This document shows positions 1 through 64,000 of a stretch of DNA of 64,000 bases, piece by piece. The notes below the pieces were generated by a model, which saw nothing but the letters and a program-made list of their open reading frames with translations, did not search any database and had not been told where the DNA came from. Positions within the stretch are counted from its first letter, which is position 1. Every line of letters starts with the position of its first letter. The position numbers and the translations under genes were made by a program. This stretch comes from Ferrovum sp. (GTDB lineage Bacteria > Pseudomonadota > Gammaproteobacteria > Burkholderiales > Ferrovaceae), in the NCBI GenBank assembly GCA_010435995.1, contig JAAGNR010000070.1, positions 1 through 64,000 of the forward strand. Reading direction: 5' to 3'.

Positions 1-48
1 GACGGGAACCGTCCGAGGTGTGGAGCGGTGGAAGTTTCGCCGCGATGA
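1..48 (+). other. Possible 3' end of a coding region entering from the left (DGNRPRCGAVEVSPR*), perhaps a TnpB/OrfB-like tail
   Basis: Open frame from base 1 to a TGA at 46-48, followed by a hairpin at 63-84; too short to assign firmly. Confidence 0.22.
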
Positions 49-169
49 AGCACGAAACTCTCGCCATAGCCGTCTAGGCTTGGCGGGAGCAGTTCATAGG
101 CATTATCTTACGGAATCATGTCGGATTTTTCCTGACACAACAAACCCTCCCATTGACGGGGACGGTTTG

Positions 170-1117
170 TCAGAACAAAGGAGTTCCGTTGTTCTGATGC
201 CAGCGCAGAACACTCTCCCAGACTTCATCCGCATTTTCAGCATACCAATAAAGATCCATATCTTCTGCATCGATATGCCCCTGTTCCAGCATATATTCGG
301 CATCAAAAACACGGCGCCAGTAGGCCTCTCCCACCAACACGACGGGCATAGGCGACACTTTTCTGGTCTGAATCAGAGTCAATGCCCCGAACAGTTCATC
401 CAAAGTGCCAAACCCTCCTGGCAAAGCAACGATGGCCACAGCCCGTTTCATGAAATGCAGTTTGCGCATGGAAAAATAATGAAACTGGAAGCACAAACCC
501 GGCGTAATGTAGGGATTGGGATATTGCTCCCGAGGCAAAGTAATATTCAATCCTACCGTAGGTGCACCTACGTCATAGGCACCACGATTGGCGGATTCCA
601 TGGCCCCTGGCCCCCCGCCCGTCATCACCACCAGGGGAGAAACCGGGTTCGCTCCTGACGCGGCTCCCACTCTGTGGCCCAATTCCCTCCCCACCTGATA
701 GTAGCGCGACAATTCCATCCGATTTTCTGCCAAGCGCAGCATGCGCTCGAGATCGTGATTCGCTGCGCCAGCCTGAGCAACACGTTGACGAATATCGGCC
801 AATTCCTGCTGAGCCACCTTGGGCTCACGCAAACGCGTACTGCCAAAAACCACCACACACCGCTCAATGCCCTGCTGCGCCATGCCCTGTTCAGCTTTCA
901 TATAGTCCAGCTGAAGACGTACTCCACGGGCGGGTCCTGACTGAAGGAAATCCGCATCGATATCAGGTTCACGATAAGAGGGGTGATCGACGATGGTACG
1001 CAAACGTTCCATCAACTGAAGATCTGCTGGATCCTGTTTAGGATGGGACCATGGCAGCGGTTCATTACGACACAGAGGATCGGGAGGATAAGGAATATGT
1101 GGATAACGCCTTTTCAT
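170..1117 (-). CDS. LOG family protein (TIGR00730-type Rossmann fold)
   Basis: GGGPGAMESANRGA and PGGFGTLDE motifs typical of LOG/lysine decarboxylase-like proteins. Confidence 0.88.
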   Translation of the reverse strand: MKRRYPHIPYPPDPLCRNEPLPWSHPKQDPADLQLMERLRTIVDHPSYREPDIDADFLQSGPARGVRLQLDYMKAEQGMAQQGIERCVVVFGSTRLREPKVAQQELADIRQRVAQAGAANHDLERMLRLAENRMELSRYYQVGRELGHRVGAASGANPVSPLVVMTGGGPGAMESANRGAYDVGAPTVGLNITLPREQYPNPYITPGLCFQFHYFSMRKLHFMKRAVAIVALPGGFGTLDELFGALTLIQTRKVSPMPVVLVGEAYWRRVFDAEYMLEQGHIDAEDMDLYWYAENADEVWESVLRWHQNNGTPLF

Positions 1118-1132
1118 TCTGGATTTTCTCCG

Positions 1133-2602
1133 TCAGCGGTGTAGCCCGAAATCTCCTGACTGCGCCAATTCTGCGGCACGAACCACGGCGCGAGCCTTGT
1201 TGACCGTTTCCTGCCACTCCGTTTCCGGCACCGAATCTGCGACGATCCCTCCCCCAGACTGCACCCACAGTTCCCCTCTGGCCACGACGGCGGTGCGAAT
1301 GGCGATCGCCATATCCATGGCGCCATCAAAACCCAGGTAACCCACAGCCCCCCCGTAAATACCGCGCCGTGTGACCTCGAGTTCATCGATAATTTCCATG
1401 GCGCGAACCTTGGGAGCCCCGGACAAGGTACCCGCAGGAAATGTGGCGCGAAGAACATCCAATGCCCGCATTCCGGGACGAAGTTTACCCACCACATTAG
1501 AAACCAGATGCATGACATGGGAGTAGCGTTCGATGTTCATCTTCTCGGTCACACACACCGAACCGATACTGGCAATGCGTCCCACATCGTTGCGCCCCAA
1601 GTCCATCAGCATGACGTGTTCGGCAATTTCTTTGGGATCCTGCAATAATTCCTGGGCCAACAGGTCATCTTCTTCCGCCGTTTTTCCACGGTGCCGGGTC
1701 CCGGCAATGGGACGAACCGTGACTTCCTCATCCTCGAGACGCACCAGAATTTCTGGCGAAGCCCCCACGACATGAAAATCATCAAAATCATAGTAAAACA
1801 GGTAAGGCGAAGGGTTGAGACGACGCAAGGCACGATAGAGCGACAGTGGAGATGCCCGAAAGGGTTGGTGCATGCGTCGGCTCAACACCACCTGCATGAT
1901 ATCGCCCGCTTCAATGTAGGCCTTGGCCTTAGTCACCATCTCCTGATGCTGTTCCTGGGACATATCAGATACCACTACCGAATCCGGGACAAAAGGCGAT
2001 TCAGGTAAATCCACCGAGGTCCGCAACCGGTTTTGAAGCTCCGCTAGGCGGGCCCGCCCTGCTGCTACCCCCATTTCAGGAGTCACATGAACGATCAGGT
2101 GTAACAAGCCAGACAGGTTATCGATCACCGCCAGTTCTGTGGTCAACAGCAATAAGACATCGGGAACCCCGATGTCATCGGCTTTCCACCCTGCAGCCAA
2201 ACGGGTTTCGATGTAACGCACGATGTCATAACCAAAATAACCCGCCAACCCCCCATGAAAACGCGGCAACCCCGGCACTGGAGCCACCTTATGGCGCTCG
2301 AGGAAGCTTTGGATAAAGTTCAAGGGATCCGCAGATTCCTGGGTTTCCAGCACGCCCGCATCGCTCTCTACCTGCACCCGATAGCCCGTCACCCGCAGCC
2401 GCACAGACGCAGGCAAACCCACGAACGAAAAACGGCCAAACCGTTCCCCTCCCTGCACAGACTCCAGTAAAAATGAGTAAGGACGGGCTGCCAGTTTGGC
2501 GTACACCGCCAGTGGCGTGTCTAGATCAGCAGGCACCGTGAGCAGGAACGGCACATGGGTGTAACCCGCCGCGATCCAGGCCTCGAACTCGGCGTCGGTC
2601 AT
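1133..2602 (-). CDS. trpE: Anthranilate synthase component I
   Basis: Chorismate-binding motifs [35 protein letters not shown]; 489 aa. Confidence 0.95.
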
Positions 2603-3258
2603 CTGGCCAGCTCAGCTCGCATCGCAGTGATGGTGGCCTGGTAATCTTTGGTGTTGAATATGGCGGATCCCGCCACAAAAGTATCTGCTCCCGCCTGCGC
2701 CACGGCACGGATATTATCCACCTTGACTCCGCCATCCACTTCAAGCCAGATATCCCGACCACTCTCAGTGATTTTTTGGCGCACTGTGCGCAATTTGTCC
2801 AAAGCGCCGGGAATGAAAGACTGCCCGCCAAAACCAGGATTCACTGACATGATCAGGATCAAATCCACTTTGTCCATGACATGATCGAGGTAATTTAAAG
2901 GAGTCGCCGGATTGAATACCAGACCCGCCTTGCATCCCAGATCACGAATCATTTGCAGTGTACGATCCACATGCTCGGAAGCTTCCGGATGGAAACTGAT
3001 GATGTTGGCGCCCGCTTTGGCAAAGTCGGGAATGATCCGATCCACCGGTTTTACCATGAGATGGACATCGATGGGCGCCTGCGTATGGGGGCGAATGGCC
3101 GAGCACACCAAAGGACCGATGGTCAGGTTGGGAACATAATGGTTATCCATGACATCAAAGTGAATGATATCGGCTCCGGCAGCAATGACGGAAGAGACTT
3201 CTTCACCCAAACGGGCAAAGTCGGCAGACAAAATACTGGGGGCTATGCGAAAAGTCAT
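2599..3258 (-). CDS. rpe: Ribulose-phosphate 3-epimerase
   Basis: [51 protein letters not shown] motifs. Confidence 0.96.
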
Positions 3259-3336
3259 GAATACTCCTCAAATCGATTCAATGATGGGCAACTGTCAGAC
3301 ATATTCTAACAGGCTGTAGCCGGGTAATGGTACGCT

Positions 3337-4602
3337 ATGTCCATGAAACGATCTCATCTCCTGTACCTGGCTCCCGTACTTTTATGCTTGGCAAGTTGCG
3401 CCACCCCCTCTGGGGTTCCTGCGATTCCGCCGCCCCTCCCACAACACCCCCCTGCGGCACCGCTGGCACAAGCCCCCGAGCCGTTTCTGGCCTGTCCTGA
3501 CAACTCCCCAGGAGAAACGCTTGCACCCAGCGTTCCGGAACCCCCTCGAGGACACTGGATTGTCAGCGACTTCAGCCAGATACCCGATTGGAGTAATGGG
3601 CCCCCCGTAGCCAGTTGGAATGCTTTTCTACAAAGCTGCCGTAAGCTTGACACCTCCCCCCTCTGGGCAAAAAGTTGCCATCAGGCCGAGGAATTGGGCG
3701 ACTATGATGAAACACGCGTAAAGAAGTTTTTTGAGGACCACTTCACCCCCTGGCAAATCGAGAATGGGGATGGTTCTACCCAAGGGCTCATCACCGGCTA
3801 TTATGAACCCCTGCTCCATGGCAGCTTGCACCGCAGCCCGCACTATCAAACCCCCTTGTACAGCCCCCCTCCAGACCTGCTGACCATCGATCTGGGAGAT
3901 ATAGCCCCCGACCTCAAAGGGCGACGGTTGCGCGGCAGAATTCAGGGAAATCATGTGGTTCCCTATTTCAGTCGTGCAGAAATCGAGGTGGAAGATCGTC
4001 CCTTGGCCGGCAACGAATTGCTCTGGGTCGATGATCCGGTAGAAGCGTTCTTTCTTCAAATTCAAGGCTCAGGTGTGGTAGAACTGGAAGACGGACAGTT
4101 GCTCCATGTGGGCTATGCCGATCAGAACGGTCACCCCTTTCGCTCCATTGCCCGAGTTCTCATACAGCAGCATCAATTGACCTTGGCTCAAACTTCCATG
4201 CAGGGCATCAAGGAATGGGCACGTCATCATCCTGCCGCCGTGCAGACCCTGCTCAATCAAAATCCCAGTTTTGTATTTTTCCAGATATTGCCCGCCGACC
4301 TTCCGGGCCCCCTGGGAACCTTGGGTGTCCCTCTGACTGGGCAGGCCAGCCTCGCCGTCGACCCCCGTGTGATCCCTCTGGGCGCGCCCGTATTCATCGC
4401 CACCAGCGCTCCGGGAACCGATCAACCCCTGCACCGTCTGATGATGGCCCAGGATACGGGGGGAGCCATTCGCGGGGCTGTCCGTGCCGATTTTTTCTGG
4501 GGCTTCGGGACAACAGCAGAACATCAAGCCGGACGAATGAAACAAGAGGGGCAACTCTGGGTATTGTACCCGCGCGGAGCCTCTCCGCCTGAAACCCGCT
4601 GA
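3337..4602 (+). CDS. mltA: Membrane-bound lytic murein transglycosylase A
   Basis: Lipobox (LCLASC), GLITGYYEP, C-terminal 3D domain AQDTGGAIRGAVRADFFWG. Confidence 0.92.
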   Translation: MSMKRSHLLYLAPVLLCLASCATPSGVPAIPPPLPQHPPAAPLAQAPEPFLACPDNSPGETLAPSVPEPPRGHWIVSDFSQIPDWSNGPPVASWNAFLQSCRKLDTSPLWAKSCHQAEELGDYDETRVKKFFEDHFTPWQIENGDGSTQGLITGYYEPLLHGSLHRSPHYQTPLYSPPPDLLTIDLGDIAPDLKGRRLRGRIQGNHVVPYFSRAEIEVEDRPLAGNELLWVDDPVEAFFLQIQGSGVVELEDGQLLHVGYADQNGHPFRSIARVLIQQHQLTLAQTSMQGIKEWARHHPAAVQTLLNQNPSFVFFQILPADLPGPLGTLGVPLTGQASLAVDPRVIPLGAPVFIATSAPGTDQPLHRLMMAQDTGGAIRGAVRADFFWGFGTTAEHQAGRMKQEGQLWVLYPRGASPPETR

Positions 4603-4629
4603 CCTTAACAGCAAGACCCGTTATAATGG

Positions 4630-5928
4630 TTGGTTAACGACAGAATCCCGGAAAAGACCTTGCCTGATTCCTCTGCCCATCAGCTGCACGCCTTCGGCCT
4701 GAACCATGAAACGGCCCCCATTGCCATTCGCGAGCGGGTGGCGTTCCCCCAGGATCGTCTGCAAACTGCGCTGAATGCCCTGATTCAGGCCACGCCGGCA
4801 GAGGAAGCCGTCATTCTGTCCACCTGCAATCGTACCGAAATCTACTGCAAAACCCCCCATCCGGAAACCGTGGCCGACTGGCTATCAGATCACCATGATC
4901 TGGCTGGCTTTGACATTACCCAGTACCTCTACCATCTCGACGGCAGTGCGGCTGCGCACCATGCGTTTCGTGTGGCTGCCGGACTGGATTCCATGGTACT
5001 GGGGGAAACTCAAATTTTAGGGCAGGTAAAACAAGCGGTGCGTTATGCCGAGGAAGCCGGTACCCTGGGTCCTCTGCTCAACAAAATGTTCCAGCAAACC
5101 TTCTCCGTAGCCAAAGCGGTGCGCAGTCAAACTGCCATTGGTGAGCGCTCCGTGTCTTTGGCTTCCGCCGCCCTCAAGTTGACGGCCAATGTGCTGGGAC
5201 CCATGGAAGAACAACGCGTCCTGTTCATCGGCGCCGGTGAAATGATTGAACTGGTAGCCACCTACTTTCTTGCCCGGCATCCTCAAGCCGTCACTGTAGC
5301 CAATCGCTCTCTGGAGCGCGGTCAGGCTCTGGCTACGCAACTCAATGGGGAATGCATTGCGCTAACCGACCTTCCCTTGGCGCTGCCACACCATGATGTG
5401 ATCATTTCCTCCACCGCCAGCCATTTGCCTCTCATCGGCAAAGGTATGGTGGAGCGGGCGTTACGCCAGCGCAAACATCGCCCTATGGTCATGATAGATC
5501 TGGCCGTACCCCGCGATATCGAACCGGAAGTGGCAAAACTGCAGGATGTTTTTCTATACACCGTGGATGATCTGGGAAAAGTCACCCAAGAAAATCGTGA
5601 CTCGCGCCAATTGGCCGTCGATGAAGCGGAAAACATCATCACCGAACAGGTGAACACTTTCCTCAGCTGGATTCAGTCGCGCGGCATCGTCCCCACCATT
5701 CGCTCTTTGCGCGACCACGCCGAAAACTATCGTCAACTGGAACTGGACAAAGCGCGGCGCGCTTTGAGCCGTGGAGAAGATCCGGCAAAAGTGATCGAAC
5801 ACTTGTCCCAGAGCTTGATGAACAAATGGCTGCATCATCCCGTGCAAGCGCTTCATCACTCTCAGGGAACGAGACAGCAATCCCTGGTGGATGCCATCCG
5901 TCATCTTTTCCCTGGGGAAAACACTTGA
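4630..5928 (+). CDS. hemA: Glutamyl-tRNA reductase
   Basis: [40 protein letters not shown] motifs. Confidence 0.96.
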
Positions 5929-7013
5929 AATCTTCCCTGCATCAACGCCTCGAAACCCTGCGTCAGCGCCAAACCGAACTTGACCAACTGCTGGTTGATC
6001 CGGCCCTGTCCCAACAACTCGACCAATACCGAAAACTCACCAAGGAACGTGCTGAGCTGGCCCCCGTGGTCATGCTGTACGAAGAATACCGGGGCATTGA
6101 AAATGACATCGAGGCCGCCCAATCCTTGTCTCAGGAAAATGCCGAATGGCGCGCCTTTGCCGAAGAAGAGACACGCCATGGTCAGCAGCGTCTGGTTCAA
6201 CTGGAGAACGACATCCAACAGGCATTGCTGCCGCGCAACCCCAACGATGACCGCAATATTTTCCTGGAAATTCGTGCAGGCACCGGCGGAGATGAATCAG
6301 CATTATTTGCTGGCGACCTGTTTCGCATGTATGCACGCTTTGCGGAACGACTGGGGTGGCACACCGAAATTCTGTCTCACAGCGATGGGGAAATGGGTGG
6401 CTTCAAGGAAATCATCTGTAAGATCGAGGGAACCGGAGCCTTTGCTCGTTTCAAGTTCGAGTCCGGGGGGCATCGGGTACAACGCGTTCCTTCCACAGAA
6501 ACCCAAGGCCGGATTCACACGTCGGCCTGCACCGTAGCCATTCTTCCGGAAGCCGATGAACTCAGCGAGGTCACCCTCAACCCAGCGGATCTGCGCATCG
6601 ATACTTTCCGCGCCAGTGGTGCCGGAGGACAGCACATCAACAAAACCGACTCGGCGGTACGCATCACCCACCTCCCCAGCGGTCTGGTGGTGGAATGCCA
6701 GGATGGGCGCAGTCAACATAAAAACAAGGCTCAGGCTATGTCCGTATTGGCCGCCCGCCTGCGCGACAAGCAAGAACGCGAGCAACATGCCAAGGAAGCC
6801 GCAACCCGCCGTTCCCTCATCGGCAGCGGGGATCGTTCAGAACGCATACGCACCTACAATTTCCCCCAGGGACGGATCACCGATCACCGCATTAATCTCA
6901 CCCTGTACAAAATTGAAGCCATGATGGATGGTGACTTGTTTGAACTCACCGGCACACTCATGACCGAACACCAAGCCGACCTCCTGGCAGGACTGGCCGA
7001 CTCCCTCGACTGA
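5925..7013 (+). CDS. prfA: Peptide chain release factor 1
   Basis: GGQ motif in [21 protein letters not shown]; probable TTG start at 5925 overlapping the hemA stop (TTGA); the track's upstream ATG (5826) lies inside hemA. Confidence 0.94.
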
Positions 7014-7017
7014 ACGG

Positions 7018-7842
7018 ATGGTTTCCATCGAACATCTGTTGCGCGACCCGATGCTACCGCGCCTCGAACTCCGCCTACTGATGGAAAAAGTCACCCATTG
7101 GTCATGGACACGTTTGATCACTCATGCAGACAGCGTCCTCTCGGCTTCACAATATGCCGAATTTATAACCTTGAAACAACGCCGTCTCTCCGGGGAACCC
7201 ATTGCCTATCTTTTGGGACAGCGCGAATTTTATGGATTGAATTTTCATGTCAGTCCCGCAGTCCTGATCCCTCGCCCGGAAACTGAGGGGTTGGTGGATT
7301 GGGCCCTGGAATGGGACTCCCGCCCCCGTTCCGTCCTTGATCTGGGTACGGGGAGCGGGGCCATTGCCCTCGCTCTGAAGGTACACCGCCCACTCTGGAG
7401 CATCACCGGTGCCGACAATTCTGAAACGGCCCTGGAAGTGGCCCGACGCAACGCCGCCCATCTGACTCCCCCTGGCATATCTCCGGTGCCATTCGTCCAC
7501 AGCCATTGGTTTGATGCCTTCAAGGGAAAAACCTACGATCTTATCGTTGCCAATCCGCCCTATATTGCTGCGGAAGATTTCCATGTCCAACAAGGGGACT
7601 TGCGTTTTGAGCCGGCCTCGGCCCTCACCTCTGGCCCACAGGGAATGGATGCTCTGTCCCACATCATCGCCAGCGCCTCCCTGCATCTCTCCCCCTCAGG
7701 ATCGCTGTTGGTGGAACACGGCTATGATCAGGCCGAAGCCTGTCGTCAAGCGTTGGACCGGGCAGGATTTGACTCCATTGTCACACGCCGTGATCTGGCG
7801 GGTCAGGAGCGACTCACCGGTGGAAAATATTCCAAAAAGTAG
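7018..7842 (+). CDS. prmC: Release factor N5-glutamine methyltransferase
   Basis: VLDLGTGSGAIALAL and NPPY motif; downstream of prfA. Confidence 0.95.
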   Translation: MVSIEHLLRDPMLPRLELRLLMEKVTHWSWTRLITHADSVLSASQYAEFITLKQRRLSGEPIAYLLGQREFYGLNFHVSPAVLIPRPETEGLVDWALEWDSRPRSVLDLGTGSGAIALALKVHRPLWSITGADNSETALEVARRNAAHLTPPGISPVPFVHSHWFDAFKGKTYDLIVANPPYIAAEDFHVQQGDLRFEPASALTSGPQGMDALSHIIASASLHLSPSGSLLVEHGYDQAEACRQALDRAGFDSIVTRRDLAGQERLTGGKYSKK

Positions 7843-7907
7843 AAGAATTTCACACTTTTTTCTCCGTGGGCGTAGAATGCGCTTTTTCCCTTTGGGTAGA
7901 TGCTTGC

Positions 7908-8882
7908 ATGGGAATAGAAACCGTAATCACCGACCCCCTGAGCTTGGGCAAGATCCCCTTGTTGCCGGGCACCCGCAAGATCATCGATGGCGTGGAACGG
8001 GTTTTTTACGACGGCTACTGGATTCGTTACTACCATCCTCCCGCAGACACCCTGAAAGCCAAGCGACAACTCATCACCGCGCTGACGCGACGACTCTTCA
8101 ATCATGTGGAACATGGAATCAACATTCCCGGCTGGCGGCTTGCCCACGCACGCCAAGCCTACGACAACGCCACCGATCCTGCTCGCAAGCGCGTCAACGG
8201 GGCCATGCTTGCAGGAGCCTTGTTCAATCGCGCCTCGGACATCATTTCGAAATTGGTGGAAATTCAGGAAATGGGCGTGGAAATTCTGCCCGACAATGCG
8301 CTGTTGCGCGAATGTGGCCGCTGTCTGCAGGAAGCACTGACCCTAGGTCGATTGGTCTTGCACCGCAGCGGGGAAGAAGGCATCGATGAACTCTGGGGTG
8401 AGCCGTTGCACGCCTTTTCTATTCCGGTGGATGATTTTTACGAAAGCCGCTATCTCAAAATCGCCTCCACTCTCAGGGAAGTGGATCACATCGGTCAGTC
8501 CCTGACCCTGTGTTTGCGCGAAGACCCCGATTTTCAGGATGCTATTCCCCTAATTTCTCGAGTCATAGACAGCGCACATAAAAAACTGGAAACCCTGCAA
8601 ACCGATGATCTGATTTTTCTGGTCTGGCCAGAATTCGTCGTAGCAGGGGAACAATTGACGAACTTCCGTCCCCCCATCGCCCTCAGTCATGACCTGGAGC
8701 GTGTCCGCCACCAAGAACACGGACTGCTGTTGATTAGCCAAGGATGGGCCATTCTCAACGATGTTTCGCGAGCACGCACCCCCATGCCCAAAACCACCCA
8801 GTCCTATATTGAGCGTCTGGAAGCATTTCGCGCCTGTGGTACTTGCCCTCCTCTCCCGACCCCGTCGCGAGAGAAGGACTAA
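7908..8882 (+). CDS. Conserved-looking hypothetical protein
   Basis: Long ORF, likely start MGIETVITDPLSL at 7908; no family recognised. Confidence 0.7.
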   Translation: MGIETVITDPLSLGKIPLLPGTRKIIDGVERVFYDGYWIRYYHPPADTLKAKRQLITALTRRLFNHVEHGINIPGWRLAHARQAYDNATDPARKRVNGAMLAGALFNRASDIISKLVEIQEMGVEILPDNALLRECGRCLQEALTLGRLVLHRSGEEGIDELWGEPLHAFSIPVDDFYESRYLKIASTLREVDHIGQSLTLCLREDPDFQDAIPLISRVIDSAHKKLETLQTDDLIFLVWPEFVVAGEQLTNFRPPIALSHDLERVRHQEHGLLLISQGWAILNDVSRARTPMPKTTQSYIERLEAFRACGTCPPLPTPSREKD

Positions 8883-8889
8883 GGGGATA

Positions 8890-9198
8890 TTAACTGGCAA
8901 GCAGTTGCTTCAATTCCCCGTTTTGGAATAGCTCGCTCATAATATCCGATCCTCCCACGAATTCTCCTTTGACGTACAACTGCGGGATGGTCGGCCAGTT
9001 GGCATAGGACTTGATACCTTGGCGAATTTCCGGATTTTGTAGCACATCTACGGAAAAAAATTCTTGCACGCCGCATTGCCGCAAAATTTTTACCGCATTG
9101 GCTGAAAAACCACACTGTGGAAAATCAGGGCTTCCCTTCATATACAATACCACCGCATGGCCCTTGACTTGTTGATCAATGACTTCCTGAATAGACAT
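8890..9198 (-). CDS. grxD: Monothiol glutaredoxin, Grx4 family
   Basis: YMKGSPDFPQCGFSANAVKIL (CGFS motif), NWPTIPQLYVKGEFVGGSDI; start MSIQEVI at 9198. Confidence 0.95.
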   Translation of the reverse strand: MSIQEVIDQQVKGHAVVLYMKGSPDFPQCGFSANAVKILRQCGVQEFFSVDVLQNPEIRQGIKSYANWPTIPQLYVKGEFVGGSDIMSELFQNGELKQLLAS

Positions 9199-9199
9199 A

Positions 9200-10147
9200 A
9201 TGACTCCTATGTGGAAAAAACACCCCTTACACCGTGCACACTGGGGTGCGCTACGACAGTATATTGGAATGATTCCAATCCTGCTTGCCTTCATACCGCG
9301 CCCAGCCTTCGCCTGGGGTGATGAAGGGCATGAAATTGTGGCTGCCATCGCCATGAAATTCATGGAGCCGGAGCAACGCCAGCGCCTGATCCAACTGCTC
9401 TCCCAGGATGACGATACGCTCACGGCCCACGATCCAGTCAGCGTTGCAACCTGGGCAGACCGGTATCGTGACTCGGCACAGGAGGGTCCCCATGTCCATT
9501 ATCATCAGACCCATGCATGGCATTTTGTCGATCTTGAACGCGACCACCCCAACCTGGATCGCGCATGCGCCGATCATCCCCCGCTTCCACAGGGCACCCC
9601 GGCCTCTGCAGGCCCGGCTCGTGACTGTGTGGTCGATAAAATTGAGCAATTTAACGCCGAACTGCAGCATTACAAGACAGCTGGATTTCCCTCGAAAAAT
9701 CGTGCTGAAGCCATTCTGGCCGTCAAATATCTGATCCATTTTATTGGCGATTTGCACCAACCCATGCATGCCATCGACGATCATGATCGGGGGGGGAACG
9801 AACTTAAGGTCAAGTGGCCCCCCGTCCATGCCGGCAGTCTCCATCACTATTGGGACACGGTATTTGTGGAACGACTGGGAACCGATGTCACCCTCGTCGC
9901 GTCTACCCTTGCCGCCCGAATCACCCCGGAAAATCTTCAGGCATGGCAACAGGGTTCAGCCCGCGACTGGGCACGGGAATCCTTTGACACTGCCCGCTCC
10001 GTCGCCTATGACCCCTTGCCAACCCCCAATGAAGCGGGGCATTACCTGCTATCTGACACTTATGTAGACCAAGCCACGGAAGTGGTGGCAGTACAACTGG
10101 AAGAAGCTGGAGTACGTCTCGCCTACTGCCTAGACAAGGACTTATGA
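9200..10147 (+). CDS. S1/P1-family zinc-dependent nuclease, secreted
   Basis: Signal-peptide-like N-terminus ending AFA/WGDEGHEIVA; YLIHFIGDLHQPMHAIDDHDRGGN and LHHYWD metal-binding motifs. Start may be 9209 or 9269. Confidence 0.88.
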   Translation: MTPMWKKHPLHRAHWGALRQYIGMIPILLAFIPRPAFAWGDEGHEIVAAIAMKFMEPEQRQRLIQLLSQDDDTLTAHDPVSVATWADRYRDSAQEGPHVHYHQTHAWHFVDLERDHPNLDRACADHPPLPQGTPASAGPARDCVVDKIEQFNAELQHYKTAGFPSKNRAEAILAVKYLIHFIGDLHQPMHAIDDHDRGGNELKVKWPPVHAGSLHHYWDTVFVERLGTDVTLVASTLAARITPENLQAWQQGSARDWARESFDTARSVAYDPLPTPNEAGHYLLSDTYVDQATEVVAVQLEEAGVRLAYCLDKDL

Positions 10148-10148
10148 C

Positions 10149-11510
10149 ATGAATGCTGCTGTATTGATCGTCGATGATGATGCCGACCTACTCCACTTGC
10201 TCTCCTTGCGTCTGCGCACCGCCGGCTACCGGGTACGTACCGCCACCTCAGCTGAAACCGCCTTGGCTGAAGTCGCTGCGGAACGACCAGGAGTGGTGTT
10301 GAGTGACGTCCAGCTTCCCGGCATGGATGGTTTGCGCCTGTTCGATGAAATTCATTCCCGCGACCCCACCCTTCCGGTCATTCTGCTGACGGCCCATGGC
10401 ACCATTCCTGATGCCGTGGAAGCTACAGCCAAGGGCGTTTTTGGCTACCTGACCAAACCCTTTGATGCTGCCCTGTTGCTGGAAAAAATCAAATCCGCCT
10501 TGACCCTCTACGCGCAAGTAGAAGCCCCATCCACCGCCGATGACCATTGGCGCGAAGAAATACTGAGTCGTTCCCAGCGGATGGCGGAACTGTTGAATGA
10601 AGCCCATCTTGTTGCCCGCTCCGATGTCAGCGTGTTGATCCGTGGCGAAAGTGGCAGCGGCAAAGAGCTTCTGGCCCGCGCTCTACACCGCGCCAGCACG
10701 CGCGCTCAAAACCCCTTTATTGCCCTTAATTGCAGTGCAATTCCTGAAGCTCTACTGGAATCCGAACTCTTTGGACATGAAAAGGGTGCCTTTACCGGCG
10801 CCATTCAAGCGCACCAAGGCCTATTCCGGTCTGCCCAAGGGGGAACACTGTTTCTCGATGAAATCGGTGACATGCCCCTCAATCTCCAAGCCAAACTGTT
10901 GCGCGTTCTGGAAGAACGCAAAGTACGCCCAGTGGGGTCTAATCATAGTCACGCAGTGGATGTGCGCGTACTTTCCGCCACCCACCAAAATCTGGAAGCT
11001 GCCATTACCACCGATCAATTTCGCGAAGACTTGTATTACCGCCTGAATGTTGTGGAGTTGACCCTTCCGCCATTGCGCGAGCGACGGGAAGATATTCCCT
11101 TACTCGTCAAACATTTTCTGGATCGGCTGAACAAAAAATATGGTAAGCATCTCAATGGGTTTGCCCCCGATGCGCTCTCGGTATTGTCCACAGCGCCCTG
11201 GCCAGGAAATATTCGTCAACTCCACAACGTAGTGGAGCAGGTGTGTGCCCTGTCTACCACCCCCATCATTCCCCTCTCCCTGGTGCAACGTGCTCTGCGC
11301 CTTCCAGCAGTGGAAATCCTCAGTTTGACCGAAGCGCGCGAACGCTTTGAACGCGACTATCTTACGGGCTTACTCAAGCTCACCGAAGGTCAGGTTGCCG
11401 ACGCCGCCCGCTTGGCCCAACGCAATCGTACGGAGTTCTACCGCCTGTTACAAAAATATGGCCTGACCCCTGACAGTTTCCGCACCGTCTCTTTACAACG
11501 ACAAGAATAG
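10149..11510 (+). CDS. glrR: Sigma-54-dependent response regulator, GlrR/QseF-like
   Basis: Receiver domain ([36 protein letters not shown]), AAA+ [13 protein letters not shown] and GAFTGA loop, Fis-type HTH at C-terminus; cognate kinase and QseG-like genes nearby. Confidence 0.88.
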
Positions 11511-11552
11511 TATCTAATAAATCATATGGTTATATAATACCCCCGCAGCGCA

Positions 11553-11570
11553 TGTCGCTTATCCACGACA
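11553..11570 (+). promoter_or_regulatory. Candidate GlrR-type enhancer site TGTC-N10-GACA
   Basis: Sequence TGTCgcttatccacGACA; matches the palindrome described for E. coli GlrR. Confidence 0.5.
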
Positions 11571-11686
11571 AAATCTCCGCCTGCTCACCCACTGCCCTCC
11601 CTCAATCCGATAAAATCACCAAAAAACTTCTACGATCAATTCATAACAAACTGTTAAATATAGATTTAATTTAATAGCCCGGGATA

Positions 11687-11703
11687 TGGCACGAACATTG
11701 CTT
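11687..11703 (+). promoter_or_regulatory. Sigma-54 (-24/-12) promoter
   Basis: TGGCACGaacaTTGCTT: consensus TGGCACG-N4-TTGC with exact GG-10 bp-GC spacing, just upstream of opgH. Confidence 0.75.
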
Positions 11704-11713
11704 TAGTAAGGGC

Positions 11714-13675
11714 ATGAATCCCTACGACCTCACACCGCTGACCCATCCTGAACTTCAGGCCCCCCCCCTCCATCGTGGCTCCATGGTTTCTCGACCGTGG
11801 TTCGGATTTTGGAACGGCTTCGTAGAGTCCCTCCGTGAAGCCTTGCGCCCCCCTCGCGCAAGCATCACACCGGATCAGCCTTGGGAACGTGCGGCACAAC
11901 AACGCCGTCGCCTCCTGATCGCGGGGATTCTTTTTTCTTCTCTGGTGGCTGGCTGGATGCAGTGGCCGACCCCACACCACGGAGCAATCGCAGTACTATC
12001 GTGGCTCCAGTGGAGCCTGTTCGTCCTGCTCTTTGCTTGGGTTGCCGCAGGCTTCATGACGGCTCTCATGGGTTTCTGGGTGCAACTGCGTCCCGACCCT
12101 TACGCCCTCTCTCTCCGCTCGGCCAAATTTGTTTCCCTCTCCGGCAGTGAAGCCCGTACCGCTGTCATTATGCCCATCTGCAATGAGCAAGTGACCAGCG
12201 TCTTCGCCGGTTTACGTGCTACCTGCGAATCCCTGGCGGCCACCAAGGATGCCGCGCTATTCGATGTGTTCATCCTATCCGACAGCTTCGATGAGAAAAT
12301 TCTGGCTGAAGAACACTTGGCTTGGTCAGAACTACAGGCGCTTCTCGGTTCAAGCTTACGTATCTATTATCGGGTACGTCAACGCCGGGGGCGCAAAAAA
12401 GCCGGCAATGTGGCAGATTTCTGTCGCCGCTGGGGCAAAAACTATCGCTATATGGTCGTGTTGGATGCCGACAGTACCATGACCGGACTCAGCCTCACCA
12501 CTCTGGTCCGACTCATGGAGAAAGATCCGCAGGCAGGCATCATTCAAACCGCTCCGCGCTCTGTAGGACTGGACACCTTTCACGCCCGCAGCCAGCAGTT
12601 TGCTGGACGAGTCAGCGGACGCCTGTTCACCGCCGGAATGCAATACTGGCAACTCGGCGAGTCCCACTACTGGGGTCATAACGCCATCCTGCGGGTCGCC
12701 CCTTTCATGCAACATTGTGGACTGGCCCTACTTCCTGGCAAGGGAAGCATGAGTGGCGAAATTCTTTCCCATGACTTTGTTGAGGCAGCGCTCTTACGTC
12801 GGGCTGGCTATCATACGTGGATCGTACCTTCCCTTGAAGGCAGTTACGAACAACAACCCTCCCATCTTTTGGAAGAACTACAACGTGATCGTCGCTGGTG
12901 CCAAGGCAATCTGAAAAACTTCCGCTTGCTTTGGGAGCCTGGTTTTCACGCCGTTCATCGCGCCATGCTCGTCACCGGCGTCCTCGCCTATGCCTCAGCC
13001 CCTCTCTGGCTGATTTACCTGATCACCAGTGTGGGACTGACCCTTTTAGCCCCCACCTCTACAGCCATTCTTCCCCCCTTCTGGCCAATTACCCTGGGAA
13101 TGCTGTTCGTCCCCCGTGTACTCTCCTGGCTCACGGTATTCATGCACCGCGAACAGGATCAATATGGTGGAACCGGCGCTTTTCTCGCCAGCGCCTTGGC
13201 CGAAACCACCCTTTCCGTCCTGCAGGCCCCCTTGCGCATGGTTGCCCATACCCTTTTCGTCACCACCGCCTTGACGGGATTCCGGCTCGAATGGAAGTCT
13301 CCGGCCCGCGAAGCCACCACCCTTTCCTGGTCCGCCACCTGGGCCCATTACCGCACCTTGTTTATCACGGCTGCAGGCACGTTGAGCATGGTTTCCCTGT
13401 ACAGTGCCCACACAGCGCTGTACCTCCTGCCCGTTGTCCTGCCCTGGCTGCTGTCAACCCCCATGGCCGTCTTCACCAGTCATTCAACGCGCTCATTGAG
13501 AGTTCAGGGCATTCCACTGTTCGACATCCCCGAAGAAAGACGTATTCCTTCCGTATTACGGCGGGCTTGGCAATATGCCGGCTTGGCAGGTCAACGACCC
13601 TCGTCAGGGTTGCGCCCCAGTACCGTTCTTGTCCCCGCCTGGTCGCGAACTCAAGTGGTGCTCGATCGCTCGTAA
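11714..13675 (+). CDS. opgH: Glucans biosynthesis glucosyltransferase H
   Basis: IMPICNEQVTSVFAGL, VLDADSTMTG, SHDFVEAALLRRAGY, RRWCQGNLKNFRLL and multiple TM segments. Confidence 0.9.
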   Translation: MNPYDLTPLTHPELQAPPLHRGSMVSRPWFGFWNGFVESLREALRPPRASITPDQPWERAAQQRRRLLIAGILFSSLVAGWMQWPTPHHGAIAVLSWLQWSLFVLLFAWVAAGFMTALMGFWVQLRPDPYALSLRSAKFVSLSGSEARTAVIMPICNEQVTSVFAGLRATCESLAATKDAALFDVFILSDSFDEKILAEEHLAWSELQALLGSSLRIYYRVRQRRGRKKAGNVADFCRRWGKNYRYMVVLDADSTMTGLSLTTLVRLMEKDPQAGIIQTAPRSVGLDTFHARSQQFAGRVSGRLFTAGMQYWQLGESHYWGHNAILRVAPFMQHCGLALLPGKGSMSGEILSHDFVEAALLRRAGYHTWIVPSLEGSYEQQPSHLLEELQRDRRWCQGNLKNFRLLWEPGFHAVHRAMLVTGVLAYASAPLWLIYLITSVGLTLLAPTSTAILPPFWPITLGMLFVPRVLSWLTVFMHREQDQYGGTGAFLASALAETTLSVLQAPLRMVAHTLFVTTALTGFRLEWKSPAREATTLSWSATWAHYRTLFITAAGTLSMVSLYSAHTALYLLPVVLPWLLSTPMAVFTSHSTRSLRVQGIPLFDIPEERRIPSVLRRAWQYAGLAGQRPSSGLRPSTVLVPAWSRTQVVLDRS

Positions 13676-14254
13676 CTCCTGTATTTGGCGCGATAGCACG
13701 TCGGCTTTCCCTTGCATTTCCTGAGATTGCCGAGCCAACTGCTCCAATTGGCCCTCGATGTACAGCTGGGTTTTGGCCCATTGATCCAACCAATGAGACA
13801 GGGGCAGTAACTCTGCAGTTTCGTTGCGGACTGTCTGTACCTGTAAGTCCTGAAGCAATTGAAGTGCCTGCTGTGTCGCTCCTCCCTGATGTTGCAAAAG
13901 CAACAACTGTGCCCGCCGCAACCGATCCAACGGTCCTTCTGGTTGTGGCTGTGACTCAAGGCTCAACAACACCTCCTTTCTGGCTCCAACCGACAGACTC
14001 ATGTCTTGGGTTAACTGGGATAAAGCCATATTGAGAAACCCCTCCCCCTGCGTATCGGGACGACTCTTCGTGGACTCCATAGTCTTGATGGGCAAGGGAG
14101 GCAAGACAGGAGAGGTCACCGTTGGAACGACCATCGGGGTACACCCTGACAGGCTCAACCACACCCCGCAGGAAATCCATAACCGAAACTTTCTCGCCTG
14201 CACTTTACTTGAATTCATGGGACTCTCTAAATACGATGTAAAATTACTGCTCAA
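13604..14254 (-). CDS. Putative lipoprotein in the QseG-like position of a glr/qse locus
   Basis: Lipobox LSLSGC; follows a GlrK-like kinase; coiled-coil-like C-terminus. Confidence 0.6.
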   Translation of the reverse strand: MSSNFTSYLESPMNSSKVQARKFRLWISCGVWLSLSGCTPMVVPTVTSPVLPPLPIKTMESTKSRPDTQGEGFLNMALSQLTQDMSLSVGARKEVLLSLESQPQPEGPLDRLRRAQLLLLQHQGGATQQALQLLQDLQVQTVRNETAELLPLSHWLDQWAKTQLYIEGQLEQLARQSQEMQGKADVLSRQIQELRAIEHHLSSRPGGDKNGTGAQP

Positions 14255-15735
14255 CCAACCGCGACCCCTTCGTCTTCCGCACCCGGAATTTCCAGATGAA
14301 AATGAGCCCCGCGAGGGCTCGGCTCGAGTCGCACTGTCCCCCCGTGGGCCTGTACCAACTCACGAACAATGGACAACCCGACACCACTTCCCTTGCGCGC
14401 ACCGGAAGGTTGCCGTTTCCCCTGATAAAACGGGTTAAAAATTTGTGGGCCATCCTGCGGATCCACTCCCGGCCCCTCATCCACGACATCCAGATGGAAC
14501 CCCTTGCCTGCAGGGATAAGGTTGATCAAAACCGTCCCCGCTTCAGGGGAAAAACGAATCGCATTGATCAGAAGGTTGCTGGCAACCGTATCCAATTTGT
14601 CGGCATCCATCCATACTCGGCACACTGGGCCATGCACTGCGACACGCAATGCCTTAGCCTGTATTTGCAAACGCTGCCGCTCCACCAACTGGTCAAGCAA
14701 CCCACGAATATCAATCCACTGACGATGCAGATGCTGTGCTCCAGAAGCCGCAGCATTGTACTGCAATAAGCTTTCAATCTGGTGCTGCAGGGCCAAAGAA
14801 TTATCTCTCAGAATCACCAAAATTTCTTCCTGAGCCCCATTGATGGGCCCTGGTACCTCTTCTGACAGGAGCGCGACACCCTCCCTCAAATTGGCCAGAG
14901 GAGTTTTCAGTTCGTGGGAAATATGACGAAAGAACTGGAGCTTATCCGACTCCAAGAGCGCCAGTCGCTGTTGCACCCAGCGCACACGTTCCCCCAGTTG
15001 CCGCAAATCCGTGGGGCCGCCAAAAGGCTTGGAAGCACTGGATTGGGGCTGACCCAGCTGTCGTATGGCGCGATCCAGTTGCGCAAAAGACCAGGACAAC
15101 CAGGTTCCCAAAAGCAACGCCAGGGCAATCGCCACCGTGGCCGCCGTGATCCCCATGGTAATCAGATCCTGTCGCTGCTTATCAAATGCCTGCAACAATT
15201 TTTGGTTCTGGTCGGCCAGACGATTTTGCACCACTTTCTGGATTTGCTGATCCACTAACCCCAGCTGCCCAAATGCCGCAATCACATTATCCGTTGCCGA
15301 CGGGGAAAAAAAATCTCCTCCAGGTTCCAGCAAAGGCGAAATGGTCTCTTCCGTCAAAGCCGTCCATTGGGTCAACAGAGGCGTCAAATCTTCGGCATCT
15401 CCCCGACTCAGAACCCCCACCAAGTGCTCCCCCTGCTCCAGGGAATGAGTGATATCCTGACGCAGTGAACGATCATGCAACACCAGGTATTGACGGGTCT
15501 GACGCTCCAGTGTCACGGTAATGTCCTGGAGCTCGCGAACCTCCTCCGTACGCTGCAACGCTTTGGCGGGGAAATCTCGGCTGTCCCGACTCAGGGTATC
15601 CACCGCCACGAGAGCGCGCAACAGTGCCCCGCCCAAAAGCACCACGATCCCGGCGAAAGCTATCCACAGCAAATGCTTAAATGAAAATGGAAAAGGTGCA
15701 CGCAGCAAAAACCTTTTGAAACGCGCCCAGGTCAC
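14251..15735 (-). CDS. glrK: Sensor histidine kinase, GlrK/QseE-like
   Basis: H-box FFRHISHELKTPLANLREG, N-box NLLINAIRFSPEAG, G-boxes DEGPGVDP and GSGVGLSIVRELV; two TM segments. Confidence 0.88.
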   Translation of the reverse strand: MTWARFKRFLLRAPFPFSFKHLLWIAFAGIVVLLGGALLRALVAVDTLSRDSRDFPAKALQRTEEVRELQDITVTLERQTRQYLVLHDRSLRQDITHSLEQGEHLVGVLSRGDAEDLTPLLTQWTALTEETISPLLEPGGDFFSPSATDNVIAAFGQLGLVDQQIQKVVQNRLADQNQKLLQAFDKQRQDLITMGITAATVAIALALLLGTWLSWSFAQLDRAIRQLGQPQSSASKPFGGPTDLRQLGERVRWVQQRLALLESDKLQFFRHISHELKTPLANLREGVALLSEEVPGPINGAQEEILVILRDNSLALQHQIESLLQYNAAASGAQHLHRQWIDIRGLLDQLVERQRLQIQAKALRVAVHGPVCRVWMDADKLDTVASNLLINAIRFSPEAGTVLINLIPAGKGFHLDVVDEGPGVDPQDGPQIFNPFYQGKRQPSGARKGSGVGLSIVRELVQAHGGTVRLEPSPRGAHFHLEIPGAEDEGVAVG

Positions 15736-15767
15736 GGAGCTGTGGTCTCTGAATGCGTTAAAAGGAG

Positions 15768-16295
15768 CTACTTCCCTGTGCGGTACAGATAATGGGAGAA
15801 GTGCGAGTAATTGGTGCTGACGGCGCGAAACAAGCGATCCAGGCTCACGATGGCATGCTCCACAATATTGATGGCAATAAAGGGGTGCTCGGACTTCAAA
15901 CGTTTGTACATGGTTCGGGACAGTTTGAGCACCTGGGTAGAGGGCTCCTTCACCACCAACCGCACTGAACGAGGCAATTTGTCAAAAAACGACATTTCCC
16001 CCAGCATTTCACCTGAGCCGGCATAAGCAATTTCATTTTCCTGATCCTGCTCTACAAATGCCAAGGCAATCTGCCCCTGAACCACGAAATACAAAGCATC
16101 TCCCACTGATCCAATTTCGGAGAGGATTTTTCCCTTGTCGAATTCCAGATAAGTCAGATACTCCAACAGGGTACGAACCTCATTGACCGTCAGAGATTCA
16201 CACAGATAGTGATGATCGAGAAGCCGTGACAAACGGATTTGCTGGGTTGCGGGGTCGTGATCAATGGCATGGGTCAACACAGATTTGCTGGTCAT
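15768..16295 (-). CDS. Cyclic-nucleotide-binding-domain protein without an evident HTH
   Basis: GDALYFVVQGQIAL, GSGEMLGEMSFFDKLPRSVRLVVKE; start MTSKSVL at 16295. Confidence 0.8.
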   Translation of the reverse strand: MTSKSVLTHAIDHDPATQQIRLSRLLDHHYLCESLTVNEVRTLLEYLTYLEFDKGKILSEIGSVGDALYFVVQGQIALAFVEQDQENEIAYAGSGEMLGEMSFFDKLPRSVRLVVKEPSTQVLKLSRTMYKRLKSEHPFIAINIVEHAIVSLDRLFRAVSTNYSHFSHYLYRTGK

Positions 16296-16600
16296 AAATC
16301 GTGTCCTTAAAGTATGGAAGCTCCGAAGAGCGACAAGCAGACCGATCCTGCCATCGCGCATTAAGGAAATTATACCAAGGATTGCGCCATCCTCCGATGA
16401 TTTTTACCCTCACGCCCAGCAAACCATTCAATCTGTTGCTTAATATGTTCTGGCGAAGGAACCATTGACCGTATGCAATCCTTCGATTATGTTGTCCCTA
16501 TAGGTCGATTTATTCCTCACATCAATTGACGAACGATATCGCCAATCGATAGCATATGGCGGACATCCTTCCTCATTTATCCCCCTCTGGTACACACTGT

Positions 16601-16945
16601 ATGAAAGTTCGAAATCTTATTTCCGCAATTTATATTCTGGCTAGCGTGACTCTAACAGCTCCCGCATATGGAGAGGAACCCTCGCATTCCAGCGATAATC
16701 CCACTCCCCCCAAAGAGGTTTATGTTCCCGGTCTGGGAGAGTTCATGGGAGCCACCCAAGTACGCCATGCCAAACTCTGGTTCGCCGGCACAGAAGGAAA
16801 CTGGGATCTGGCGGCTTATGAGGTGGGGGAATTGCGCGAGGGCCTGGATGATGCGGCACAATTTGATGCCATGTTCAAAAACATTCCGTTAAATTACGCC
16901 TCATTACGCCGAAATATCTCTTGCCAAACTGGGGTGTCCATATAA
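16601..16945 (+). pseudogene. Probably truncated secreted protein
   Basis: Signal-peptide-like N-terminus (MKVRNLISAIYILASVTLTAPAYG), then YVPGLGEFMGATQVRHAKLWFAGTEGNWDLAAYEVGELREGLDDAAQF, ending abruptly in a low-similarity tail. Confidence 0.5.
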
Positions 16946-17020
16946 GCAACCATTCTTTACAATATGATCATCTTGATTGAAAATATACGTTTAGATGACT
17001 ATTTCAATGAGGCCGAATCC

Positions 17021-17248
17021 ATGAAAACTGCCACGGTGGCGAATGCCAAATCGCATCTATCCGCCTTGCTCGCCGAAGTTGAAGGAGGCCAAGGTATTGT
17101 GATCACCCGCCGTGGAAAGCCAGTGGCACGTCTCATTCCCGAGCCGCGATCAGGGGGCTTCGACTGGGCTGACTTGCGCAATTGGGTATCTGCGCCGCCG
17201 ACATCGGGTCTGACCGTTGCCGAAATGCGCGAACAGGACCTGCTGTGA
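17021..17248 (+). CDS. Phd/YefM-family antitoxin
   Basis: MKTATVANAKSHLSALLAEVEGGQGIVITRRGKPVARLIP. Confidence 0.85.
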   Translation: MKTATVANAKSHLSALLAEVEGGQGIVITRRGKPVARLIPEPRSGGFDWADLRNWVSAPPTSGLTVAEMREQDLL

Positions 17249-17601
17249 TTTATCTTGATACTTCGGTGCTGGGCGCAATCTTTTTTCGAGAGGCCGGCGC
17301 CGCCAATCTTGTGGCTCAACTCGAAAGCCAGCGTAAAGCGAAGTTGATGATTTCAGCCTGGACGTTAACCGAGATGGCCAGCATCGGTGGCATCAAACAG
17401 CGGACAGGTGCCATTAATGCGGCCACTCGCCAGCAGGCCATTGCCAATTTTCAGCGGTTTGCATCCATGCACCTTGTCACAGTAGAAATTGACCCGGCGG
17501 ATTTTCGTACTGCAGCAGTACTTATCGAATCGCCTGCCATCTTGCGTGCAGGGGACGCACTACATCATGCATCCGCGTCACATAGAACAACACCGCACTA
17601 A
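17245..17601 (+). CDS. vapC: VapC-like PIN-domain toxin, apparently truncated at the C-terminus
   Basis: GTG start overlapping the antitoxin stop; MIYLDTSVLGAIF, SAWTLTEMAS, RAGDALHHA; ends where the last PIN segment is expected. Confidence 0.7.
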   Translation: MIYLDTSVLGAIFFREAGAANLVAQLESQRKAKLMISAWTLTEMASIGGIKQRTGAINAATRQQAIANFQRFASMHLVTVEIDPADFRTAAVLIESPAILRAGDALHHASASHRTTPH

Positions 17602-18253
17602 ACGCACAGGTTGGCTACGCGCCGCAGTATTGGGCGCGAATGATGGCATCGTTTCCACAGCGAGCTTAGTACTGGGTGTTACAACGGCGCATGCCACCCA
17701 CAGCAACATCATGGTCGCCGGGGTTGCCGGCTTGGTCGCCGGAGCCATGTCGATGGCCGCTGGCGAGTATGTATCCGTCCACTCACAGGCAGATACCGAA
17801 AAGGCGGACATCGAACTTGAACGCAAGGAACTCAAGACGGATGAAGCGAAAGAACATAAAGAATTGGCGGCGATTTATGTCGGTCGAGGCCTTGATCTCG
17901 GGCTTGCGAATCAGGTCGCCGATCAACTCATGGCGCATGACGCGCTTGGTGCACATGTCCGCGACGAACTTGGGATCACCGAAGCGCTTAGTGCGCGTCC
18001 GATCCAGGCTGCCCTTGCTTCGGCTGCCAGTTTCGCAATTGGAGCTGTCATACCACTGTTGATCACGTTATTGGTCCCCGCAACAAGTCTCATCCTACTC
18101 GTCTCAGGTACGTCACTCGTTTTTCTCGCGCTTCTGGGGGGAGTGGCTGCGCACATTGGCGGCGCTTCTTTGATGACGGGTGCAGTGCGTGTCACATTCT
18201 GGAGTGCACTGGCCATGGTGTTAACTGCTGGCGTCGGCGCGTTATTTGGATGA
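17567..18253 (+). CDS. VIT1/CCC1-family Fe/Mn transporter
   Basis: LRAAVLGANDGIVSTASLVLGV, GLVAGAMSMAAGEYVSVHSQADTEKADIELER; several TM segments. Confidence 0.9.
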   Translation: MHPRHIEQHRTKRTGWLRAAVLGANDGIVSTASLVLGVTTAHATHSNIMVAGVAGLVAGAMSMAAGEYVSVHSQADTEKADIELERKELKTDEAKEHKELAAIYVGRGLDLGLANQVADQLMAHDALGAHVRDELGITEALSARPIQAALASAASFAIGAVIPLLITLLVPATSLILLVSGTSLVFLALLGGVAAHIGGASLMTGAVRVTFWSALAMVLTAGVGALFG

Positions 18254-18382
18254 GTTGTGAACACGAAACGGCGCTATGCCACTTTTTTTATTCAGTAACT
18301 CAACTTTAGACATTCAGCCTCAGTAACACAGCAAATTTTGGCGTGAAGATATTCACAAAATGCATAAAAAACACTTGGCCAA

Positions 18383-18529
18383 GTGACTGAGAAGGATGTA
18401 CGGAACTTGCTCAAAGCGGTTTCTGAAAACCTGAAAACACTAAAGCAAAGCCAAGTCCAAGACTTTATTCGCGGAGTAGTGTCGCCCGTCACTCTGGACC
18501 CTGAAACCCGTACAGGCGAGATTAGATAA
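18383..18529 (+). pseudogene. Possible C-terminal remnant of a serine recombinase
   Basis: VTEKDVRNLLKAVSENLKTLKQSQVQDFIRGVVSPVTLDPETRTGEIR*, open only over about 52 codons; resembles large serine recombinase C-termini. Confidence 0.4.
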
Positions 18530-18551
18530 AGCCTCGATACTGGCGTTTTGC

Positions 18552-18627
18552 TGGCGTCCCCACGGGGATTCGAACCCCGGTTACCGCCGTGAAAGGGCGA
18601 TGTCCTAGGCCTCTAGACGATGGGGAC
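18552..18627 (-). tRNA. tRNA-Glu (anticodon TTC), CCA encoded
   Basis: Minus strand GTCCCCATCGTCTAGAGGCCTAGGACATCGCCCTTTCACGGCGGTAACCGGGGTTCGAATCCCCGTGGGGACGCCA; 76 nt cloverleaf with 7-bp acceptor stem. Confidence 0.97.
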
Positions 18628-18847
18628 AGACACCTCTTAAGAGGTCAACATCAAGCAGTCCGATGCTGTAGAGAAGTGCGATTCTACCCGACTTTTTTAC
18701 TTTTGCCTAGTACCTGTTCTTAGACAACCACGCCTGTTCAGTCCTTCAACTTTCCTTAAGCCCGGCGCCTGACGCAAGACAATCCTCACCGTTCCCATCT
18801 ATAATGTCATCATTCCTTCATCTCAGATGATTCACAACTTTTCCATG

Positions 18848-20110
18848 CCGTCTTCTCTCGTCGCACAGATCACCGCCATGGGCCAGAATGCCCGCGCGGC
18901 AGCCCGCTTGGGTGCGCGCGCTTCCACGTCCGTCAAGAACCGTGCGCTGGAAGCTTCGGCAGCGGCCCTGCGCCGTGATCGCCAACTACTGCTCGATGCT
19001 AATGCCCGTGATGTAGCACAAGCCAAAGTCCATGGACAGGACAGCGCATTCATCGACCGCCTCACGTTGACTGAAAAATCCATCGACGCCATGGCCCTGG
19101 GTTTGGAGCAAATCGCGCAACTTCCCGACCCGGTGGGAGAAATCACCGACATGGCGCGACGCCCCTCCGGCATCGAAGTTGGCCGCATGCGTGTGCCACT
19201 CGGGGTCATTGCCATTATTTATGAGTCGCGCCCAAATGTGACCGCTGACGCCGCTGGACTATGCCTCAAATCCGGCAACGCCTGCATCCTCCGGGGAGGC
19301 TCTGAAGCACTGCACTCCAATCAAGCCATTGCGCGCGCCCTTCTGGAAGGACTGCACCAGGCCGACTTACCGACAAATCTAATTCAGGTGCTCGACACCA
19401 CCGACCGTGCTGCCGTGGATATTTTGGTGGGGCTCAGCGGCTTGGTGGATGTAGTGGTCCCGCGCGGAGGCAAAGGACTGATCGAACGCATCTCCCAGCA
19501 AGCCCGCGTCCCGGTTCTCAAACACCTGCATGGGGTATGCCATACATTCATCGATGCCAGCGCCGATATCCCCATGGCCATCAAGGTTGCAGACAACGCC
19601 AAAACCCAGCGTTACGGGACCTGCAACACCATGGAAACGTTGTTGGTTCACCAGGCCATCGCCCCCTCCGTACTGCCGCCCTTGGCTGAACAGTATCGCG
19701 CCAAGGGGGTGGAACTGCGTGGCGACGAAGCCACACGAAAATTAATCCCCTTTGCCGTTCCCGCCACCGATACCGACTGGGAAACCGAGTATCTCGCCCC
19801 CATTCTAGCGATCCGCATCGTTGCAGATCTGGATGCTGCCCTCGATCACATTGCACGCTATGGTTCTCAGCATACCGACGCCATCCTGACCAATGACTGG
19901 GTTAACGCCCAGCGATTTCTTAGAGAAGTGGATAGCAGCTCGGTCATGGTCAACGCTTCTACCCGTTTTGCCGACGGGTTTGAATATGGATTGGGAGCGG
20001 AAATCGGCATCTCTACAGACAAATTACACGCCCGCGGACCCGTTGGACTGAATGGCCTCACCAGCCAGAAGTACATCGTGCTCGGTCATGGCGAAATACG
20101 CGGCGGATGA
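18848..20110 (+). CDS. proA: Gamma-glutamyl phosphate reductase
   Basis: [65 protein letters not shown]; start 18827 or 18848. Confidence 0.96.
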
Positions 20111-20760
20111 ATTCCACTCCTTTGGTAGGAATTCTGGGGGGTACCTTCGACCCCATTCATAGTGGCCACTTGGCCATGGCGTCGTTTGCCCATAGTCAAC
20201 TCGCCCTCAGCAAGGTTCTGCTGGTTCCCGCCGGTTCCCCGTGGCAGCGTCAACCTCGGGCAGCGGCCAAAGACCGCCTGCAAATGACTAGACTGGCGGC
20301 CATGGGCCACCCATTTATCGAAGTGGATACCCGCGAAATCGAGCGACTTACCCCCACTTATACCATCGACACCCTCGAAGAACTGCGTCAGCAATATGCT
20401 TCGGATCAGAGATTTTGCTTGATTCTCGGGACAGATGCCTTCCTCAATCTGCCCACCTGGAAGGAATGGACTCGCATTCTGGAACTGACTCACATTGCCG
20501 TGCTCTGCCGCCCAGGTTTCGATTTTGTAGAAAACCAGTTGCCCATCCCTCTGCGCCCAGTCTGGTCCGAACGCCATTGCACCCCCGAGCACCTGACCGG
20601 GAGGGAAGGACAAATCGTACGCTTGGACATGCCTCCTGTACCGGTATCGTCCACCCAGATTCGCCATGCCCTGGCTCATTCCCTGCCCTGCCCTGAGGGA
20701 CTCTTGCCTTCCAGCGTATGGAACTATATCGACTCTCACCATTTATATCGGTCTGCCTGA
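20107..20760 (+). CDS. nadD: Nicotinate-nucleotide adenylyltransferase
   Basis: [27 protein letters not shown]. Confidence 0.95.
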
Positions 20761-21188
20761 TGAAATCCTCCTCTTCCCCCGAACACACGCCCCCCTCCGT
20801 CCCGAACCCTACCTCGCTTCAGCGCTGGGTGTCCAACCCATCCCTTCTTGCCCAGACCGTCATTCAGGCACTGGAAGATATCAAGGCTAAAGACATCGAA
20901 CAACTCGAGGTTCGGACGCTGACTTCCTTATTTGACACCCTAATCATCGCCAGCGCAGATTCCACGCGACAAACACGCGCCTTGGCGCGTCATGTGGAAG
21001 ATCAGGTCCGGGCACTGGGAGCGCCCATTCTGAGCACAGAGGGTCAGCACAGTGGCGAATGGATTCTGGTGGACCTGGGCAGCGTCATCGTCCACATCAT
21101 GCAACCCGCCGTGCGCACCTATTATGATCTCACCACGCTGTGGCAGAGGCCAGGGAACAGACCCGAGGCCCCTCCCCGCGCCGCCTGA
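20760..21188 (+). CDS. rsfS: Ribosomal silencing factor
   Basis: IKAKDIEQLEV...DTLIIASADSTRQTRALA, EWILVDLGSVIVHIM; starts in the nadD stop (TGATG). Confidence 0.93.
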   Translation: MKSSSSPEHTPPSVPNPTSLQRWVSNPSLLAQTVIQALEDIKAKDIEQLEVRTLTSLFDTLIIASADSTRQTRALARHVEDQVRALGAPILSTEGQHSGEWILVDLGSVIVHIMQPAVRTYYDLTTLWQRPGNRPEAPPRAA

Positions 21189-21208
21189 CCTCAAGAGAAT
21201 CTGAAGCA

Positions 21209-21679
21209 GTGAAACTGCTCATCGTTACCCTCGGCCAACGCATGCCCGACTGGATCAATGTCGCTACCACCACTTACCTGCAACGCATGCCACGGGAATT
21301 CAATCTGGAATTGGTGGAACTCAAGGCGGACGGTCGCACCAAAGGTCGCTCACGGGAACAAATCCTCACCACCGAAGCCGAAGCTGTCTTCAATGCATTG
21401 GGCCCGATCCCCTTCCATGCGCTGGATGAGCGGGGAAGTTTGTGGACCACACTAGAGCTTTCTCACCACTTGACCCGCACGCAACAAGAAGGAGAGTCCC
21501 TAGGTTTTGTCATAGGCAGTGCCGATGGCCTGCACCCATCGATCCTGCAACGCTCACGAACCCCCTTGGGCCTGTCACGCATGACCCTACCCCACGGCTT
21601 GGCACGCGTGATTTTGGTGGAACAATTGTACCGAGCCGCCATGATTCTAAAAGGGCATCCCTACCATCGCGATACCTGA
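21209..21679 (+). CDS. rlmH: 23S rRNA (pseudouridine1915-N3)-methyltransferase
   Basis: GFVIGSADGLHPS, RMTLPHGLARVILVEQLYRAAMILKGHPYHR; GTG start at 21209. Confidence 0.95.
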   Translation: MKLLIVTLGQRMPDWINVATTTYLQRMPREFNLELVELKADGRTKGRSREQILTTEAEAVFNALGPIPFHALDERGSLWTTLELSHHLTRTQQEGESLGFVIGSADGLHPSILQRSRTPLGLSRMTLPHGLARVILVEQLYRAAMILKGHPYHRDT

Positions 21680-21689
21680 GGAAATTCTC

Positions 21690-23144
21690 TTGAACAATCA
21701 GATTCTGGTCAACATCACTCCCCAGGAAACCCGCGTTGCCATCATGGAACTCGGTGTCCCCCAGGAAATCCATGTGGAACGCTCCTCAGCACGCGGCCTC
21801 GTGGGCAATATTTTCTGGGGGAGAGTGGCCCGCATTCTCCCGGGAATGCAGTCTGCTTTCGTGGACCTCGGACTGGAACGCGCGGCCTTCCTCCATGTCG
21901 GCGATATCTGGACCCCACGTCATTCCGATGTACCCCCACGCCCCATCGAGAAAACCTTGTCTGAAGGCCAGAACCTGCTGGTTCAAGTCATCAAGGACCC
22001 CATTGGCACCAAGGGAGCGCGACTCTCCACTCAAATCAGCATTGCCGGGCGCTATCTGGTGTATCTCCCCCAGGAAAACCATATCGGCGTTTCCCAGCGG
22101 ATTGAAAGCGAAGATGAACGGCAGATGTTGCGAGAACGGGTACAGAGTCTGATTCCCGAATGTACCCAAGGCGGTTTCATCGTCCGGACAGTTGCCGAAT
22201 CCACCTCAGATCAGGAACTGTTGCACGATCTCGAATATCTGACTCAACTCTGGCACGAACTGCAAGACGCCTGCCGACACGCTTCAGCGCCAGAATTATT
22301 GCATCAGGATTTGAGTCTGGGACAGCGGGTAATCCGCGACTTCGTCATGGAAGATACCGACCGCATCATGGTGGACTCTCGAGAAAATTACGGGAAACTG
22401 GTGGAATTTGCCCAACATTACTGTCCCCAGGCTTTGCCCTATCTGGAACATTATCGCGGAGCACGCCCCTTGTTCGACCTCTTCGGAGTCGAAGACGAAA
22501 TTGAAAGGGCCTTGTCTCGACGGGTCGATCTCAAGTCTGGCGGCTACCTCATCATCGATCAAACCGAAGCCATGACCACCATCGATATCAATACCGGCGG
22601 CTTCGTAGGCCATCGCAACTTCGATGAAACCATTTTCAAAACCAATCTCGAAGCGGCGCAAGCGGTGGCCCGACAATTGCGCTTGCGCAATCTGGGAGGA
22701 ATCATCATTGTCGATTTCATCGACATGGATTCAGAGGAGCATCGTCATGCCGTACTGGAGGAGTTTCGCAAAGCGCTGGCACGGGATCGTACGCGCATCA
22801 CGGTCAACGGCTTTACCTCTCTGGGATTGATCGAACTGACGCGGAAACGCACCCGGGAAAGTCTCGCCCATGTACTCTGCGAACCTTGCCCCTGCTGCAA
22901 AGGCAGCGCCCAACTTAAAACCCCGCAAACTGTATGCTATGAAATCCTGAGGGAAATTGTCCGCGCTTCACGCCAATTTGATGCCAAGGAATTTCGCATC
23001 ATTGCCCACCCCCTGGTGATCGACTTGTTCCTTGACGAGGAATCCCAAAGTCTCGCAGGCGTCAGTGACTTCATTGGCAAGCCCATTACCCTGCAAACCT
23101 CGGCAGAGAGCAACCAGGAAAACTATGATGTGATTTTTACATGA
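21690..23144 (+). CDS. rng: Ribonuclease G
   Basis: S1 domain GRVARILPGMQSAFVDLG, DINTGGFVGHRN, IIVDFIDM, CPCCKGS. Confidence 0.95.
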   Translation: MNNQILVNITPQETRVAIMELGVPQEIHVERSSARGLVGNIFWGRVARILPGMQSAFVDLGLERAAFLHVGDIWTPRHSDVPPRPIEKTLSEGQNLLVQVIKDPIGTKGARLSTQISIAGRYLVYLPQENHIGVSQRIESEDERQMLRERVQSLIPECTQGGFIVRTVAESTSDQELLHDLEYLTQLWHELQDACRHASAPELLHQDLSLGQRVIRDFVMEDTDRIMVDSRENYGKLVEFAQHYCPQALPYLEHYRGARPLFDLFGVEDEIERALSRRVDLKSGGYLIIDQTEAMTTIDINTGGFVGHRNFDETIFKTNLEAAQAVARQLRLRNLGGIIIVDFIDMDSEEHRHAVLEEFRKALARDRTRITVNGFTSLGLIELTRKRTRESLAHVLCEPCPCCKGSAQLKTPQTVCYEILREIVRASRQFDAKEFRIIAHPLVIDLFLDEESQSLAGVSDFIGKPITLQTSAESNQENYDVIFT

Positions 23145-23712
23145 GACGCTGCACCATCATTTCCAGCGCCCCAACGCCCACGGTTAACGTGAACTGAAAG
23201 AACACCATAAGCACCACCGGCGTCAAATCTAGCCGCCCCAAGGGGGGGATGAAGCGTCGGAGTACTCGCAGAAACGGCATCACCAGACCTTCCACGGCAA
23301 TCAATAGTGGATGGTAAGGGTTGATCCAACTGAGCACGGCCATCAGCAATACCGCAGCCATCCAGACATACAAGGTCTGCCGGATCACATCCACAACCGC
23401 CAAAGCTGCCACCCAGGGCAATAAATTCCAGGTGGCTATGGCTGGCGTGGTCAATAGATGTAAGGTCAAGTGAGAAGAAACCAGCAATAAATTGAGAAAC
23501 CACGCCCAAAACAGCGGAGAAAGATCACGACCCGGCAAACCGGCCATCACCGGACGAATCCATTGCAAAGAAAATTCGGTGCATTTGACCGCCAGTATCA
23601 TCAATGGATTGCGCTGGGAGAGGGAGAATCCCTCCAACAAGTAACGCAACACCGCCATCCCCGAAAAGAATCCGCCCACCAAATCCAGCAAAGAAAAGGA
23701 CAGGTCACTCAC
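23137..23712 (-). CDS. YggT family membrane protein
   Basis: Hydrophobic, LSWINPYHPLLIAVEGLVMPFLRVLRRFIPPLGRLDLTPVV; GTG start overlapping the proC stop. Confidence 0.88.
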   Translation of the reverse strand: MSDLSFSLLDLVGGFFSGMAVLRYLLEGFSLSQRNPLMILAVKCTEFSLQWIRPVMAGLPGRDLSPLFWAWFLNLLLVSSHLTLHLLTTPAIATWNLLPWVAALAVVDVIRQTLYVWMAAVLLMAVLSWINPYHPLLIAVEGLVMPFLRVLRRFIPPLGRLDLTPVVLMVFFQFTLTVGVGALEMMVQRLM

Positions 23713-24533
23713 TTCGCCGCTCCCCCATCCACCTGCGCCAGTTCGCGAGAGCGCTGCGTGGCGGCAGCCACCGCCTGCCCTACCAAAGAAAACCACTGTC
23801 CTTCCTCGAGAACCCTGACTGCAGCTGCAGTTGTTCCGCCTGGAGAAGTGACCCGTTGGCGCAATACTCCGGGATCTTCATGGCCAGAACACGCCAGCAA
23901 AGCCGCTCCACGCACCGTCTCCTCCACCAAGGCCTGCGCCGTGTGCGCATCAAACCCTTGGGATTCGGCCGCACGCTGCAACGCTTCCATGAGCAAAAAT
24001 ACATAGGCCGGCCCACTTCCCGAAATGGCGGTCAATGCATCCATCTGCGCTTCCTGATCGAGCCAGTGGACCGAACCCACGGCATGCATGAGTGCCGTAG
24101 CGTGATCGCGATCTTCTTGGGATACGCCCTCCCTAGCGAACAATCCGGTCACGCCTGCGCGAACCAGCGCCGGCGTATTGGGCATGGCGCGAACAATATT
24201 GCCATGCCCTCTCAAACCTTGGGACAATTGCTGCGTTGTCACTCCGGCGGCGATACTGATGACCCGAACGGTATCTGACAACGCCGGACATCCGTGCAAT
24301 ACCCCAGGGATCTGTTGGGGTTTGACCGCCAGCACCAATGTGCTGATGCCCTCCAGATTTTCAGGAATGGCGGACACCGTCGTCACCCCCCAGCGTGCGT
24401 GAAAGTCCCGTGCCACGGAAATATTCACCTCAACCACGGCAATCTCTTCCCGTGGTTGACCATGGGCCAACAACCCCCCCACCAGCGCAGAGGCCATGTT
24501 CCCACCTCCCACAAACAATATACTCATCGTCAT
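23709..24533 (-). CDS. proC: Pyrroline-5-carboxylate reductase
   Basis: ILFVGGGNMASALVGGLL, AVKPQQ, MPNTPALVRAGVTGL, ISGSGPAYVF, RQRVTSPGGTTAAA. Confidence 0.96.
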   Translation of the reverse strand: MTMSILFVGGGNMASALVGGLLAHGQPREEIAVVEVNISVARDFHARWGVTTVSAIPENLEGISTLVLAVKPQQIPGVLHGCPALSDTVRVISIAAGVTTQQLSQGLRGHGNIVRAMPNTPALVRAGVTGLFAREGVSQEDRDHATALMHAVGSVHWLDQEAQMDALTAISGSGPAYVFLLMEALQRAAESQGFDAHTAQALVEETVRGAALLACSGHEDPGVLRQRVTSPGGTTAAAVRVLEEGQWFSLVGQAVAAATQRSRELAQVDGGAAK

Positions 24534-25207
24534 TTCTCCCGTGACCCAAATAGTGCCGTTCCCAATCTCAGCAGAGTCGCTCCCTCTTCGAGGGCCAGTT
24601 CATAATCCCCGGACATTCCCATGGACAGGGTATCCAACTTTACTCCCTGATGCCGCTCCAATCCTTCTTTCCACTGACGCACTGCGGCAAATCGACTCCG
24701 CGACACCACCCCTTCCCCCCTGCGAACTTCGGGCAAGGCCATCAACCCACGCAAGCGCAAACCCGGCAGGGTTGTTACATAGGCTGCCAATTCTTCCAGA
24801 AGTTCGGGGGCGATACCGGCTTTCCCCGGTTCACCGCTGACATTCACCTGCAAGCAGATCTGTAACGGTTCCTCACCCGCGGCTTCCCGTGCCCGCGACA
24901 AGCGCTGCGCTTGACGTTCGTCCATCACCCCATGCACCCAATCAAAATTTTGGGCCAAGGCGGTGGTCTTGTTGCTTTGTATACGCCCGACAAAATGCCA
25001 CTCCACCGCCAAATCCATCAATTGTGATCGTTTATCCAGAGCCTCCTGAACATAGCTCTCTCCCAGGGCGGTGACCCCCGCCGCCACAGCCGCACGCATG
25101 GCTGCCACGGGTTGTCCTTTACTGACGGCCACCACTGTCACGTCTCGCGCAGGCGCAAGAAGATCAATGCGGTGCTGTATCTCGTTCCATTGTGCCACAT
25201 CAAACAT
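24530..25207 (-). CDS. yggS: PLP homeostasis protein (YggS/YBL036C family)
   Basis: VVAVSKGQP, LGESYVQEALDK, WHFVGRIQSNK, LSMGMSGDYELA; start MFDVAQW at 25207. Confidence 0.94.
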   Translation of the reverse strand: MFDVAQWNEIQHRIDLLAPARDVTVVAVSKGQPVAAMRAAVAAGVTALGESYVQEALDKRSQLMDLAVEWHFVGRIQSNKTTALAQNFDWVHGVMDERQAQRLSRAREAAGEEPLQICLQVNVSGEPGKAGIAPELLEELAAYVTTLPGLRLRGLMALPEVRRGEGVVSRSRFAAVRQWKEGLERHQGVKLDTLSMGMSGDYELALEEGATLLRLGTALFGSREK

Positions 25208-25271
25208 CGGCGATGCCCACAGGGTTAGGGTATTATCACGGGTTGAGATTCTAACCTTTTTGAGGACCACC

Positions 25272-25649
25272 ATGGCTGGATTGACGCACGATACCCCCTG
25301 GCCCACGGAAATCACCCTGAAAAAAGCCTCTCGCGCACTGCACATCGTGTTCAGTGATGGTCGGGATTTTCTTTTCCCCCTCGAATACCTACGCGTTTTT
25401 TCACCTTCAGCCGAAGTCCGGGGGCATGGCCCAGGGCAGGAAACCTTGCAAACCGGAAAACGTCAGGTGAGCGTAGATGAAATCACTCCCGTCGGTCAAT
25501 ACGCCATTCAACCGCATTTTTCCGATGGCCATAATACCGGCATTTACTCTTGGGACTATCTACTCGATCTGGGGGTCAATCAAGAGGAATACTGGGCCCA
25601 ATATCTCAATCGTATGGATGCGGCTGGAGCCAGTCGCGATACCCACTGA
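25272..25649 (+). CDS. DUF971 (gamma-butyrobetaine hydroxylase-like N-terminal) protein
   Basis: ALHIVFSDGRDFLFPLEYLRVFSPSAEVRGHG, YAIQPHFSDGHNTGIYSWDYL. Confidence 0.9.
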   Translation: MAGLTHDTPWPTEITLKKASRALHIVFSDGRDFLFPLEYLRVFSPSAEVRGHGPGQETLQTGKRQVSVDEITPVGQYAIQPHFSDGHNTGIYSWDYLLDLGVNQEEYWAQYLNRMDAAGASRDTH

Positions 25650-25652
25650 ATC

Positions 25653-26384
25653 ATGTCTACTACCCATTTCGGTTTTACTTCGGTCCCAGAAGAAGAAAAA
25701 GCAGGTAAGGTCGCGGCCGTTTTCGATTCCGTGGCCACGCGCTACGACCTCATGAACGACGTCATGTCCGGCGGCATGCATCGGCTATGGAAAGCCTTTA
25801 CCCTGCAAACCTCGGGAGTACTTGCCGGTCACCGCGTTCTTGATCTGGCTTCGGGCAGCGGTGACCTGGCGCGGGGGTTCGCCCGCAAAGTCGGGGCCCA
25901 AGGTCAAGTGATCATGACCGATATCAACCACGCCATGCTCAGCCGTGGCCGCGACAAGGTTCTCGATGATGGCTTCATCTTACCCACCGTCCAATGCGAT
26001 GCTGAAACCTTGCCTTTTGGCGATAACAGTTTCGACTGCGTCAGTCTGGCGTTTGGCTTGCGCAATATGACCCATAAGGAATGGGCCTTGAGTGAAATGT
26101 TCCGGGTTCTAAAACCGGGCGGGCGCGCCCTGATCCTGGAGTTCTCAAAAATCTGGGAACCTCTCAAACCAATATACGACGCCTACTCTTTCAAACTCAT
26201 TCCAAAAATCGGTCAGTGGATTGCCCAAGACCCCGCCAGTTATCAATATCTGGCGGAATCGATTCGCATGCATCCGGATCAGGCCACCTTGGGAGAAATG
26301 ATGACTGCCAGCGGTTTTGAAAATGTGGAATGGTTCAACCTGAGCGCAGGGGTAGTCGCCCTGCATCGAGGCAACAAATGGTAA
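25653..26384 (+). CDS. ubiE: Ubiquinone/menaquinone biosynthesis methyltransferase
   Basis: [51 protein letters not shown]. Confidence 0.96.
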
Positions 26385-26959
26385 AACCCTCACTTCCCCA
26401 CCTCATTTCACGAGGCCTGCATGCCCTATTGGCCACAGCTCCCTGGGCAACCCAACGGTTACAGCCATTTTCGGGTCAATCCCTGAGCTGCCACCTGGGA
26501 CATTGGTCATGGCATTTTGACATCAATGCCCAGGGATTTTTGGAATGGCGTTCCTCCCCACCAGAAAAACCCTCATTGACCTTGCACCTGGCCCCCAGCG
26601 CGCTGCCCGGATTTCTGGCGAACCCTACGGCAGCCCTGCATCACCTGCACCTGTCTGGAAACAGTGCCCTGGCCGCAGAAATCGGCTTCCTGGCCAAGCA
26701 CTTTCGCCCCGATCTGGAAGAGTTACTGAGTCATGCTATCGGCGATGGCCTGGCTCACCGCGTGGGCAAATTCTGGCGTCAGACTCGCTCTTGGGCACGG
26801 GACAGTGGCTCCCGCTGGGTGACAATGGTCCGTGAGTATGCTACTGAAGAAGCCGACCTACTGCCACACCCGTCGCAACAGCAAGCATTTGCTGCCCAGG
26901 TGACCGCCTTGAGCCTGGACCTGGATCGGTTGGAACAACGCATCGCCAGGTTGATCTGA
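26378..26959 (+). CDS. ubiJ: Ubiquinone biosynthesis accessory factor UbiJ (SCP2 domain)
   Basis: Position between ubiE and ubiB; SCP2-like N-terminus and EQRIARL C-terminus. Confidence 0.85.
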
Positions 26960-28509
26960 TGCGCATCTGGCGAGTAGTTTTCATTGTCTTCATCCTGTTG
27001 CGCTATGGCCTCGATGAACTCATACTGTCCCACGACCGTTTGGGTGCATTGCGCCATCTCAGCCGCGCATTTTTCTTCTGGCGCCGCTTCTCTACACCAC
27101 GCGCCGTACGACTGCGCCTGGCCCTCGAGCAATTGGGCCCAATTTTTGTAAAATTTGGTCAGGCCCTCTCTACTCGCCGCGATCTGATTCCTCCCGATAT
27201 TGCCGACGAACTGGCGCGCTTGCAGGATCAAGTCCCTCCCTTCCCTGGAGCTCAAGCCATAGAGATTCTGGAAAAAATCTATGGTCGTCCGGTCAGCGAA
27301 GTGTTTGCCGAATTTGACATTACTCCCATTGCCAGCGCATCCGTGGCACAGGTCCATTTCGCCGTACTCAAGGAAGGACCAAAAGCTGCTGTCAAAATTC
27401 TGCGCCCTGACGTCCATCGCATCATTGCGCGGGATGTGGCCCTCATGCGCACCCTGGCTCAACTGTTTGAGCGCTGGATCAAGGAAGCCCGGCGGTTGCG
27501 CCCAGTAGAAGTGGTCGCCGAATTTGAAAAACATCTTGCCGACGAACTCGACCTGATGGTGGAAGCTTCCAATGCCAGCCAGCTCAGACGCAATTTTTCC
27601 GACCGTCGCCTGCTCATCATTCCTGAAGTCTACTGGGACTATTGCGACACTCGTGTCATGGTGATGGAACGCATGTCCGGTACCCCCATCAGCCAGGTGA
27701 CCCGACTCCGGGAAATGGGGGTGGATATTCCAAAACTGGCACGGGATGGGGTGGAAATATTCTTTACCCAGGTATTCCGTGATGGGTTTTTTCACGCCGA
27801 CATGCATCCCGGAAATATTCAAGTGGCAGAGGATGGGCGCTATATCGGCCTGGACTTCGGCATCATTGGTACCCTCACCGCCGAAGATAAAAATTATCTG
27901 GCACAAAATTTTCTAGCTTTCTTTCAGCGCGATTATCAACGGGTTGCCCAAGCCCATATCGAGGCGGGCTGGGTGCCAGCCCATACCCGCGCCAATGAGT
28001 TCGAATCAGCCATTCGCTCGGTCTGCGAACCCATTTTCGACAAGCCTCTGCGCGAAATCTCCTTCGGCAAGGTGCTATTGCGCCTGTTTCAGGTATCGCG
28101 CCGGTTTCAGATGGAGATTCAACCACAACTGGTGTTGTTGCAGAAAACGCTGCTCAATGTGGAAGGACTGGGACGGGACCTCGATCCGGATCTCGATTTA
28201 TGGAAAACTGCCAAACCCTTTCTGGAACGCTGGATGAGCGAACAGGTGGGTTGGCGCGGGCTTCTCAAAGCCATCCGACGAGAAGGTGGGCAGTGGGTAA
28301 CTCTGGCACCGGAACTGCCGAGACTGGTGCATCGCGCCCTGACAGAGGGCAACGATCAGAAATTCCTGGCAACCGAGGTCACCAAACTACGCCTTCAACA
28401 ACGTCAGACTCAACGCTGGCTGGTACTGCTGATTGCCGGAATGGGACTGGTGACAGGAATCCTCGTGGCTTTGGCGTGGTTACTCTGGCTGGATGCGCCC
28501 GTCAATTAA
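26959..28509 (+). CDS. ubiB: Ubiquinone biosynthesis kinase-like protein UbiB
   Basis: [52 protein letters not shown]-terminal TM helix. Confidence 0.96.
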
Positions 28510-29228
28510 TGGCCCAAATAGGCCGACTTGACCTGCTCATCCCGCTGCAATTCGGTTGCTGAGCCTTCCAGAACGATGCGTCCATTCTCCATGACAAAGC
28601 CATAGTCTGCCACTGCCAAAGCCGCATGGGCAAACTGTTCTACCAGCAACATGGTGATTCCCTCCGACTTCAAGCGCCGAATGATGTGAAATACTTCTTC
28701 TACCAGAACGGGTGCCAATCCCAATGAGGGTTCATCCAGCAGAAGCACATCAGGATTCAGCATCAGGGCCCGTGCCATGGCCAGCATTTGCTGTTCTCCT
28801 CCCGAGAGCGTTCCTGCCAACTGATATTGTCGTTCGCGCAAGCGGGGAAAGAGGTCCAGAGCGCGTTCAAAATCTCCGCTGATGTCGCCACGGGGACGGG
28901 AATGGCCGAAAGTCAACCGGGTATACGCCCCTAAAATCAGATTATCGCGCACCGACTGGTTGGGAAATATGCGTCTCCCTTCTGGCGAATGGGCCAATCC
29001 TGCTTGCGCCACACGATGGGCGGGGAGACCGGTAATGTTTTTTCCTGCCAACCGCACCTGTCCTGCTGTAGGCTGAATCATTCCGCTCACGGCACGCAAA
29101 GTGGTGCTCTTCCCCGCCCCATTGGCTCCAATGAGGGTCACGACACGTCCTTTGGGGACCTTCAGGGAGATGCCATGAAGCACGCGCACCGGGCCGTACC
29201 CGGCTTCCAAGCCTTCAATTTCCAGCAT
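28506..29228 (-). CDS. livF: Branched-chain amino acid ABC transporter ATP-binding protein
   Basis: Walker [34 protein letters not shown]. Confidence 0.93.
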
Positions 29229-31215
29229 GCTGCGCTTCCTCCCCGCCGCCCAAATAGGCCTTGATCACCGCCGCATCATGGCGCACCTCATGGGGCAAAC
29301 CAGACGCAATACAGCGTCCGGAATCGAGAACCATGACTTGATCAGATACACTCATCACCACATCCATATGATGCTCGATGAGGATCAATGCCAACCCTTG
29401 CCCCTTGATCTTATGCAATACCGCAATGAGTCGTTCGATTTCCGCCGAAGTCAATCCGGCCGCAGGCTCATCCAGCAAGAGCAGATCCGGATCCAGAGCC
29501 AAGGCGCGTGCAATTTCCAGCAAACGTTGTTGTCCATAGGGCAGATGACGGGCTTCTCGGGACGCTTCCCCCGCCAACCCCACAAAGTCCAGGAGGACTC
29601 GGGCCCGCGCCCGCGCCGCCTTTTCTTCGCGGACAAACCGGGGCAAATGCAGCAAGGTTTCGGTCATTCCTGAGCGATAGCGATGATTGAGTCCAATCAG
29701 TACGTTCTCCAGCACCGTCATATCGCCAAACAGTTGCAAATTTTGAAAAGTTCGAGCCAACCCCCGTAACGCAATCCTCGTCGGGGATTTTCCGGAAATG
29801 CGTTGCCCTTTGAAACGCACTTCACCGGACGTGGGAACATAAAGTCCCGTCAAGACATTCATGAGTGTGGATTTCCCTGAACCATTGGGCCCGATCAACC
29901 CCAAAATTTGCCCTGGCGCGAGTTCGCAGGAAAGATCATTCAACGCCCGCAATCCTCCAAAACTCATCACCACGTGACTGACCTGCAACAAAGGTCCTGG
30001 GGTGGTCTGGGCAACGCTCCTGCGTTCCAACTCCACTGGTTGTACAGCGCCTTCTCCTGAAAGCGGGAAATCCGCCTCGGTGACGGCGGGTTTCCCTTGG
30101 CGCAACCAGCCCACAATCCCATTCTGCAAGTAGTACACCACAAATAAAATCAGTGCCCCAAAAATCGTCAGGCGCCAATCGGTCATATCCTGCAAACGAT
30201 GGGAGCTGATTTCCAAAGCCAACGCGCCGATTCCCGGAATGATCCAGGATTTCCAGTGATTCCACCCCTGTTTCCAACCGCGCCACAGAAATAATCCGAG
30301 TACCCCCAGCATCACCCCATGGGCCAACCAGCGAAACAACTGGATATCATCCAGAATATTGGGGAGTAAAACCACGATGGCGGCCCCCAATACGGGCCCC
30401 AGACGCGACTTTCTCCCCCCCATGATTAACGCCAAAAGAAAGGTAATGGTCAGTTCAAAGTTGAAACTGTTGGGGGCGATAAACAGTTCATTGAAACTGA
30501 ACAGACTTCCTGCCAGACCGGCAATGGCGGCACTGACGACAAACGCCAGCACCTTATAACGGTAAACGCTGACTCCCATGCAATCAGCTGCCACAGGACT
30601 CCCGTGCAGTGCCTCGAAGGCTCGGCCAAAGCGTGATATCAACAAACGGTGTATCAAAAATCCGGTAAGAAAAAAAATCGCCAAAACAACGTAGTAATAT
30701 TCGCTCTCTTCAAGGGCATGACCCCACAAGTCCGGTTTCTGCAAACTGATGCCCAAAGGACCATTGGTCAGAAAATCCATTTCATTGATAAGAATCTGGG
30801 CAATGGTACCGAACGCGAGCGTCACCATCGCCAGATAGGGTCCTCGCACCCGTAATGCCGGCAAAGCCAATACCCCGCCAAAGAAGGCGGTCACTGCCAT
30901 GCTGGCAGGCAAGGTGGCCAAAAACGGCCAGGCCGTCTTGGTGCTCAGAATCCCTGCCGTGTATGCCCCAATCCCGAACAAGGCGCCATGGGCCAGAGAC
31001 ACCTCGCCGGTATAGCCCACCACCACATCCAAGCCAAACAACAAAATGGCATAAATGGCGATGAGTACCCCCTGATGAATGTAGTACTCGTTGATCTCAC
31101 GAGGCAGCAGCGCCAACCCTAATAACGCCATGCCCCACCACAACCATGATCCGCGAAACTTCACCCGTCTTACCCCTTCAAAACTTTTGAACCGCCGCGC
31201 GACCAAACAACCCAT
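29215..31215 (-). CDS. Fused branched-chain amino acid ABC permease (LivM) and ATPase (LivG)
   Basis: N-terminal LivM (VVGYTGEVSLAHGALFGIGAY), C-terminal ATPase with GPNGSGKST, YGQQRLLEIARAL, DEPAAGL; one 666-aa ORF. Confidence 0.9.
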   Translation of the reverse strand: MGCLVARRFKSFEGVRRVKFRGSWLWWGMALLGLALLPREINEYYIHQGVLIAIYAILLFGLDVVVGYTGEVSLAHGALFGIGAYTAGILSTKTAWPFLATLPASMAVTAFFGGVLALPALRVRGPYLAMVTLAFGTIAQILINEMDFLTNGPLGISLQKPDLWGHALEESEYYYVVLAIFFLTGFLIHRLLISRFGRAFEALHGSPVAADCMGVSVYRYKVLAFVVSAAIAGLAGSLFSFNELFIAPNSFNFELTITFLLALIMGGRKSRLGPVLGAAIVVLLPNILDDIQLFRWLAHGVMLGVLGLFLWRGWKQGWNHWKSWIIPGIGALALEISSHRLQDMTDWRLTIFGALILFVVYYLQNGIVGWLRQGKPAVTEADFPLSGEGAVQPVELERRSVAQTTPGPLLQVSHVVMSFGGLRALNDLSCELAPGQILGLIGPNGSGKSTLMNVLTGLYVPTSGEVRFKGQRISGKSPTRIALRGLARTFQNLQLFGDMTVLENVLIGLNHRYRSGMTETLLHLPRFVREEKAARARARVLLDFVGLAGEASREARHLPYGQQRLLEIARALALDPDLLLLDEPAAGLTSAEIERLIAVLHKIKGQGLALILIEHHMDVVMSVSDQVMVLDSGRCIASGLPHEVRHDAAVIKAYLGGGEEAQHAGN

Positions 31216-32068
31216 TGGGCTTCCAGGCCAGAATCAGCAGCAACAAGATCAGCCCCGGCACATCCTTGTAACCAGTGGAAAAATAGAAACCCGTGGTGGT
31301 TTCAGCGATTCCCAAGATAAGCCCTCCCACCACCGCGCCCATGCCCGAAGTCAAGCCTCCAATAATGGCCACAGCAAAGGCTTTCAACCCCAGGACAGAA
31401 CCCATGGATGCCCCCGTCAGCGTTATGGGCGCAATCAATACTCCGGCAAACGCGGCAGTCAGGGAAGACAACGCATAGGAAAAGGCAATGACCGCCCGGG
31501 TATCGATGCCCATCAACCCAGCGGCACCTCGATCGCTGGAGGTAGCGACCACTGCCTTGCCATACAAGGTCCGACGATTGAATAATTCCATCAACCCCAT
31601 CAGAAGCAATGCTCCCACCATAACCCCCAGTTCCATGGGCAGAATATTCGCCCCCAAAATATGTACTGGGGTCGTGGGCAGCGGCGACGGAAAAGGAACA
31701 TCGTCACGCCCCCACACGTTTTCGGCCACATTACGGAAAATAATGCCCAAAGCGATGGTAGACATGATCCAGCCAAATTCGGAATGAATACGCAGGGCCG
31801 GACGCACCGCCAGGAACTCCACCACCAATCCCTGCAGAGAACCAATCACCAGGACAACAGGCACCATCAACCAATAATTCAGGTATGGGCCGCCCATGAT
31901 TTCCCCCGTCAGTGACAATCCGGTCATGGCACCCAGCATCAACGCCTCCCCTTGACCAAAATTAAGGGTCCCCGAGGTGGCGAAAGTGGACTGATAACCA
32001 AAGGCGATTACGGCATAAATCATGCCCAAAGCCATGCCACTCAGTACGAGCTGAGTCAAAATATTCAT
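31178..32068 (-). CDS. livH: Branched-chain amino acid ABC transporter permease
   Basis: SGMALGMIYAVIAFGYQ, LNFGQGEALMLGAM, GLKAFAVAIIGGLTSGMGAVVGG. Confidence 0.93.
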   Translation of the reverse strand: MNILTQLVLSGMALGMIYAVIAFGYQSTFATSGTLNFGQGEALMLGAMTGLSLTGEIMGGPYLNYWLMVPVVLVIGSLQGLVVEFLAVRPALRIHSEFGWIMSTIALGIIFRNVAENVWGRDDVPFPSPLPTTPVHILGANILPMELGVMVGALLLMGLMELFNRRTLYGKAVVATSSDRGAAGLMGIDTRAVIAFSYALSSLTAAFAGVLIAPITLTGASMGSVLGLKAFAVAIIGGLTSGMGAVVGGLILGIAETTTGFYFSTGYKDVPGLILLLLILAWKPNGLFGRAAVQKF

Positions 32069-32147
32069 AAATCCGTCTCCCCTTAGAGAACCGCTGACTC
32101 AGATGGATTGCTGTCGGAACGCTCTCTCAGCGCTCTCTCTGCGCCCT

Positions 32148-33332
32148 TTATTTCATGTCTTCTTTATAGGCATACACCACTCGCCCCCCTTTCACCTCGC
32201 CCATGACCGTCACCGCAGCATTAATGGCTTCATGGTTATCATGGGTGTAGGGCTTGTCATAGGTGGTGACCACCCCTTCAACTTTTTGGTTCAGATTTTC
32301 CAACGCGGCACGAATTTTTGGGCCATCGGTGGAGCCTGCCTGTTTGATGGCCGCCACCAATAGATACAGGGAATCATAACCCTGAGCAGCGGATACCGGG
32401 GAAGGAATCCGCCCATTGGCAGGATGGTAGGCATCCTGATAACCCGCAATAAATGCCTTACGCTTTGGGGTATTGCCCTCCTGAATGAAGGTCTGTGGCA
32501 TGCGCGCGCCTTCTCCGTTGACTCCGGCATTGTCGATGAAATTGGCCATGGAAAGGGTCCAACTGCCTACCATGGGCACTTTCCACCCCAGTTTGGCCAT
32601 GCCATTAGCCACCTGCGCCAACTCCGGACCGATGCCATAGGTCAAAATCACTTGGGCGCCCGCCTCTTTGGCACGCAGTAACTGTGCCGTCATATCGGTA
32701 TCCTTGATATTGAACTTTTCTTCAGCCACAGCCTTTAATCCTCGGGCTGCCAACGCCTTTTCCAGATCTTCACGACCCAGTTGTCCATAATTGGTCGAAT
32801 CCGCCAGAATGGCCACTTTAGTCAGTTTGCGTTTGGCCACCGCTTCTTCAACGATCATGTGAGCCTGAATCTGATCACTGGCAGATACCCGGAAAATATA
32901 ATTGTCCGGGTATTGTGGCGGAGAAAACTGATGGGTAATCACGGAACCCGTGGCCACATTGTTGAGTACAGGGATTTTGGCCTGCTGAAAAAACCGTTCA
33001 GCCGCCAAGGCCACACCCGTATTGATAAACCCCAAATCAGCCACAACTTTTTCCCGTCCAATCAACTCTTGCGCCACCTGAACTCCGCGCTCATTGCGCG
33101 CTTCTTCATCCCGTTCCACCAATTCAATCGGGCGACCCAACACCCCGCCCGCTCGGTTGATTTCACCGGCAGCCAGGCGCACACCATCCCGCATCGACAA
33201 ACCCATGGGCGACGATCCTCCGGTAAAGGGACCCGATACGCCGATACGAATGGGATCCGCAGCCTGAACTGTAGAAACCGCCGTGACCATGCCCAGCAAC
33301 AATAAAACTCGATTCAATGGTGTGAGTTGCAT
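32148..33332 (-). CDS. livK: Branched-chain amino acid ABC transporter substrate-binding protein
   Basis: Signal peptide, IRIGVSGPFTGGSSPMGLSMRDGVRLAAGEINRAGGVLG; start MQLTPLN at 33332. Confidence 0.9.
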   Translation of the reverse strand: MQLTPLNRVLLLLGMVTAVSTVQAADPIRIGVSGPFTGGSSPMGLSMRDGVRLAAGEINRAGGVLGRPIELVERDEEARNERGVQVAQELIGREKVVADLGFINTGVALAAERFFQQAKIPVLNNVATGSVITHQFSPPQYPDNYIFRVSASDQIQAHMIVEEAVAKRKLTKVAILADSTNYGQLGREDLEKALAARGLKAVAEEKFNIKDTDMTAQLLRAKEAGAQVILTYGIGPELAQVANGMAKLGWKVPMVGSWTLSMANFIDNAGVNGEGARMPQTFIQEGNTPKRKAFIAGYQDAYHPANGRIPSPVSAAQGYDSLYLLVAAIKQAGSTDGPKIRAALENLNQKVEGVVTTYDKPYTHDNHEAINAAVTVMGEVKGGRVVYAYKEDMK

Positions 33333-33525
33333 AATCAGATCTCCTGCCCTATATCCCCATAGTCGAAAAAATCCAGCGAAAGTTTCCGAATACGGGTAAA
33401 AAGATGAATGAACATAAGCGCTGGCCCGCCGCTCCCAATCGACGCCACGCGCACCTCGCAGAACATTTTGGCACAATATGGAACATTGCGGTTTTCCCCT
33501 ACACAACAATATTTCGAGGATTTCC

Positions 33526-34068
33526 ATGCTTTACCGTCTCGGTCTCCACGCTCCCATGATCGCCCCTTCGTCCTTTATCGAGGAAAGTGCCAGCATCATT
33601 GGCCAAGTCATCCTTGAAGAAGAATCCAGCATTTGGTGCCAGGCCGTACTGCGCGGTGACAATGAACCCATTCGGGTTGGTCCACGCAGCAATGTGCAAG
33701 ATGGTGCCCTATTGCATACCGATCCGGGAGCTCCTCTCACCATTGAAGCCGGAGTAAGCGTGGGCCACGGCGCGGTACTTCATGGCTGCACCGTAGGCGC
33801 GGGATCGTTGATCGGTATTCGGGCCGTGGTACTGAACCATGCAGTCATTGGTAAGAACTGTTTGATTGGGGCCAACGCATTGATCACCGAAGGCAAACAG
33901 ATTCCGGATGGCTCCTTGGTCATTGGTAGCCCGGGACGGGTCATTCGTGCCCTAACGGCGGAGGAAATTGCTGGACTCCAAGCCAATGCGGCCGTTTATG
34001 TGCGACGTGCCGAAGAATTTCGCCGAACCTGCTTTCCTCTTGACGCACCATCCCCAGAGAACCCGTAA
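33526..34068 (+). CDS. Gamma carbonic anhydrase family protein
   Basis: Left-handed beta-helix hexapeptides; VLRGDNEPIRVGPRSNVQDGALLHTDPG, VGHGAVLHGC; start MLYRLGLH. Confidence 0.92.
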   Translation: MLYRLGLHAPMIAPSSFIEESASIIGQVILEEESSIWCQAVLRGDNEPIRVGPRSNVQDGALLHTDPGAPLTIEAGVSVGHGAVLHGCTVGAGSLIGIRAVVLNHAVIGKNCLIGANALITEGKQIPDGSLVIGSPGRVIRALTAEEIAGLQANAAVYVRRAEEFRRTCFPLDAPSPENP

Positions 34069-34069
34069 T

Positions 34070-34675
34070 ATGACCACCGTCACGACGCAGTTGGTAGATG
34101 GGCCGGCCGGTTTGCTGGAAACCGTCTTAACCCTGCCCGACGGCCCCGTCCGCGGACTGGCGCTGGTGGCTCACCCCCACCCCCTCTTCGGCGGAACCTT
34201 GGAAAACAAGGTCACACAAACCCTGGCGCGTACCTTCACCAGCCTCGGCTGTGCCGCTTGGCGCATGAATTTTCGTGGTGTCGGCCAAAGCGCCGGAAGT
34301 TTTGATCAGGGAATAGGGGAAACCGCAGACTGGCTCGCCGTTTACCAGCATGCCTGCCAAACCCATCCCAACCTGCCGCTGTTTCTGGCGGGGTTTTCCT
34401 TTGGGGCCTTTGTCATGACGGAAGTCGCGCGCCAATTGCCTTGCCACCGCCTGGTTCTGGTGGCCCCAGCGATCCATCATTTCCCCGTGGGAGCGGTTCA
34501 GAGCCAGAGCATCATCATCCATGGCGAACGGGATACCACGGTCCCCCTGGAAACCGTCATGCGCTGGGCCGAACCCCAGGAACTGCCGATTTTGGTGGTT
34601 CCCGGAGCAGATCATTTTTTTCACCAACGCTTGATCCTAATCCGCGACTGGGTTAGTCTCACCTGTCGTTTCTAA
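34070..34675 (+). CDS. Alpha/beta hydrolase
   Basis: HPHPLFGGTLENKV, NFRGVGQSAGSFDQG, AGFSFGAF nucleophile elbow, HGERDTTVP, GADHFF. Confidence 0.88.
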   Translation: MTTVTTQLVDGPAGLLETVLTLPDGPVRGLALVAHPHPLFGGTLENKVTQTLARTFTSLGCAAWRMNFRGVGQSAGSFDQGIGETADWLAVYQHACQTHPNLPLFLAGFSFGAFVMTEVARQLPCHRLVLVAPAIHHFPVGAVQSQSIIIHGERDTTVPLETVMRWAEPQELPILVVPGADHFFHQRLILIRDWVSLTCRF

Positions 34676-34691
34676 GCTTCGAGGATATTTC

Positions 34692-35117
34692 GTGCTTCTC
34701 TTGTCGGTTAAAGCCTTTCACATCATGGCCATGGTCACCTGGTTTGCCGGATTATTCTACCTGCCTCGACTGTTTGTCTATCATGCGCAATGCCCCGATA
34801 ACGATACCTTGGGACACGAACGCTTCAAAATTATGGAACGTAAACTGTTTTGGGGCATCACCACCCCAGGAGGCATCCTGACCGTAGCTTCGGGACTGTT
34901 CATGGCATTCGGACTGGATGACCGTGGCGGGTGGCTGATGCCCAAACTGACGCTGGTTACCCTGCTGGTGGGATATCACGGGTGGTGTGGTATTCTGGTT
35001 AAAGCTTTTGCTCAAAACCGCAACTCCCATAGTCATGTGTGGTACCGCTGGTTCAACGAATTTCCCGTGTTGATCCTGATCCCTGTGGTTATCCTCGTGG
35101 TATTCAAACCTTTCTGA
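34692..35117 (+). CDS. hemJ: HemJ-family protoporphyrinogen oxidase
   Basis: KAFHIMAMVTWFAGLFYLPRLFVYHA, four TM segments. Confidence 0.88.
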   Translation: MLLLSVKAFHIMAMVTWFAGLFYLPRLFVYHAQCPDNDTLGHERFKIMERKLFWGITTPGGILTVASGLFMAFGLDDRGGWLMPKLTLVTLLVGYHGWCGILVKAFAQNRNSHSHVWYRWFNEFPVLILIPVVILVVFKPF

Positions 35118-35132
35118 CAGGCCATCACTTTC

Positions 35133-36314
35133 ATGTCTTCTTCCCAAGTGTTTTTCTGTCCCTGTCCCCGTGGCCTCGAAGGGGTTCTGGCCAGCGAACT
35201 CACGGCCCTGGGTGCCGATCAGGTTCATAGCCGAGATTCCGGAGTAGCTTTTTGTGGGGATTTCCTCCTTGCCATGCGCATCAATCTGGAAAGCCGCATC
35301 GCCAGTCGCCTCCTCTGGCAAGTGGCTACGGGAACCTATGATTCGGAACAAACCCTGTACGAACGTGCCGCCGAACTGCCGTGGAGCGAATGGTTCACGG
35401 TGGATGACACCCTCAAAATCGATACCCGTGCCCACCATTCCCCCGTCCGCAGTCTGGACTTCGTCACCCTGCGCATCAAAGATGCCATTTGTGACCATTT
35501 CCGCGCCCGTACCGGACAGCGCCCTTCCATTGATACCCAACAACCCGGAGTCCGCGTCCACCTGTTTCTCGATGAGAACCAGTTTACCCTGTCCCTCGAC
35601 ACGTCCGGAGATGCCCTCTTCAAACGTGGCGAACGGGCGGCCTCGGGAGACGCCCCGCTCAAAAAAAATCTGGCTGCGGGATTATTGGCGCTGGCAGAAT
35701 GGCGCCCCGGAATCCCCTTGCTGGATGCATTTTGCGGATCCGGTACCATTCTTCTGGAAGCAGCGGAACAAAGCCTGCAACGGGCCCCAGGGTTACACCG
35801 CTCCTTTGCTTTTGAACGACTGTTGAACTGGCCGGTGGCCCTTCATTGGCCCAAGGTCCAACGGGAAGCCCTGAACCGCGCTCTGCCTCCCGCTCCGCTA
35901 CCCCTCTGGGGGCGAGACCTGAAAGGGGATTCCCTCGAGCAAACCCGCCTGAATTTTGAGGCCGCAGGCTTGAGCGAATGCGTCACCCTGAAACAAGTGA
36001 ACATGCTGGAATCCCTGCCCCCGTCTCCCTCCGGCATCCTGCTGAGCAACTTGCCCTACGGTGTGCGCGTAGGAGAACAGGTTGAACTTGCGGAATTCTA
36101 TCCCTTGCTGGGGAACGTTCTGAAGCAACGCTATACTGGATGGACGGCCTATTTTCTCACGGCAGATTTGCAACTGACCAAATCCCTGCGTCTCAAAGTG
36201 ACCCGTCGCACCCCTTTGTTCAATGGCGCCCTCGATTGTCGCCTACTGCGCATTCCACTGGTCAGTGGATCCAATCGAACACCGCCCCGTGTCACGGAAG
36301 ACGCTGTAATATGA
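35133..36314 (+). CDS. THUMP-domain class I RNA methyltransferase (RlmL N-terminal-like)
   Basis: FFCPCPRGLEGVLASEL, LDAFCGSGTILLEAA, LLSNLPYGVR. Confidence 0.9.
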   Translation: MSSSQVFFCPCPRGLEGVLASELTALGADQVHSRDSGVAFCGDFLLAMRINLESRIASRLLWQVATGTYDSEQTLYERAAELPWSEWFTVDDTLKIDTRAHHSPVRSLDFVTLRIKDAICDHFRARTGQRPSIDTQQPGVRVHLFLDENQFTLSLDTSGDALFKRGERAASGDAPLKKNLAAGLLALAEWRPGIPLLDAFCGSGTILLEAAEQSLQRAPGLHRSFAFERLLNWPVALHWPKVQREALNRALPPAPLPLWGRDLKGDSLEQTRLNFEAAGLSECVTLKQVNMLESLPPSPSGILLSNLPYGVRVGEQVELAEFYPLLGNVLKQRYTGWTAYFLTADLQLTKSLRLKVTRRTPLFNGALDCRLLRIPLVSGSNRTPPRVTEDAVI

Positions 36315-36328
36315 CGGTCACATGAACG
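36311..36328 (-). promoter_or_regulatory. Candidate Pho box upstream of phoB (reverse orientation)
   Basis: Minus strand CGTTCAT-GTGA-CCGTCAT: two 7-mers related to CTGTCAT with 4-bp spacing. Confidence 0.35.
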
Positions 36329-36348
36329 GTGTATAACTGCCGTTCATG
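36321..36348. repeat. Inverted repeat CATGAACGG-N10-CCGTTCATG
   Basis: 9-bp perfect arms at 36321-36329 and 36340-36348; right arm contains the ATG at 36346. Confidence 0.9.
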
Positions 36349-36390
36349 AACCTGCAAGCTTACACTGACATTCAACCTGCGGAGGTCGAT

Positions 36391-37080
36391 TTGGGAGCCC
36401 ATATTCTGGTCGTTGAAGACGAGATGGCCATTCAGGAATTGATATCTCTCAATCTGACGCAAGCCGGACATGAGCCCCTGGTCGCATCCAGCGCCCTCGA
36501 AGCCCTGGATAGAATACAAGATCTCCTGCCAGACTTGATTCTAGTGGACTGGATGCTCCCAGGTATGAGCGGATTGGAACTGGTCCGGCGCCTGCGATCC
36601 CACCAGCGCACCCAACGCGTCCCCATTATCATGCTGACCGCCCGAGTGGACGAAGCCGACAAGTTGCTGGGACTGGAGTCCGGTGCCGATGATTACATCA
36701 CCAAACCCTTTTCCATCCGCGAACTGAATGCCCGGATCAAAGCGGTACTGCGCCGCCGTGCTCCTCAGATCACGGAAGACCCCGTGGTTTTCAAAACCCT
36801 CTCGCTGGACCCCGCCACCCACCGGGTACACGCCAACGGACAGGAAATCTCTCTGGGACCCACCGAATTCAAATTGCTGCACTTTTTCATGACGCATACG
36901 GAACGGGTCTATTCCCGCACCCAGATTCTCGATCATGTCTGGGGAGACCATGTATTCATTGAAGAGCGCACCGTGGATGTTCACATCCGCCGCTTGCGTT
37001 CTGCTCTGGAAGCCTCGGGCTGTGACCAACTGCTGCAAACCGTTCGCGGATCCGGTTACCGCATGACTGCATTATTCTAG
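36391..37080 (+). CDS. phoB: Phosphate regulon response regulator
   Basis: HILVVEDEMAIQELI, LTARVDEADKLLGLESGADDYITKPFS, C-terminal winged helix; TTG at 36391 has an upstream GGAGG (track start 36346). Confidence 0.9.
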   Translation: MGAHILVVEDEMAIQELISLNLTQAGHEPLVASSALEALDRIQDLLPDLILVDWMLPGMSGLELVRRLRSHQRTQRVPIIMLTARVDEADKLLGLESGADDYITKPFSIRELNARIKAVLRRRAPQITEDPVVFKTLSLDPATHRVHANGQEISLGPTEFKLLHFFMTHTERVYSRTQILDHVWGDHVFIEERTVDVHIRRLRSALEASGCDQLLQTVRGSGYRMTALF

Positions 37081-37154
37081 CAGGAGGCGCTTCCTTCCCC
37101 CCCGTCTTCAGGAATGGTACTCTGTCATTCATCGCGGTCCCTGCCAGACCCTTC

Positions 37155-38459
37155 ATGAAATCCTTTCTGACCTATATCCTCGGGGTTCTCTTCACCATTC
37201 TGGCCCTGTGCGCCGGAGTCACCCTCTTCGCCGGATGGATGTGGGGGGTGTCGCTGTTCGCCTTCTTCATGACTGCGGTCGCCGCCCGCGATGCCTGGAA
37301 ATTACAGTCTCTGCACCGCTGGCTACAAAACCAACCTCTTTCTACCACCCACAGCACGGGGCGTACCTGGCAACAAGTCTTTGGGCAATTGCACTCCCTC
37401 GAACAACGTTTTGATGAAAACGAAGTCCGTTTGCGTGAAGCGTTGGAGCGCTTTCAACAGGCTTTGGCGCTATTACCCAACGGAATCGTCATACTCGATC
37501 AGAATCATCGCATTCTCTGGTGCAACCCCAGCGCCGAACAACACTTTCCCATCCACCTGGAACAGGACCGCGGACAAAGCCTACCCTACCTGATTCGGCA
37601 AACCGAGTTTCAGCAATTTCTCGATGCCCCAGCGCCTTCCTCCATGCCCCATGGCACCCTGCACCGCCGCCCGGACAGCGATAAGGTCCTCTCCATGCAA
37701 CTCGTTCCCTACAGCGACCATGAACGTATGCTGGTCACTCAGGACATTACCCAATGGGAAAGAGATGAGCGGGTAAGACGCGACTTTGTCGCCAATGTTT
37801 CCCATGAGTTGCGCACCCCCCTCACGGTCATTGGGGGATTCATCGAAACCATGCAAAACAGCGGCCCCTTGCCACCTGCAACCCAGGAGCGAATTCTGGA
37901 AACCATGGCAAATCAAACCCAACGGATGCACCGACTGGTGGAAGAACTGTTGTCCTTATCACGACTGGAAAGCCAGACCGGTCAGGCTTCCATGATCCCG
38001 CTGTCGTTGCAAGGGCTTTTGACACAAGTACTCCAAACCGCTCGCCAACTCAGCCAGGGACAACACACCCTCACCACAGTGGGGTCTTTTGACCTAACCG
38101 TGCTGGGATGCGAATCGGAATTGCTCAGTGCGTTTGGCAACCTGGTCGCGAATGCCGTGCGCTATACCCCAGCGGGGGGTGAGATTGCGTTGGAATGGCA
38201 ACAGACGGAATCAAAAGGCATATTTTCCGTACGAGATTCCGGTATTGGGATTGAAGCCGAGCATATTCCTCGCCTCACCGAACGCTTCTACCGGGTAGAT
38301 CGGGCGCGCTCCAGAGACACGGGAGGCACGGGATTGGGATTGGCCATCGTCAAACAGGTGGCCATGCATCATGATGCCCACCTGGAAATCCAGAGCGAAC
38401 CGGGGATCGGCAGCACCTTTTCCTTGCATTTCCCTGCGGCACGCCTGCTATCCTCCTGA
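37155..38459 (+). CDS. phoR: Phosphate regulon sensor histidine kinase
   Basis: RRDFVANVSHELRTPLTVIGGFIETM, NLVANAVRYTPAGG, GGTGLGLAIVKQV; after phoB. Confidence 0.93.
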   Translation: MKSFLTYILGVLFTILALCAGVTLFAGWMWGVSLFAFFMTAVAARDAWKLQSLHRWLQNQPLSTTHSTGRTWQQVFGQLHSLEQRFDENEVRLREALERFQQALALLPNGIVILDQNHRILWCNPSAEQHFPIHLEQDRGQSLPYLIRQTEFQQFLDAPAPSSMPHGTLHRRPDSDKVLSMQLVPYSDHERMLVTQDITQWERDERVRRDFVANVSHELRTPLTVIGGFIETMQNSGPLPPATQERILETMANQTQRMHRLVEELLSLSRLESQTGQASMIPLSLQGLLTQVLQTARQLSQGQHTLTTVGSFDLTVLGCESELLSAFGNLVANAVRYTPAGGEIALEWQQTESKGIFSVRDSGIGIEAEHIPRLTERFYRVDRARSRDTGGTGLGLAIVKQVAMHHDAHLEIQSEPGIGSTFSLHFPAARLLSS

Positions 38460-38502
38460 GCAACCTGCTAAAATGGAAGCGACATCCCTTTGAGATTGCC
38501 CC

Positions 38503-38772
38503 ATGCCCAGCCACGACATTCAAATCATTAACAAGTTGGGCCTGCACGCCCGCGCTTCCGCCAAACTCACCCAAATCGCCTCAGCCTATCCCTGCGATGT
38601 ATTCATCTCCCGCAATGGCCGAAAGGTCAATGCCAAGAGCATTATGGGAGTGATGATGCTGGCGGCCGGACGCGGTTCCTGGGTCACTCTGGACGCCTCT
38701 GGAGAACAAGAAAGCGCTGCTTTAGAAGCGTTGATCACGTTGATCAACAACCGCTTCGACGAGGGCGAATAA
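38503..38772 (+). CDS. ptsH: Phosphocarrier protein HPr
   Basis: NKLGLHARASAKL (active-site His), NAKSIMGVMMLAA. Confidence 0.95.
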   Translation: MPSHDIQIINKLGLHARASAKLTQIASAYPCDVFISRNGRKVNAKSIMGVMMLAAGRGSWVTLDASGEQESAALEALITLINNRFDEGE

Positions 38773-38773
38773 C

Positions 38774-40501
38774 ATGAGCTTTGCCCTCCATGGCATTGCT
38801 GTGGCCCATGGCATTGCCATCGGCCGAGCCCACCTGTTTTCCCAAACCAGTCTCGAAGTGACCCACTATGTGGTTCTGCCGGAACAACGGGCAGCCGAGA
38901 TACAGCGTTTTGACGAAGCCCTGCATCATGTCACCCATGAACTCAAAGGACTGGAACAGCAGATCCCCCCTGGAGCACCGCCGGAAATGGCGGCTTTCCT
39001 GCAGTTGCACCGCATGATCCTGAAGGACGATACCCTGGCACGCATGCCCAAACAGCGCATTCAGGATCAGGGCTGTAACGCCGAATGGGCATTAAAGCAA
39101 CAAGTAGACAGCCTGATCGCCCAGTTCGAGCAAATGGAGGATCCCTATTTACGCCAGCGGCGCGATGACATCTGGCAAGTCGGGGAACGACTGCTCAAGG
39201 TCCTGATGGGACAACCTGCCCCCAACCTCCCCCCCCATGGCGAGGCCGCTGACAGTATTCTGGTCGCCCACGACATCAGTCCGGCGGATATGGTGCTATT
39301 CAAACAGCATCCCTTTCAGTCGTTTATTACGGACATGGGTGGAGCCACCTCCCATACATCGATTTTGGCTCGCAGTTTGGGAATCCCCTCGGTAGTTGCC
39401 CTGCATCATGCGTGGAAGATGATCCGTGAAGGCGAAATTCTGATCGTCGATGGCATGGCGGGAGTCGTGATCGTCAACCCAGACTCACAGATTCTGGCGG
39501 AATACCGCCTGCGTCAGGAGCTCTGGCATCTGGAACGACAGAAGCTGAAACGCCTGCGCTCCACCCGCGCGACCACCCTTGATGGTACCCCCATCGAACT
39601 GTTAGCCAATATTGAAATGCCCGAGGATATGGACGCTGTCAAGAAAAGCGGGGCGCGCGGTATCGGCCTGTTCCGTACCGAATTTCTATTCATGAATCGC
39701 CACGATCTTCCCGGTGAAGAAGAACAGTTCCATGCTTACCGGCAGGTGGCTGAAGCCATGCGCGGACTGCCCGTGACCATCCGCACCCTGGATATTGGCG
39801 CCGACAAGCCTGTAGAACCCAGCGGCATTGCCTCAACCCTGAACCCAGCCCTGGGATTGCGCGCCATCCGCTACTGCCTGGCCGAACCCCAGTTGTTTTC
39901 CACCCAGATTCGCGCCATTTTGAGAGCTTCTCATTTCGGCCAGGTACAGCTGCTGATTCCCATGCTGTCGAGCCGTCACGAACTGCTGCAAACTCTTGAT
40001 CTGGTAGAACAAGCCAAGGTTGACCTGCGTGCCGAAGGCATCCCCTTCAACGACAGGCTCCCTCTGGGAGGAATGGTAGAAGTCCCAGCAGCGGCCCTGG
40101 CTTTACCCCTGTTCCTCGATAAGCTGGATTTCTTCTCCATCGGCACCAATGATCTGATTCAGTACACCCTAGCCATCGATCGCACCGATGATGCCGTGGC
40201 TCACCTCTTTGATCCGTTACATCCTGCCGTGTTGTTGCTTATCTCACACACCATCCGCACCGCCCACAAGGCCGGCAAACCCATTGCCGTCTGTGGGGAA
40301 ATGGCGGGGAACTCAGCCATGACGAGATTGCTCCTGGGGTTTGGCTTACGCGAATTCTCCATGCACCCTGCCCATCTCCCGGAAGTTAAGCAAGCCATCC
40401 TGAAAACCAGCTTGGCCGACTTGCAAGCCCCCATCAAGCGCATTCTCGCCACCTACGACCCCACCAAACTGGAAGAAAGCGTCACTCGTCTCAACGCATA
40501 G
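38774..40501 (+). CDS. ptsI: Phosphoenolpyruvate-protein phosphotransferase (EI)
   Basis: DMGGATSHTSILARSLGIPSVV, GIGLFRTEFLFM, SIGTNDLIQYTLA, CGEMAG. Confidence 0.96.
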   Translation: MSFALHGIAVAHGIAIGRAHLFSQTSLEVTHYVVLPEQRAAEIQRFDEALHHVTHELKGLEQQIPPGAPPEMAAFLQLHRMILKDDTLARMPKQRIQDQGCNAEWALKQQVDSLIAQFEQMEDPYLRQRRDDIWQVGERLLKVLMGQPAPNLPPHGEAADSILVAHDISPADMVLFKQHPFQSFITDMGGATSHTSILARSLGIPSVVALHHAWKMIREGEILIVDGMAGVVIVNPDSQILAEYRLRQELWHLERQKLKRLRSTRATTLDGTPIELLANIEMPEDMDAVKKSGARGIGLFRTEFLFMNRHDLPGEEEQFHAYRQVAEAMRGLPVTIRTLDIGADKPVEPSGIASTLNPALGLRAIRYCLAEPQLFSTQIRAILRASHFGQVQLLIPMLSSRHELLQTLDLVEQAKVDLRAEGIPFNDRLPLGGMVEVPAAALALPLFLDKLDFFSIGTNDLIQYTLAIDRTDDAVAHLFDPLHPAVLLLISHTIRTAHKAGKPIAVCGEMAGNSAMTRLLLGFGLREFSMHPAHLPEVKQAILKTSLADLQAPIKRILATYDPTKLEESVTRLNA

Positions 40502-40513
40502 CGCCTCCCCCCT

Positions 40514-40690
40514 TCACTGGGTTCCCACCACCACCAGCGCTGTGGTCGCCACCGCCGAATTCTGCGCCTGCAATTGCGCTGTCGTGGGCCCAACACTGCT
40601 TGCCGTCGTGCCACTACTGCTGCTCCCGCCACCGCAGGATACCACCAGCAGGGTTGCCGCCAGGGACCCCCATCTCATGAATTTTTTCAT
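40514..40690 (-). CDS. Small (58 aa) putative lipoprotein, absent from the supplied ORF track
   Basis: MKKFMRWGSLAATLLVVSCGGGSSSSGTTASSVGPTTAQLQAQNSAVATTALVVVGTQ*; lipobox LVVSC; GAGGAG ribosome-binding site before ATG. Confidence 0.7.
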   Translation of the reverse strand: MKKFMRWGSLAATLLVVSCGGGSSSSGTTASSVGPTTAQLQAQNSAVATTALVVVGTQ

Positions 40691-40761
40691 GTCACACTCC
40701 TCACCAACAAATTTCAGGCCAATACCTCAATGGGCTCCACAACCTGCCATCCTGTCACCCC

Positions 40762-41352
40762 CTAGAACTGGCACACCCCGCCGCCACTGCCATCCTGTAC
40801 CTGTACCAGCAGGGTATTGCCCCCATTGACCGGTATGACCAGCAATACGGGTCCCGCTCCGGGTGCTGCCGTCCCGTTCTTGGCGGTCATGGTCAGCACC
40901 ATTTGCACTGCCCCCGGAACCGTGGCTGTTCCCTTCTGCGGCGCAACCGTGAATGTTCCCGAGGTGACCAGCGTTGAATCTGTCGTCGTAGGAGCGGGGC
41001 TGGCACTGGTATAACTTCGATCCACCTCGGCCACACTGAAGGTTCCCGAACTCCCCGCAAAAGTGAACTGACCCATCAACCCCAAGATAAACGGACCCAC
41101 CGTTGTTGCTGAACTCGCATGCACAGCTTGGTTATAATCCACCACACTCTCCCCTGCGGCCAAAATCATATTGATCTCGAAGCCACAGGTTCCCGAAGTC
41201 GGCATGGAGGCGCTGGGTGCCAGAGGCGTCTGAATCACGCCGGCGGGCGCTGACGCCGCCAGGGCCGACCCACAGAACGCTATGCCCAGCACCAGAGCCA
41301 ATACCCTGCGCCCAACCCCCGTTTCATTCCATTTCCCCATTTTTTTCATCAT
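40762..41352 (-). CDS. Secreted protein of unknown family, paralog A
   Basis: GAGGAGA RBS then MMKKMGKWNETGVGRRVLALVLGIAFCGSALA signal peptide; PTSGTCGFEINMILAAGE...VNGGNTLLVQVQDGSGGGVCQF*. Confidence 0.82.
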   Translation of the reverse strand: MMKKMGKWNETGVGRRVLALVLGIAFCGSALAASAPAGVIQTPLAPSASMPTSGTCGFEINMILAAGESVVDYNQAVHASSATTVGPFILGLMGQFTFAGSSGTFSVAEVDRSYTSASPAPTTTDSTLVTSGTFTVAPQKGTATVPGAVQMVLTMTAKNGTAAPGAGPVLLVIPVNGGNTLLVQVQDGSGGGVCQF

Positions 41353-41398
41353 TTTTCTCCTCACAAATCCATTGCTCGTGGTCAATCTGGCCATCCGT

Positions 41399-41974
41399 TC
41401 AAAACTGGCAAACGCCGCCGCCATTGCCACCCGTCTGGTTCTGGATCAAGAGCGTCTTGCCCCCATTGACCGGCATCACCAACAAATTGGTCGTCGTATT
41501 GTTCGGCGGCACAGCAGCGGTTCCAGACGAACCGGCTGCCATATACCCGGTAGTGGTCAGAACCAGCGGATAGGTCCCTGTGGGGTTATAGGTCAGAGGC
41601 GTTCCTGGCGCCATCGTGCCGCTGATGATCGTTACCGTATCGGTTGGAGCTGGATTTGTTCCGGGTGTACTATACTGGCGCGTCAGACGGGACAGGGTCC
41701 AGGTATTGTGGGTGAAATCCAGCACCCCCATAATCGACAGGTCAAAGCCAGAACCCGTCGTGGTCCCAGCTATAGCCAACTGCTGCAGAACCGCATTATC
41801 TCCAGCGGCCAACACCCGATTCACCTGAATGCCACAACTGCCCGAGGTAGGCAGGGCCGTGGCATTGGCCGAGGGCACCCCGGCGACTTGAAGTACGCAT
41901 ACGCCCAACGCCACGGTCATCCACCGTGCCATGGATCCCCGACGCTTCCCCTGTTCTTTAGTATTTATCATCAT
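41399..41974 (-). CDS. Secreted protein of unknown family, paralog B
   Basis: GGAGG RBS; signal peptide; LPTSGSCGIQVNRVLAAGD...MPVNGGKTLLIQNQTGGNGGGVCQF*; clear paralog of 40762-41352. Confidence 0.82.
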   Translation of the reverse strand: MMINTKEQGKRRGSMARWMTVALGVCVLQVAGVPSANATALPTSGSCGIQVNRVLAAGDNAVLQQLAIAGTTTGSGFDLSIMGVLDFTHNTWTLSRLTRQYSTPGTNPAPTDTVTIISGTMAPGTPLTYNPTGTYPLVLTTTGYMAAGSSGTAAVPPNNTTTNLLVMPVNGGKTLLIQNQTGGNGGGVCQF

Positions 41975-42216
41975 TGACCTCCACAATCAGTCGAATGCAA
42001 CCGCAAGAAACCATCCCCTGTGTGCCTGTATTACCATGCCCAGCACTTGACTGAAGCATAGCAATTTCAGATACCGTATCCAACTCCCAAATGGGATAGA
42101 AAGCCCCGATTTTTAAATGCGGAAGATAATGCTTGGAGGAAAGCGCAGAGAATGACGGAATTTCCCGACGTAAAGCCCATGTCCCTAAGACCTGTTCGGG
42201 CAAGTCCGGTTTGTGG

Positions 42217-42882
42217 TCACACAGAGAGAAAATTGATCGGCATGACGCCGTATCGTTGGCGGTAGGCTTGTAACCGCTGGAGTGTTGCGGCTTGCGATGA
42301 ATCCTGGGCCAAGTGGGCCACCAAATGATCGAGGGTGGCCACACTGCATACAGGAAGACCCCATTGCCGTGTCACTTCCTGAGTAGCAGAGAGTTCCGTC
42401 TGACCTCGTTCCATCCGGTCCAACGCGATGACTACTCCTGCAGGAATGGCCTGAACCTGTGTCAGCAAGGCCACGGATTCGCGCACTGAGGTCCCGGCTG
42501 AAATCACATCATCGATGATGAGCACCCGTTGTCCTGCAGGGTCGGCACCCACCAGCACGCCCCCTTCACCATGGTCTTTGGCCTCCTTACGATTGTAGGC
42601 AAAGGGCACATCCCGCCCCCGTCGCGCCAGCGTCATGGCGATTCCTGCCACCAGGGGAATGCCCTTGTAGGCTGGGCCAAACAGCAGATCAAAAGATGGG
42701 GCCTGAGCCAGAATGGCCGCGGCATAAAACTCACAGAGGGCTTCCAAAGCAGCGCCCGTATTGAACAGCCCTGCATTGAAAAAATACGGGGACAACCGCC
42801 CCGCCTTGGTCTTGAACTCGCCAAAGCGAATCACTTGCCGTTCCACCGCAAAGGCTACAAATCGTTGCGCAAAATCACTCAT
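42217..42882 (-). CDS. pyrE: Orotate phosphoribosyltransferase
   Basis: FGEFKTKAGRLSPYFFNAG, FGPAYKGIPL, VLIIDDVISAGTSVRES. Confidence 0.96.
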   Translation of the reverse strand: MSDFAQRFVAFAVERQVIRFGEFKTKAGRLSPYFFNAGLFNTGAALEALCEFYAAAILAQAPSFDLLFGPAYKGIPLVAGIAMTLARRGRDVPFAYNRKEAKDHGEGGVLVGADPAGQRVLIIDDVISAGTSVRESVALLTQVQAIPAGVVIALDRMERGQTELSATQEVTRQWGLPVCSVATLDHLVAHLAQDSSQAATLQRLQAYRQRYGVMPINFLSV

Positions 42883-42919
42883 TTTTCATCTCTCTCGGGT
42901 CACACACCAACCCACTGAA

Positions 42920-44185
42920 TTAAACAATAACGTTCGTCTCGATCGCTGGGGGTTCCAAGCCGCGAATAGACCCACGGAGGAACCAGAGTAACCATAGCCC
43001 TGGCAAAGCCATTAGCGTCGCCACCAGAAAATATACTTCCCAGCCAGCCCGTTGCGCCAGCATCCCGGCAAACGGACCGATCAACACACGCCCCAATGCC
43101 GCCAACGCCGAGAGCAGAGCAAACTGGCTGGCGCTATAACGCGCGCTGCAAAGGCTCATCAGCAATGCTGCAAAAGCGCTGGTGCCCATGCCACTGGTAA
43201 AGTTCTCCAGAAACACCGCACCCACCATGCCGTAGAAATGATGCCCCCAAGCCGCCAATCCTATAAAGGACAACGTTGCCAAACCCTGAATCCAGGCAAA
43301 ACGCCAGAGGCTGCGAAACAATCCCCAGCGCAACATGAGCGCCCCTCCGACAAAACTTCCGGCAATGGTAGCCCCTAATCCGACCCCTTTATTTACCATA
43401 CCCACCTGCACCAGATCAAACCCCAGTCCACGCAACAGGAAAACGCTGGACAGCGCAAAGGCCAAGGCATCCCCCAATTTATACAACACCACCAGGGCCA
43501 GCAACGGTAAGGCTCCTGAACGCAGAAAAAAATCGCGCCACGGCCCCGTAAAGGTTTCCTGCCAGGAATGGCCCTGCACAGACGACGGGCGCTCGGGTTC
43601 CTCACCCCATAAGGTACCCACAATCCCGACCCCCATGGCCAATGCCATGACATCATAAGTCGTCACCCACCCCCAGGCAGCAGCCATGCCCAAGGCCACA
43701 GCGCCGGCGCAGAGCATAGCCAGTCGATAGCCCAGCATGGCACTGCTGGCCCCCAAGCCGCGTACTGCAGGGGCTAATAGGTCGGTGCGATAGGCATCTA
43801 TCACGATGTCCTGCGTCGCCGAAGCACAGGCCAGCAGCAGCGCCCAAAAGGCGATGGACTCACTCGGACGGGCGCTATCGGCATGCCCCAGCATCCAGAT
43901 CAATAACAGGGTCACCCCCTGAGTCACCAGCATCCAACCACGGCGGCGGCCCAAAAAAGGCCAGCTCCAGCGATCCAGCACGGGAGCCCAAAGAAACTTC
44001 AAGGTATAGGGCAACCCTGCCAGAGTAATCCAGCCGATCTGGTCCAAGGCCACTCCGGCAGTCGTCATGCGCGCTTGTAAGGTGGCACCGCTCAGGGACA
44101 AGGGCAATCCGGAAGAAAATCCCAGCAGCAAAACCACGACCAATGCGCGAAAATTATCCCTAGTCAGCCCCCCGCGCCCCGTCAC
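42920..44185 (-). CDS. AmpG-like MFS transporter
   Basis: GFSSGLPLSLSGATLQARMTTAGVALDQIGW, LKFLWAPVLDR, ATQDIVIDAYRTDLL. Confidence 0.87.
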   Translation of the reverse strand: MTGRGGLTRDNFRALVVVLLLGFSSGLPLSLSGATLQARMTTAGVALDQIGWITLAGLPYTLKFLWAPVLDRWSWPFLGRRRGWMLVTQGVTLLLIWMLGHADSARPSESIAFWALLLACASATQDIVIDAYRTDLLAPAVRGLGASSAMLGYRLAMLCAGAVALGMAAAWGWVTTYDVMALAMGVGIVGTLWGEEPERPSSVQGHSWQETFTGPWRDFFLRSGALPLLALVVLYKLGDALAFALSSVFLLRGLGFDLVQVGMVNKGVGLGATIAGSFVGGALMLRWGLFRSLWRFAWIQGLATLSFIGLAAWGHHFYGMVGAVFLENFTSGMGTSAFAALLMSLCSARYSASQFALLSALAALGRVLIGPFAGMLAQRAGWEVYFLVATLMALPGLWLLWFLRGSIRGLEPPAIETNVIV

Positions 44186-44210
44186 ACACTCCCCCCTAGT
44201 CGCCTATTCC

Positions 44211-44807
44211 TCATACTGCGGAACGTATGCGGTAATAAGCCAGACTCCCCAACAGATTGGGGAGGGTGTGGACCACACGCCCCGCCGGATTCATCACCCG
44301 CCGTTCTATCACCTGAACACCCATGCGGGCACACAGTGCCTCAAAATCCTGCAGCGTACAGAGGTGCACATTGGGGGTGTCATACCACTCGTAAGGCATG
44401 TCTGGCGACTTGGGCATCATCCCGTTCAACACCTGCCAGCGGTGTTTCCAGTACCCAAAATTGGGGAAAGTGACAATGCCTTCCCGCCCCACACGCAACA
44501 TTTCACGTAAAATTTCTTCCGTGTTACGCATTGCCTGCAACGTCTGTGACAAGATCACCGTGTCAAAAGACCCAGCTGCAAACCCCGACAAACCAGACTC
44601 CAGATTCACTTGAAGCACCTGAATCCCCTGACGCAGGGCCGCCACCACCCGCTCGGGCACAATCTCTATGCCATAGCCCGTTGCTCTCCGGGTACGCTGC
44701 AAATGGGCCAGGAGCTGACCATCACCACAACCCAGATCCAGCACCCGGCTTTCCAGGCGAATACCTTGGGCAATCAATTCATGATCAGCACGGATCATGG
44801 GGCGCAC
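44211..44807 (-). CDS. metW: Methionine biosynthesis protein MetW
   Basis: [32 protein letters not shown]; adjacent to metX. Confidence 0.93.
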
Positions 44808-45946
44808 TCCTGGGCAACGCGCTCCAGATAGGCACTCATCACGGAAAAATAATCATGGTTTTCCATCAAGAACGCATCATGTCCTTGATTGGACTCGATT
44901 TCCGCATAGCTCACCGGCACCCGATTGGCCAGCAACCCTTGAACGATTTCCTGCGAGCGGGCCGGCGAAAACCGCCAGTCCGTGGTGAACGACAGCACCA
45001 GATACTGGGCGGTGACTCCGGCCAAAGCCGCTGCCAGATTTCCTCCCGTTTGGCGTGCCGGATCGAAGTAATCCAGGGCTTTAGTCATGATCAGGTAAGT
45101 GTTGGCATCAAAGCGTTCAGAAAACTTCTTCCCCTGATAACGCAGGTAGGATTCGATTTCAAATTCCACCTCCAGAGAAAAGTGTGGCGCCCCCCCCAGC
45201 AATTCCCGACCAAACTTTGCCATCATGGCATCGTCGCTGAGATAGGTGATATGGCCCAGCATACGCGCCAGTCGCAGACCACGCTCAGGAACCACACCAT
45301 GGGCATAAAAATCGCCCCCATGAAAATCCGGGTCCGTAGTGATGGCCTGACGCGCCACCTCATTAAAGCCGATGTTCTGGGCAGACAGACTGGGCGCAGC
45401 GGCAATCACCAAGGCATGGCGCAAGCGATGGGGGTAACTTATGCTCCACTGCAATGCCTGCATGCCACCAAGACTTCCTCCCATCACCGCAGCAAAACAG
45501 TCGATCCCCAAGTGGTCTGCCAAACGCGCCTGGGTTTTCACCCAGTCTTCCACCGTGACAAAGGGAAAGTGTGAACCATAGGGCCGACCCGTGGCCGGAT
45601 TCACGCTGGAGGGGCCGGTAGATCCATGACAGCCGCCCAGATTGTTGACGCCCACCACAAAAAACCGCTCGGTATCCAGCGGTTTTCCCGGCCCCACCAT
45701 GTTATCCCACCACCCCACGGCACGCGGGTCTTCCGCATAATGACCGGCCACATGATGGCTGCCTGAAAGCGCATGACAGATCAGAATGGCGTTGCTTTTA
45801 TGGGCATTGAGCGTGCCATAGGTTTCATATACCAGTTGATAGTCATGCAACATCACTCCGGAAGCCAGGGTCAGGGGCTCGGCGAAACGAACCACCTGGG
45901 GAAATACGGTTCCCACGGACCGCGTTTCTTTATCCTCTGTCGTCAC
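44795..45946 (-). CDS. metX: Homoserine O-acyltransferase (MetX family)
   Basis: [45 protein letters not shown]. Confidence 0.94.
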
Positions 45947-45955
45947 AACGACTCC

Positions 45956-47392
45956 TCAGACCGCCGCCAGCTTGCGCCGCAACAGTTCATTCAACTGGGC
46001 AGGATTGGCACGCCCACCGGTGGCCTTCATGGCCCGACCGACAAAAAACCCAAAAACCTTTTCTTTGCCCCCGCGAAATTCAGCCACCTGCTCGGGATGT
46101 TGGACCATCAACTCGTCGATGACTCCTTCAAGCGCCGCCAGATCAGACATTTGCGACAACCCCTGCGCGGCGATAATAGCATCGGCCACCCCCCCTTCGC
46201 GCCAGAGAATATCAAACACTTCCTTGGCCAACTTGCCGGACAGGGTTCCATCCTGCACACGCGCCAATAAACCCGCCAATTGACTTGAAGATACTGGACT
46301 GACGGCCACTTCCAACCCTTCCCGTTTCAAAGCCGCAGCCAGTTCCCCAGTGACCCAATTGGCACACAGTTTGGGATCGACCGCCCCTTCTTTCAGCAGA
46401 GCCAGATAGTACTCAGCCCACGCCCGTGAGGCGGTTAACAGTCCGGCATCGTAAGCAGACAAACCTAGGGTGTGTTGCAAGCGTTGGGACAACGCTTCCG
46501 GCAATTCCGGCAACGCCGCCCGCTCGCTCTCTATCCAGGACGCATCCACGCAGAGCGGCAACAGGTCGGGATCAGGAAAATAGCGATAATCCTGGGCATC
46601 TTCCTTGGAACGCATGGAACGGGTCTCATCCCGATCGGGATCGTACAGACGGGTTTCCTGAATCACCCGCCCCCCCCCTTCCAGCAATTCGACCTGACGG
46701 GCGAACTCAAATTGAATCGCCCGTTCAAGAAAACGAAACGAATTGAGGTTCTTGATCTCACAGCGCGTGCCCAGAGCGGTCTGCCCCTGGGGACGCACGG
46801 ACACATTGGCATCACAGCGAAATGACCCTTCCTGCATATTGCCGTCGCAAATCCCGATCCAGGTCACCAACCGATGAAGCATCCGGGCATACGCCACCGC
46901 TTCCGCCGCACTGCGCATCACCGGTTCGGTGACAATTTCCAGCAATGGGGTCCCTGCCCGGTTGAGGTCAATACCAGAACGACCATGAAAATCTTCATGC
47001 AGCGATTTCCCTGCATCTTCTTCCAGATGGGCGCGGGTCAATTGCACCGAGTGGCGCACGCCCTCCACCTCGATCTCCAGTGCCCCCCCCTGAACGATGG
47101 GCAACTCAAACTGGCTGATCTGGTAGCCCTTGGGCAAATCCGGATAGAAATAATTCTTGCGAGCAAACCAGGACCGTGGCGCAATATTCGCGCCCACGGC
47201 CAAACCAAAACGAATGGCACAGGCTACGGCTTGCCGGTTAGGCACCGGCAGCACTCCTGGCAACGCCAGATCTACTTCATTGGCCTGCTGGTTGGGAGGC
47301 GCTCCGAAGGCCGTCGCCGAGCCGGAAAACATTTTTGACACGGTTGCCAACTGTACATGGGTTTCCAGCCCAATCACCATTTCCCAATTCAT
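45956..47392 (-). CDS. gatB: Asp/Glu-tRNA amidotransferase subunit B
   Basis: [39 protein letters not shown]. Confidence 0.96.
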
Positions 47393-48867
47393 ACCCTTTC
47401 TCCTGCCGCAGCGTATACCGGAACTCGGCGATGCCAGTCTGTGACCTGCTGATAACGGTGCGCCACCGCCAACAATCGTGCTTCTCCAAAATGAGGGCCA
47501 ATCAATTGCAATCCCAACGGCAGGCCTTGGGCCCCAAAACCCGCAGGAATGGACATGGCTGGCAACCCAGCCAGATTGACGCCAATGGTAAAAATATCCG
47601 ACAGATACATCTGCACCGGATCTTCAGTTTTGGCTCCAAAAGGAAAAGCGGGGGTCGGGGTCGTGGGCCCCATGATGACATCACACTGCTCAAATGCCTG
47701 GAGAAAATCCTGCTGTATCAAGCGCCGTACTCGCTGAGCCTGAAGGTAGTAAGCATCATAGTAACCTTGGGATAATACATAGGCCCCCGTGAGAATACGA
47801 CGCTTGACCTCAGCGCCAAAGCCCTCGGCCCGACTGCGCCCGATCATCTCCTGCAAATCCCCATACTGCTGTGCACGCCAACCATAACGCACGCCATCAT
47901 AGCGAGACAGATTGCTCGATGCCTCAGCCGGAGCCAACACGTAGTACACCGGCACGGACAAATCGCTGTGAGGCAGATCGATGTCCACCCGTACGGCCCC
48001 CAAGCGTTCGTACTCGCGCAGCGCCTCCTCCATGGCCTGGGCGACATCCGCATCGACCCCAGAACCAAAATATTGACGGGGCAAACCGATCCGCAACCCC
48101 GTGAGGGGGCGCTCGAAATCCTGAAAGAAATCTTCCTCTGGACGCGCCACGGAAGTCGCATCGCGTTCGTCGTAATCGGCCATGATGCCCAAACCCCAGG
48201 CCAGATCGGCGGCACTGGGAGCCATCAGCCCCCCCTGATCGAGGCTGGAGGCATAGGCGATCATCCCGTAACGAGAAACTCTCCCATAAGTCGGTTTGAT
48301 CCCGCTCACCCCGCACAGCGCTGCGGGCTGGCGAATGGATCCTCCCGTATCCGAGGCCGTCGCCAGTGGGGCCAGCCGTGCCGCCACTGCTGCTGCCGAC
48401 CCCCCAGAACTGCCCCCGGGAACATGATCAAGACTCCAAGGATTGCGCACCTTGCCGTAAAACGAGGTCTCGTTACTTGACCCCATGGCAAATTCATCCA
48501 TATTGGTCTTACCCAAAATCACGCCACCCGCTTCATTGAAGCGGGTGATCACGTGGGCATCGTAGGGCGCCACAAAATTGGACAACATGCGTGAACCACA
48601 CGTGGTAAGCCACCCTGCCGTACAAAAAATATCCTTGTGCGCCACCGGAATCCCTGTCAGCGGACCCCCTTCTGCCCGCGCCAGACGTTGGTCTGCAGCC
48701 CGCGCCTGAATCAGACTGCGCTCCGGATCGAGGGTGATGAAGCAGCCCAAAGTCTCATTCTGATGATGCGCTCGCTCCAAGTAGGCCTGAGTCAATTCCA
48801 CACTGGAAAATTCCCGTGAACGCAGGCCGTCGGCAAGCTCACGCAATGAAGTACGATCAAGATTCAT
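47389..48867 (-). CDS. gatA: Asp/Glu-tRNA amidotransferase subunit A
   Basis: Amidase signature [57 protein letters not shown]. Confidence 0.96.
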
Positions 48868-48875
48868 GACATTCC

Positions 48876-49181
48876 TTATTCGATGACTTTGGGGACCAGA
48901 TAGAGCCCTTTTTCCACTTCTGGCGCCAGTGACTGAAACAACTCCCGCTGGTTCTTGGCGGTGACTTCGTCGGCACGCAAGCGCACAGGCATGTCAAAAG
49001 CCTGGGCCAAGGGTTCCACCCCATGAGTATCCACGGCCTGAAGCTGATCGATCAACCCCAGAATGCTGTCAAATTGTTGCGGCAAAACGGCCAATTCCTG
49101 TTCTGTCAATTGAATACAGGCCAAGCGCGCCAATTGATGTAATGATGTTTCGTTTAAAGGGTCTGACAAGACGCCTCCCAT
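48876..49181 (-). CDS. gatC: Asp/Glu-tRNA amidotransferase subunit C
   Basis: [44 protein letters not shown]; start about 49181. Confidence 0.92.
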
Positions 49182-49202
49182 GCGTGGTAAGGAATGGTGT
49201 AA

Positions 49203-50291
<1,089 letters not shown>

Positions 50292-50316
50292 TGCCCCCCC
50301 GAAGACAGAGAATGGC

Positions 50317-51231
50317 ATGTCGCCACTAGAAACCCGCCCCCTCGATCTGTTTTCCCGAAGTGCATCACCATGGTTTCGGGGGATGGTTTATGCCCTGCTG
50401 GCCTTGGCCTGTATCGCCACCGACGCGCACTTTCATCGCCTGGAAATGCTGCGCCAAGCCCTAGAAGTCATGACGGTACCCATCCAGGAAGCTGCGGAAA
50501 TCCCCTCCTTGACCAAGCAAGTCATGGAACGACATTTTGATTCCCTCAGTCGATTGCAGGAAGAAAATACTACGCTGCGCCGACAACTTCTGTTACAAAC
50601 CGGCCAGGCACAACAAGCGACCCTTCTACTGCGCGATCTGAATCAAATGCGCGGCCTGCTTCAATTGCAGAGCAGCCCCCTTTTCCCCGCGCGGGTCAGC
50701 GCCATCATCAGCAGCGCACGCAACCCCTTCGTGCAGAAACTGCTGCTCGAGGGCGGAGAAAGCCAGCAGATCCATCTGGGCTCTCCGGTGCTGACGGAGC
50801 AGGGGTTGCTGGGGCAAATCACGCGGGTCTATCCCCTTTACAGCGAAGTCACCTTGGTCAGCAACCGCAACCTGACCATTCCCGTCGAAATCGAGCGCAC
50901 AGCTTTGCGCACCCTGGCCGTAGGCAGCGGGCACCAGGGCGAAATGACGTTACCTTACGTTCCCTCTGGATCCGACGTGCGTCCAGGAGACTTTCTGCTC
51001 ACTTCTGGCATCGATGGACTGTACCCCCGTGGCCTTACCGTAGCCACCGTCACCCAGGTGAATCGTAGCAAATCCTCAGCCTTTGCCGACATCACGGCCC
51101 GGTTGAACGCAGGAGTGGACTCTGCCCCCTTTGTCCTGGTTATGACACCGTCACCGGCAGCCCCGCTCATGGAAGAATCCCCAGCAGAAACCGGCAGCTC
51201 ACACCCTGTACCGACCCATAAAAAACCCTGA
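50317..51231 (+). CDS. mreC: Rod shape-determining protein MreC
   Basis: Position after mreB; ISSARNPFVQKLLLEGG, VLTEQGLLGQI, LLTSGIDGLYPRGL. Confidence 0.94.
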   Translation: MSPLETRPLDLFSRSASPWFRGMVYALLALACIATDAHFHRLEMLRQALEVMTVPIQEAAEIPSLTKQVMERHFDSLSRLQEENTTLRRQLLLQTGQAQQATLLLRDLNQMRGLLQLQSSPLFPARVSAIISSARNPFVQKLLLEGGESQQIHLGSPVLTEQGLLGQITRVYPLYSEVTLVSNRNLTIPVEIERTALRTLAVGSGHQGEMTLPYVPSGSDVRPGDFLLTSGIDGLYPRGLTVATVTQVNRSKSSAFADITARLNAGVDSAPFVLVMTPSPAAPLMEESPAETGSSHPVPTHKKP

Positions 51232-51232
51232 C

Positions 51233-51760
51233 ATGGATCCCATTGCCCCCAATCAGGCTGGTCCGGCGCTGCGTGCGCCCCATTCACTACGCTGGATTTT
51301 ATTCAGCTTTACCCTGAGCCTGGTATTCCTATTTTTCCCCTGGCACGGAACTGGACTGCTTCTCCGCCCTGATGTCACGGCCTTACTGGTGGTCTACTGG
51401 GGCGTTTTTGAACCCGTGCTCGTCGGCAATGGGACGATCTTTGTTCTTGGCCTATTGAGCGATACGGCCTCCAGTCATGTACTGGGAGTTCATGCCCTGA
51501 GCTATTCCCTGCTATTCACCCTGGTTCAATACTATCGCCCGCGCATTCTGTCCTTTTACCGCCTCAACCAGATGCTCCATGTGCTCATGCTTCTGATGGT
51601 CACACAGTTGACGGATGGAGTCGTTGAATGGGTTCTGGGCTATGCTTGGCCCGATTGGATCTGGTGGTTGCAACCCGCTATCGGCGCCTTGGGTTGGCTC
51701 TTTCTGCCCTCTCTTCTGGAACGATCTCCCCGTTCGGGGGATACCCCAAAGAGTTTGTGA
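51233..51760 (+). CDS. mreD: Rod shape-determining protein MreD
   Basis: Small multi-TM protein between mreC and mrdA. Confidence 0.9.
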   Translation: MDPIAPNQAGPALRAPHSLRWILFSFTLSLVFLFFPWHGTGLLLRPDVTALLVVYWGVFEPVLVGNGTIFVLGLLSDTASSHVLGVHALSYSLLFTLVQYYRPRILSFYRLNQMLHVLMLLMVTQLTDGVVEWVLGYAWPDWIWWLQPAIGALGWLFLPSLLERSPRSGDTPKSL

Positions 51761-51761
51761 C

Positions 51762-53663
51762 ATGACCGCCCCCCTCCGCAACCCCCATCAGGACCGCTGG
51801 AATTTTCGGCTGCGACTGCGCTTGATGTGGTGGGTGGTTGTGGTACTGACGGTCATCCTGCTTGGGCGTCTCGCCTGGTTGCAAATCGTGGCTCAGCGCT
51901 ACTACCATACCTTGGCTGAAGCCAACCGCATCTCGTTGGTACCCACCGTTCCCAATCGCGGTTTGATTCTCGACCGCAACGGTGTCCTACTGGCAGAGAA
52001 TCACTATGATTACGATCTGGAAATCAACCCCAGACTCTGCCCAGAGGTTACCCAAACCATTGACGGACTCACCGCATTGGTCACGATTACCTCATCTGAC
52101 CGCAAGTTGTTTCAAAAAATGCGCGATGAAACCCACGGACTGGCACCTGTCCCCATTCGGACCCATCTGACGGAGGATGAGGTGGCGCGTTTTTCCGTCA
52201 ATCGCTATCGTTTCCCCGGAGTAGACATCGAAGCGCGGCTCACACGATTTTACCCTCAGGGGACCCATGCCTCTCATCTGATTGGCTACATTGGCCGCAT
52301 TAATGAGGATGACCAAGACCGTCTGGAGGATGAAGACCTCAGCGACCAATACCGTGGCACCAATCATATCGGGAAACTGGGTATCGAGGGTCATTATGAA
52401 CAACTCCTCCACGGCACCCCAGGATTCGAACAGGTGGAAACCGATGCTGCCGGTCATGGGGTTCGGGTTTTGGCGCACACCCCCCCCGTATCTGGCAATG
52501 ACCTGTACCTGACCATCGATGCCCATCTGCAACAAGTGGCAGAGGACGCCTTCGGCACCAATCGGGGAGCCCTCGTTGCCATCGACCCCACCACCGGAGA
52601 AGTCCTGGCCTTTGTCAGCCAACCCGGGTTTGATCCCAACCTGTTTGTCGATGGTATCGATCAAGAGCACTGGAATGATCTCAATACTTCCCCCGATCAT
52701 CCCCTCAATAACCGCGCCTTGAGAGGCCAATACCCCCCCGGTTCCACGGTCAAACCCTTTATGGCCCTGGCGGCGCTGCAACTGAATATCCGCACCCCCG
52801 AGTATACCCTTGCTGATCCTGGTTACTTTGCCTTCCCCGGAAGCACTCATCATTACCGCGACTGGAAAGAAGGGGGGCACGGTATGGTGAACATGGCCCT
52901 ATCGATCATTCAATCCTGCGATACTTACTACTACAGCCTGGCCAATGAAATGGGGATCGATGCCCTGCATGATTTTTTTATCCAGTTTGGGTTCGGCCAA
53001 AAGAGTGGCATTGACCTGGACGGTGAAGCCTCTGGGCTGTACCCCTCCACCGCCTGGAAAAAAAAGAAATACCATCAGGATTGGTACGGAGGAGACACGG
53101 TGATCAGCGGTATTGGTCAAGGCTTTGTGCTGGCGACCCCTCTCCAATTGGCCGTGGCCACGGCCACGCTGGCCAATGGAGGACGACGTATGAAACCCCA
53201 TCTGGTCAAGGCCATTCGCAATACTGAAAATGGCCGGATCGATCCCGTGGCTCCTGAGGTGGTCCAGTCCATCTCGTTTCGCCCCCAGGACCTGGAAACC
53301 CTTCGATTGGCCATGGAGGGTGTCATGAAACCCGGAGGTACCGCCAGCCAAGCGGGAGCCGGAGCACCCTATGCCATTGCTGGAAAAACCGGAACGGCTC
53401 AAGTGGTGGCGGTTCGTCAGGGAGAAAAATATAATGCTGGGGCGTTGGCTGAACGCAACCGCGATCACGCCCTGTTCATCGCCTACGCCCCCACCGATCA
53501 TCCGCGCCTGGCCATCGCGGTTCTGGTGGAAAACGGGGGGCATGGTGGCGCCACTGCCGCGCCCATTGCGCGCCAGGTTTTCGATTATTACCTGCTGGGA
53601 AAAGTCCCTGCTCCCATCCAACCTACACGGAGCCCCCCTGCCGATGATGTTCCCCTCGATTAA
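51762..53663 (+). CDS. mrdA: Penicillin-binding protein 2
   Basis: NRGLILDRNGVLLAEN, PPGSTVKPFMALAAL, AGKTGTAQ. Confidence 0.95.
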   Translation: MTAPLRNPHQDRWNFRLRLRLMWWVVVVLTVILLGRLAWLQIVAQRYYHTLAEANRISLVPTVPNRGLILDRNGVLLAENHYDYDLEINPRLCPEVTQTIDGLTALVTITSSDRKLFQKMRDETHGLAPVPIRTHLTEDEVARFSVNRYRFPGVDIEARLTRFYPQGTHASHLIGYIGRINEDDQDRLEDEDLSDQYRGTNHIGKLGIEGHYEQLLHGTPGFEQVETDAAGHGVRVLAHTPPVSGNDLYLTIDAHLQQVAEDAFGTNRGALVAIDPTTGEVLAFVSQPGFDPNLFVDGIDQEHWNDLNTSPDHPLNNRALRGQYPPGSTVKPFMALAALQLNIRTPEYTLADPGYFAFPGSTHHYRDWKEGGHGMVNMALSIIQSCDTYYYSLANEMGIDALHDFFIQFGFGQKSGIDLDGEASGLYPSTAWKKKKYHQDWYGGDTVISGIGQGFVLATPLQLAVATATLANGGRRMKPHLVKAIRNTENGRIDPVAPEVVQSISFRPQDLETLRLAMEGVMKPGGTASQAGAGAPYAIAGKTGTAQVVAVRQGEKYNAGALAERNRDHALFIAYAPTDHPRLAIAVLVENGGHGGATAAPIARQVFDYYLLGKVPAPIQPTRSPPADDVPLD

Positions 53664-54750
53664 AGCCTGGCGTAAAAGCTGGCTGGCCCCCCTCGACCCC
53701 ATTCTGCTGAACACCATGACGGTTTTGGTCTTGTTCAGCCTGATTGTGCTCTACAGCGCTTCGGGAGAAGAAATCGGCAAAGTGACCAGCCAATTGCGCA
53801 ATCTTGCCCTGGCACTGACGGGAATGTGGCTGGTGGCCCGTACCCACCCCCAAACCCTCGAACGCCTGGCCTTTCCCCTTTATGGCATCGCGCTGCTGGC
53901 GCTCATCGGCGTCGCACTGTTTGGTGAAGTCAGCCATGGCGCCCGCCGCTGGCTACACCTGGGCCCCGTGCGCCTGCAGCCTTCCGAGTTGATGAAAATT
54001 GCTCTGCCCCTAGCCCTTGCCGCCTTTTTTGAAATGCGGGCCCGCACCCTGAATTGGCGTGACTTCGTGATTGCCTCGCTGATGCTCCTGCTGCCCGTGG
54101 GACTGGTATTGCGCCAACCCGATCTGGGTACGGCACTGCTGATTGCCAGTTCCGGATTCTATGTGCTGTACTTTGCCGGATTGCCCTGGAAAGTCATGGC
54201 TTTTCTGGGAGGCAGTGTGCTGGCCGCCTTGCCGATGATCTGGCCCCTGCTTCATGGTTATCAGAAAAAACGCATTCTGACCTTCATAGACCCCACTCAG
54301 GACCCTCTGGGTGCTGGCTACCACACCCTACAAGCCATGATTGCCATCGGATCCGGAGGCGTACTGGGCAAAGGATGGCTGCGCGGCACCCAGTCCCATC
54401 TGGATTTTTTACCGGAACATACCACCGATTTCATCTTTGCTGTATTTGGCGAGGAATTCGGTCTCGTGGGAGAACTGGTATTTCTGGGTGCTCTACTTAT
54501 TCTCATCACTCGTGGTTTCGTGATTGCCAATGAAGGCTCCACGCCTTTTTCCCGACTCATGGCCGGAGCCCTGTCCATGACGCTATTCACTTATACTTTC
54601 GTCAATATGGGCATGGTCAGCGGGATTCTTCCCGTAGTCGGCGTACCTCTACCGTTTCTGAGCTATGGTGGCACGTCTCTGGTCACGCTGTTCATCAGCC
54701 TGGGTTTTCTGATGAGCGTCCATCACCATCGTAAACTGGTCAAACATTGA
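53644..54750 (+). CDS. mrdB: Rod shape-determining protein RodA
   Basis: SHGARRWLHLGPVRLQPSELMKIALPL, LPEHTTDFIFAVFGEEFGLVG, PVVGVPLPFLSYGGTSLVTLF; start about 53644. Confidence 0.94.
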   Translation: MMFPSIKAWRKSWLAPLDPILLNTMTVLVLFSLIVLYSASGEEIGKVTSQLRNLALALTGMWLVARTHPQTLERLAFPLYGIALLALIGVALFGEVSHGARRWLHLGPVRLQPSELMKIALPLALAAFFEMRARTLNWRDFVIASLMLLLPVGLVLRQPDLGTALLIASSGFYVLYFAGLPWKVMAFLGGSVLAALPMIWPLLHGYQKKRILTFIDPTQDPLGAGYHTLQAMIAIGSGGVLGKGWLRGTQSHLDFLPEHTTDFIFAVFGEEFGLVGELVFLGALLILITRGFVIANEGSTPFSRLMAGALSMTLFTYTFVNMGMVSGILPVVGVPLPFLSYGGTSLVTLFISLGFLMSVHHHRKLVKH

Positions 54751-54761
54751 ACGGAACATCC

Positions 54762-55313
54762 ATGAAAAAATCCCTGGGCTTTCTCATTGTTCTATTTGTT
54801 CTGGCCGGTTGTAGCACCACTCCATCACCCGTCACATCCATCCCTGAAAAGCCTGCGCCACAAGGCACTTATCAAACCGATGGTCCGGGGCTACACCCCC
54901 CCGCCAATATGGCCGATATCCCCGATGCCATACCCAAATGGGAACCCCTGAACAAATTTGCCAATCGGCCTTACACCGCCATGGGCAAAGTCTATATCCC
55001 GGATGTCTCAAACAAACCCTACAAGGTCCAGGGAATAGCTTCCTGGTATGGACGCAAGTTTCACAACCAGAAGACGTCCATTGGCGACATCTATGATATG
55101 TATGGCATGACCGCTGCCCATCCCACCTTGCCCATTCCCTGCTATGTCCGTGTCACCAATCTGGCCAATCACAAATCGGTGGTGGTGCGCGTCAATGATC
55201 GCGGGCCGTTCAAATCAGATCGGGTGATCGATCTGTCTTATACCGCCGCGTGGAAGTTGGGGTATGTCAATCACGGGACCGCTCTGGTGGAAGTCGAACG
55301 CGTCTTCCCCTAA
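54762..55313 (+). CDS. rlpA: RlpA-family septal ring lipoprotein
   Basis: Lipobox LAGC; GIASWYGRKFHNQKTSIGDIYDMYGMTAAHPTLP, VVRVNDRGPFKSDRVIDLSY. Confidence 0.93.
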   Translation: MKKSLGFLIVLFVLAGCSTTPSPVTSIPEKPAPQGTYQTDGPGLHPPANMADIPDAIPKWEPLNKFANRPYTAMGKVYIPDVSNKPYKVQGIASWYGRKFHNQKTSIGDIYDMYGMTAAHPTLPIPCYVRVTNLANHKSVVVRVNDRGPFKSDRVIDLSYTAAWKLGYVNHGTALVEVERVFP

Positions 55314-55317
55314 AGAC

Positions 55318-56280
55318 TCAATCCGACCAGGCTGCCTGCGCTTCGGCATGATAGCTGGAGCGTACCAAGGGTCCAGCGGCCACCTGGCGAAAACCCAAGG
55401 CACGGGCTTCGTCAGCCAGGGTATCGAAAACCTCCGGAGGCCAGTAGGTTTCCACTGGCAGGTGATGCACCGTGGGTTGCAGATATTGCCCAAGGGTCAG
55501 CATATCCACCCCATGGGCGCGCAGATCCTGCAATACCTTACGCACTTCATCCAGGGTTTCTCCCAACCCCAACATCACCCCTGATTTGGTCGCCACCCCA
55601 GGGTGCCGGTCTTTGAAGGCCTGCAGCAAAGTCAGGGAATGGGCATAGTCGGCCCCGGGTCGAACTGCCGGGTATAAACGGGGGACGGTTTCGAGGTTAT
55701 GGTTGAATACCTGGGGCGGCGCCGTGGTCAAGAGATCCAGTGCCAGTTCCAAACGGCCTCTGAAATCCGGCACCAGAATCTCGATGTGGGTGGCGGGCGC
55801 AGCGCGGCGAATGGCATCGATACATGCCACAAAATGCGCCGCTCCACCATCACGCAAATCATCCCGGTCTACACTGGTGATCACCACAAAACGCAGCTCC
55901 AGGCGTGCAATACTGCGCGCCAGCCGCTCAGGTTCCGCAGGATCCACTGGATCAGGACGACCATGACCCACATCGCAAAAGGGACAACGGCGGGTGCAAC
56001 GGTCTCCCAATATCATGAAAGTGGCCGTCCCCCCACTGAAACATTCGCCAATATTGGGGCAAGCAGCTTCCTCGCACACCGTATGCAGTTTCTCTTCGCG
56101 CAGCAATCGTTTCACCGCATGGTAGCGCGGATCGGTGGGGGTTTTGACACGAATCCAGACGGGTTTGGGCTGGGGCGGGCGGGCCACCACCTTGATGGGG
56201 ATGCGCGCCGTTTTAAGCGCCCCTTTTTCCTTGACCGTCATGTAGGTCTCTCCTGATCCAGGCTTTCCCTGACCAAACAC
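55318..56280 (-). CDS. lipA: Lipoyl synthase
   Basis: [13 protein letters not shown] and [13 protein letters not shown] Fe-S motifs. Confidence 0.96.
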
Positions 56281-56903
56281 ATCAAACGCGCACTCATGAT
56301 ATCCACCCCCTCCTCACATCCCAGATCACGGGTTCGGGTAACGGTCAATCCCGCAAATCCGCAGGGGTCGATATGGGCGAAAGGCGCCAAGTCCAGGTCC
56401 ACATTGAGGGCCAACCCGTGATAACTGCACCCTTGACGCACACGCAACCCCAAGGCGGCAATCTTGGACCCGGCCACATACACTCCAGGAGCTCCGGTAC
56501 GACGTTCGGCACGGACTCCATGCTGCGCCAATAAACCGATCACCGCCGTCTCCAGTCGTTCGACCATGGATTTTATTCCCCAGGGACGACGGCGCAAATC
56601 CACCAGACAGTAGATCACCGCCTGGCCTGGGCCATGATAGGTCACCTGTCCACCCCGATCACAGCGGATCACAGGGACGCTGCCGGTTTCCCGCAAATAT
56701 TCCTGCCGTCCTGCCTGACCCAAGGTATACACCGGCTCGTGTTGCACTGCCCATAGCTCATCCTGGGTCTCGGACTGACGCTGATCCGTGAATGTGCGCA
56801 TGGCCTGCCAGAGGGGGGCGTAAGGCTGGAACCCAGTAAAGGTTCGCAGCGTCCACGAGGCTTCCTGCACCACCTCATGCTCCGGGAGATCGGGAGTATT
56901 CAC
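56238..56903 (-). CDS. lipB: Octanoyltransferase
   Basis: [40 protein letters not shown]. Confidence 0.95.
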
Positions 56904-56906
56904 TCC

Positions 56907-57176
56907 CTACAGCACCATCACCACTTCTGGGTGGTGAGACAGGGCCTGATACAGACCATCGAGTTGGGCGCGGGAAGTGGCTATGAAGGTACAGGTCACG
57001 CTCAGATATTTCCCCCCCTTACTGGCCCGCATTTCCAATGTCTCCGGTTGAAAATCCGGCACATGCTGTAACACCACAGTAAGCATGGAATGGGCAAAGT
57101 GGTCGGTACGCAACCCCATCACCTTGAGGGGAAACTCACAGGGAAATTGAAAGAGATCGGCCGTGGATTCGGTCAT
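56907..57176 (-). CDS. DUF493 (YbeD-like) protein
   Basis: FQFPCEFPLKVMGLRTDHFAHSML...SKGGKYLSVTCTFIATSRAQLDGLYQALSHHPEVVMVL. Confidence 0.92.
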   Translation of the reverse strand: MTESTADLFQFPCEFPLKVMGLRTDHFAHSMLTVVLQHVPDFQPETLEMRASKGGKYLSVTCTFIATSRAQLDGLYQALSHHPEVVMVL

Positions 57177-58012
57177 GGCGTTTTCAAACCCTGGTACAGG
57201 GAGAGCACGCGCTGCCCCACGGGACCGGGCTTACCATTTCCCACGGGAACACCATCCAGAATGGTCACGGGTAACATTTCACGGGTGCTGGAAGTTATCC
57301 ACACCTCCTCGGCGCGACGCAACTCCGCTTCCCCAATGGATCGTTCGGCAAAAGGGATGCCGTGGCGTTGCGCCAACTCCAGCACCAGCGCCAGGGTAAT
57401 GCCGGGAAGCACCAGATGATTCCGCAATGGCGAGCACAGTACACCATCGATCACCAGTACCACATTGCTGGCGGCTCCCTCGGTGACAAACCCATCGCGA
57501 ATCAACAGACATTCTACTGCGCCTTCATCCAGAGCCTGCTGGCGCAGCAGCACATTGGCCAGTAGCGCCGTGGTTTTGAGATCGCAACGCAACCAGCGAA
57601 AGTCTTCACGGGTAATGGCGGACACGCCTTGTGCCAGCCAGGCGGCTGGTGGCGGTGCCATGGGTTTGGCCATGGCCAGTACAGTGGGGCGAATGCCTTG
57701 GGGGAAACCATGATCCCGTGGCGCAACGCCACGAGTCACCTGAATATACAGCGACTGGTCGGAGTCGGGCGCGTCCTTCACCAAACGCAGCAGCAAAGCC
57801 GTCCATTCTTCCTCCGAGTGCGGATTGTCCAGCCGAATCCCAGCCAACGATCCGGCCAACCGGTGCAAATGACGCTCCAGAGCCAAAGGATGCCGCTGGT
57901 AGACCGGGATGACTTCGTACACCCCGTCACCGAACAAAAACCCCCGATCCAGCACTGGGATACGCGCTTCTTCCAAAGGCATAAACTGCCCATTCAAATA
58001 TACCTGACTCAT
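57173..58012 (-). CDS. Class IV aminotransferase, D-amino acid aminotransferase-like
   Basis: VYLNGQFMPLEEARIPVLDRGFLFGDGVYEVI; TEGAASNVVLV; beside dacC. Confidence 0.88.
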   Translation of the reverse strand: MSQVYLNGQFMPLEEARIPVLDRGFLFGDGVYEVIPVYQRHPLALERHLHRLAGSLAGIRLDNPHSEEEWTALLLRLVKDAPDSDQSLYIQVTRGVAPRDHGFPQGIRPTVLAMAKPMAPPPAAWLAQGVSAITREDFRWLRCDLKTTALLANVLLRQQALDEGAVECLLIRDGFVTEGAASNVVLVIDGVLCSPLRNHLVLPGITLALVLELAQRHGIPFAERSIGEAELRRAEEVWITSSTREMLPVTILDGVPVGNGKPGPVGQRVLSLYQGLKTP

Positions 58013-59136
58013 TTCAGCATCAACCTCAAACCATCCCATCCACGGGTAAAGGCATTCCCCACGGGAACCCCTTCCAACGCCACCAGATCCGTGGTGTTAA
58101 TCACATTCCCCCCATAATACACCGTGAGAGTCCCCATTTTTTGCCCGGCGACCACCGGGGCAATCACCGGCTGCAATGTGGTCAGGAGTTCTTTGGCTTC
58201 CCCTTCCCGACCCGTGGGGGTAGTGACCCACACATCTCGAGAAAATCCTACCGTAACCGCCGGTTGAGCACCCTTGTACAGAGGAAGTGTACGAGTCTGT
58301 ACTCCTTTATGGAACAGCAAACGGCTATTGAATGCCTGAAATCCCCAGTTGAGCAATTTCTGGCTTTCCGTAGTACGCGCCAAATCGCTTGCAGTTCCCA
58401 GCATCACCGCCAGCAAGCGCCGTTCACCCCGATGGGCAGAGCTGATCAAACAGTACCCTGCCGAATCTGTATGGCCGGTTTTCAGGCCGTCTACTGAAGG
58501 ATCCATCCACAACAAGCGATTGCGATTGGCCTGAGCAATGCCCCCAAAAACAAACTCTTTCTGGCCATACAGGGGATAGTACTCGGGGAAATCGCGAATC
58601 AAGGCACGCGCCAGCAACGCCAGATCCCGCGCCGAACTGTAGTGTTGGGCATCGGGCAAACCCGTAGCATTCACAAAATGGGTGTTGTCCATTCCCAAAG
58701 ATCGGGCCATTTCATTCATACGCGCCACAAAACCCTCTTCCGTGCCGCCCACTGCCTCAGCCAAAGCGACTCCTGCATCATTTCCCGACTGGATGATCAA
58801 CCCATGCAACAAATCACCAATGCTGACGGCGTGCCCCGGTTGAATGAACATCCGCGAGCCGGGCATATGCCAGGCGTGCGTCGAGGGAAGGACCATTTTG
58901 TCCACGGTCAGCGTGTGATCGCGCAATGCTTTGAAGACCAGATAGGCGGTCATCAACTTCGTCAACGAGGCCGGCTCCACCCGCTGGTCCGGATTCAAGG
59001 TTGCCAGGGGTTGATCGCTTTCCACTTCCAACAGGTAATAGGAACGTGCAGCAATAAAGGGTGCCGTCAATGAGGCATCGGCCCAAACCACAGCAGGAAA
59101 AAACAGGAGGGACAGAAACAACAAAATAATAGGCAT
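58009..59136 (-). CDS. dacC: D-alanyl-D-alanine carboxypeptidase (PBP5/6 family)
   Basis: EPASLTKLMTAYLVF (SxxK), SGNDAGVALAE, DGLKTGHTDSAGYC. Confidence 0.93.
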   Translation of the reverse strand: MPIILLFLSLLFFPAVVWADASLTAPFIAARSYYLLEVESDQPLATLNPDQRVEPASLTKLMTAYLVFKALRDHTLTVDKMVLPSTHAWHMPGSRMFIQPGHAVSIGDLLHGLIIQSGNDAGVALAEAVGGTEEGFVARMNEMARSLGMDNTHFVNATGLPDAQHYSSARDLALLARALIRDFPEYYPLYGQKEFVFGGIAQANRNRLLWMDPSVDGLKTGHTDSAGYCLISSAHRGERRLLAVMLGTASDLARTTESQKLLNWGFQAFNSRLLFHKGVQTRTLPLYKGAQPAVTVGFSRDVWVTTPTGREGEAKELLTTLQPVIAPVVAGQKMGTLTVYYGGNVINTTDLVALEGVPVGNAFTRGWDGLRLMLK

Positions 59137-59213
59137 GATGGCCGCAAGGAAATGACAAAGGAAGGATTATACTCTGGTGGGCAACGAAGACCGTGGCCCG
59201 ACTGACACCAACC

Positions 59214-60479
59214 TCAGGGAGCGACGACGGAATAGCGACGGGCAATCAATACCGCGTTATTCCCCCCAAAACCAAAAGAATTACTCATGATGACGTCAAG
59301 CTGCGGAAGGGAACGAGCGCCTTCCGTCACATAGTCCAGATCGCACGCGGGATCTGCTGTGGTCCAATGGGCGGTAGGAGGAACCGTGCGGCGACGCAGT
59401 GCGCCCAATGCCGCCACCATTTCCACCGCCCCGGAAGCTCCCATGAGATGGCCATGCAACGCCTTGGTGGCGCTCACCGGGATCTGCCCAGCGCGCGCTC
59501 CAAACACCATCTTGAGCGCCTGGGTTTCTACGGCATCTCCTACCACGGTCCCTGTCCCATGGGCATTGATGGCGTCCACCTGGGACGGAGTCAACCCCGC
59601 TTGGCGAAGCGCCTGTTGAATGGCACGGCTCTGGCCTCCCGCATCGGGTTGGGTGATATGTCCCGCATCCGTGGTATTGCCATAGCCGATGATCTCTGCC
59701 AGGATGGTGGCTCCCCGCGCCCGCGCCGAAGATTCTTCCTCCAGCACCAGGGCCCCAGCACCCTCCCCCAGAATAAAACCGGAACGATCCTTGGAGAAAG
59801 GCCGACAGGAAGTTTCTGGCGCATCCGCCACCGGACGTGCCAAGGTTTGCAATGATTCCCATGCTTTCATGACACCCAAAGTCAGCAGGGCTTCGCTGCC
59901 TCCCGCCAGAGCCGTGCTTACCCTCCCCGAACGCACCGCCAGAAAAGCCTCTCCCACAGCGACTGCGGAGGAGGAACAAGCGGAGCTAAAGGTAAAACTG
60001 GGACCACGGATTTTGAATTCTATCCCCAACTGCCCTGTGGAACCGTTGGCCATGAATGCCACAATGGTGGTGGGACGGGGGCGCGCTGCGGGATCCAGAA
60101 AGGATTCCATGTAGGCCTGCTCCAGGGTGGTCGCCCCGCCCATACCCGTTCCCCAGAACAAACCACAGTCCAAACCGGCTTCACCGGTCAGGTCCAGTCC
60201 GGCTTGCTGCAAGGCCTCCCCTCCCGCCAACAGCGCCAACTGGGCCACACGATCGAGGGTCAAACGACGCAATTTGGTGAAACGGGATTCCACTGGGGTC
60301 AGTACGGGCGCTGCCAGAGGAGAGTTGAGACGCCCCGCCCACGAGTTTTCTAGTGGTCGCACGCCAGACCGACCGGCTTCCAGGGCCAGCACCAATGCCT
60401 CCGCTGTGTCCCCCAGAGGGGTCACAGCCCCTACTCCGGTGACAACCACACGACGGGGAAAATCCGCAGACTGAGCCAT
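59214..60479 (-). CDS. Beta-ketoacyl-ACP synthase (FabF/KS family)
   Basis: FSSACSSSAVAVGEAF (Cys), NAHGTGT and LHGHLMGASGAVE (His). Confidence 0.92.
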   Translation of the reverse strand: MAQSADFPRRVVVTGVGAVTPLGDTAEALVLALEAGRSGVRPLENSWAGRLNSPLAAPVLTPVESRFTKLRRLTLDRVAQLALLAGGEALQQAGLDLTGEAGLDCGLFWGTGMGGATTLEQAYMESFLDPAARPRPTTIVAFMANGSTGQLGIEFKIRGPSFTFSSACSSSAVAVGEAFLAVRSGRVSTALAGGSEALLTLGVMKAWESLQTLARPVADAPETSCRPFSKDRSGFILGEGAGALVLEEESSARARGATILAEIIGYGNTTDAGHITQPDAGGQSRAIQQALRQAGLTPSQVDAINAHGTGTVVGDAVETQALKMVFGARAGQIPVSATKALHGHLMGASGAVEMVAALGALRRRTVPPTAHWTTADPACDLDYVTEGARSLPQLDVIMSNSFGFGGNNAVLIARRYSVVAP

Positions 60480-60505
60480 GGGATGGATGTCGGCTTCAGA
60501 AGAAA

Positions 60506-60763
60506 TTATTTGGAGTCATCCAGGGTAATGCCCTGTTGTTGCACCATGATATCGACTTCTCGGGCGATATCCCCTACGGTTTTGATGGGCACTGGCTCTC
60601 CCGTCATTTTTAACTTGAACTTGTCTTCCAGCATGAACATGAATTCCACTGTTGCCAAAGAATCCACACCCAGTTCATCCAACTTGGATTCTGGCTGCAC
60701 CTGCTCTGCTGTCAAACCAAACTCTTCCACCAGCATTTTTTGTATGATGGGTAATGAACTCAT
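60506..60763 (-). CDS. Acyl carrier protein
   Basis: ESKLDELGVDSLATVEFMFMLEDKFKLKM (phosphopantetheine DSL motif). Confidence 0.93.
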   Translation of the reverse strand: MSSLPIIQKMLVEEFGLTAEQVQPESKLDELGVDSLATVEFMFMLEDKFKLKMTGEPVPIKTVGDIAREVDIMVQQQGITLDDSK

Positions 60764-60770
60764 GTTTCCG

Positions 60771-61604
60771 CTAGCTCACCAACCGCAGCTTTGGGCGCTT
60801 TTTCAGTTCGGTTTTTTCCGACTGCTGCGCTATGAAAGCTAGAGTTTCCTGAGCCACACGCTCCTTTTCAAAATCCATGGTAATAATGTGATAACAATTT
60901 TCGAGAAGAACTTTGCGCACTTGGGCAGATGATAACCCTTGTGCAATCCACTCCGCATTTTTAGGACTGGCCAAATCATCTTCTACAGCATGCATTATAA
61001 GGGTAGGAGCGACAATTTTGTGTAAGTTTCGACGTACGGCTTTCATCAGCTTTTCAGTTTCAAATACTCCCTTAAGGGGAGAACGTGAGGAACCGATGGC
61101 GGAAGTGCCCCGCTTTTCCATCTGCGTCGCCACCCACTGGCGAATCCGCTCATCCTTCAAACCATAAGGAGAACGCTCAGGCAACGACATAAAATAGCGT
61201 GCCGGCGTGTAGTATCCGAGATATTTAAGCCAGCGCATACGCGTCACATTCCAGCCATCATAACGCAATGGTGCCGAGTACAAACACAGAGCATGCAGCT
61301 CGAAGCCGCGCCGCGCCGCCAGTTGCATGGCCAAATCAGCGCCGATACACAATCCAGCCACACTGACTTTGTCATGTTCCCGGCGCAACAGATCGAACTG
61401 GATCTCCACTTGATCGAGCCAATTTTCCCAACCTGTCGTATCGCTCGGAACGGGCTCATCAAATACGGAATATCCCCGAATATTGGGAATATGGATGGTA
61501 TACCCCCCCGCTACGCACAGCTTCCGTCCGATGTACTGCAACTGCTGTGGCGTCCCGTACAGCCCATGCAACAACAATACGGCACCACTACCCTTGCCTT
61601 CCAT
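60771..61604 (-). CDS. Alpha/beta hydrolase with Cys in the nucleophile elbow
   Basis: LLHGLYGTPQQLQYIGRKL, VAGLCIGADLAMQ, HAVEDDLASP, CYHIITMDFEKE. Confidence 0.87.
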   Translation of the reverse strand: MEGKGSGAVLLLHGLYGTPQQLQYIGRKLCVAGGYTIHIPNIRGYSVFDEPVPSDTTGWENWLDQVEIQFDLLRREHDKVSVAGLCIGADLAMQLAARRGFELHALCLYSAPLRYDGWNVTRMRWLKYLGYYTPARYFMSLPERSPYGLKDERIRQWVATQMEKRGTSAIGSSRSPLKGVFETEKLMKAVRRNLHKIVAPTLIMHAVEDDLASPKNAEWIAQGLSSAQVRKVLLENCYHIITMDFEKERVAQETLAFIAQQSEKTELKKRPKLRLVS

Positions 61605-61730
61605 GTGAATCGTATCGATGATTACCCCTTCGCCAGAATCACTGAGCCAAACTTACCATCATTATGCCCACCAAATCATTAAAGAAGTCTTACATAAAAA
61701 AACATTCTTGAACATGGGAAAGTTGACCAT

Positions 61731-62822
61731 CTAGACATTAAAACGAAAATGCATGACATCCCCATCGCGCACACGATATTCTTTTCCTTCCAGACGCATT
61801 TTCCCCGCTTCCTTGGCTCCTGATTCGCCCTGACAGGTAATGAAATCTTCATAGGCAATCACTTCAGCACGGATGAAACCCCGCTCGAAATCATTATGAA
61901 TCACGGCGGCGGCCCGCGGAGCCGTATCTCCGGCATGAATGGTCCACGCCCGAACTTCCTTGACCCCGGCGGTAAAGTAGGTTTCCAGCCCAAGAAGCCG
62001 ATAAGCCGCCCGAATCAAGCGATCCAATCCCGCTTCTTCCAGCCCCATATCCGCCAGAAACATGCGTTTGTCCTCAGCCTCCAGATCCACCATTTGCGCT
62101 TCCAGTGACGCACAAATGGGGACCACCGGGGCGCCTTCGCGGGCACCCCGCTGCTTTACCTGTTCCAGCAAAGGATTGTTGTCAAACCCCTGATCCAGCA
62201 CATTAGCCACGTACAACAAAGGTTTGGCGGTCATCAGGCAGAGTGGTTTCAAGGATTCCATCTGATCCTCATCCCAACCTTGAGCGCGTACCGGCGTCCC
62301 CTGATTGAGGGCGGCTTCGACTTTGGTCAGGAGGGCCTGCAAGGCCAGCGCCTCCTTATCCCCGGCTCGGGCGGTTTTCTGGGTACGGATCAGCGCCTTT
62401 TCCACCGTCAACAAATCCGCCAGTGCCAATTCGGTATCGATGGTGTCAATGTCTTCCAGAGGCGAAACACGACCTGCCACATGGACCACATTGGGGTCTT
62501 CAAAACACCGCACCACATGAGCAATGGCATCGGTTTCACGGATATTGGCCAAAAATTGGTTGCCCAACCCTTCTCCTTTAGAAGCCCCCGCCACCAACCC
62601 AGCAATGTCGACAAATTCAGTGACCGCGGGCATGACCCGCTCGGGACGAACCACGAGGGCCAAAGCCTGAAGCCGGGGGTCGGGAACTTCCACCACCCCG
62701 ACATTGGGTTCAATGGTGCAAAACGGATAGTTTTCGGCCGCGATACCGGCGCGTGTCAACGCATTGAACAGGGTAGACTTTCCCACATTGGGAAGCCCCA
62801 CGATGCCACATTTCAAACTCAT
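61731..62822 (-). CDS. ychF: Redox-regulated ATPase YchF
   Basis: [60 protein letters not shown]. Confidence 0.96.
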
Positions 62823-63418
62823 GATAGGGATTCCTGGTTGCGGCTGGGAGAAGCGCCGTGTAACTGATTCATGGCCATTTGGGTGTTTCCCTGAAAAATT
62901 TGAGGCATCACCTGGAGCGCCCGGAGAATGCCTCGGTCAATATCGATTTGCTCGTCAAGGGTGGGACGATGCAGCACGAAATCAGCCACGGGTTGACGAC
63001 CTCCGGGGTGACCAATGCCCACCCGCAAACGCCAGAAATCAGGGCTGCCACATTGAGCAATGATGTCCTTGAGCCCATTATGCCCCCCCGATCCCCCACC
63101 CTGCTTGAGCCGCACGGTACCGGGGGGAAGATCCAGATCATCATGAACTACCAGCAACTCGCTCACAGCCACCCGGTAATAGCGCAACAAAGCCGCCACA
63201 GATCGGCCGCTGAGGTTCATGTAGGTATCCGGGCGCAGCAACCAGATCGCGCCTGCTGTCGCCACACGCCCCGCAAAGCGGGCTTCCTTGTGCAAGGATA
63301 CCCCTGCTTGTCGCGCCCAGGCTTCGAGCACCCAAACGCCAGCATTATGCCGGGTGTTCTCATACTCAAGCCCGGGATTTCCCAACCCTACCATGACCCG
63401 AAGACTCACGCCTGGCAC
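62819..63418 (-). CDS. pth: Peptidyl-tRNA hydrolase
   Basis: [50 protein letters not shown]. Confidence 0.96.
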
Positions 63419-63436
63419 TCCCCGGTCAGTAAAAGA

Positions 63437-64000
63437 TTACTTCTTGGTGGGTTTGGCGGGTTTGGCCGCCTCAGCAGCCGGGGCTTTCTGATTGGCTGCA
63501 GGAACATCCGCCACGGCCACGGGGGCGGCATCTTCTTCCGCACGAGCCGCGCGCGGCAATACTGCAGCCACGACGACGGGATTTTCACCCTTGTGCAATG
63601 CGGCGAATTCAATGCCGGCAGGGACCTTCAAATAAGCCACATGGTAAGGATGCACCAGAGTCAAATCACGCAAATCCACTTCAATGTATTCAGGCAAATC
63701 TTGGGGCAAACACAACACCTCGATTTCCGTCAGGATATGGCTGATGATCGCGCCGGATTGTTTCACTCCCGGTGAAATTTCGCCATTGACAAAATGCAGA
63801 GGAACCTTGGTGTGGAGTTTCTTGGTCAGATCCACCCGCTGAAAATCCGCATGCAAGACCAACGCCTTGAAAGGGTGCATTTGCACATCGCGCAACAGGG
63901 CTGCGTGAGTTTGAGAATCCATTTTCAGGCTGATCACGGAAGCGTGAAACGCTTCTTGGCGCAGTTTATGAAAGAGTTCGTTATGATCAAACTCGATGGC
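63437..64000 (-). CDS. rplY: 50S ribosomal protein L25/general stress protein Ctc, 5' end beyond window
   Basis: DSQTHAALLRDVQMHPFKALVLHADFQRVD; frame stays open to 64000 (AIEFDHNELFHKLRQEAFHASVISLK). Confidence 0.94.
   Translation of the reverse strand, partial: AIEFDHNELFHKLRQEAFHASVISLKMDSQTHAALLRDVQMHPFKALVLHADFQRVDLTKKLHTKVPLHFVNGEISPGVKQSGAIISHILTEIEVLCLPQDLPEYIEVDLRDLTLVHPYHVAYLKVPAGIEFAALHKGENPVVVAAVLPRAARAEEDAAPVAVADVPAANQKAPAAEAAKPAKPTKK

Follow-up and report, generated by a model that had tools for sequence, protein, structure and literature searches.

A putative GlrR-activated sigma-54 promoter with glmY-like architecture precedes the glucan glucosyltransferase gene opgH in Ferrovum and many other Burkholderiales

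The window analysed here, a stretch of 64,000 nucleotides from Ferrovum sp. (contig JAAGNR010000070.1 of assembly GCA_010435995.1, which comprises 1.85 Mb on 96 contigs and is 87% complete), carries a gene for a GlrR-like response regulator that is followed on the same strand by opgH, with genes for a QseG-like lipoprotein and a GlrK-like sensor histidine kinase beyond it (Table 1). The layout was indeed as the original prediction had described it, with glrR ending at 11510 and the lipoprotein and kinase genes lying on the minus strand, convergently with opgH. At the other side of glrR, a gene for an S1/P1 nuclease (9200-10147) ends 1 bp before glrR and, because of this short gap, is probably co-transcribed with it. 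A small cyclic-nucleotide-binding-domain protein is encoded at 15768-16361 on the minus strand, just upstream of the kinase gene and in the same orientation.

Table 1. Genes and predicted regulatory features at the glrR-opgH locus (window coordinates)
Feature	Position	Strand	Remarks
glrR	10149..11510	+	response regulator, GlrR/QseF type
Distal GlrR operator CGTCTCTTTACAACGACA	11486..11503	+	predicted; one mismatch, in the outer half-sites; within the 3' end of glrR
IHF-like site AATCATATGGTTA	11520..11532	+	one mismatch to WATCAANNNNTTR
Proximal GlrR operator TGTCGCTTATCCACGACA	11553..11570	+	predicted; exact TGTC-N10-GACA
IHF-like site TAACAAACTGTTA	11644..11656	+	one mismatch
Sigma-54 promoter TGGCACGAACATTGC (-24/-12)	11687..11701	+	predicted; consensus match
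Predicted transcription start (A of the opgH ATG)	11714	+	leaderless mRNA; from glmY spacing
opgH (mdoH), glucan glucosyltransferase	11714..13675	+	NCBIfam NF003960
QseG-like lipoprotein gene	13604..14254	-	convergent with opgH; overlaps the opgH 3' end
GlrK-like sensor histidine kinase gene	14251..15735	-	convergent with opgH

The glrR product has the domain composition of GlrR/QseF, namely a REC domain (Pfam PF00072), a sigma-54-activating AAA+ domain (PF00158) and a Fis-type HTH, with the GAFTGA motif and an RNRTEFY helix visible in the translation. It is 54% identical over 443 amino acids to E. coli GlrR, and its recognition helix is nearly identical to that of E. coli (RNRTEFYKLLSRH). The GlrR family PRK15115 was the best of 112 NCBIfam families for this protein, with 577.7 bits under a cut-off of 763, and because this equivalog cut-off was missed we limit our claim to a GlrR-like function. 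An rpoN gene was found in the same genome. The kinase contains HisKA and HATPase_c domains and shares 35% identity over 291 amino acids with E. coli GlrK (E = 1.6e-52), its best NCBIfam family being CreC, below cut-off. The lipoprotein, which had no Pfam or NCBIfam match, resembles QseG weakly, through a C-terminal motif of the LExLxxIERxLxxR type that both have in common (blastp E 0.18; E = 6.6e-9 in a one-sequence profile search; hhalign probability 38% over 41 columns). OpgH passed its family cut-off (NF003960, 839.8 bits versus 829). Co-regulation of opgG in this genome was considered and rejected, as opgG is located on another contig and has no operator there, so that the opgH promoter would cover only part of the pathway.

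Read from glrR towards opgH, the elements follow each other in the order operator, IHF-like site, operator, IHF-like site, sigma-54 motif, 12 bases and ATG. The two motifs that had been reported initially, TGTC-N10-GACA at 11553-11570 and the sigma-54 promoter at 11687-11701, were both present. The two 18-bp operators are spaced 67 bp apart and start 134 and 201 bp 5' of the -24 element, i.e. at enhancer distance. Both IHF-like sites and the distal operator deviate from their consensus by one mismatch each; the distal sites of relatives occupy the same place in the glrR end and are exact in most. A promoter and terminator scan of the interval between glrR and opgH revealed neither a sigma-70 promoter nor a terminator, and the same interval gave no Rfam match; in place of the small-RNA product that defines glmY genes, opgH comes next. 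The earlier estimate that about one operator per 64 kb would arise by chance was borne out as well, with 1.13 matches expected per window from shuffles and one found. Since a lone operator is thus roughly a once-per-window event, the case rests on position and conservation.

Conservation was examined in the Ferrovaceae by scanning the 330 bp upstream of opgH, which is present in 18 of 32 genomes (that of the window included); the other 17 OpgH proteins are 54-73% identical to that of the window. An exact operator occurred in 17 of these 18 upstream regions (dinucleotide-shuffle mean 0.07, with a maximum of 2 regions in 500 shuffles), and 13 of them contained an exact operator pair with a spacing of 66-68 bp, an arrangement that none of the shuffles produced. 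Moreover, all 18 regions contained a sigma-54 motif whose end lies 12-15 nt upstream of the ATG, 17 of them in its strict form (shuffle mean 0.02 for the latter). A strong glrR match accompanied opgH in all Ferrovaceae genomes but two, where a contig end interrupts the locus. In the opgH loci of more distant relatives (L042-L046), no exact operator was present within 1.5 kb upstream; opgG or another promoter may lie further upstream there.

Loss of the motifs from relatives had been named as the main way in which the proposal could fail, and this did not occur: motifs and spacing are kept before opgH or opgGH not only in the Ferrovaceae, but in many other Burkholderiales. The named-genome set consisted of the best 80 OpgH-match loci, nearly all from Burkholderiales and including Ferrovaceae MAGs and Ferrovum myxofaciens, whose OpgH is 71% identical to that of the window. 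Of these loci, 74 had enough upstream sequence; many loci come from the same genera, so that the counts are neither independent events nor a sample of all Burkholderiales. Exact operators were present in 71/74 usable opg upstream regions (0.4 in shuffles, 0 with the reversed motif), and an operator followed at the right distance by TGGC-N7-TTGC in 55/74 (shuffles 0). The operators are 65-68 bp apart in most named loci, and the distance from the proximal operator to the sigma-54 motif is usually 112-113 bp in Burkholderiales and 134-135 bp in the genus of the window. Among 76 promoters, an IHF-like site with at most one mismatch was located between the operators in 84% (4% in base shuffles) and between the proximal operator and the sigma-54 motif in 86% (9% in base shuffles). 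According to record titles, the genera with the full set include Ferrovum, Variovorax, Acidovorax, Hydrogenophaga, Polaromonas, Xenophilus, Pseudacidovorax, Rubrivivax, Rhizobacter, Aquabacterium, Ramlibacter, Saezia and Thiobacillus. The first gene after the element is opgH in some loci and opgG in others. While glrR adjoins most of the conserved opg loci, seven do not have it directly upstream, and of these six retained an exact operator and three the full set, indicating an association of the element with opg and not with the end of glrR. At the level of sequence, the elements, their order, their spacing and their deep conservation with opg genes are thereby established.

We propose, with a probability of roughly 0.87, that the 200 bp between glrR and opgH form a GlrR-activated, IHF-assisted and sigma-54-dependent opgH promoter of the glmY architecture, with a leaderless start near 11714. 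In this mechanism, a physiological signal would lead the GlrK/QseG-like pair to phosphorylate GlrR, which would bind both operators while IHF would bend the DNA at its two sites. The AAA+ domain of GlrR would then open the sigma-54 polymerase complex at the -24/-12 element, and transcription would begin at around 11714, on the opgH start codon itself or up to three bases ahead of it, yielding a leaderless mRNA for the glucan glucosyltransferase. Most likely, judging from these sequence comparisons, a GlrR-type switch drives periplasmic glucan synthesis in Ferrovum as well as in many other Burkholderiales.

The prediction of a leaderless mRNA follows from the distance of 12 nt between the GC of the -12 element and the A of the opgH ATG (12-15 nt across the family), which leaves the promoter too near the ATG for a normal leader. 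In glmY, a gap of 12 nt likewise lies between the promoter's TGC and the base annotated as the 5' end of the RNA, and with this spacing opgH transcription would begin at or next to the start codon. The only sequence resembling a Shine-Dalgarno motif before the ATG, AAGGG, lies upstream of the predicted start and would thus fall outside the mRNA. Alternatively, the promoter may be real and the mRNA not leaderless, either through an additional upstream transcription start or through translation from the internal Met24, which is invariant across 15 aligned OpgH proteins. Sigma-54 starts may indeed shift by a few bases, and the first ATG is found 21-34 nt downstream of the promoter in some Burkholderiales (32-34 nt in L076, L087, L083 and L096), so that the 12-15 nt feature is widespread and not universal. 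However, in the codons for OpgH residues 1-23 the first, second and third positions carry 6, 10 and 35 changes, respectively, with M1 and P3 being invariant, and this coding constraint makes the ATG at 11714 the likely true start. Moreover, an in-frame upstream start codon is absent in 17 of the 18 family members, the scan yielded no sigma-70 promoter, and a spacing of 12-13 nt recurs in opgH-first, opgG-first and small-ORF-first operons of Ferrovaceae and Comamonadaceae, 12 or 13 nt being the commonest spacing in the latter. We therefore regard a leadered transcript or a start at Met24 as rather unlikely, and retain the leaderless reading. In Variovorax (L099, ~3709-3912), the sigma-54 promoter is followed after 12 nt by a 67-amino-acid ORF (MTALTSPSFALRQQRD...) directly before opgH, and the Xenophilus locus L080 shows a similar arrangement.

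Other explanations concern the promoter itself. With about 1.1 operator matches expected per window and single-motif matches being common throughout the genome (24 forward matches versus 13 for a control pattern), the operator could be a chance occurrence and the sigma-54 match a coincidence. However, the joint position and spacing, conserved before opg in divergent relatives among the Ferrovaceae and the named Burkholderiales and never seen in shuffles, refute this reading, to which we attach a practically negligible probability. The promoter and operators could also be genuine while another sigma-54 activator of the NtrC family uses them in Ferrovum. A first pass of the GlrR search returned 27 candidate matches in the genome of the window, some of them likely other activators of the family, and other sigma-54 activators encoded in these genomes could in principle act here. 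Such a substitution is nevertheless very improbable in view of operators that match the E. coli GlrR sites in their inner bases too, a recognition helix close to that of E. coli, the adjacency of glrR in most loci and the co-occurrence of glrR and opgH in the family. Finally, the overlap of the distal operator with the 3' end of glrR, together with the small RNA produced from the equivalent E. coli promoter, might hint at a conserved element that serves glrR, by autoregulation or through an intergenic RNA, and not opgH. Against this, the sigma-54 site is oriented towards opgH, with 12-15 nt left to the opgH ATG in 18/18 Ferrovaceae, the element is retained at opg loci that lack glrR immediately upstream, and the interval is devoid of Rfam matches and terminators, making this explanation very improbable. 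A GlrR-activated opgH promoter thus continues to be the reading that we adopt.

Of the 24 exact operators in the genome of the window, the opgH site ranked second by a matrix built from the other Ferrovaceae sites. The first and third ranks were taken by both members of an operator pair on contig C92 that, together with a sigma-54 motif on the same strand, precedes ggpS, divergently from nhaA. The ggpS product is a glucosylglycerol-phosphate synthase with a phosphatase domain (TIGR02398, 659 bits, cut-off 569). This arrangement is kept in five genomes of the genus, one of which has one site with a single mismatch, and it represents the only other strong operator pair in the genus Ferrovum. Another set of paired sites (C66:58917/58993) was dropped, being weak by the matrix. 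The ggpS loci (L016, 2393-2900, from contig C92; L054, 1340-2020; and L208) have a long leader, of ~200 nt in the genome of the window, that holds short and partly conserved ORFs such as MSTYDIPTVTLFEKFIRRRR... The predicted targets opgH and ggpS are both osmoadaptation genes in a broad sense, and the suggestion that osmoregulation is the meaning of the switch is partly supported. However, low osmolarity favours the production of periplasmic glucans and high osmolarity that of glucosylglycerol. A single osmotic signal for both is therefore not straightforward, and we do not claim osmolarity as the signal.

Three Ferrovaceae genomes of one genus (g6) do not contain opgH, but have kept glrR, the operator pair and the sigma-54 motif. 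In these loci, just downstream of glrR (L047 on the plus strand, L048 and L049 on the minus strand), the promoter precedes a tiny ORF that ends in GGFGGTGAPC or GGFGGTGAAL and that in one species comprises three GGFGGTGAP repeats, possibly representing a new small-peptide family. Outside this genus, the frames inspected for the GGFGGTG pattern were unrelated and longer. In other orders of the class, an operator pair and a sigma-54 motif were observed before a tiny membrane-like ORF (L217), and the same architecture before an exported EF-hand-like protein (L218 and L219, the latter with a glrR fragment). Applied to 370 genomes of the class, the strict two-operator pattern matched 6 genomes, with 0 control matches. 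A loose operator plus sigma-54 pattern, applied across the order, exceeded its control about four to five times, with many of the matches being intragenic, and was too noisy to define a regulon by itself. When the window, the ggpS loci and the glrR-slot loci were searched for GlmY/GlmZ or other known RNAs, a single tRNA was the only match.

This diversity raises the idea, to which we give even odds, that lineages have exchanged the cargo of an ancient and modular output slot of the GlrK-QseG-GlrR system, the glmY-type GlrR promoter. Enterobacteria would use it for the small RNA GlmY, many Burkholderiales for leaderless opgH or opgGH mRNAs, the genus Ferrovum for ggpS, and another genus of the Ferrovaceae for the tiny GGFGGTGAP(C) peptide gene. 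In that case, starting sigma-54 transcription at the AUG would represent a conserved route to leaderless mRNAs under an envelope-responsive activator. Should the leaderless prediction hold, opgH would offer a clear and conserved case of a sigma-54 promoter with transcription from the start codon. A conserved link between GlrR, sigma-54 and opg would join two questions, namely how osmoregulated periplasmic glucans are controlled at the level of transcription and which signal GlrK/QseE senses, and would make both testable in easily grown Burkholderiales such as Variovorax and Hydrogenophaga.

The TGTCN10GACA consensus for QseF is cited in PMC8745638, and the operator consensus used here was based on that paper and on the E. 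coli sequence itself. A survey of sigma-54 regulation (PMC3162934) mentions QseF-like activators, and no opg or mdo genes. Full-text literature searches returned no link between GlrR/QseF and opg/mdo genes or glucans; an earlier report in the subscription literature, which lay outside their scope, is possible. The E. coli opgGH operon encodes the same biosynthetic enzyme as opgH of the window, but neither a GlrR operator nor a sigma-54 motif turned up when 600 bases around its start were scanned. In E. coli, QseF activates glmY and rpoE, and QseG controls the kinase (PMC6075780). The sigma-54 promoter of rpoE (PMC6075780) likewise places an envelope-homeostasis gene under QseF, while its target differs. 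The closest parallel is the glmY promoter of E. coli MG1655, with the operators TGTCTGTAAATCACGACA, TGTCGCTTTCTGGCGACA and TGTCTCTTTTTAGCGACA. The last two, spaced 63 bp apart, flank a perfect IHF consensus, and from the start of the last operator it is 107 bp to that of the sigma-54 motif. Both promoters share the operator bases including the inner ones (TGTCGCY...GCGACA), the order of operators, IHF-like sites and sigma-54 motif with near-equal spacing, and a 12-nt gap between the -12 element and the first base of the transcript (annotated in glmY and predicted for opgH). They differ in that glmY has three operators, whereas opgH has two, in that glmY is overlapped by a sigma-70 promoter of a kind that the scan did not find at opgH, and in that glmY yields a small RNA, whereas the opgH promoter would yield a protein-coding and presumably leaderless mRNA. 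This comparison suggests that GlmY is one of several outputs with a common promoter design.

Follow-up and report, generated by a model that had tools for sequence, protein, structure and literature searches.

Colicin release (lysis) lipoproteins are encoded by tiny genes that follow immediately on the gene of an exported protein. Sorting of lipoproteins by the Lol system follows the residue at position +2, a rule derived from E. coli. LptM, a small lipoprotein, promotes the maturation of disulfides in the barrel protein LptD (PMC10567701), and NHBA is a surface lipoprotein whose N-terminal region is disordered and whose C-terminal part forms an antiparallel barrel (PMC6104945). Here we describe a locus from a 64,000-nucleotide stretch of DNA (the window) in which genes for two exported proteins precede that of a micro-lipoprotein. 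It is a copy of a rare, real and apparently undescribed two-gene module conserved in distant genomes. No prior description was found in Pfam, NCBIfam, PHROG, PADLOC or PDB, and nothing relevant in the literature, subscription papers aside.

The three minus-strand ORFs with ribosome-binding sites proposed in an earlier note on this DNA are present, and the region is organised as follows:

41399..41974, minus strand: predicted exported two-Cys protein, paralog 1, 191 aa (ORF with ribosome-binding site, Sec-type signal)
40762..41352, minus strand: predicted exported two-Cys protein, paralog 2, 196 aa (ORF, BLASTP to paralog 1, profile)
40514..40690, minus strand: predicted micro-lipoprotein, 58 aa (lipobox and ribosome-binding site)
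40502..42216, no strand: accessory segment of ~1.7 kb holding the trio, bordered by the 3' ends of ptsI and pyrE
41975..42216, minus strand: region upstream of the trio, presumably its promoter and leader

The purine-rich ribosome-binding sites of the trio are GTGGAGGTCA-ATG, GAGGAGAAAA-ATG and GAGGAGTGTGAC-ATG. The mature chain of paralog 1 comprises ~153 aa, starts with TALPTSGSCG and carries its cysteines at mature position 9 and 3 residues from the end; that of paralog 2, with its cysteines at the same two positions, was modelled from ASMPTSGTCG onwards (149 aa). The micro-lipoprotein reads VVSC-GGGSSSS... at the lipobox and terminates with TALVVVGTQ.

The flanking genes end at 40501 (ptsI) and 42217 (pyrE). 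Since ptsI and pyrE are adjacent (0-15 bp) and without the trio in four congeneric genomes (L023-L026), the trio is to be regarded as accessory DNA; in a fifth (L027) the gap measures ~180 bp. At the same junction in another genome of the genus (L028) we found a gene for a c-type cytochrome with two CxxCH motifs (5314-6282), and the junction therefore takes up different accessory genes. Judged from these sequences, the trio is an insertion, or was lost elsewhere, at a site tolerating extra genes. The G+C content of the insert (57%) is similar to that of its neighbours, and that of the upstream region is 49%. A simple scan of 41975..42216 revealed no sigma-70-like promoter, and no repeats marking insertion ends were found around the trio.

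The two exported proteins of the window are paralogs, as had been claimed: BLASTP gave 84 bits and 38% identity over 164 aa (E 3e-25, as a single comparison), with an overall identity range of 38-42%. Single-sequence and library searches with the window proteins retrieved nothing from Pfam, NCBIfam, PHROGs, PDB sequences, phages or plasmids. Relatives were identified by iterative profiles: a two-row profile detected a single one, in Limnohabitans lacus (L038), and the three- and six-row profiles added L041, L042 and L045, and then L052 and L053. Paralog 1 was itself assigned to the family by profile search. Altogether, the family comprises eight exported proteins at seven loci, six of them relatives at six loci with the same gene order. 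L042 and L045, whose coordinates coincide with those of genomes G016 and G009, belong to the window's own family but to another genus, whereas L052 and L053 represent a different family within the order. No further copies were found in the window genome (G000, 1.85 Mb, 96 contigs, 87% complete). With the window excluded, 4 of the 400 genomes covered by the profile search within the order yielded true copies. Beyond the order, 219 genomes drawn from the class gave no copy; the sole weak match there had an internal stop and covered 52 positions. The distribution of the gene pair is thus sparse and sporadic.

A number of candidates were discarded. The single-protein search within the genus matched a ribulose-phosphate epimerase gene in the wrong frame (L006) and, over the same stretch of the query, four further weak sequences (L010, L011, L013, L014), all five with E of ~0.02-0.06. 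L030-L033, L035-L037, L043, L044 and L054 represent unrelated genes, broken frames or sequences without the motif, and L062 was rejected on the same grounds from its match row alone. A match in Enterobacter phage EcP1 (E 0.2) is antisense to a large N4-type gene.

The alignment of all eight members (A7) shows an N-terminal motif (S/T)G(T/S)CG and a C-terminal motif VNxGxTxLxQ...GVCQ, with G, C and G of the first and V, N, G, T, L, Q plus G, V, C and Q of the second being invariant. The earlier note had described exactly two cysteines per mature chain, one in each motif, and had named in advance homologs lacking the pair as a test of its reading. No such homolog was found: all eight mature chains possess exactly two cysteines, the first 5-9 residues from the start and the second 3-4 from the end. 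The pattern is not a matter of chance, since it recurs in six independently found homologs. The note had also recognised no known family, and none of the libraries (Pfam, NCBIfam, PHROG, PADLOC, PDB) placed the proteins in one.

The barrel gene, as we call the gene for the exported protein after its predicted fold (below), is under purifying selection (pN 0.145 versus pS 0.669, and 0.111 versus 0.466). This is less clear and weaker for the lipoprotein gene, where pN was 0.366 versus a pS of 0.749 that is near saturation, over 49 codons of one locus pair. In the tree the window paralogs cluster together (95/94), which argues for a duplication of the barrel gene in the window lineage; the Limnohabitans protein is their weak nearest neighbour (67/94). 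Tandem barrel genes occur in the window only, with one copy at each other locus. In L045 (~1364-1400; G009/G910) the barrel gene contains a run of eight T immediately behind an ATG (ATGAAAAAAATTAATTATTTTTTTTAA), which leaves this start in a different frame from the remainder; this may reflect phase variation, decay or an error in sequencing.

Micro-lipoproteins are easily missed because they fall below gene-length cut-offs. At all six complete loci one is encoded by the next gene after the barrel gene, and at the seventh (L052) the contig ends just past the lipobox. These proteins have 49-70 residues: the lipidation site reads CGGG, the middle is rich in Ser/Thr or polar in some other way, and the last stretch is mostly hydrophobic. 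Their C-terminus is loosely conserved (..VVxxGQ, with VVGL and VAASTQ also seen). As a control, we scanned both strands of eight sequences (168,861 bases) for ATG-started ORFs of 40-80 codons with a CGGG lipobox; all six distinct ORFs obtained lie directly downstream of a barrel gene. The eight sequences had been picked for holding the family or adjoining the window, and the scan thus speaks for positional specificity, not for genome-wide rarity. The micro-lipoprotein following the barrel at every locus, the conserved unit consists of one exported protein and one lipoprotein. The 58-aa gene of the window, with lipobox, ribosome-binding site and counterparts directly downstream of the homologs, is accordingly borne out as a lipoprotein gene. 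As for the suggested co-occurrence of two protein variants with a lipoprotein partner, the partner was found at all seven loci and the barrel/lipoprotein pair recurs in other genomes, but the tandem does not, the two variants being a local, window-only expansion. In Limnohabitans a 160-aa predicted membrane protein without Pfam match is encoded directly downstream of the lipoprotein (L038 6630-7112); none of the other loci inspected showed it.

The small lipoprotein might be a helper and not an anchor, one that assists the barrel in folding, in oxidation or in its release at the outer membrane, in the manner of LptM or colicin release lipoproteins. The gene order resembles that of the release lipoproteins, which follow directly on an exported cargo, and LptM, itself small, aids disulfide maturation of LptD (PMC10567701). 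Two members gave sub-threshold matches to the LptM profile (best E 0.041), but these are at the level of a generic lipobox, at which many unrelated lipoprotein models score equally. No colicin lysis family matched in Pfam even at E 10, and a single disulfide creates no obvious need for a dedicated oxidation helper. We consider a helper role unlikely. An antibacterial pair, in which the secreted protein with its disulfide clamp would harm competitors while immunity came from the small lipoprotein, would agree with the two-gene layout, the small secreted product, the accessory distribution and the lipoprotein partner. The proteins, however, show no catalytic or pore-forming signature and no meaningful match to toxin or immunity families, and so tiny and low-complexity a lipoprotein would be unusual as a specific immunity protein; this makes the idea very improbable.

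Two of the loci carry marks of DNA rearrangement:

L038 5429-11672: integrative element of 6.2 kb, located at tRNA-His of Limnohabitans lacus and carrying a tyrosine integrase, an Xre-type regulator and several small genes without assignment
L041 1163-1240 and 2305-2382: 78-nt, 92% identical duplication flanking the barrel/lipoprotein pair

A 17-bp direct repeat, TGGGGTGGCTGATGGGG, delimits the Limnohabitans element, with copies at 5429 and 11656. The latter copy forms the 3' end of tRNA-His and lies next to the integrase gene. The element also encodes a 249-aa TrwB/TraD-like protein that covers only the C-terminal part of the model. The duplication in L041 derives from the 3' end of the neighbouring xanthine-dehydrogenase-like gene. 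Placement of the Limnohabitans copy in an element with integrase and TrwB/TraD-like genes, the position of the L041 pair between the copies of its neighbour's 3' end, the sporadic distribution and the unrelated neighbourhoods of the loci would all suit a pair that travels as mobile-element cargo (a 'moron') and alters the host surface, e.g., for superinfection or surface exclusion. Against this, searches of 50,697 phage and 72,556 plasmid records and of PHROGs/PADLOC detected no homolog, and inspection by eye showed no mobile genes next to the pair in the window, L042, L045 or L053. The best PHROG match was phrog_7803 (E 0.004, with one of eight members), and phrog_3415 matched the lipoprotein (E 0.0085); neither was counted as a family match. 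Cargo of this kind is, in our view, quite unlikely to be the explanation.

Structure was predicted by AlphaFold with an eight-row alignment for paralog 2 of the window and for L042. Both models are all-beta, with pLDDT 81.3 and pTM 0.72 for the former and pLDDT 80.5 and pTM 0.67 for the latter, for which only one of five models exceeded a mean pLDDT of 70. Starting from different first sequences, they concur in about eight strands. In L042 these are E5-11, E21-31, E36-47, E50-66, E72-80, E83-94, E99-104 and E109-115, with the cysteines at residue 7 in the first strand and residue 113 in the last. The models would fit a barrel that is held shut by an N-to-C disulfide, closure and the distance between the cysteines being read from strand order. 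They agree with the compact beta fold, closed between its termini, that the earlier note had envisaged.

The first Foldseek matches were ligand-binding meander barrels, comprising lipocalins, fatty-acid-binding proteins and the lipid-anchored Neisseria barrels NHBA, HpuA, LbpB and fHbp. None was significant (no E below 0.001; best E 0.03, TM-scores ~0.25-0.45), and the search therefore supports the general class alone: the proteins are likely to be small meander barrels of eight up-and-down strands. Solved lipocalins ranked at the top with probability up to 0.98, but with E of at least 0.03 and TM of at most 0.45. The lipocalin profile (PF00061) gave 14.8 bits for one member against a cut-off of 23 (E 0.02-0.03) and nothing for the others.

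Eight strands in a mature chain of 113-153 aa would also fit an integral outer-membrane barrel of OmpX/OmpW size in place of a soluble one; three members end in Phe like outer-membrane proteins, and OmpW is among the Foldseek matches. The terminal Phe, however, is not conserved (others end in MQ, KI, GL and AL), Ser, Thr, Gly and Asn make up 40-51% of the residues, several strands have only 6-10 residues, and the OmpW match has a TM of 0.45 with an rmsd of 11.7 A. An integral barrel is thus highly improbable.

Taken together, we tentatively propose that barrel and lipid tether form a surface lipoprotein split into separate chains, the likeliest of the readings considered and one that may well be correct while falling somewhat short of probable. 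The first gene would encode a small Sec-exported protein that is predicted to fold in the periplasm to an eight-strand up-and-down beta-barrel, in which a single disulfide would join the extreme N- and C-terminal strands and close the barrel. The product of the second would be a lipoprotein in which the lipidated Cys is followed by a Gly, then by a flexible stretch rich in Ser and Thr, and finally by a short C-terminus of hydrophobic and strand-like character. The Gly occupies position +2, and outer-membrane sorting is predicted from it. The lipoprotein would act as outer-membrane tether and bind the barrel through its C-terminal segment; the pair would therefore work as a surface lipoprotein in two chains. 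The barrel itself may bind a ligand or shield the surface. In the window, duplication of the barrel gene would provide two variants per tether. A tether holding the barrel is the simplest reading because the pair of the two is invariant; against the split lipoprotein speak the loose conservation of the C-terminal segment and the window's single tether for its two barrels, which gives no obvious stoichiometry. A more specific version, rather unlikely in our opinion, is that an unstructured lipidated micro-protein captures an exported, disulfide-closed barrel at the outer membrane, perhaps lending it its C-terminal strand, so that barrels could be swapped or duplicated and the anchor kept constant. 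Export, the disulfide and the physical partnership of the chains we infer from sequence.

An anonymous trio of genes has thereby become a defined family of proteins whose partner is conserved, whose fold is predicted and whose cysteine chemistry is clear, and which lends itself to easy testing in a laboratory host. If the chains bind, they would represent an outer-membrane display route different from that of one-chain surface lipoproteins; if they do not, they may reveal a new use for micro-lipoproteins.

Compared with known systems, the predicted eight-strand up-and-down barrel resembles the calycin-type barrels (lipocalins and fatty-acid-binding proteins), which rank first in Foldseek. It differs from them in being shorter and closed by a disulfide between its termini, and neither the sequence nor the fold match is significant. 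LptM is likewise a very small outer-membrane lipoprotein tied to a disulfide-bearing barrel (PMC10567701), but the partner here is not LptD, the lipoprotein gene is paired with that of its partner, and the LptM profile (NF047847) matched nothing beyond lipobox level. With the colicin release lipoproteins the module shares a tiny lipoprotein gene directly after that of an exported protein, yet here the protein encoded upstream carries a Sec signal of its own, and a profile match is absent. The neisserial lipoproteins NHBA, fHbp, HpuA and TbpB/LbpB, found among the Foldseek matches, combine a small barrel with a flexible lipidated tether. In these, tether and barrel belong to one chain, whereas here they are encoded by two genes, and no sequence relation was found; judged by eye, the barrel proteins have non-lipid Sec signals without a lipobox, which resides on the downstream protein. 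NHBA (PMC6104945) would be the one-chain equivalent of the proposed two-chain arrangement.
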